Origin: a virus
DNA length: 21,476 nucleotides
IMG/VR virus record: IMGVR_UViG_3300047564_006915
Location: 1-21,476 of that record
Strand: one strand, 5' to 3'
Below the pieces are notes generated by a model. It made no database searches. It was given only the letters and a program-made list of their open reading frames with translations, and was not told the origin of the DNA. This document shows, one piece after another, positions 1 through 21,476 of this stretch. Position 1 is the stretch's first letter; every line of letters begins with the position of its first letter. The translations under genes and the position numbers were made by a program.

Positions 1-2
1 AT

Positions 3-155
3 ATGATCGGCGGGCGCTGGAAGATCGATCACGAGAACTTCCAGATGATCTTCTACAAGCACGACAACTCGACTGAGGTCGCGCGGTTTGACCTCCGCGA
101 CAAGAACGACGATCCCAGCTACTTGTCCGTGTTCCATCGCAACAGAGTGACTTGA
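3..155 (+). CDS. 3' part of an unknown gene, possibly 5'-truncated
   Basis: An open frame enters at the left edge and ends with TGA at 153-155, two bases before the next ATG. The first ATG is at base 3, so this could be a complete 50-residue protein, but no upstream sequence is visible to judge a ribosome-binding site; it is more probably the C-terminal end of a longer gene. The visible peptide is polar, starts MIGGRWKID and ends VFHRNRVT, with no cysteine or membrane segment. The pattern of alternating charged and aromatic residues would fit a beta-rich domain. I do not recognise the family. The tight junction with the next gene says it is transcribed as part of the same operon. Confidence 0.6.
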   Translation: MIGGRWKIDHENFQMIFYKHDNSTEVARFDLRDKNDDPSYLSVFHRNRVT

Positions 156-156
156 T

Positions 157-534
157 ATGTCACAGATGGTGCCGCTTGGCAACCCACTCATTGTGACGAT
201 GGGCATGGGGCAAGAGGAGTTGACGGAACCTGCGATGGCTGTCGCTGGAACTGTTGAGTACTTCATCATTGTCGAAGCTGTCAAGAAAGCACTTCGTGGC
301 GACAGCGCTGAACCTCAGCTTGATGACGACATCAACATCTACAAGATCGTTGCACTGCTCACTGAAGTCAATCGCCGACCACTTGCCAATCCCCTATACA
401 ACAAGATGACACGGCTGATCATCGAGAAGAAGGTGCAGATCGATGCCGAGCTTGTCGAGCAGAAAGCACGAAAGAGCGAACCGTACAGGATAGTTATAGG
501 GGAGCACCGCATCATAAGAGAGACAGATGAGTGA
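157..534 (+). CDS. hypothetical protein, 125 aa
   Basis: Starts at ATG 157, two bases after the preceding stop, and overlaps the next gene by 8 bases (ATG 527 lies before its TGA 532-534), so it is translated in an operon and probably coupled to both neighbours. The protein starts with a hydrophobic stretch (residues 4-17, with GNPLIVTMGMG), then a helix-rich middle (VEYFIIVEAVKKAL near 33-46) and a charged C-terminal half with an IIEKKVQIDAELVEQKARK helix around residues 87-105. No catalytic motif, metal-binding cluster or signal peptide is evident. I cannot name a family. By position it may belong with virion or assembly genes, but nothing in the sequence proves this. Confidence 0.75.
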   Translation: MSQMVPLGNPLIVTMGMGQEELTEPAMAVAGTVEYFIIVEAVKKALRGDSAEPQLDDDINIYKIVALLTEVNRRPLANPLYNKMTRLIIEKKVQIDAELVEQKARKSEPYRIVIGEHRIIRETDE

Positions 535-1051
535 TATAGCACTTTACCTCGACCAGGACAATGAACTTCGATTCAACGTGGCGATAGAGGGATCAAAGCC
601 CGGCGCACCCAAGTACCGCCTCGTGTTCGAGGGCAAGAACTTCTCCTACACCTTCAGTGGCCAGCAGACGGCACCTGGTGAGGTGTCCTTCACGATCCCG
701 ACCATGAAGAACCTCATGAAGGAGGGCGCTTACCACGCCGACCTCGAGGTGATGATCGATGACCGTTACTTTACACCCTTGTCGTTCGACGCGACGTTTG
801 AGGAGTCAGTTAAAGTTAGAGCAGAGGCAGTGACCCGAACCGTGCAGAAGAAGCCGGCCGTCACAGCTTCTATCGTCACAGCACGTGCTCCTGAGACAGC
901 ACGCCCCGTGCTTGAGTCAGCAACCCGCCTCGCCGCTCCTCGCCCACAGCAGAAGGTCGCAGCTCGGGAGGATGACTTCATCGCCGAGGTTGATGGTCGC
1001 AAGATCACGGCTGATGACCTTCGTAGCTTGCTTAGATCCACCAGGAGGTAA
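527..1051 (+). CDS. hypothetical protein, beta-rich N-domain plus Ala/Pro linker and basic C-tail
   Basis: 174 residues. Residues 1-95 read as a compact beta-rich domain (alternating hydrophobic positions, such as YRLVFEG, FSYTFSG, VSFTIPTM, ADLEVMIDD). A low-complexity linker rich in Ala, Thr, Pro and Arg (about 96-148) joins it to a short C-terminal segment with DDFIAEVDGRKI and then ADDLRSLLRSTRR. That terminal LRxLLR helix resembles terminal helices in several other proteins of this window. The domain-linker-terminal helix plan is common in phage scaffold or head-associated proteins, but I cannot assign a named family. It overlaps the upstream gene by 8 bases and is followed after 2 bases by the next ATG; the AGGAGG of that gene lies inside this gene's last codons. 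Confidence 0.8.
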   Translation: MSDIALYLDQDNELRFNVAIEGSKPGAPKYRLVFEGKNFSYTFSGQQTAPGEVSFTIPTMKNLMKEGAYHADLEVMIDDRYFTPLSFDATFEESVKVRAEAVTRTVQKKPAVTASIVTARAPETARPVLESATRLAAPRPQQKVAAREDDFIAEVDGRKITADDLRSLLRSTRR

Positions 1052-1053
1052 AG

Positions 1054-1299
1054 ATGTTATCAGCATTATTCGCAGTCGTCGGTAGTTACGCTGCCGTCGC
1101 TGCTGCGCTCGTCGTTAAGCGTGCATTGAAGATCACAGATCTACACGAAGAACACACGTTCATCCGCTCACGTGAGCAGAAGTCACACATCAGAGCCCAT
1201 GCACTTATATTGAAGAGCGGCTTCAAGAGCGATCTGCTCTGGATTAAACACCTGCCCAGCAAGGTCAAGACAGCGCTCGCCTGGCTAAAGTCAGAGTAG
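1054..1299 (+). CDS. small protein with N-terminal membrane segment
   Basis: 81 residues beginning MLSALFAVVGSYAAVAAALVV, a single hydrophobic segment of about 20 residues (2-22) that is either a membrane anchor or an uncleaved signal; no signal-peptidase site is convincing. The rest is a basic, His-rich, helical tail (KRALKITDLHEEH, REQKSHIRAHALILK, LPSKVKTALAWLK) that would face the cytoplasm by the positive-inside rule. The ribosome-binding site is the strongest in this part of the window: AGGAGG at about 1043-1048, ending 5 bases before ATG 1054. Small one-span proteins in phages include lysis, spanin and superinfection proteins, but nothing here distinguishes among them. The next gene starts 4 bases downstream. 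Confidence 0.7.
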   Translation: MLSALFAVVGSYAAVAAALVVKRALKITDLHEEHTFIRSREQKSHIRAHALILKSGFKSDLLWIKHLPSKVKTALAWLKSE

Positions 1300-1303
1300 C
1301 TCC

Positions 1304-2005
1304 ATGAGCCGCGAGCTCCAGCGCGCGACGCTCTTCTTTAAGTACATTAGAGAAGAGCACGCTCACCACATCGAGATGCTTGAGCGCGGAAAGCAGCAGC
1401 TACTTGAAGCCCTGAAGTACGTGAAGGTTGATCCAAGCGCTCAGCCTCGCCAGCAAAATCAGCAACAGAGCGCACCACCCCAGCAGCAGCCTGCTGAGCC
1501 AGAGAAACCTCCTGTGCCCGACGATGTTGCTGTAGACGTCAAGAAGCTCTACAAGAAGATTGTCCAGGAGACACATCCTGATAAACTGGCACAATCAGAT
1601 CACGGCCAGAAAGAGCGTGAGAAGCGCGTCAAGCTGTACATGGATGCTGTCAAGGCATTTCAAGCATCAGATAGAGATAACCTTGTGGAGATCGCCCTCG
1701 ACCTCGACCTCGACACAGGCCTCGAGGTTGAGAAGATCGTTGCATCCCTTCTGACACGCAGCAAGACACTTGAGCTCCAGATCCAGCAGGTCAAGGGATC
1801 AGTTGAGTGGCTGTGGATGCACTCTGACGAAGCAAAGCGCGTTGAGGTGATCAAGGAGCTGTGCAGACGAAATGGCTGGCTCTACGTCACTGATGAGCAG
1901 ATCGTTGAGAGCGTTAGATACGTGGCAGGAATGCACCCGGGCTCTAAAGAAGATGTCCGAGCAAGAGCGCGCAAGATGATGCAGGAACGGCGCAGGATTA
2001 CTTGA
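1304..2005 (+). CDS. J-domain (DnaJ-like) protein with the J motif in mid-protein
   Basis: 233 residues. Residues 80-125 look like a J domain: helix II basic (KKLYKKIVQET), the diagnostic HPD tripeptide at 91-93 followed by KL, then a charged helix (KEREKRVKLYMDAVKAFQAS) matching helix III. In the DnaJ family HPD is essential for stimulating the ATPase of Hsp70 (DnaK). The J domain usually sits at the N-terminus; here it follows a helical region (1-40) and a Gln/Pro/Ala-rich linker (about 44-72). The C-terminal 100 residues are helical, without the Cys-rich zinc domain of DnaJ. It could recruit host DnaK to a phage complex. No good Shine-Dalgarno is visible before ATG 1304; translation is probably coupled to the gene ending 4 bases upstream. 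Confidence 0.85.
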   Translation: MSRELQRATLFFKYIREEHAHHIEMLERGKQQLLEALKYVKVDPSAQPRQQNQQQSAPPQQQPAEPEKPPVPDDVAVDVKKLYKKIVQETHPDKLAQSDHGQKEREKRVKLYMDAVKAFQASDRDNLVEIALDLDLDTGLEVEKIVASLLTRSKTLELQIQQVKGSVEWLWMHSDEAKRVEVIKELCRRNGWLYVTDEQIVESVRYVAGMHPGSKEDVRARARKMMQERRRIT

Positions 2006-2030
2006 ACAAGGCACATTGATCATGTAGTAT
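2002..2030 (+). promoter_or_regulatory. sigma70-like promoter, TTGAAC-17-TAGTAT
   Basis: TTGAAC at 2002-2007 and TAGTAT at 2025-2030 are separated by exactly 17 bases, each matching the sigma70 consensus at 4 of 6 positions. The expected start is near 2037, ten bases before ATG 2048. The same TTGAAC with a 17-base spacer occurs at 20354. It overlaps the stop region of the J-domain gene. Inferred from sequence only. Confidence 0.5.
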
Positions 2031-2058
2031 TGCTTAGAGGCAATAACATGAACAACGT
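2013..2058 (+). promoter_or_regulatory. imperfect hairpin around the start of the 2048 gene
   Basis: Inner arms TATTGC (2028-2033) and GCAATA (2040-2045) are perfectly complementary with a 6-base loop holding part of the AGAGG ribosome-binding site. Further out CATG 2021-2024 can pair with CATG 2047-2050 (the second includes the start codon), then T2020-A2051 and TTG 2016-2018 with CAA 2053-2055, with small internal mismatches. An RNA started near 2037 from the promoter here would lack the left arm. Confidence 0.45.
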
Positions 2059-2491
2059 CTATATCGCAAGTGGTTGGTTTTCTCCAGAGTGGCTCCAGGA
2101 AGTTGAGGACATTAAGGCTGTCCTCGAGGATCTCAAGCTCGATTACTTCTCTCCCAAGGATTATGCGATCGCTGAGGCGACTGCAAGCAACGACACACAG
2201 AAGCAGATCTTTGACGGCAATGTCAAGCACCTTGACATCTGCGACTGGATGATCTGCAACACCCGCAACAAGGACATGGGTTCGATCTGGGAGGCAGGCT
2301 ATTTCTACGCTCGCAACAAGCCCATCGTCTACTTCTGCGCTGGCCTTCCACCTGGTGCCAAGTTCAATCTCATGCTGTCGGCAAGCGGAGTCGCTGTCTG
2401 CACTTCACTCGATGACCTCCGTGAGTACCTGACACACTGCAAGCGTGAAGGTAAGCTGATCACTCGCAACTACAGCGGTTTGATCGAGTAA
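2048..2491 (+). CDS. nucleoside 2-deoxyribosyltransferase-like protein
   Basis: 147 residues when started at ATG 2048, chosen because AGAGG lies at 2036-2040; a start at 2030 would add six residues and has no ribosome-binding site. The order of motifs fits the nucleoside 2-deoxyribosyltransferase family: N-terminal VYIASGW (family: iYLAGP), DWMIC at 66-70, then DMGSIWEAGYFYARNKPIVYF (76-96), where D76 and E82 match the family's D-x-G-t-x-x-E-x-G-x-A signature with Glu as nucleophile. Length matches the usual 140-160 residues. Family members swap bases between deoxynucleosides or hydrolyse the glycosidic bond, so the likely role is deoxynucleotide salvage or removal of a particular base. The gene stands alone between its own promoter and the hairpin at 2501. 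A SLOG- or TIR-like relative with other chemistry is possible. Confidence 0.75.
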   Translation: MNNVYIASGWFSPEWLQEVEDIKAVLEDLKLDYFSPKDYAIAEATASNDTQKQIFDGNVKHLDICDWMICNTRNKDMGSIWEAGYFYARNKPIVYFCAGLPPGAKFNLMLSASGVAVCTSLDDLREYLTHCKREGKLITRNYSGLIE

Positions 2492-2500
2492 TGAGGATAT

Positions 2501-2540
2501 TGTGCGCTCCTGGTGGATAGTTATCTGCTAGGAGCGCACA
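2501..2540 (+). promoter_or_regulatory. perfect 11-bp hairpin that pairs with the ribosome-binding site of the 2540 gene
   Basis: TGTGCGCTCCT (2501-2511) is the exact reverse complement of AGGAGCGCACA (2530-2540), with an 18-base loop. The right arm holds the AGGAG ribosome-binding site and the A of ATG 2540, so full-length RNA would have its start closed. There is no following T-run, which argues against a terminator. A weak -10-like GATAGT (2516-2521) in the loop would start RNA near 2528, after the left arm. Confidence 0.75.
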
Positions 2541-3259
2541 TGCGTATGAATAGATTAGCCCTGCGTAAGATGATCCTCAGAGAGATGCATGATCACATGC
2601 AAGATGAGGATATGCCAGAGATTGAAGCTGAGATCATCGACGATGAGGAAGATGAAGAGCACGAAGACGAAGATGTTCCAGAGGAAGATTACGACACTGA
2701 AGTAGATGAAGAGGGCAACTTCGACTACGAGGATTCGAACGTCTACGAAGAAACTGGGATGATCAAGTCAAACCTCTACATGCTGTCCAAGAAGGCACAT
2801 GAGCTCCATGACGAGATCGGAGATCGTGATGATCTTCCTGAGTGGGTGCAGGAGAAGATTGCAGTCGCTTCCTACATGATGGACACGGTTCACGACTACC
2901 TCATGTACGAGATGGTCAAGGATGACCTCCACGAGAAGAAGGGTGGGCGCACCAAGAGCCGCAAGTACAAGGGCAAGGAGTACCGCGCGACACCCGCGAT
3001 GGTAAGTGCAGTCAAGAAGGGTGCATCCTACAACCAGCTCGCAAAGCTCGCCAAGTGGGCTGATGAACCCGCTGCAGTCGTCCAGGCAGCAAAGATCGTG
3101 GCAAAGGGCAAGCCAATGTCCCGCGACGACGAGGACGACGACCTCGACGAGAACGACAGCTGGGAACCACTGCGCCAGTCAACTGGCATCATGTTCTTCG
3201 AGGACGAAGAGGGCACCGACTACCCAGCGCCCAAAGCGAAGGGTAAGAAGCACGGTTGA
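2540..3259 (+). CDS. very acidic protein with helical core, possible scaffold or head-associated protein
   Basis: 239 residues from ATG 2540, chosen because AGGAG at 2530-2534 is five bases upstream; a GTG at 2513 is also in frame but lacks a site. It begins MRMNRLALRKMILREM, one of the L-R-x-x-I-R terminal helices recurring in this window. Residues about 25-75 are almost continuous Asp and Glu. Next comes a helical module (SNLYMLSKKAHELHDEI, LPEWVQEKIAVASYMM, VHDYLMYEM) of a type I associate with uncharacterised head or scaffold proteins of marine T4-like phages; that recollection is not checked. A Lys/Arg-rich patch near 138-150 (KKGGRTKSRKYKGKEYR), a second helical region, an Asp-rich run near 200-210 and a Lys/Gly tail follow. 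Flanked on both sides by hairpins, so it is independently controlled. Confidence 0.75.
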   Translation: MRMNRLALRKMILREMHDHMQDEDMPEIEAEIIDDEEDEEHEDEDVPEEDYDTEVDEEGNFDYEDSNVYEETGMIKSNLYMLSKKAHELHDEIGDRDDLPEWVQEKIAVASYMMDTVHDYLMYEMVKDDLHEKKGGRTKSRKYKGKEYRATPAMVSAVKKGASYNQLAKLAKWADEPAAVVQAAKIVAKGKPMSRDDEDDDLDENDSWEPLRQSTGIMFFEDEEGTDYPAPKAKGKKHG

Positions 3260-3271
3260 GGTAGTTAGATA

Positions 3272-3287
3272 ACCAGCGGTCGCTGGT
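3272..3287 (+). repeat. short perfect inverted repeat between genes
   Basis: ACCAGCG (3272-3278) and CGCTGGT (3281-3287) are exact complements separated by GT. As RNA this is a 6-bp stem with a four-base loop; as DNA it is a 16-base dyad that could be an operator. It sits 12 bases after the stop of the acidic gene and just before the larger hairpin at 3295. No T-run follows, so it is a poor intrinsic terminator. Confidence 0.5.
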
Positions 3288-3294
3288 GTAAATA

Positions 3295-3353
3295 GAGGCC
3301 TCGGTGATTATAATGAGTTCATGAAGATACTCATTACTGGTCACCGAGGTTTC
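3295..3353 (+). promoter_or_regulatory. long hairpin (about 24 pairs) with the start codon in its loop and TATAAT in its left arm
   Basis: CCTCGGTGA (3299-3307) pairs with TCACCGAGG (3341-3349). Pairing continues inward through two G-T pairs and an A-T pair, one bulged base (C3337), then TAATGAGT (3311-3318) with ACTCATTA (3329-3336). G-T and A-T pairs extend it outward to 3295/3353. The 10-base loop contains ATG 3321. A perfect -10 hexamer, TATAAT at 3309-3314, is in the left arm; its expected start falls on or next to ATG 3321. The -35 region is poor. The right arm is protein-coding, so the left arm mirrors codons 3-11. Confidence 0.85.
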
Positions 3354-4301
3354 ATTGCATCCAACCTTCCACCTGCATTCGCCGATCTCGATCACGAAGT
3401 TGTCGATCCCAGTCAGCTTAGGTTGACACACAAGCTGCCGACAGGTGAGCACTGCGTCTATCGCAACAGTGAGGATGACTGGGCGCGCGAGATCAAGCGG
3501 CTCGGCATTGATGTAGTTGTCCACAATGCAGCAGCAGTGGGCACCGATGTCGTCGCGCTCAACCCTAACGAGGCGACACTGTCCAACGTGACAGGAACCT
3601 ACAACATCTGTCGCGCTGCTGAGAAAGCCCGTGCAGCCGTCCTCTACCTCGGAACGACTGTCATCTATAACACAGATCTGTATCAGGGATCCTGGATCGC
3701 TGAGCGCTCCTCGCACGGCCCACAGACACTCTACGGATCTCTGAAGCTGGCAGGTGAGTACATCGTCCGTGCACACAGCACGAAGTGGTCGATCGTCCGG
3801 CCCCTCTTCTGCTATGGTGGCGTGGGTGACAACAACTCTCTGATTGCGAAGGGGTTCTTCGGCGCTGCACACGGCAAGGAGAAGATCGACATGTTCCTCG
3901 ATCCGAAGAAGATCAAGGATTACATGCGTGTGGAAGATTTCTGCGATGCGGTGGCCACCGTGGTCGATAAGGAGCTGTGGAACGACGATTGGAACGTCGC
4001 TGCGGAGACGCCAGAGAACACAGGCAGGATCGTCGAGATGATGAGCGAGATCTCGTGCAAGGATCTAAAGGGTGTGGTAAAATGGCACCCAGGAACCGAC
4101 TACTTGGGTAACCATCGTTTAAGCTCACAGAAGTTCAGGGATGCTTCTGGTTGGACACCAAAATACGACCTATATAGTGGCTTGGAAAAGTCGTGGAATG
4201 ACATCCAGCGTAATCTGGGTTCCACGGATTATAATCCTCTGCGATATCTGGAAGATGCCAAGAAGCGCGGTGTCGACCTCACACAATTCTTCAACCGGTG
4301 A
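3321..4301 (+). CDS. NAD(P)-dependent sugar epimerase/reductase (extended SDR family)
   Basis: 326 residues, the normal size of the family. The Rossmann nucleotide-binding motif is at the N-terminus (MKILITGHRGFIASNL; G7, G10, A13 in the GxxGxxA form), HNAAAVGTD at 69-76 is the family's NxAA segment, T113 is the probable Ser/Thr of the active site and Y138-x-x-x-K142 the catalytic pair. RPLFCYG near 160-166 matches the R-x-x-N/x-YG region. It should convert an NDP-sugar; the short N-terminal domain and GTTVIY suggest a reductase/epimerase such as GDP-4-keto-6-deoxymannose or dTDP-4-keto-rhamnose reductases, but the substrate cannot be fixed. No Shine-Dalgarno precedes ATG 3321; the TATAAT six bases upstream suggests leaderless RNA. 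A second enzyme of the superfamily lies at 9563. Confidence 0.9.
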   Translation: MKILITGHRGFIASNLPPAFADLDHEVVDPSQLRLTHKLPTGEHCVYRNSEDDWAREIKRLGIDVVVHNAAAVGTDVVALNPNEATLSNVTGTYNICRAAEKARAAVLYLGTTVIYNTDLYQGSWIAERSSHGPQTLYGSLKLAGEYIVRAHSTKWSIVRPLFCYGGVGDNNSLIAKGFFGAAHGKEKIDMFLDPKKIKDYMRVEDFCDAVATVVDKELWNDDWNVAAETPENTGRIVEMMSEISCKDLKGVVKWHPGTDYLGNHRLSSQKFRDASGWTPKYDLYSGLEKSWNDIQRNLGSTDYNPLRYLEDAKKRGVDLTQFFNR

Positions 4302-4310
4302 AATAAAAAT

Positions 4311-4340
4311 TTGTTGTGCCGGATATCCAATGTAGATAAT
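4311..4340 (+). promoter_or_regulatory. possible promoter of the homing endonuclease
   Basis: TTGTTG at 4311-4316 and GATAAT at 4335-4340, 18 bases apart, in an AT-rich gap. The expected start is at about 4347, next to ATG 4348, and no Shine-Dalgarno is visible, so the RNA may be leaderless. GGATATCC at 4321-4328 is an 8-base palindrome between the two boxes. Both hexamers are imperfect and AT-rich sequence gives such matches easily. Confidence 0.3.
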
Positions 4341-4347
4341 TACAGAT

Positions 4348-5049
4348 ATGGAACAAAAATATTACGTGTACAAAATTACCAATTTGATAAATGAAAAAAT
4401 CTACATTGGTATGACAAAAAATATAGAAACAAGATGGACGACGCACAAAGCGCGGTCAAAAACACGTAAAACCTTGCTCTATTGTGCGATGAATCACTAC
4501 GGATTAGAAAATTTTAAAATTGATGTGTTAGAAACGTGCGCAACTGAGCTAGAAGCAAAGAACGCTGAAATTCGTCTAATTGCTAGTTTAGGCGCACAAA
4601 ACGCAAGCACCGGCTACAACATGACAGCTGGGGGTGATGGCGTCTGCAATCCAACAGATGAAATACGGTTAAAAATGTCTATTTCTAGAACTGGCAAAAA
4701 AGCGTCATTAGAAACAAAGCAAAAAATGAGTGATAAGAGAAAGGGACGTATTTTTTCTGATACACATCGAGAGAACCTTTCTAGGGCGGCAAAATTAAGA
4801 GCTGAATCTGGCCATAAAGTAGAAGTTAAAGAATCAACACGACAAAAACTATCTGATAAATCAAAAGGTAGTAGCAATCCATCTGCAAAGTTGACAGAAA
4901 AAGAAGTTTTAGAAATAAAACGCCTTTTGCGAAGCAAATTGTATACACACTACCAGATTGCAGACATGTTTAAAATTAGTCGACCAACTGTTGGTTTTAT
5001 AAAAAACGAACGGTTGTGGGCTCATGTAAAATTAGAAGATGAAGATTAA
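4348..5049 (+). CDS. GIY-YIG homing endonuclease, free-standing (SegA-like)
   Basis: 233 residues. The GIY-YIG nuclease domain spans about 4-95: YVYKITNLINEKIYIGMT (6-23) gives the two signature tripeptides as VYK and YIG, R29 is the probable catalytic arginine and E74 (NAEIRLI) the metal-binding glutamate. Residues about 103-175 carry two or three NUMOD3-like repeats (EIRLKMSISRTGKKAS, ETKQKMSDKRKGR, STRQKLSDKSKG) and the C-terminus ends in a helix-turn-helix (ITKEEVLEIKRLL-like, then HYQIADMFKISRPTVGFIKN). These bind DNA in phage Seg and intron endonucleases. Base composition is markedly richer in A+T than both neighbours, a sign of recent arrival. No intron or intein is evident; it sits between complete genes and probably cuts the same junction in related phages that lack it. 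Confidence 0.95.
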   Translation: MEQKYYVYKITNLINEKIYIGMTKNIETRWTTHKARSKTRKTLLYCAMNHYGLENFKIDVLETCATELEAKNAEIRLIASLGAQNASTGYNMTAGGDGVCNPTDEIRLKMSISRTGKKASLETKQKMSDKRKGRIFSDTHRENLSRAAKLRAESGHKVEVKESTRQKLSDKSKGSSNPSAKLTEKEVLEIKRLLRSKLYTHYQIADMFKISRPTVGFIKNERLWAHVKLEDED

Positions 5050-5071
5050 ACTTTAACTAAGGAAATTAAGA

Positions 5072-8000
5072 ATGCCTTTGATTACACCACCTAGTCGTTT
5101 TGTCGGGCTACACTGTCACTCCGGATTTAGCACCATGGATGGATTAGGATATCCTGCTCAACACGTTGAGTGGATTGTTAAGAACGGCATGGACGCATGG
5201 GCGCTGACTGACCACGGCAACGGTAGTGGTCTTGCCCATGCTCAGTCGGCTGCAAAGAAGATGAAGAAGACAGGACAAAAATTCCGCCAGCTGAACGGGG
5301 TCGAGTTCTACTTCGTTCCATCACTGAAGAACTGGGCAGAGCAGTATCAAGATCACAAGGATGCAGTCGCTGCTGCCCGCTCTGAGAAGAAGTCGAAGGA
5401 GGCGACTGACATCGACGCCGACGATGAGGCAGGTGCGGGTCACATCATCGAGAATGAGGATGAGACAAAGGATGCATCATCACTCGAAGTAAAGGATGAC
5501 GAGTGGAAGCGTCGCTACCACCTCGTTGTGATTGCTAAGGACAAGCGTGGCCTGTCCAACCTCTTCACGCTGGTCAAGCGGTCATTCAAGGAGGGGTACT
5601 ACCGCTTCCCTCGGATTGACTTCGACATGCTCAAGCAGCACGGTGAAGGGCTTGTCGTCAGCACAGCCTGCATCGGTGGCATCATGGCGAACCGCGTCCT
5701 CCGCGGACAGGCGATGCACAAGTCAGATGCTGAGATCCAGCACGAGCTCAAGAACCTGACGGATCGGTTTGTGGACGTCGTCGGCCTCGAGAACTTCAAC
5801 CTCGAGATCCAGTTCAACAAGCTGCAGGCGCAGCACGACGTCAATCGGCACCTGATCGATCTGCACAAGAGCACAGGCGTCCCGCTGGTGGCGACCTGCG
5901 ATAGTCACTATCCCACTCCTGATAAGTGGAAGACACGTGAGCTCTACAAGAAGTTGGCGTGGATGAACGCGAAGGAGGAACCCAAGCCCCTCCCAGCATT
6001 CGATGAGCTGAAGTGCGAGCTCTACCCAAAGAACGCCGAGCAGATGTGGGAGGAGTTCAACCGACACACTGATGCCTACACATTCTATCAAGGCAACGAG
6101 GAGCTGGTTCGAGATGCGATCGAGCGGACGCACGACATCGCCTGGCAGCAGTGTGAGGACGTCTGGGTCGATACAGGCGCCAAGCTTCCAGTTTTCGCCA
6201 CGCCTGAGAAGACAGAGTTCCAGCAGCTGGTGGATCTCGTCAAGGAGCGGATGGGCGAGATGGGGCTACATGAAAAGCCCGAGTACATGGCCCGTGTGAA
6301 GGAGGAACTCTCAGACATCAAGCACCTGGGACACGCATCTTACTTCCTCACGATGTACAAGATCTTCCACCGTGCCAAGGAGCGGACGCTCCTCGGGCCA
6401 GGTCGTGGATCGGCACCCGGATCTCTCGTCAACTACATCCTCGGGATTACACAGATCGATCCGCTTCCGTTCGGCCTCCTCTGGAACCGCTTCCTTGGTC
6501 GGCATCGCGTGTCTTGGCCCGACATCGACTCCGATGCTGGCGATCGTGACGTTCTTATTGACGCGGCACGTGAGCTCTTCGGTGACGACGCTGTCATTCC
6601 CGTCTCCAACTTCAACACTCTGAAGCTGAAGTCGCTGGTGAAGGACGTCGCGAAGTTCTTCAACGTCCCGTTTGATGAGGTCAATGCGGTGACAGGTCCG
6701 CTCCAGGACGAGGTCATGCCTCACGCGAAGGATGACGACCAGGAGAAGTCGGTCTTCGTCCTCAAGCACGATGACTGCATGAAGTACTCACCTGCTTACA
6801 ATGCATTCATGACGAAGTATCCCGAGGTGGAGGAGCACGTTAATGCGCTCTTCATGGAAAACCGTTCGATCGGTCGTCATGCAGGCGGCGTCCTCGTTGC
6901 AGAACCCAAGGCGCTGGCTGAAGGCATGCCCATCATCGGTGTTCGCGGTGAATTGCAGACGCCGTGGACAGAAGGTATGAACTTCCGCAACCTGGAGGAC
7001 AACGGCTTCCTCAAGTTCGACTTCCTCGGCCTAACACTGCTCAAGGACGTAGAGAACTGCATCAAGCGGATCCTGATCAAGCAGGGTGTCAAGAACCCGA
7101 CATTCAGCCAGATCAAGGATTTCTTCGATGAGCATCTCAACTGCCGCACGGTCAAGCAGGATGACCAGCAGGTTTGGAAGCACGTCTATCACGAGGGTCG
7201 GTTCGTCGGTGTCTTCCAGTTCACGGCAGACGGTGCACGTAAGTTCTGCCTCGATGCGAAGCCCACAAACATCGGTGAGCTGGCAGCACTGACTGCAATC
7301 TACCGGCCAGGTCCACTGAAGGCAAACGTCCATAAGCTGTATGTTCAGGCAAAGAAGGATGCCTCGAAGATCAAGTACGACCATCCTGTCATCCAGGATG
7401 TGCTAGGACCGACATTCGGTTACGTTGTCTTTCAGGAACAGTTCATGATGCTGGCCCAAAAGCTGGCAGGGTTCTCTCCTGGCGAGGCTGACCAGCTCCG
7501 CAAGACGCTGGTCAAGAAGTCGCTGGACACGCTGGGCAAGAAGTCATCTGAGAAGGAGGCAGCGCGGAAGCAGTTCATCGACGGTGCTCTGGCACTGCAC
7601 GGTGTGCCTGAGAAGGTGACAGGCCCGCTCTGGGACACGATCGAGGCATTCTCAGTGTACGGCTTCAACAAGTCACACTCCGTGTCCTACGCGATCGACT
7701 CCTACTATGCCGGTTGGCTCCACACCCACTACGAGAAGGAGTGGCTGGCAACGATCCTGCAGTCTGAGACGGGCAATCCAAAGGGGCTGGCAAAGGCTAT
7801 TGCCGAGATCAAGGCAATCGGTTATAAGTTCTCGCAGGTCGACATCAACTACTCAGGTACCGAGTGGACGTACTCTGATGAGATCCAGGCATTCGTTCCA
7901 CCGCTGACATCTGTCAAGGGCCTGGGCGACTCAGCAGTGAGTGAGATCATGGAGAACAGGCCCTACCGTGCTCTGGATGACCTCCTGTTCGATGCAGAAG

Positions 8001-8635
8001 GTGAGTGGCGCCACTCCAAGCTGAACAAGAGCTGCCTTGAGTCGCTGATCCTCACTGAGAGCCTAGGTTCACTGCAGGAGTTCAAGGACGAGCGTCTCAA
8101 CAACCACAATCAGCTACACAAGATGATCATCGAGAACTATGACACGCTCCGCAAGGGTCGCACAGGAATGACCAAGACGGCCACCAAGAAGTGGGTAAAG
8201 GAGCACGGCAAGGAGCCTGTGATCATCGACCAGTTGATCGAGGCAACAGCGGATGTCCAAGATTGGAACCGCTACGAGAAGATCAAGAACTTCGTGGAGA
8301 TCTTGACCACGGCGTCAGAAGAACTACTATTCCCACCCACCGTGATGGCAAAGATTGATCGTTCTAACGTCCCGTCTGCAATGCAGATCTCACCAGGATC
8401 GAAGGCAGTTGTCTGGTTCTGTGCGCAGGACTGGGTCAAGAAACAGACAAAGAACGGCAAGACATTCTACACAGCATTCGCTGTTGACAATAATAGTGAC
8501 ACTGCAAGGATCCGCGTGTGGGGCACATTTAAAGAAGAGCCCGAGCGATACACTATGTGGCTCGCTGAGGTAGAATATGATGCTAACTGGGGTATGTCGA
8601 CCTCAGCAATGAAAATGCGAAAGATCGAGGTGTGA
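5072..8635 (+). CDS. dnaE: DNA polymerase III alpha subunit (DnaE-type, with intact PHP domain)
   Basis: 1187 residues, close to bacterial DnaE (about 1160). The N-terminal PHP domain has all expected metal ligands: H14, H16, D23, H48, E78, H150, C200, D277 and H279 (GLHCHS, LTDHGN, GVEFY, YHLVV, STACIGG, CDSHY). In DnaE proteins with a complete set the PHP is a proofreading 3'-5' exonuclease. An acidic insert lies at about 108-148. The palm has GRGSAPGS (444-451), PDID with D484 and D486, and KFDFLGL with D650, the three catalytic aspartates. YRPGPL, VFQEQFM and FNKSHSVSYA of the fingers are present; a helix-hairpin-helix (VKGLGDSAV) and an OB-like C-terminal region follow. Start ATG 5072 has AAGGA about 8 bases upstream. 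Unlike T4, which uses a family B polymerase, this phage brings its own C-family replicase. Confidence 0.97.
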   Translation: MPLITPPSRFVGLHCHSGFSTMDGLGYPAQHVEWIVKNGMDAWALTDHGNGSGLAHAQSAAKKMKKTGQKFRQLNGVEFYFVPSLKNWAEQYQDHKDAVAAARSEKKSKEATDIDADDEAGAGHIIENEDETKDASSLEVKDDEWKRRYHLVVIAKDKRGLSNLFTLVKRSFKEGYYRFPRIDFDMLKQHGEGLVVSTACIGGIMANRVLRGQAMHKSDAEIQHELKNLTDRFVDVVGLENFNLEIQFNKLQAQHDVNRHLIDLHKSTGVPLVATCDSHYPTPDKWKTRELYKKLAWMNAKEEPKPLPAFDELKCELYPKNAEQMWEEFNRHTDAYTFYQGNEELVRDAIERTHDIAWQQCEDVWVDTGAKLPVFATPEKTEFQQLVDLVKERMGEMGLHEKPEYMARVKEELSDIKHLGHASYFLTMYKIFHRAKERTLLGPGRGSAPGSLVNYILGITQIDPLPFGLLWNRFLGRHRVSWPDIDSDAGDRDVLIDAARELFGDDAVIPVSNFNTLKLKSLVKDVAKFFNVPFDEVNAVTGPLQDEVMPHAKDDDQEKSVFVLKHDDCMKYSPAYNAFMTKYPEVEEHVNALFMENRSIGRHAGGVLVAEPKALAEGMPIIGVRGELQTPWTEGMNFRNLEDNGFLKFDFLGLTLLKDVENCIKRILIKQGVKNPTFSQIKDFFDEHLNCRTVKQDDQQVWKHVYHEGRFVGVFQFTADGARKFCLDAKPTNIGELAALTAIYRPGPLKANVHKLYVQAKKDASKIKYDHPVIQDVLGPTFGYVVFQEQFMMLAQKLAGFSPGEADQLRKTLVKKSLDTLGKKSSEKEAARKQFIDGALALHGVPEKVTGPLWDTIEAFSVYGFNKSHSVSYAIDSYYAGWLHTHYEKEWLATILQSETGNPKGLAKAIAEIKAIGYKFSQVDINYSGTEWTYSDEIQAFVPPLTSVKGLGDSAVSEIMENRPYRALDDLLFDAEGEWRHSKLNKSCLESLILTESLGSLQEFKDERLNNHNQLHKMIIENYDTLRKGRTGMTKTATKKWVKEHGKEPVIIDQLIEATADVQDWNRYEKIKNFVEILTTASEELLFPPTVMAKIDRSNVPSAMQISPGSKAVVWFCAQDWVKKQTKNGKTFYTAFAVDNNSDTARIRVWGTFKEEPERYTMWLAEVEYDANWGMSTSAMKMRKIEV

Positions 8636-8636
8636 T

Positions 8637-9545
8637 TTGAAGTTTAATCTAAAGACAGTTGTGTTAGAAGGTGTGGATTGCAGCGGCAAGACAACACTGT
8701 TTAGGAGCTTGCATCGTGCAACAGGCTTCAAGTGGAATATCCACGATCGAAGTGCTCTCTCGATGCTCTGCTATGCAGTCATGTACGGAAGAGATGTTGA
8801 CCACTGGCGGCAGCTTCTCTTGGAAGAGATCAGTGATCTGAACAATGTGATCGTTGTGCTCATGCCCCCACTGGCCACCATCAAGGATCGCCTTGCTGAA
8901 AGAGGCGACGAGTTTCAAGATCAAGTGACGATTGAGAAGTTGTACACCATCTTTGAGGATGAGGTTTCACGTCTCAGCGCATACCCTAACGTCTTAGTTT
9001 GCGCGCAATCAAAAGCTTCCAGTGATGACATTGCACGGTGGCTTCTAAACTACGAGCGGCAGACATACAGTCGACTTGCAGAGATGACGCACGATCATGC
9101 GAGGATCAAACTGTCTGGTGAGGCGCCTTTCCTAAAGATGACGTGGGAAGACACTGACTTCAAGACACTCAGCACAAAGGCTCTCTTCTACGAACCTGAG
9201 CTTGAGTACTACGAAGCAACACGCAAGAAGCTTATTGAAAAGATCCAAGCAGAGCTGGCTGGCCAGAATGAGTACGAGATGAAGCAGGATCTCAAGTCGC
9301 GACGGTTTGTCATGACACAGGATAGTTGCATCTCCTATGCCCACTTCATGTATCGTGGCGGTGTGCTTCACGCCAACATCGTGTGCAGATCTTCTGAGGT
9401 GTCGCGTATCTTCCCAAATGACATCCACTTCATCGGTCACATGGGTCAGACAGCCCGACGTGAGCTCGGCCTCACCGTTGAGACACCCGTGAGGTTTAAT
9501 CTCACTCTCGACTCAGCACATGTAATCTTTCAACCTACGCATTAA
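8637..9545 (+). CDS. P-loop nucleotide kinase fused to a thymidylate synthase/hydroxymethylase-like domain
   Basis: 302 residues from TTG 8637, chosen because GAGGTG at 8627-8632 is correctly placed and no ATG or GTG precedes the P-loop suitably. Residues 1-135: deoxynucleoside monophosphate (thymidylate) kinase-like, Walker A GVDCSGKT (12-19), a DR motif (37-38) and a lid-like RLAERGDE (85-92). Residues about 185-302 resemble the catalytic half of thymidylate synthase: SRR (221-223), C231 as nucleophile candidate, R251-S-S-E254 exactly 20 residues after the Cys as in E. coli TS (C146, R166, D169), P260 and D262 at the places of P175 and N177, and DSAH ending at H295 near the H207 position. 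Asp at the 177 position is the dCMP-hydroxymethylase signature. The domain lacks most of the usual N-terminal part and the C-terminal 50-60 residues. It follows the polymerase by one base. Confidence 0.8.
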   Translation: MKFNLKTVVLEGVDCSGKTTLFRSLHRATGFKWNIHDRSALSMLCYAVMYGRDVDHWRQLLLEEISDLNNVIVVLMPPLATIKDRLAERGDEFQDQVTIEKLYTIFEDEVSRLSAYPNVLVCAQSKASSDDIARWLLNYERQTYSRLAEMTHDHARIKLSGEAPFLKMTWEDTDFKTLSTKALFYEPELEYYEATRKKLIEKIQAELAGQNEYEMKQDLKSRRFVMTQDSCISYAHFMYRGGVLHANIVCRSSEVSRIFPNDIHFIGHMGQTARRELGLTVETPVRFNLTLDSAHVIFQPTH

Positions 9546-9562
9546 AGTACTTAGAGGCATAA

Positions 9563-10555
9563 ATGAAGAGAGCATTAGTAACGGGCGGCGCCGGCTTCAT
9601 TGGGTCAAATCTGACGCACGCGCTCGTCGATGATGGCTGGACAGTTGACGTAGTAGACGACATGTCGAACGGTCATCTCAACCTTCTTGATGGTTTGAAC
9701 TATCGAGTTTTTCTGCCGGGCATGGCAGAAATCTATGAGGCACAGAAGCAGAGAACTTCGAAAGAAGTTTACGTGCATGAGTGCGACTTTGCACATCCAG
9801 TCATTCTAGACAGAATTGCTCGGAAGCAATACGACATCGTCTTCCACCAGGCAGCTGTTCCGCAAGTTTCCTACTCTGTCGAGCAGCCTACGAAGACGAC
9901 AGACGTCAATCTTCTGAGAAGCATTGAGCTTCTCCATTCTTGCGTCGGCAACGTCGACAAGGTGGTTGTTGCATCATCATCAGCTGTCTATGGTAACACG
10001 GAGACACTGCCGACAACTGAAGAGACGCCACGTAACCCAAGATCTCCATACGGCCTCCAGAAGAGTGCTCTTGAGGATTTCTGTCGACTATTTGGTGAGC
10101 TCTACGATCTAGACACCGTCTGTCTGCGTTATTTCAACGTTTTCGGCGCAGGCCAGTATGGCGACTCACCTTATTCCACAGCGGTGTCTGCTTGGTGTGA
10201 TGCAATCAAGAGCGGGCGCTCTCTTAGATCCGATGGTGATGGATCTCAATCCCGTGACATGTGTCATGTTGACAACGTCGTAAGTGCCAATATTCTTGCT
10301 GCCAAGACGCCGAACCGCCTCATGGGCAAAGGGTACAACATCTGCTGCGGTGAGAGGACGACAAACCTTGAGATCCTCCAACACCTTACAGGAGCATTTC
10401 CAACAGTTGAAGTTCGTCACGCTCCCTGGCGTCCAGGAGATGTCAAGCACACACTGGGTGACTGGACATCAGCAAATCGTGACTTCGGATACCAACCACT
10501 AGTTAAGTTCTGGGATGGGCTTGAGAAGACGCTCGCCTGGTGGGAGCTCAAGTAA
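9563..10555 (+). CDS. UDP-sugar 4-epimerase-like protein (extended SDR family)
   Basis: 330 residues. GGAGFIG (8-14) is the NAD-binding GxxGxxG motif and D31-D33 the adenine-ribose site. VASSSAVYG (137-144) and Y163-x-x-x-K167 give the Ser-Tyr-Lys active site. RYFNVFGAGQ (189-198), SPYS and the later DGDGSQSRDMCHVDNVV region follow the layout of UDP-glucose and UDP-N-acetylglucosamine 4-epimerases (GalE/WbpP type: RYFNVFGPRQ, DGEQTRDFxYVDD). The product would be a C4-inverted UDP-sugar for a glycosyltransferase, which is not in the window. AGAGG lies at 9553-9557, six bases before ATG 9563. The gene ends in TAATG shared with the thymidine kinase start, so the two are co-translated. Substrate beyond UDP-hexose or HexNAc is uncertain. 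Confidence 0.92.
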   Translation: MKRALVTGGAGFIGSNLTHALVDDGWTVDVVDDMSNGHLNLLDGLNYRVFLPGMAEIYEAQKQRTSKEVYVHECDFAHPVILDRIARKQYDIVFHQAAVPQVSYSVEQPTKTTDVNLLRSIELLHSCVGNVDKVVVASSSAVYGNTETLPTTEETPRNPRSPYGLQKSALEDFCRLFGELYDLDTVCLRYFNVFGAGQYGDSPYSTAVSAWCDAIKSGRSLRSDGDGSQSRDMCHVDNVVSANILAAKTPNRLMGKGYNICCGERTTNLEILQHLTGAFPTVEVRHAPWRPGDVKHTLGDWTSANRDFGYQPLVKFWDGLEKTLAWWELK

Positions 10556-11109
10556 TGCGCATCCCACCAACATTCACTGTCTTCTGTGGGCCTATGATGT
10601 CGTCCAAGACGACACGTCTGATCGGTGCGGTCGACCGCTTTCGATATCAGAACCAGCGTGTCCTTGCGTTTAAACCAAAGATGGATAGAAGGTATGCAAA
10701 AGAAGAGATCACTACACACAACGGTGGAAAACTTGAAGCTCTCATTGTTAGCACTGGTGATGAGATACTACGCCACGTTGACGTATATGAACCAGACGTT
10801 GTAGCAGTTGACGAAGCTTTCATGATTGACGGCTCTGCAGACGCACTCATTCAGATCTACCGTAGAGGCGTGTCTGTCGTCGTGTCGTCGATCGAGATGT
10901 CTGCCAGCTGCAACTCTTTCCCAGAGATTGAGAAGATCCTTCCCTGGGCGACAAAGGTTGAGAAGTGCACTGCCGTCTGTGTTGTATGCGGCGAGGATGC
11001 ACCGTACACACAGAAGAAGATCAATGACATCGCAGAGATCACTGTTGGGGGTTCTGAGCTCTATGAGCCTCGATGCTGGTCACATCATGCGACCGCGCGC
11101 GAAGCGTGA
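10555..11109 (+). CDS. tdk: thymidine kinase, type II
   Basis: 184 residues from ATG 10555, which overlaps the epimerase stop (TAATG); an in-frame TTG at 10540 lies inside the epimerase gene and is less likely. The P-loop is GPMMSSKT (12-19), in place of the usual GPMFSGKS/T. VVAVDEAFMID (82-92) carries the Mg-binding Asp (D86) and the catalytic Glu (E87). The lasso and zinc region is recognisable: C142-x-x-C145-G, QKK, GGSELYEPRC (C174) and a His (H177 or H178) in place of the fourth Cys. The enzyme phosphorylates thymidine to dTMP and is common in large phages. The GLD motif after the DE box is replaced by SIE, an unusual divergence. It sits among dNTP-supply genes. Confidence 0.93.
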   Translation: MRIPPTFTVFCGPMMSSKTTRLIGAVDRFRYQNQRVLAFKPKMDRRYAKEEITTHNGGKLEALIVSTGDEILRHVDVYEPDVVAVDEAFMIDGSADALIQIYRRGVSVVVSSIEMSASCNSFPEIEKILPWATKVEKCTAVCVVCGEDAPYTQKKINDIAEITVGGSELYEPRCWSHHATAREA

Positions 11110-11125
11110 TACATTAGTATCGAGG

Positions 11126-11135
11126 TAGCATGCTA
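11126..11135 (+). repeat. 10-bp palindrome centred on a start codon
   Basis: TAGCATGCTA is a perfect palindrome that contains ATG 11130. The CGAGG ribosome-binding site (11121-11125) is just upstream, and CCTCGAT at 11068-11074 is exactly complementary to ATCGAGG at 11119-11125, so a longer-range stem could cover it. A TAGTAT hexamer at 11115-11120, flanked as GATAC-ATTA-GTATC, has no -35. Suggestive only. Confidence 0.3.
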
Positions 11136-11966
11136 GATCCTAACAGCATCAATCTGGTCATTTATCATGCAAGCTGCACAGATGGATTTGGTGCAGCTTG
11201 GGCAGCGTGGAAGTTACTTGGCGACCGTGCTGAATACTACGCCGCAAAGTACGGAGAGGCACCGCCAGATGTGACTGGGAAGAACGTCATCGTCGTAGAT
11301 TTCTCATATGATAATGCTACTACTAAGCGCTTGATGAAGGAGGCAAAGGGGTTTTTCGTCCTCGACCACCACAAGTCGGCGATGGTAGAGCTGCACGACG
11401 TCTCCTGCACACACTTCGACATGAACCACAGCGGTGCAATGCTGGCCTGGAAGTTCTTCCATCCCGGTAAGGAAGCACCTCGGATGATCAAGCACATCGA
11501 GGATCGTGACCTCTGGAAGTGGGAGATCCCGTACTCGAAGGAGTTCTCAGCAGCATTTGACATGGTACCCTTCGACTTCGAGGAATTTGATAAGTACCTC
11601 GACGACTCAGCAGTCGACGATGCACAGGAGCGCGGTGCCTACATCCTCGCATACTCCAAGACGGTAATCTCCAAGATCTCCAAGCATGCTGCGCCACGCA
11701 AGCTGAACGGCAAGGATGTCCTGGTGGTGAACTCACCCCACTGGATGTCCGAGATTGGAAATGCGCTGTCACCCAAGTGTGACTTCGCAGTGATCTGGTA
11801 CTACGACCACGACACACACCAGGTGAAAGTGAGCCTCCGGGCGCACCATGATGATGCTGATGTGAGCGAGGTCGCCAAGAAGTACGGCGGAGGAGGACAT
11901 CGCAAAGCTGCAGGTTTCGCTCTTGCGCCCAACGTTAGTATTGAGACAATCTTCGACAAGGAGTAA
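11130..11966 (+). CDS. DHH/DHHA1 phosphoesterase (NrnA/RecJ-superfamily)
   Basis: 278 residues. The DHH domain motifs occur in order: IYHASCTDGFGAAWA with H13 and D18, VVDFSY with D57, the eponymous DHH at 79-81 (FVLDHHKS), NHSGAMLAW (99-107) and IEDRDLW with D125. These supply the two Mn/Mg ions. The C-terminal DHHA1 domain ends with GGGGHRKAAGF (253-263), which binds the substrate phosphate. The family contains oligoribonucleases (NrnA), exopolyphosphatases, cyclic-dinucleotide phosphodiesterases and RecJ nucleases. At this size, without the extra RecJ domains, an NrnA-like nanoRNA, pAp or oligonucleotide hydrolase is likely, perhaps recycling nucleotides from degraded host nucleic acid; hydrolysis of a signalling cyclic dinucleotide is an alternative. 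Two bases separate it from the dCMP deaminase, whose ribosome-binding site it contains. Confidence 0.92.
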   Translation: MLDPNSINLVIYHASCTDGFGAAWAAWKLLGDRAEYYAAKYGEAPPDVTGKNVIVVDFSYDNATTKRLMKEAKGFFVLDHHKSAMVELHDVSCTHFDMNHSGAMLAWKFFHPGKEAPRMIKHIEDRDLWKWEIPYSKEFSAAFDMVPFDFEEFDKYLDDSAVDDAQERGAYILAYSKTVISKISKHAAPRKLNGKDVLVVNSPHWMSEIGNALSPKCDFAVIWYYDHDTHQVKVSLRAHHDDADVSEVAKKYGGGGHRKAAGFALAPNVSIETIFDKE

Positions 11967-11968
11967 GG

Positions 11969-12379
11969 ATGCGTCCAGGCTGGGATGAAGTGTGGATGAA
12001 CATCGCACGTGAAGTATCACGCAGGTCAGCAGACGACAAGTACAAGGTCGGAACTGTAATAGTCACTGGAGACAACACACAAGTGCTGTCGCTAGGATAC
12101 AACGGTGACCACGCAGGTGGCCCAAATTGCAGAGAGTCGAGTGACCCCGGCGAGTCAGGTTTTATCCATGCCGAGATGAACGCACTGATCAAGCTTGACT
12201 ACAATAACCTAAAGCGACGTGTTATGTACGTGACGTTGTCGCCCTGTAAGATGTGCGCTAAAGCAATCATCAATGCAGGTATCAACGAGCTCGTGTACGG
12301 CGAAGATTATAGAGATCTCAGCGGTATTGACATTCTCACGGGCGCTGGGATAAAAGTTAGAAAAATAACTCAAACTTAG
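11969..12379 (+). CDS. dcd: dCMP deaminase
   Basis: 136 residues of the zinc-dependent cytidine/deoxycytidylate deaminase family. GFIHAEMNAL gives H67, A68 and the proton-shuttling E69; SPCKMCAK gives the two zinc cysteines C93 and C96. YKVGTVIV, GYNGDHAGGPNC and YGEDYRD also match the dCMP deaminase pattern (rather than cytidine deaminase). It converts dCMP to dUMP, the substrate for thymidylate or hydroxymethyl-dUMP synthesis, and so feeds naturally into the TS-like half of the fusion at 8637. AAGGAG overlaps the end of the DHH gene, correctly spaced from ATG 11969. Length is somewhat shorter than the T4 enzyme (193) because the extra zinc-binding insertion is absent. Confidence 0.95.
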   Translation: MRPGWDEVWMNIAREVSRRSADDKYKVGTVIVTGDNTQVLSLGYNGDHAGGPNCRESSDPGESGFIHAEMNALIKLDYNNLKRRVMYVTLSPCKMCAKAIINAGINELVYGEDYRDLSGIDILTGAGIKVRKITQT

Positions 12380-12392
12380 CGGATAGATATAG

Positions 12393-12692
12393 ATGATGAA
12401 AAAGTTAACTCCACAAGATGTAAACAAACTGATCAGACGATCTCTGACCAAGGTTGTGCTTGAAAAGCTAACAGTGAAAGTGGGCAAAGAGGTCGTCGTC
12501 TCACCTGAGCTTAAGATCCGTCACGTTGGAAACAATAAAATTGAGGGCTCTAAGTATCTTTACACAATCACTGGGATTGACAACGTCGACGGTGTTCTCC
12601 AGTTGAAGATGAAGTACTACGACGATGACACCCCTGAGCCCCTTGAGACGATCGTGGCGCAAGATGAATTTGACCAATACGAGCTGGCATAA
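12393..12692 (+). CDS. hypothetical protein, 99 aa
   Basis: Starts at ATG 12393 or the in-frame ATG 12396; only a weak AGCGGA lies upstream (12378-12383). The N-terminal 26 residues form a basic amphipathic helix (LTPQDVNKLIRRSLTKVVLEKL), similar to the L-R-x-x-I-R terminal helices of other proteins here. The remainder (about 27-99) is beta-rich with alternating hydrophobics (KEVVVSPELKIRHVG, KYLYTITGIDNVDG, LQLKMKYYDDD) and an acidic end. I do not recognise it. The stop codon overlaps the next start (TAATG at 12690), so its translation is coupled to the superoxide-dismutase-like gene. The helix plus small beta domain would suit a binding adaptor in a particle, but that is a guess. Confidence 0.75.
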   Translation: MMKKLTPQDVNKLIRRSLTKVVLEKLTVKVGKEVVVSPELKIRHVGNNKIEGSKYLYTITGIDNVDGVLQLKMKYYDDDTPEPLETIVAQDEFDQYELA

Positions 12693-13393
12693 TGAGTAAA
12701 GACATCACACAAATTGTCCGTCAGACACTTGGCTTAAGCGGTGAGACAGCCAAGAGCTCAAAGCGGCTCGACGAGGCGCTTGTTGCCGACCCTAAGCCCT
12801 TCAATCTTCCTACAGAGTTCCAGAGTGCTGGCACAAAACGTGCTCACTTTGAGCTGTATGAAAACTACATCAAGGCCTTCAACCGCATCAGCGCAGAACT
12901 AGACAGCGTCGATAGGACAGAAGTTAATTCCAACAACAGTCAGTTTCGCTCGTTGAAGATCGATGAAACCTACAACATGAACGCGATCTTCCTCCACGAG
13001 CTCTACTTTGCCAACATCAGTGATCTGCACAGCAAGATCACAATGGACTCGCTCACTTACATGCGGCTCCAGCGCGACTTTGGCACGTTCGACAAGTGGC
13101 AGGAGGATTTCCTCGCCTGCTGTCAGGCATCACGCTGCGGTTGGGCAGTCACATACTACAACCTCTTCACACAGACATACATGAATGCTGTCGTTGATCT
13201 ACACAGCATTGAGATCCCGGTTGGGTGCTTTCCAGTGATCGTGATGGACGTGTGGCAGCATGCCTACTACAAGGATTACCTCAGGGATGTGAAGACATAC
13301 AGCATCGCGATGATGAAGGAGCTCAACTGGCGAGTCATCGAGGATCGCTTCAAGCAATCTGAGCGCGTCGCACAAGCAATGAGGTCACTATGA
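12692..13393 (+). CDS. Fe/Mn superoxide dismutase-fold protein
   Basis: 233 residues. The C-terminal half follows the Fe/Mn superoxide dismutase layout: FDKWQEDFLACCQASRCGWAV (133-153, family pattern f-x-x-F-x-x-x-g-x-GW-x-W), PVIVMDVWQHAYYKDY (181-196, family DVWEHAYY-x-xY) and NWRVIEDRF (212-220, family NW-x-x-v-x-x-R). All four metal ligands can be placed: H52, H102, D186 and H190; the H102-D186 distance of 84 is close to 86 in E. coli SodA. Differences: Glu of the WEHAYY motif is Gln (Q189), and the N-terminal hairpin region is shortened. If active it would dismutate superoxide; Q189 and its place within an operon of small orphan genes allow a structural role instead. Overlaps on both sides (TAATG and ATGA). 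Confidence 0.85.
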   Translation: MSKDITQIVRQTLGLSGETAKSSKRLDEALVADPKPFNLPTEFQSAGTKRAHFELYENYIKAFNRISAELDSVDRTEVNSNNSQFRSLKIDETYNMNAIFLHELYFANISDLHSKITMDSLTYMRLQRDFGTFDKWQEDFLACCQASRCGWAVTYYNLFTQTYMNAVVDLHSIEIPVGCFPVIVMDVWQHAYYKDYLRDVKTYSIAMMKELNWRVIEDRFKQSERVAQAMRSL

Positions 13394-14013
13394 GATCAAG
13401 GCAGACAAGCAGGCGTCGCAGGCTCTACGAGGAAAGCGACGTAGAAAGTGTGTCAGTTGTTGATAAGATGACAGGCAGCACCCGCCTTTCACTCGACTCA
13501 GTCGACGACCAGATCGACTCATACATCATTAAGTTCGAGGCAGAAGCTGCAGAAGCTGTTGAGTCAGAAGAGGAAATGATCTTTGAGGCGCTCAAGCGCA
13601 GGTCGCTTTTAGGTTTACTCTATGAGCAGGACGAGGCTCCCACCGACTTGTTCACGGGAGATCCTGCTGCTCCCGCTCCAGATGATGAGGCGCCTGAGCC
13701 CGAAGACAGCTCAGAGATGAAAGATGATCTGAAGCCTGCGCCTCTCGTTAAGTCAGCGATAGACATCGACCTCTTCACAAAGAAGCTGGCTCGCTTAGTG
13801 ATGAATAATAAGCGGCTGCTTGACGTCGAGTCGGTCATCATCAACCGCGCGATGCTCTTCCTCAAGAAGAACTACAGCCAAGAGTACGTGGATCGCATGA
13901 AGGAAGTGCTGGATACGCAGTTTGACTTTAATATGGACGATCAAGATTTCCTGTACGCACCTGACGCACCCGGCTCAGAAGGCAAGCCCACAGGCGGTAC
14001 TGGCGGCGCATGA
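13390..14013 (+). CDS. acidic two-part protein with Pro/Ala linker
   Basis: 207 residues, starting in an ATGA overlap with the SOD-like gene. The first 11 residues are basic (MRSRQTSRRRR) and are followed by LYEESDVESVSV and DSVDDQIDSYIIKFEAEA, an acidic helical segment to about residue 80. A Pro/Ala/Glu/Asp linker (about 83-118) leads to a helical domain (IDIDLFTKKLARLVMNN, VESVIINRAMLFLKKNY, EYVDRMKEVLDTQF; about 123-187) and a Gly-rich tail. No enzyme motif is visible. The plan resembles phage assembly or virion proteins, and its order next to other overlapping orphan genes supports that, but no family can be named. The stop overlaps the next ATG (ATGA at 14010). Confidence 0.78.
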   Translation: MRSRQTSRRRRLYEESDVESVSVVDKMTGSTRLSLDSVDDQIDSYIIKFEAEAAEAVESEEEMIFEALKRRSLLGLLYEQDEAPTDLFTGDPAAPAPDDEAPEPEDSSEMKDDLKPAPLVKSAIDIDLFTKKLARLVMNNKRLLDVESVIINRAMLFLKKNYSQEYVDRMKEVLDTQFDFNMDDQDFLYAPDAPGSEGKPTGGTGGA

Positions 14014-14312
14014 AGAAGCAGATCGACACGCAGCGTCTGATCAGTTTTGAGACAAAGAAGTCGGTTCACATCAACATCCCCAGAGAGACACACGGATTAG
14101 TTAGAGCACAGTGCTTCAAGTACAGCCTGACAATGCAGGACGTATTTGAGGAGCTCGCGCAGATGATTGCTGCTGAAGATCCCGATGCGCTGGAGATGAT
14201 GTCGAACCTGGCGATGAAAAAGCGGGATGCGTCAATAAAACGCCTTTCAGCGTCAGATGCAGAATCTATATTCAACATTATAGAAGATAACAATCCACTC
14301 TCAGACGGATGA
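14010..14312 (+). CDS. ribbon-helix-helix DNA-binding-like protein
   Basis: 100 residues. KKSVHINIPRETHGLVRAQ (16-34) followed by YSLTMQDVFEELAQMI (38-53) fits the ribbon-helix-helix (MetJ/Arc/CopG) fold: a short beta strand with alternating side chains (VHINI), helix A after the conserved Pro, a turn at S39-T41, then helix B. Such proteins bind DNA as dimers through the ribbon. The last 45 residues are a basic helix and an acidic tail. It could be a transcriptional regulator of the phage or a protein that places DNA at the capsid. Starts in an ATGA overlap with the upstream gene and ends in one with the downstream gene, so expression is tied to the 12692-14605 operon. Confidence 0.75.
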   Translation: MKKQIDTQRLISFETKKSVHINIPRETHGLVRAQCFKYSLTMQDVFEELAQMIAAEDPDALEMMSNLAMKKRDASIKRLSASDAESIFNIIEDNNPLSDG

Positions 14313-14605
14313 TGACATTGTTCAACAAACTAAGATCTCTCTTCATCGTTGATGAGGTCAAAGATAAGACAGAAGCACTAGAGAACCAGCTGAAAGAAGC
14401 ATGTGATAGAATTTCCCTGCTTGAGAGGAAGCTAGTTGATCAAGATGCCATCTTAATCGACCACCACAAGACGATCGCTGCACTTGCGATGATACAGACA
14501 AATCTGCTGGCTGAGATGGAACGTGCAGCTAAGAACGCGAGCTTGAAGCGCACCAAGATGACTTCTCACACAACGTCATCAAAAGGTGACGATTTCATTA
14601 ACTAG
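14309..14605 (+). CDS. coiled-coil protein, 98 aa
   Basis: Starts at ATG 14309 (overlapping TGA of the previous gene) or ATG 14312. Residues 1-15 are hydrophobic and basic (MMTLFNKLRSLFIV). Residues about 17-75 carry a continuous heptad pattern (VKDKTEALENQLKEACDRI, LLERKLVDQDAILIDHHK, IQTNLLAEMERAAKNAS) typical of a parallel coiled coil, interrupted once near residues 54-60. The tail is Ser/Thr/Lys-rich. It is the last gene of the overlapping series that begins at 12393; after it comes a 41-base gap with a promoter-like TATATT. No function can be named; small coiled-coil proteins are common as chaperones or trimerisation parts of phage structures. Confidence 0.75.
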   Translation: MMTLFNKLRSLFIVDEVKDKTEALENQLKEACDRISLLERKLVDQDAILIDHHKTIAALAMIQTNLLAEMERAAKNASLKRTKMTSHTTSSKGDDFIN

Positions 14606-14609
14606 CTTT

Positions 14610-14657
14610 ACGATCTGCGCGATATATTTATCTGCAGAGGTTTTAGATGCAGATTGT
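14610..14657 (+). promoter_or_regulatory. hairpin spanning the start of the 14647 gene, with TATATT inside
   Basis: ACGATCTGCG (14610-14619) can pair with TGCAGATTGT (14648-14657), ten pairs including two G-T. TATATT at 14623-14628 would place an RNA start near 14635, after the left arm. A rival 6-bp stem, ATCTGC 14630-14635 with GCAGAT 14649-14654, puts the AGAGG ribosome-binding site (14636-14640) in its loop. No -35 box is clear; the element also matches T4-late TATAAATA at 6 of 8. Confidence 0.4.
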
Positions 14658-16905
14658 CGTCAAGAAGAAAGTTCTTGAGGAGATGATTGACCAAGTTGTT
14701 CGCGAGGTCAGCTCTTTTCACAGCGTAAGAATAGATGAGATCCCAGCCAAGCTCGATGACGAGGACGTCGTCAAGCCCACTGAGGAGATGGCCACACAGC
14801 TCTCTACGCAGAAGCCTAACGTTGACGATGACGCCTATAAGCCCGTCAATACGTCAGAGCTTACAAAGGCTGCGTCAGCTGTCGCAGAGAAGGTGCCTCA
14901 GGACAAGGTGCAGAAGTTCTACAAGCAGCTTAAGGATCTTGCACAACAGACAGTTGACGGAAAAGAAACAGACGACAGCATGTTGAGTGAGAGAAAGATG
15001 GCCAGCATCCTCTCATTCCTGCTCGATCGTCCTGTGCATCTCCGCGAAGCTCGTAAAGGAGACATCGATCCACGGTCGCCCGAGGGGATTGCGATTGATG
15101 CACAGATTAAAGCTGCTGATGCTAACGTCGATACATTTATGGCAAATATTGAGAGACAAGATAGACGGCAGCCTGGCGCAGCAAGCTTGGGTCGCATTCC
15201 TTCTCTAACAATGAGTGTTGTCTACTCACTGCTTGCTGCGATTGCCAAGAAAGCTGGCGAGCAGTTCAAGCGCCCACAAGATCTTGCAGACATCAAGGCA
15301 GAGCTTCTTCAACCTGGTGCAATAACACTGTCTGATGACAAACGGAAGATGAAGCTGCGCGCTCGTGGAACCACAGCAGAAGTGGGCGGCTTTGGAACGG
15401 CCCTGCACAATGTCTCAAAAGAGCAGATGATTGCTGCAGCAGAGAAGGCAATAAACGACCACTTCGATGAGCTTGTTGAGTTCATCACGACAGGTCACCT
15501 GATGGGTGACCCATCCAGCGGCATCAAGCGCGAACGTGAAGGATCGCTTAGAACTGAAGCGGGCGACCTTGCTAAAGAGATTTTAATCCAACTTGGTGAA
15601 CAGCTCCCAATCAGTGCAAGTGTACCAGATGACACACTTAGAAGTTTTGGTACTGAATTGGGTGAATTTATTAAGAATACACTCAGCCCAGAGAATAATC
15701 AGTTTTCCTACACGTTTGCTGATCTTGTTATCAAGGTGAAAAAGGGCAAGAAGGGTCAAGAGGCAGCCGAAGAAGAGGAAGAAGATGCTGATGAAGTAAG
15801 CACAGTGAAGCAAGTCATCATTGACTTGTCTAAAGTTGCCGATGACATACAGCAACTTCCTGCAGAAGCTGGTGCCTATTCACGCGGTGACATGACAGCA
15901 ATAGGACAGATGCAGATCGGTCGTGTCAACACAGCTGAATTCTTCAAGAATGAACTTGCTCAATCCATCATGACAAACATTGAAGATCTGTTGGAAAAAT
16001 TTGTCAAGGTCAAGCGTGACAAGTTCGCAGCAGGCATAGAAGGCCGCAACTTAGCATCTGACATACTTCGACGCATGGGTGGATCAAGAGCAGACATACC
16101 TGCTGAGAAAGTTAATTTGCTCATGAGAGACATCAGTCAGTCGGGTGAGGAGGAGGGACAGACACCTGAGGAGATCGAGCGCCGGCAGTTTGATGCACTC
16201 TTTGCGTCAGACGTCCTTAGCAGAGAGCGCTTTGACATGAGGGTAGGCCTCTATCAGGCTTTTATTGAAGAATTCATGGGGCCTGTAATCTTCCTTGCTT
16301 CTAAGTCATTTGAGGATAGCACCAGAGTAAGTAGGGAATTCCAGAATGCCGCATTGAAGCCACTCAACCAGATTGCAGACAAAGATCCCGTCTTCAGCAT
16401 GTACACAGACGTCTTGAAGATGTTCGGAAGTAGCAGAAAGATGCAGGTGTCAAAGTTCTTTAGAACCTATGAAAAGATCCTGCAAGATCCTGGATTTAAG
16501 GCGTTCGTTGAAAATCAGACAGGTGCAACAGGAGTGTCAGATCTTAGTCGTGCATCAACAGCCTTCTTTGATAAAGACATCACACTCGTCTTCATCGTCA
16601 ATATGGCAGCTGCATATGCTAAGACAAAGCTTCGTGAGCCTACCATGGTGCACTCGCTTGTTGGAAAGACACAAGATGATGAATTTAATATTGTCAAATC
16701 TTTCAAAAATTACCTGGAGAAAGACGTCATCGATGGCATCAAGGATGGCGACCCAGAGCCTCTCAAGTTACTCAAGAAAGTCGAGGACATGATCGAGGAC
16801 AGCGGGATGGGTTTCGTCAAGAAGCAGCCTGAGAAGAAGAAAAAGGGTGAACCCGTGAGTGAAGCTGCCATCCTGCGCAGTATAATCAGGCGTGCAATCC
16901 GCTGA
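14647..16905 (+). CDS. large helical orphan protein, 752 aa
   Basis: ATG 14647 is preceded by AGAGG at 14636-14640. The protein is almost entirely predicted helix by eye, with no signal peptide, membrane segment or recognisable catalytic motif. It starts with a helix (KKKVLEEMIDQVVREVSSF), has an acidic, unordered region at 30-75, a long helical body, a Lys/Glu-rich stretch around 365-385 that includes EEEEEDAD, and ends with a Lys-rich linker and the helix AAILRSIIRRAIR (740-752). The amphipathic ends are like those of several other proteins here. Large helical proteins in this setting are often internal head, scaffold or assembly proteins, but this is inference from size and neighbours. The last codons hold no ribosome-binding site; the next gene has its own AGGAGG in the 12-base gap. 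Confidence 0.82.
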   Translation: MQIVVKKKVLEEMIDQVVREVSSFHSVRIDEIPAKLDDEDVVKPTEEMATQLSTQKPNVDDDAYKPVNTSELTKAASAVAEKVPQDKVQKFYKQLKDLAQQTVDGKETDDSMLSERKMASILSFLLDRPVHLREARKGDIDPRSPEGIAIDAQIKAADANVDTFMANIERQDRRQPGAASLGRIPSLTMSVVYSLLAAIAKKAGEQFKRPQDLADIKAELLQPGAITLSDDKRKMKLRARGTTAEVGGFGTALHNVSKEQMIAAAEKAINDHFDELVEFITTGHLMGDPSSGIKREREGSLRTEAGDLAKEILIQLGEQLPISASVPDDTLRSFGTELGEFIKNTLSPENNQFSYTFADLVIKVKKGKKGQEAAEEEEEDADEVSTVKQVIIDLSKVADDIQQLPAEAGAYSRGDMTAIGQMQIGRVNTAEFFKNELAQSIMTNIEDLLEKFVKVKRDKFAAGIEGRNLASDILRRMGGSRADIPAEKVNLLMRDISQSGEEEGQTPEEIERRQFDALFASDVLSRERFDMRVGLYQAFIEEFMGPVIFLASKSFEDSTRVSREFQNAALKPLNQIADKDPVFSMYTDVLKMFGSSRKMQVSKFFRTYEKILQDPGFKAFVENQTGATGVSDLSRASTAFFDKDITLVFIVNMAAAYAKTKLREPTMVHSLVGKTQDDEFNIVKSFKNYLEKDVIDGIKDGDPEPLKLLKKVEDMIEDSGMGFVKKQPEKKKKGEPVSEAAILRSIIRRAIR

Positions 16906-16917
16906 TTAGGAGGCGCT

Positions 16918-17253
16918 GTGAGCTTTGGATTTAAACTTCCCTTCCGCGAGGAGGGGCTTCCCGTCAAGGTCGACCAGAGCACATGGGCGCACTTCGACGA
17001 TGGCAGAAAGCTGAGGAAGACATACGAGTTTGTCAAGTTCAGAGCTTTCCACTCCTTTGTCTCAGAGTTGCTCGTCAAGGCACGACAGATGCACCACGAG
17101 CCGCACATCGAGCTCGAGGGGCTGAAGGTCACGATCACGCTGCAGACCCGTGTGATCGACGATGTGTCAGAGCAAGATCTCGTCCTGTCACGGTTCTGTG
17201 ACGACCTCTACAACGACGTCCGTTACTACTACGGCACTGATAAGGTCGCCTGA
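16918..17253 (+). CDS. pterin-4a-carbinolamine dehydratase-like protein
   Basis: 111 residues, starting with GTG 16918 after a strong TAGGAGG (16907-16913). From residue 23 the order matches the PCD/DCoH fold: W23-x-x-F-x-D-x-x-x-L (family W-x-l-x-d-x-L-x-r-x-F), TYEFVKFRAFHSFVSELLVKA (35-55), MHHEPHIELEGLKVTITLQT (58-77) and SEQDLVLSRFCDDL (84-97). In the family the signature H-H-P after the first long helix supplies the active-site histidines; here it is HHEP (H59, H60). The enzyme dehydrates 4a-hydroxytetrahydropterin, and the fold can also bind other proteins or RNA. No aromatic hydroxylase is visible, so the role is open: pterin recycling, or a structural use of the fold. It overlaps the next start by one base (TGATG). 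Confidence 0.75.
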   Translation: MSFGFKLPFREEGLPVKVDQSTWAHFDDGRKLRKTYEFVKFRAFHSFVSELLVKARQMHHEPHIELEGLKVTITLQTRVIDDVSEQDLVLSRFCDDLYNDVRYYYGTDKVA

Positions 17254-17618
17254 TGCTACTAATGAGTGACGATCTGACAGATCGAATAATTTTGGCACAC
17301 GACGAAGATGATGACGGTCAAGTCGACACCATCACGTCTGTTGACGTCACATTCCACCTCGACGGTTCACAAATCACCATTCCGCTCAAGAAGATGATCT
17401 TCTCGACCGATGAGATCACATTGTCCTTCACAGCAGTACCTGCTCTACCCGTCATGCTGCACCAGCATGAGGGTGCCGTGAAGTGCGTCGTCACTGCAGG
17501 TCACCACGCGTTAGATTTTGACCTGAAAAACTGTGCAGTCACGTGGGATAATACGGAAGGAAAGCAACTTTGCACGATAGTTAATAGATTAGAGCAGCAT
17601 GCTAGGAGATCTGAATGA
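17253..17618 (+). CDS. hypothetical protein, about 120 aa
   Basis: Two in-frame starts: ATG 17253, overlapping the previous stop (TGATG), and ATG 17262 (MSDDLTD), which gives 118 residues. The protein is acidic and reads as beta-rich, with alternating strands (SVDVTFHLDGSQITIPL, DEITLSFTAVPALPVML, GAVKCVVTAG, HALDFDLKNCAVTW) and a short helical end (VNRLEQHARRSE). Three cysteines, C61, C86 and C102 approximately, are too far apart for a zinc site to be obvious. No family is recognised. The ATGA overlap with the next small gene at 17615 continues a tight run of coupled genes from 16918 to 17788. Confidence 0.75.
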   Translation: MLLMSDDLTDRIILAHDEDDDGQVDTITSVDVTFHLDGSQITIPLKKMIFSTDEITLSFTAVPALPVMLHQHEGAVKCVVTAGHHALDFDLKNCAVTWDNTEGKQLCTIVNRLEQHARRSE

Positions 17619-17788
17619 GCCAAGAGTTCGACTTCAGTAAGTTTATGGAAGACATCGTTGAGCGCGAGGAGCACCAAGCCGAGCGCGTCGTTGAGTGGCA
17701 GCGCGACCAGGATCAGCATCCTGCCCGCATCTACAACAAGCTCTACCGAGAGCTTCCCCAGAACCGCACAAAGTGGGGCGGGCGATGA
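17615..17788 (+). CDS. small protein, 57 aa
   Basis: An open frame of 58 codons from ATG 17615 to TGA 17786-17788, linked by ATGA overlaps to both neighbours (stop of the upstream gene at 17616-17618, start of the downstream gene at 17785). CTAGGAGA at about 17602-17609 lies 5-6 bases upstream. It starts MSQEFDFSKFMEDIVEREEH, has a charged helix to about residue 36, and ends with YRELPQNRTKWGGR. It fills a stretch that would otherwise be without a gene and has the same dense codon usage as its neighbours. No function can be named; small charged helical proteins in such operons are often assembly cofactors. Confidence 0.75.
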   Translation: MSQEFDFSKFMEDIVEREEHQAERVVEWQRDQDQHPARIYNKLYRELPQNRTKWGGR

Positions 17789-18513
17789 GCACGATCAAGA
17801 TAAAAAATGCTAACCAGCTGGCACAGTTTCTGAAGGTCCTGGCCGAGGAGAGCGTCACCACAGCTCAGGTCGACATCGACGACGAGCGGCGCCGGCAGAA
17901 GAGTGCTGCAAGCGCCACCAAGCGTGATCTGGGGCGATTCATGCAGGAAGAGGATGCACCTGGTGCTGCACCAGCTGCACCGCCTGCTCCTGAGCCACCT
18001 GCCGACCTCGCTGCTGATCCCACGATGGCTGCACCACCCAAGGAGAAGGCAGCACCATCTGCTGCACCTGCACCAGGTGAGGAGGATCCACTTGAACCCT
18101 CCTTTGACGCGATGACACGCGCGATCCTCGACCTCCGCAGCGGCAAGTCAGTGCGGGACAGTGCGATCGAGACGGAGCTTGAGGCCTACTACGACCGCCT
18201 CCAGGACGCTGAACGTTACGCGATGATCATCTTCCTCCGTGCTCTGTCGGGCATCGTCACCGGTAAGATGACAGGTGCCCAGGCTGCCGAGCCCGGTGAT
18301 GAGCCCCACGGCATCACCATCAGCCGCGCAGGCGAGGAAGAGGCTGCACCCGAGGCACCCCCAGCTGAGGAGCCTGCAGCAGGTGCAACACCCCCAGCAG
18401 CACCCGCAGCTCCCGAGGAGCCACCGGCACCAGCCGGCCCAATCCAGGTGGGCAGCCCAGTCACCGAGGCATTCCGTGAGCGGATCAGGCAGCTGATCAG
18501 AGCCAACAAGTAA
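17785..18513 (+). CDS. Ala/Pro-rich protein with a helical core, possible head-associated protein
   Basis: 242 residues from ATG 17785; earlier in-frame starts (17695) lie inside the 57-residue gene and break the ATGA overlap, so this one is preferred. Residues 1-28 form a helix (NANQLAQFLKVLAEES), followed by a basic segment (DERRRQKSAASATKRDLG) and a long Ala/Pro/Glu linker (about 58-100). A compact helical module (FDAMTRAILDLRSGKSVRD, AIETELEAYYDRLQDAER, AMIIFLRALSGIVTG; 107-160) is the only folded-looking core. A second linker (about 165-222) leads to the terminal helix EAFRERIRQLIRANK. Folded core, long flexible linkers and terminal L-I-R helix recur in the neighbours. I cannot name the family; a scaffold or virion role is plausible. 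Confidence 0.78.
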   Translation: MSTIKIKNANQLAQFLKVLAEESVTTAQVDIDDERRRQKSAASATKRDLGRFMQEEDAPGAAPAAPPAPEPPADLAADPTMAAPPKEKAAPSAAPAPGEEDPLEPSFDAMTRAILDLRSGKSVRDSAIETELEAYYDRLQDAERYAMIIFLRALSGIVTGKMTGAQAAEPGDEPHGITISRAGEEEAAPEAPPAEEPAAGATPPAAPAAPEEPPAPAGPIQVGSPVTEAFRERIRQLIRANK

Positions 18514-18517
18514 TCTC

Positions 18518-18733
18518 ATGCCCCGGCGCCCCGAGCACTACGGTTCGATCCAGTACCTCGAGGAGATGGATAAGATCCTCAGGACGCTGGATGAGCTGCG
18601 TCACTGCATGGGACGGGATGAGCGTAAAGAGAGGTATACAGTGTCGAGAGCGATGGACAGCATCAGACACCTGCGTGGGAAGGCGAAGCGCCACGGCGTG
18701 CGGTTGGGTTTGATCGCTGAGGAGGATGTGTGA
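18518..18733 (+). CDS. small basic protein, 71 aa
   Basis: ATG 18518 follows the previous stop by four bases; no clear Shine-Dalgarno is visible, so translational coupling is likely. The protein is helical and basic: SIQYLEEMDKILRTLDELRHCMG (10-32), then VSRAMDSIRHLRGKAKRHGVRLGLIAEEDV. One cysteine, no motif. Its end contains the ribosome-binding site GGAGG (18721-18725) for the next gene, which starts with GTG 18730 overlapping TGA 18731-18733. No family is recognised. Basic helical proteins of this size may bind nucleic acid or an acidic partner such as those encoded nearby. Confidence 0.7.
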   Translation: MPRRPEHYGSIQYLEEMDKILRTLDELRHCMGRDERKERYTVSRAMDSIRHLRGKAKRHGVRLGLIAEEDV

Positions 18734-19527
18734 GAAGAGCATTGACAGAGCAAACAGTCCTCAGGGCAGTCATCCGAGAGATCATCAGTGAAGCGCCCTA
18801 CCAGAGTTCCCAGCGTGTGCAGCTTGGGCAGGTACGTTTCAAGGGGCCCTCGCTTAAAGGCCTCCTCATTGCCACCGGGGTCGTGGGATTGATCGGCCTC
18901 TACAACTGGATGGAGGACGCTTTCAACTGTGGTCAAGACAACAAGCGGTTCCCACTCGTCGACACACCCAAGCTGTTCGATGAAGCTAAACGTGCTCCTA
19001 AGTGGAGCGACGCTATTCAGACCGCTTACAAGACGCAGTTCAATCCAAACACTCCAGCTGCCACCGATGGCAAACCCGCTGCTGACATCACTCGGGCCTT
19101 CGAGCTCTACTCGTCTGTCGTCGACGCCGGCGGCGCGATGGCGGCGTGGCCCAGCAGCTCTAAGGAATATGCCGGGCTCACCGCGTCCGATGCCAAGAAA
19201 AAGGTCGCCGAAGCTCTGATAAAGACGTTGAGCATCTACTCCAACTGCCCGCCAGAATTACTAGGTCCAAAGCTCTATGGGGCGGGCTATGCAAGTGACA
19301 ACTATGATAATCCGCCCGTTGAACTACAGACACGAGACGGTTACATCAAGCTTCTCCGCGACGTCGTCGATAACACACACGACACCTGGGTCGAGGGTAT
19401 CACGGAGCAGAGAGACGCACTCTCAATAAGATTTGGCAGTGAAAGTGCTGCAGTGAAAGCTGATTTTGATAGGGCGCTGAAGACAGAGGACACTAAATAC
19501 AAGCAAGTTGTACAGAAAATCAAGTAG
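18730..19527 (+). CDS. membrane-segment protein, 265 aa
   Basis: Starts with GTG 18730 (GTGA overlap with the upstream stop) after GGAGG. The N-terminus is the recurring amphipathic helix, ALTEQTVLRAVIREIISEAP (4-23). A single hydrophobic segment follows at about 44-60 (GLLIATGVVGLIGLYNW) and then about 200 polar residues without signal cleavage. Repeated aromatic-Asp/Asn patterns (SNCPPELLG, YGAGYASDNYDNPP) and long helices near the end (DGYIKLLRDVVDNTHDTWVEG, SAAVKADFDRALK) are visible. Two cysteines, C67 and C175 approximately. A phage inner-membrane or virion-internal protein that inserts in the membrane at infection would fit, but nothing in the sequence decides this. Confidence 0.75.
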   Translation: MRRALTEQTVLRAVIREIISEAPYQSSQRVQLGQVRFKGPSLKGLLIATGVVGLIGLYNWMEDAFNCGQDNKRFPLVDTPKLFDEAKRAPKWSDAIQTAYKTQFNPNTPAATDGKPAADITRAFELYSSVVDAGGAMAAWPSSSKEYAGLTASDAKKKVAEALIKTLSIYSNCPPELLGPKLYGAGYASDNYDNPPVELQTRDGYIKLLRDVVDNTHDTWVEGITEQRDALSIRFGSESAAVKADFDRALKTEDTKYKQVVQKIK

Positions 19528-19546
19528 CATAATGATGCTGGTGAAG

Positions 19547-19595
19547 TTTAATCTTCTGCGTGCATGTGTAGATTTGTCTACATAAGAGGTTTAAA
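19547..19595 (+). promoter_or_regulatory. imperfect hairpin pairing with the ribosome-binding site of the 19597 gene
   Basis: TTTAA (19547-19551) and CTTCT (19553-19557) can pair with TTAAA (19591-19595) and AGAGG (19585-19589), ten pairs with one T-T mismatch and one G-T. AGAGG is the ribosome-binding site of ATG 19597. Inside, TGTAGA (19567-19572) pairs with TCTACA (19577-19582) around a four-base loop. TTTAAT (19547-19552) matches the -10 consensus at 5 of 6 but has no -35. Upstream, AGCAT-AATG-ATGCT (19526-19539) is a small separate stem. Confidence 0.4.
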
Positions 19596-19596
19596 T

Positions 19597-19962
19597 ATGG
19601 CATCAAGCAGCAAGAACTGGCTACCAGAGATCGTCTACGAGGAGATGGAGGGCGGTGGCTCCTCCAAGATCCCATTCATACACGTCCCTGACGACGTCGA
19701 GGATCCACCCCTCCTCTTCATCTTCCTGACACGCAAGACAGGCGACGTTGAGCCCGGCCCAGAAGGCGAGGAAGTTCCAGTCGTCGACATGACCCTCCAC
19801 CAGTTCGTCGACATGCAGCGCCTCCAGGACAAGCTGACACCTGACGTCTTTGATCAGGTGCGCGCCGCTGTGGGCCTCGAGCCCCGTGCTGACGCCGCGA
19901 GGAAGGGCAAGGGCATCACGTCAAATATCAGAGCACGTGTGGAAAGTTCCCAAGCTGAGTGA
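19597..19962 (+). CDS. hypothetical acidic protein, 121 aa
   Basis: ATG 19597 is chosen over the in-frame ATG 19564 because AGAGG (19585-19589) is seven bases upstream. The 121 residues start MASSSKNWLPEIVYEEMEGG, with an acidic beta-like core (KIPFIHVPDDVEDPPLLFIFLTRKTG; GEEVPVVDMTLHQFVD) and a helical end (DVFDQVRAAVGLEP, then a basic RADAARKGKGI). The hydrophobic run PPLLFIFL is only 8 residues and does not span a membrane. I do not recognise the family. It follows a 69-base intergenic region, the largest in this part of the window, and its start can be hidden by the hairpin there, so it is probably expressed separately from the operon before it. Confidence 0.75.
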   Translation: MASSSKNWLPEIVYEEMEGGGSSKIPFIHVPDDVEDPPLLFIFLTRKTGDVEPGPEGEEVPVVDMTLHQFVDMQRLQDKLTPDVFDQVRAAVGLEPRADAARKGKGITSNIRARVESSQAE

Positions 19963-19981
19963 TAGATAATCTCAGAGGATC

Positions 19982-20341
19982 ATGCCTATGTTCGATATCA
20001 ACCGCATCTGCCAGCTCGCCGGCCTTGAGGCACCTGCTGGTTCCAACGTCATCCGTGAGGGTCGCAGCCCTGCAGCTCGTAAGCTTGTCAATGAGTCAGC
20101 CAACAGCGACCTCGACGTCGTCTACGAGATCGACGACCGTGAGCTCATGGCCGAGGCGAAGCGCGCCGAGAAGAACCTCGTCGAGCACGACTTCCGCATG
20201 GCAGTCCGTGAGGAGATCGGACAGATCCTGAATGGCCTCGAGCACGGCAGCCGCTGGATCTACGGCACGAAGGAGAACCAGCCCCGCAACAGCAAGATGG
20301 GCCAGATCACCCGCGGCGGCCTCGGCATCGGCTTCAAGTAA
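19982..20341 (+). CDS. hypothetical protein, 119 aa
   Basis: ATG 19982 follows CAGAGGA (19973-19979) at good spacing; ATG 19988 (MFDINR) is an in-frame alternative. The protein opens with the helix FDINRICQLAGLEAP, a pattern of the type I-x-x-LAG seen at the N-terminus of phage head-related proteins, then a loop (SNVIREGRSPAARKL), a helical centre (DRELMAEAKRAEKNLVEHDFRMAVREEIGQILNGL) and a Gly-rich, basic C-terminus (WIYGTKENQPRNSK, ITRGGLGIGFK). No catalytic motif. Function unknown; the mixture of charged helices and flexible tail would suit a virion or assembly protein. The gap to the next gene is 47 bases and holds the promoter and hairpin at 20354-20412. Confidence 0.75.
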   Translation: MPMFDINRICQLAGLEAPAGSNVIREGRSPAARKLVNESANSDLDVVYEIDDRELMAEAKRAEKNLVEHDFRMAVREEIGQILNGLEHGSRWIYGTKENQPRNSKMGQITRGGLGIGFK

Positions 20342-20353
20342 GATCATTCTTAT

Positions 20354-20382
20354 TTGAACAAACTTGACCGACTTCGTATTAT
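20354..20382 (+). promoter_or_regulatory. sigma70-like promoter, TTGAAC-17-TATTAT
   Basis: TTGAAC (20354-20359) and TATTAT (20377-20382, 5 of 6 against TATAAT) are separated by exactly 17 bases. The predicted start, seven bases after the -10, falls on the A of ATG 20389, and no Shine-Dalgarno is present upstream, so the RNA should be leaderless. The -35 is identical to that at 2002. The -10 overlaps the left arm of the hairpin at 20364. Confidence 0.6.
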
Positions 20383-20412
20383 GCGTTTATGCAGAACTAC
20401 GAAGTCGGTCAA
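20364..20412 (+). promoter_or_regulatory. perfect 15-bp hairpin with the start codon in its loop
   Basis: TTGACCGACTTCGTA (20364-20378) is the exact reverse complement of TACGAAGTCGGTCAA (20398-20412). The 19-base loop (20379-20397) contains ATG 20389. The right arm is codons 4-8 (Tyr-Glu-Val-Gly-Gln), so the left arm is a non-coding copy kept complementary to the gene. RNA started at 20389 cannot form it; RNA reading through from upstream would. As DNA it could also be an operator that covers the -10. Confidence 0.9.
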
Positions 20413-20703
20413 ATTGTCTATCTACTCGTCAAGGGCGAGATGAAGGTCATTCCCACTCGGGTGGTCGAGGCGATCACCCGCAAGACGCTTGAGGGTGTGG
20501 CAACCACCTACATGGTCCAGCTGCCGGACAAGGACAGGTCAGTCATGGATCTGACAGAGCTCGAAGCTGAGCCCTACAACGACCTGAACAGGGTGCGTGA
20601 GGTGATGCTCGAGCGTGTCACTGCGTCCATCGAGGGTACAATCAAGCGCTCAGAAGCCCTGGCTCGAGCACTGATGGGTGGGGCGCAGAGCGACGCCGCC
20701 TGA
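20389..20703 (+). CDS. hypothetical protein, 104 aa
   Basis: ATG 20389 is the only plausible start: it has no Shine-Dalgarno but lies at the predicted first base of the RNA from the promoter at 20354. An earlier ATG at 20381 is out of frame. The N-terminal 60 residues form a small beta-barrel-like domain (NYEVGQIVYLLVKGEMKVIPTRVVEAITRKT, VATTYMVQLPDKDRSVMDL), reminiscent of SH3-like or KOW-type barrels by spacing only. The C-terminal 40 residues are a helix (NRVREVMLERVTASIEGTIKRSEALARAL). No enzyme motif or cysteine is present. I do not recognise the family. Its control by a hairpin and promoter of its own suggests that its dose or timing matters. Confidence 0.8.
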   Translation: MQNYEVGQIVYLLVKGEMKVIPTRVVEAITRKTLEGVATTYMVQLPDKDRSVMDLTELEAEPYNDLNRVREVMLERVTASIEGTIKRSEALARALMGGAQSDAA

Positions 20704-20725
20704 CCCGTGCGCGCTCACACAACTG

Positions 20726-20734
20726 TGGTATGAT
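20726..20734 (+). promoter_or_regulatory. extended -10 promoter candidate before the exonuclease
   Basis: TGGTATGAT combines the extended TGn element (20726-20728) with TATGAT (20729-20734, 5 of 6 against TATAAT). Its start would be near 20741, directly at the AGGAG ribosome-binding site and about ten bases before ATG 20751. No -35 is evident, which extended -10 promoters tolerate. Confidence 0.4.
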
Positions 20735-20750
20735 GGCTGCAGGAGATACG

Positions 20751-21476
20751 ATGCGACACCTACTTCTCGACGGCTACAACCTCATGCACCGTGCACGCTT
20801 TGGTATGCGTAACGGTGACCACTACGTCATCTTCAACTTCTTCCGGTCTCTTCGCCCACTGGTCGAGCAGTTTGCACCCTGCAAGGTGACGCTCTTCCTG
20901 GAGGGTGTCCCACAGCACCGGATCAACTTGGACGGCGAGTACAAGGCAAACCGGGTCGCTGAACCGGGCACGAAGCAGCACGCTGAGTTGGCCGAGTTCC
21001 GAAAGCAGAAGCGGGTGATCCTTGAGCTCCTCCAGCACCTGCCTGTGGATCTTGTCAAGCACGACCACCTCGAGTGCGACGACGCGATCGGCAGTTGGGT
21101 GCAGGCCCACCGTGACACGGATGAGTGCGTCGTTGTCTCAACTGACACTGACTTCATCCAGCTGCTGGGGCACCCGAACGTCAAGCTCTACAACCCAGTG
21201 CGTAAGGCCTTCGTCGATCCGGCTCCCCACGACTACGTCCTCTGGAAGGCACTCCGTGGTGACAAGACAGACAACATCCCGGCGCTTCCTGGCATCACCG
21301 ACGGCAAGGCGACCAAGATCTGTGCCGACGAGCGCCTCCTAAAAAATCTACGGGATGACCCAGAGATGGCGCCGTTGCTCGAGCGCAACCTCACCTTGGT
21401 TGCCTTCAAGTACACGCCCCTCGATGATCCTGGTTACAACAGGGTGTCACCGACGGTGGATTACGATGCGCTCAAG
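20751..21476 (+). CDS. 5'-3' exonuclease / flap endonuclease, truncated by the window edge
   Basis: An open frame of 242 codons from ATG 20751 (AGGAGA at 20741-20746) that runs off the right edge without a stop. The motifs of the FEN / DNA polymerase I 5' nuclease family appear in order: D7 in LLLDGYN, E51 region (FLEGVP), EYKANR with K65 and R68 at 63-68, E108-x-D110-D111 (LECDDAIG), STDTDF with D132 and D134, and the H3TH signature GDKTDNIPALPGITDGKA (170-187) with D171 and D174. These supply the two-metal active site and the DNA-binding arch. The enzyme removes RNA primers and 5' flaps on the lagging strand, as T4 RNase H or T5 D15 do. The missing C-terminus would be only 40-80 residues if it is of usual phage length. 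It complements the C-family polymerase at 5072, which lacks this activity. Confidence 0.95.
   Translation, partial: MRHLLLDGYNLMHRARFGMRNGDHYVIFNFFRSLRPLVEQFAPCKVTLFLEGVPQHRINLDGEYKANRVAEPGTKQHAELAEFRKQKRVILELLQHLPVDLVKHDHLECDDAIGSWVQAHRDTDECVVVSTDTDFIQLLGHPNVKLYNPVRKAFVDPAPHDYVLWKALRGDKTDNIPALPGITDGKATKICADERLLKNLRDDPEMAPLLERNLTLVAFKYTPLDDPGYNRVSPTVDYDALK

Follow-up and report, generated by a model that had tools for sequence, protein, structure and literature searches.

A conserved hairpin with a candidate promoter in its 5′ arm encloses the start codon of a phage epimerase gene

The window analysed here, a stretch of 21,476 nucleotides of viral DNA (IMG/VR record IMGVR_UViG_3300047564_006915), carries on its plus strand a gene for an NAD-dependent nucleotide-sugar epimerase, followed directly on the 3′ side by a gene for a free-standing GIY-YIG homing endonuclease (4348–5049). 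Judging from the terminase, whose listed matches include phages of the T4 kind such as Synechococcus phage S-WAM1 (33%), the phage group is called T4-like here. Seven IMG/VR contigs encode the epimerase protein at 87–98% identity, and one further contig, L047, encodes it at 69% protein identity (alignment query); a pattern scan returned the same seven close contigs and no new one. The contigs L040–L046, L048–L054 and L081–L085 are repeats of contigs already counted. Among known phages, DNA comparison found three records, whose matches are limited to a stretch within the upstream gene, and protein comparison found 116 records, those listed being 24–25% identical; bacterial genomes yielded 26 remote protein relatives at 20–36% identity. 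The start of the epimerase gene lies among the following features.

3321–4301, plus strand: gene of the NAD-dependent nucleotide-sugar epimerase/dehydratase family, 326 residues (PF01370, 1.1e-26; phrog_540, 6.1e-38)
3295–3320, plus strand: left (5′) arm of the hairpin in the MFE fold, non-coding, with the −10 element inside
3321–3325, plus strand: apical loop AUGAA of the MFE fold, with the start codon within
3326–3353, plus strand: right (3′) arm in the MFE fold, covering the remainder of codon 2 and codons 3–11 of the epimerase
3309–3314, plus strand: TATAAT, candidate −10 element, separated from the ATG by 6 nt, with the same spacing in 8/8 sequences (TATGAT in L007)
3286–3291, plus strand: GTGTAA, −35-like element separated from TATAAT by a 17-nt spacer, invariant in 8/8 sequences
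3272–3287, plus strand: small inverted repeat ACCAGC-GGTC-GCTGGT, overlapping the −35-like element by two bases

The plus-strand RNA of positions 3295–3353 folds as a single long stem. An initial annotation had placed a hairpin around ATG 3321 at precisely these positions, and the fold recovers it there; its estimate of some 24 pairs (20 core pairs and four more) with one bulge falls slightly short of the 26 pairs predicted by MFE, which leaves two bulges in the right arm, U3328 and C3337. The free energy of 3285–3363 is −41.0 kcal/mol (z −7.4), a stability reached by none of 200 dinucleotide shuffles (mean −16.47, sd 3.31), and in a scan of 80-base windows with a step of 5 the hairpin is the strongest on the plus strand and the second strongest over both strands. 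The right arm spells KILITGHRGF (codons 2–11), the N-terminal beginning of the Epimerase-family protein, and the same start methionine is used by epimerase homologs outside the clade that has the hairpin. No terminator-like site, defined as a GC-rich stem followed by a T run, occurs within 2400–4400; none of 4227 Rfam families reaches its gathering score in the window, and a tRNA scan of the window gave no match. A mini-ORF in the left arm (ATG AGT TCA TGA) was considered and dropped, since the L007 sequence there is ATG TGA.

The hairpin is conserved and under selection. It is kept in the window and in all seven close relatives (protein identity at least 87%), with plus-strand z values of −5.6 to −9.8 in 8/8 sequences, so that conservation of the pairing among related phages, which the initial annotation had set as a test, is borne out. 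In the same eight sequences the plus-strand fold beats the minus-strand fold, because many positions that are unpaired in the DNA are G-U pairs in the plus-strand RNA, a bias that an element acting in plus-strand RNA would be expected to show. Two-sided pair changes occur at six positions of the right arm (7, 9, 21, 27, 30 and 33), of which position 7 is a first codon position and the other five are third codon positions; at position 27 the pair is U-A, C-G or A-U. These changes were taken from each sequence’s own fold, since in alignment A1 a portion of the left arm is displaced by a column. L007 carries most of them, L005 and L006 carry one each, and individual pairs are broken in L003 to L007.

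Arm swaps give a second view of the same pairing. The window, L001 and L002 share one hairpin sequence, so six distinct sequences entered the permutation, and the native assignment of left to right arms has the lowest total energy of the 720 possible, with five ties that arise since three of the right arms do not differ within the stem. The arms of L007 reach −41.8 kcal/mol together and −12.9 to −26.5 with the arms of other sequences. Taken singly, only two right arms, those of L006 (by a margin of 0.2 kcal/mol) and L007, pair best with their native left arm, and the right arm of L005 would pair better with the left arm of the window or of L003 than with its own. The two-sided changes and the best-of-720 native assignment together support the earlier proposal that the left arm has been selected to match the right. 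As far as seen, the hairpin appears confined to this clade of the epimerase: L047 has no special start structure (z 0.10 and 0.38 in two computations), and the folds of L086–L089 (50–56% identical to L047; L086 and L087 have identical start regions) contain no comparable start-site hairpin, which makes five more distant contigs, with four distinct start regions, that lack it.

The left arm also holds the TATAAT that had been read there from the sequence; it lies at 3309–3314, six bases ahead of the A of ATG 3321. By eye, no Shine-Dalgarno (SD) sequence is visible upstream of this ATG. A generic sigma-70 scan finds no site within 2400–4400, which implies that the −35 element is not the usual one. 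The motif GTG[TC]A stands at the same distance before TATAAT seven times in G002, G004 and G006 together, and at most twice at each of 49 other positions; judged by eye, the genes behind several of these sites have ordinary SD-like leaders. L047, which is hairpin-free, instead has TTGACA-17-TACAAT and a purine-rich SD, AAGAGGAG, before its ATG (by eye). The small inverted repeat at 3272–3287 is altered on both sides of its stem in L007, with the loop GGTC retained; the sequence pieces compared contain 13 six-pair repeats with a GGTC loop, and the five that stand before TGTAAA are all at the epimerase. The initial annotation had RNA starting at the ATG, and the spacing agrees with this, in the 6-nt gap and the 17-nt spacer of all eight sequences and in a 6-nt peak across five contigs; the start itself we infer.

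That peak emerges from 530 TATAAT/TATGAT sites in the five contigs G002–G006, with ORFs of at least 60 codons. One of the two hexamers lies 6 nt before an ATG in 18 cases, as against an average of 2.7 over the 40 remaining distances. Four control hexamer pairs give 0 or 1 each at 6 nt; TACAAT/TATTAT gives 12, four of which are one site inside the polymerase gene. The epimerase accounts for five of the 18 starts. Ten of the 18 are enclosed by a hairpin (a raw count; the region folds at −20 kcal/mol or lower, with 20 or more pairs about the ATG), namely the five epimerase copies, G002 119620 and G003 13378 (cytidylyltransferase-like genes, PF01467, checked for G002), G006 120049 (Clp protease family), G006 161121, and G003 28755, the ortholog of the window gene starting at 20389. 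Other leaderless-looking starts have no such hairpin, as at a Clp-type gene in G004 and a gene at G002 131927, so the promoter does not require the hairpin. Leaderless-looking starts are, as far as their sequences tell, a feature of this phage group.

Hairpins also cover the starts of other genes in the window:

2501–2540, plus strand: adjacent hairpin in front of the upstream gene, which starts at ATG 2540, with AGGAG at 2530–2534 in its 3′ arm
20358–20417, plus strand: second start-in-hairpin gene, with TTGAAC (20354–20359), 17 nt, TATTAT (20377–20382), 6 nt and ATG 20389

The SD-masking hairpin of the 2540 gene is present in all seven rows compared (window, L001, G002, G003, L003, G004 and G005, three of them identical); an ortholog of this gene was not found in G006. 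At ATG 20389 the 3′ arm is coding, as at the epimerase, and the start-in-hairpin layout recurs in the window, G001, G002, G003 and G005; in the G006 relative (40% identical) the hairpin is a different one, whose loop holds most of TATGAT and whose stem is followed by a T run. A deoxyribosyltransferase gene (PF05014) adjoins the 2540 gene. Its hairpins in L003, G005 and G004 have unlike stems and a common layout in which the loop contains TATAAT and the 3′ arm contains a GAGG-type SD; at this place there is no more than a small hairpin in the window, L001, G002 and G003, and none in G006.

Counts over whole contigs place these cases in context. In G002, G004 and G006, TATAAT (with its complement) ranks top of the 64 A/T-only hexamers for lying inside strong hairpins, with 14 of 171 sites against 1.57% for the others (binomial p 6.7e-7), a descriptive statistic and no test, as the idea was drawn from the same contigs; the 14 sites fall in about 12 hairpins, and three of them are in epimerase hairpins. 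When every hexamer with 60 or more sites is ranked, TATAAT comes 17th, after G/C-rich ones. Upstream of ORF starts, −10-like hexamers lie in hairpins of −16 kcal/mol or better at 10 of 55 sites for TATAAT, 8 of 88 for TATGAT and 0 to 3 each for ten others, in a count that misses known cases (e.g. G006 120049 and 161121) and whose TATGAT list looks largely like chance, so that the A/T-only ranking and the 6-nt peak are given more weight. Strong hairpins overlap a called start in 4 of 85 cases in G002, 9 of 103 in G006 and 8 of 66 in G004, where rough arithmetic on crude ORF calls gives expectations of about 4, 4 and 2. As a class, strong hairpins are thus only weakly enriched at gene starts, and in G002 they show no general enrichment.

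Several further structures were seen along the way. Hairpins with TATAAT in the loop occur at G002 125808–125839, near G003 7199, at G004 84281–84326 and at G006 149380–149413; in G002, G003 and G004 a T run stands behind the stem, like a terminator enclosing a promoter. An epimerase-family gene precedes the thymidine kinase gene, and its end forms a stem in which the thymidine kinase start lies (window ~10530–10565); G002 and G005 have a similar stem, G003 has a weaker one, and in G006 none was seen.

The best explanation of the epimerase hairpin, and in our judgement a probable one, is a start site for transcription placed within the hairpin, with translation gated as in the T4 genes e, soc and I-TevI. 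A polymerase arriving from the upstream gene would transcribe both arms, and its read-through RNA would fold into the long stem with the AUG in a 5-nt loop and no SD. With its AUG placed in this way, ribosomes should hardly be able to start on the read-through RNA. A polymerase firing at the promoter in the left arm (GTGTAA, 17 nt, TATAAT) would instead begin at or next to the A of the AUG; the resulting RNA lacks the left arm, and hence has neither hairpin nor leader. This mRNA would be read as a leaderless message, and the enzyme would then be produced only when its own promoter fires.

Computed accessibilities are in line with these steps. Over the six distinct sequences, freeing positions +1 to +16 costs 9.5–14.0 kcal/mol in read-through RNA as opposed to 0.9–2.9 kcal/mol in RNA beginning at the AUG, so the read-through message should be poorly translated and the internal-promoter message open. 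Freeing −15 to +15 in read-through RNA costs 20.0 kcal/mol in the window, 15.5 in L006 and 14.3 in L005, as against 13.5 in the hairpin-free L047. At 23 other hand-picked starts the median is 11.5 (range 5.4–28.3); the only two above 20.0 belong to the hairpin genes 2540 and 20389, and several other starts in the window lie at 14–19.

T4 late promoters have the sequence TATAAATA. For the T4 genes e, soc, 49 and I-TevI, passages in two articles (PMC3014915, PMC2988022) describe a helix in read-through RNA that masks the translation start, and a promoter in the DNA of the 5′ strand that yields a short, open RNA lacking that strand; synthesis from the long RNA of gene e is reportedly lowered about 100-fold. 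As in e, soc and I-TevI, a helix is predicted over the AUG in read-through RNA, and a candidate −10 element lies within the left (5′) arm, in 8/8 sequences. In T4 genes of that type the read-through RNA made early stays silent, and the short RNA made later is translated. The T4 late promoter, as outlined in part of a review (PMC2988020), has an 8-bp −10 element and no −35 element, whereas the candidate promoter here is of the −35/−10 type, TATAAT with GTGTAA 17 nt upstream. The short RNAs of the T4 genes keep an SD; here none is visible and the predicted start is at the AUG, which stands in the apical loop, and the 3′ arm is N-terminal coding sequence. The predicted leaderless output, the apical AUG, the coding 3′ arm, the −35/−10 promoter and the recurrence at several genes appear to set this hairpin apart from the T4 device.

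Leaderless mRNAs are a known class in bacteria. The predicted epimerase message would resemble them in its AUG at the 5′ end and its lack of an SD, and would differ in that the leaderless start is joined with a hairpin expected to disable the leadered version. A second likeness is to mobE and segB of T4-related phages, where, according to part of an article (PMC2988022), a hairpin lies over the ribosome-binding site of a gene within a longer transcript. The epimerase hairpin likewise lies at the translation start of a gene in what is probably a longer transcript; mobE and segB encode homing endonucleases and have an SD within the hairpin, and here the gene encodes a metabolic enzyme and has no SD. 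The word “leaderless” is absent from two T4 reviews (PMC2988020, PMC3014915), and in the open-access literature, among the matches listed, no title or start of an abstract describes a hairpin-gated leaderless phage gene.

The paired arms could alternatively act in DNA, as an operator or an extruded cruciform that controls the polymerase and not the ribosome. The repeat spans the −10 element and the presumed start, another inverted repeat stands immediately before the −35-like element, and two-sided changes would preserve a DNA palindrome as well as an RNA stem. However, the greater stability of the plus-strand fold in 8/8 sequences stems from plus-strand G-U pairs, the hairpin-free leaderless-looking starts at G004 104218 and G002 131927 indicate a promoter type independent of the hairpin, and the hairpins of neighbouring genes pair their SD, all of which makes control at the DNA level unlikely. 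We regard as rather improbable a switch in which a ligand, temperature or an RNA-binding phage protein opens the stem so that the read-through RNA is translated: the start is masked in the computed read-through RNA and the main hairpin is preceded by a further small one whose GGTC loop is fixed, but the internal promoter alone would already yield open RNA, the main hairpin has no unpaired conserved core, and the window holds no Rfam family at gathering score.

Stems of more than 20 pairs are possible RNase III substrates, and the hairpin might serve RNA processing or stability, either as an RNase III site or as a 3′ protector of the upstream mRNA, with the masking of the AUG as a by-product. 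Such a stem need not use the codons of the gene or enclose its AUG, though, the hairpins of other genes likewise cover a start or an SD, and the stretch 2400–4400 is free of terminator-like sites; this reading is very unlikely. Finally, a template switch can yield near-perfect inverted copies, and the restriction of the hairpin to one clade would suit a local inverted duplication, which may indeed be its origin. That the hairpin is only a neutral remnant of such an event is nevertheless highly improbable, given its retention with paired changes in 8/8 sequences.

The phage group also encodes sigma-70-like factors, at L014 9452–10186 (G002 ~108452–109186), G003 ~23.7–24.4 kb and G006 ~147.4–148.1 kb. 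In the three copies read, the factor has regions 1.2, 2 and 3, and its frame stops just before the usual region 4.2 helix. The ORF that follows in G002 (91 residues) has no Pfam match and contains a stretch that resembles a helix-turn-helix by eye; the factor and this next ORF may possibly form a split sigma, an arrangement that part of a review discusses for T4 gp55/gp33 (PMC2988020). Region 4 of sigma-70 also occurs alone, above the family cut-off, at G006:C1:17374–17478 and G004:C1:5495–5587, both on the minus strand, in frames of 74 and 83 residues.

The gated, leaderless start that we favour for the epimerase may have counterparts at other genes. We tentatively raise the possibility, which we hold to be somewhat doubtful, of a set of hairpin-insulated promoters, with the −10 element in the loop or the 5′ arm and with a 3′ arm that provides an SD, a leaderless AUG or a terminator. 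Each gene would then be expressed only from its own promoter despite dense packing on one strand, and the promoters would perhaps be read by the phage sigma that ends before the usual −35-binding part. Under the same tentative proposal, the epimerase hairpin would be the leaderless version, with the N-terminal codons forming half of the lock.

If the reading of the epimerase start is true, the logic known from T4, in which a start hidden in read-through RNA is freed by initiation inside the hairpin, would operate without a ribosome-binding leader. The start of the coding sequence would itself be half of the lock, and promoter, RNA fold and codon choice would be tied together within about 60 bases. 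The locus thereby offers a direct test of whether an upstream complementary arm can gate leaderless translation, and it hints that an uncultured phage group may use such a device repeatedly.
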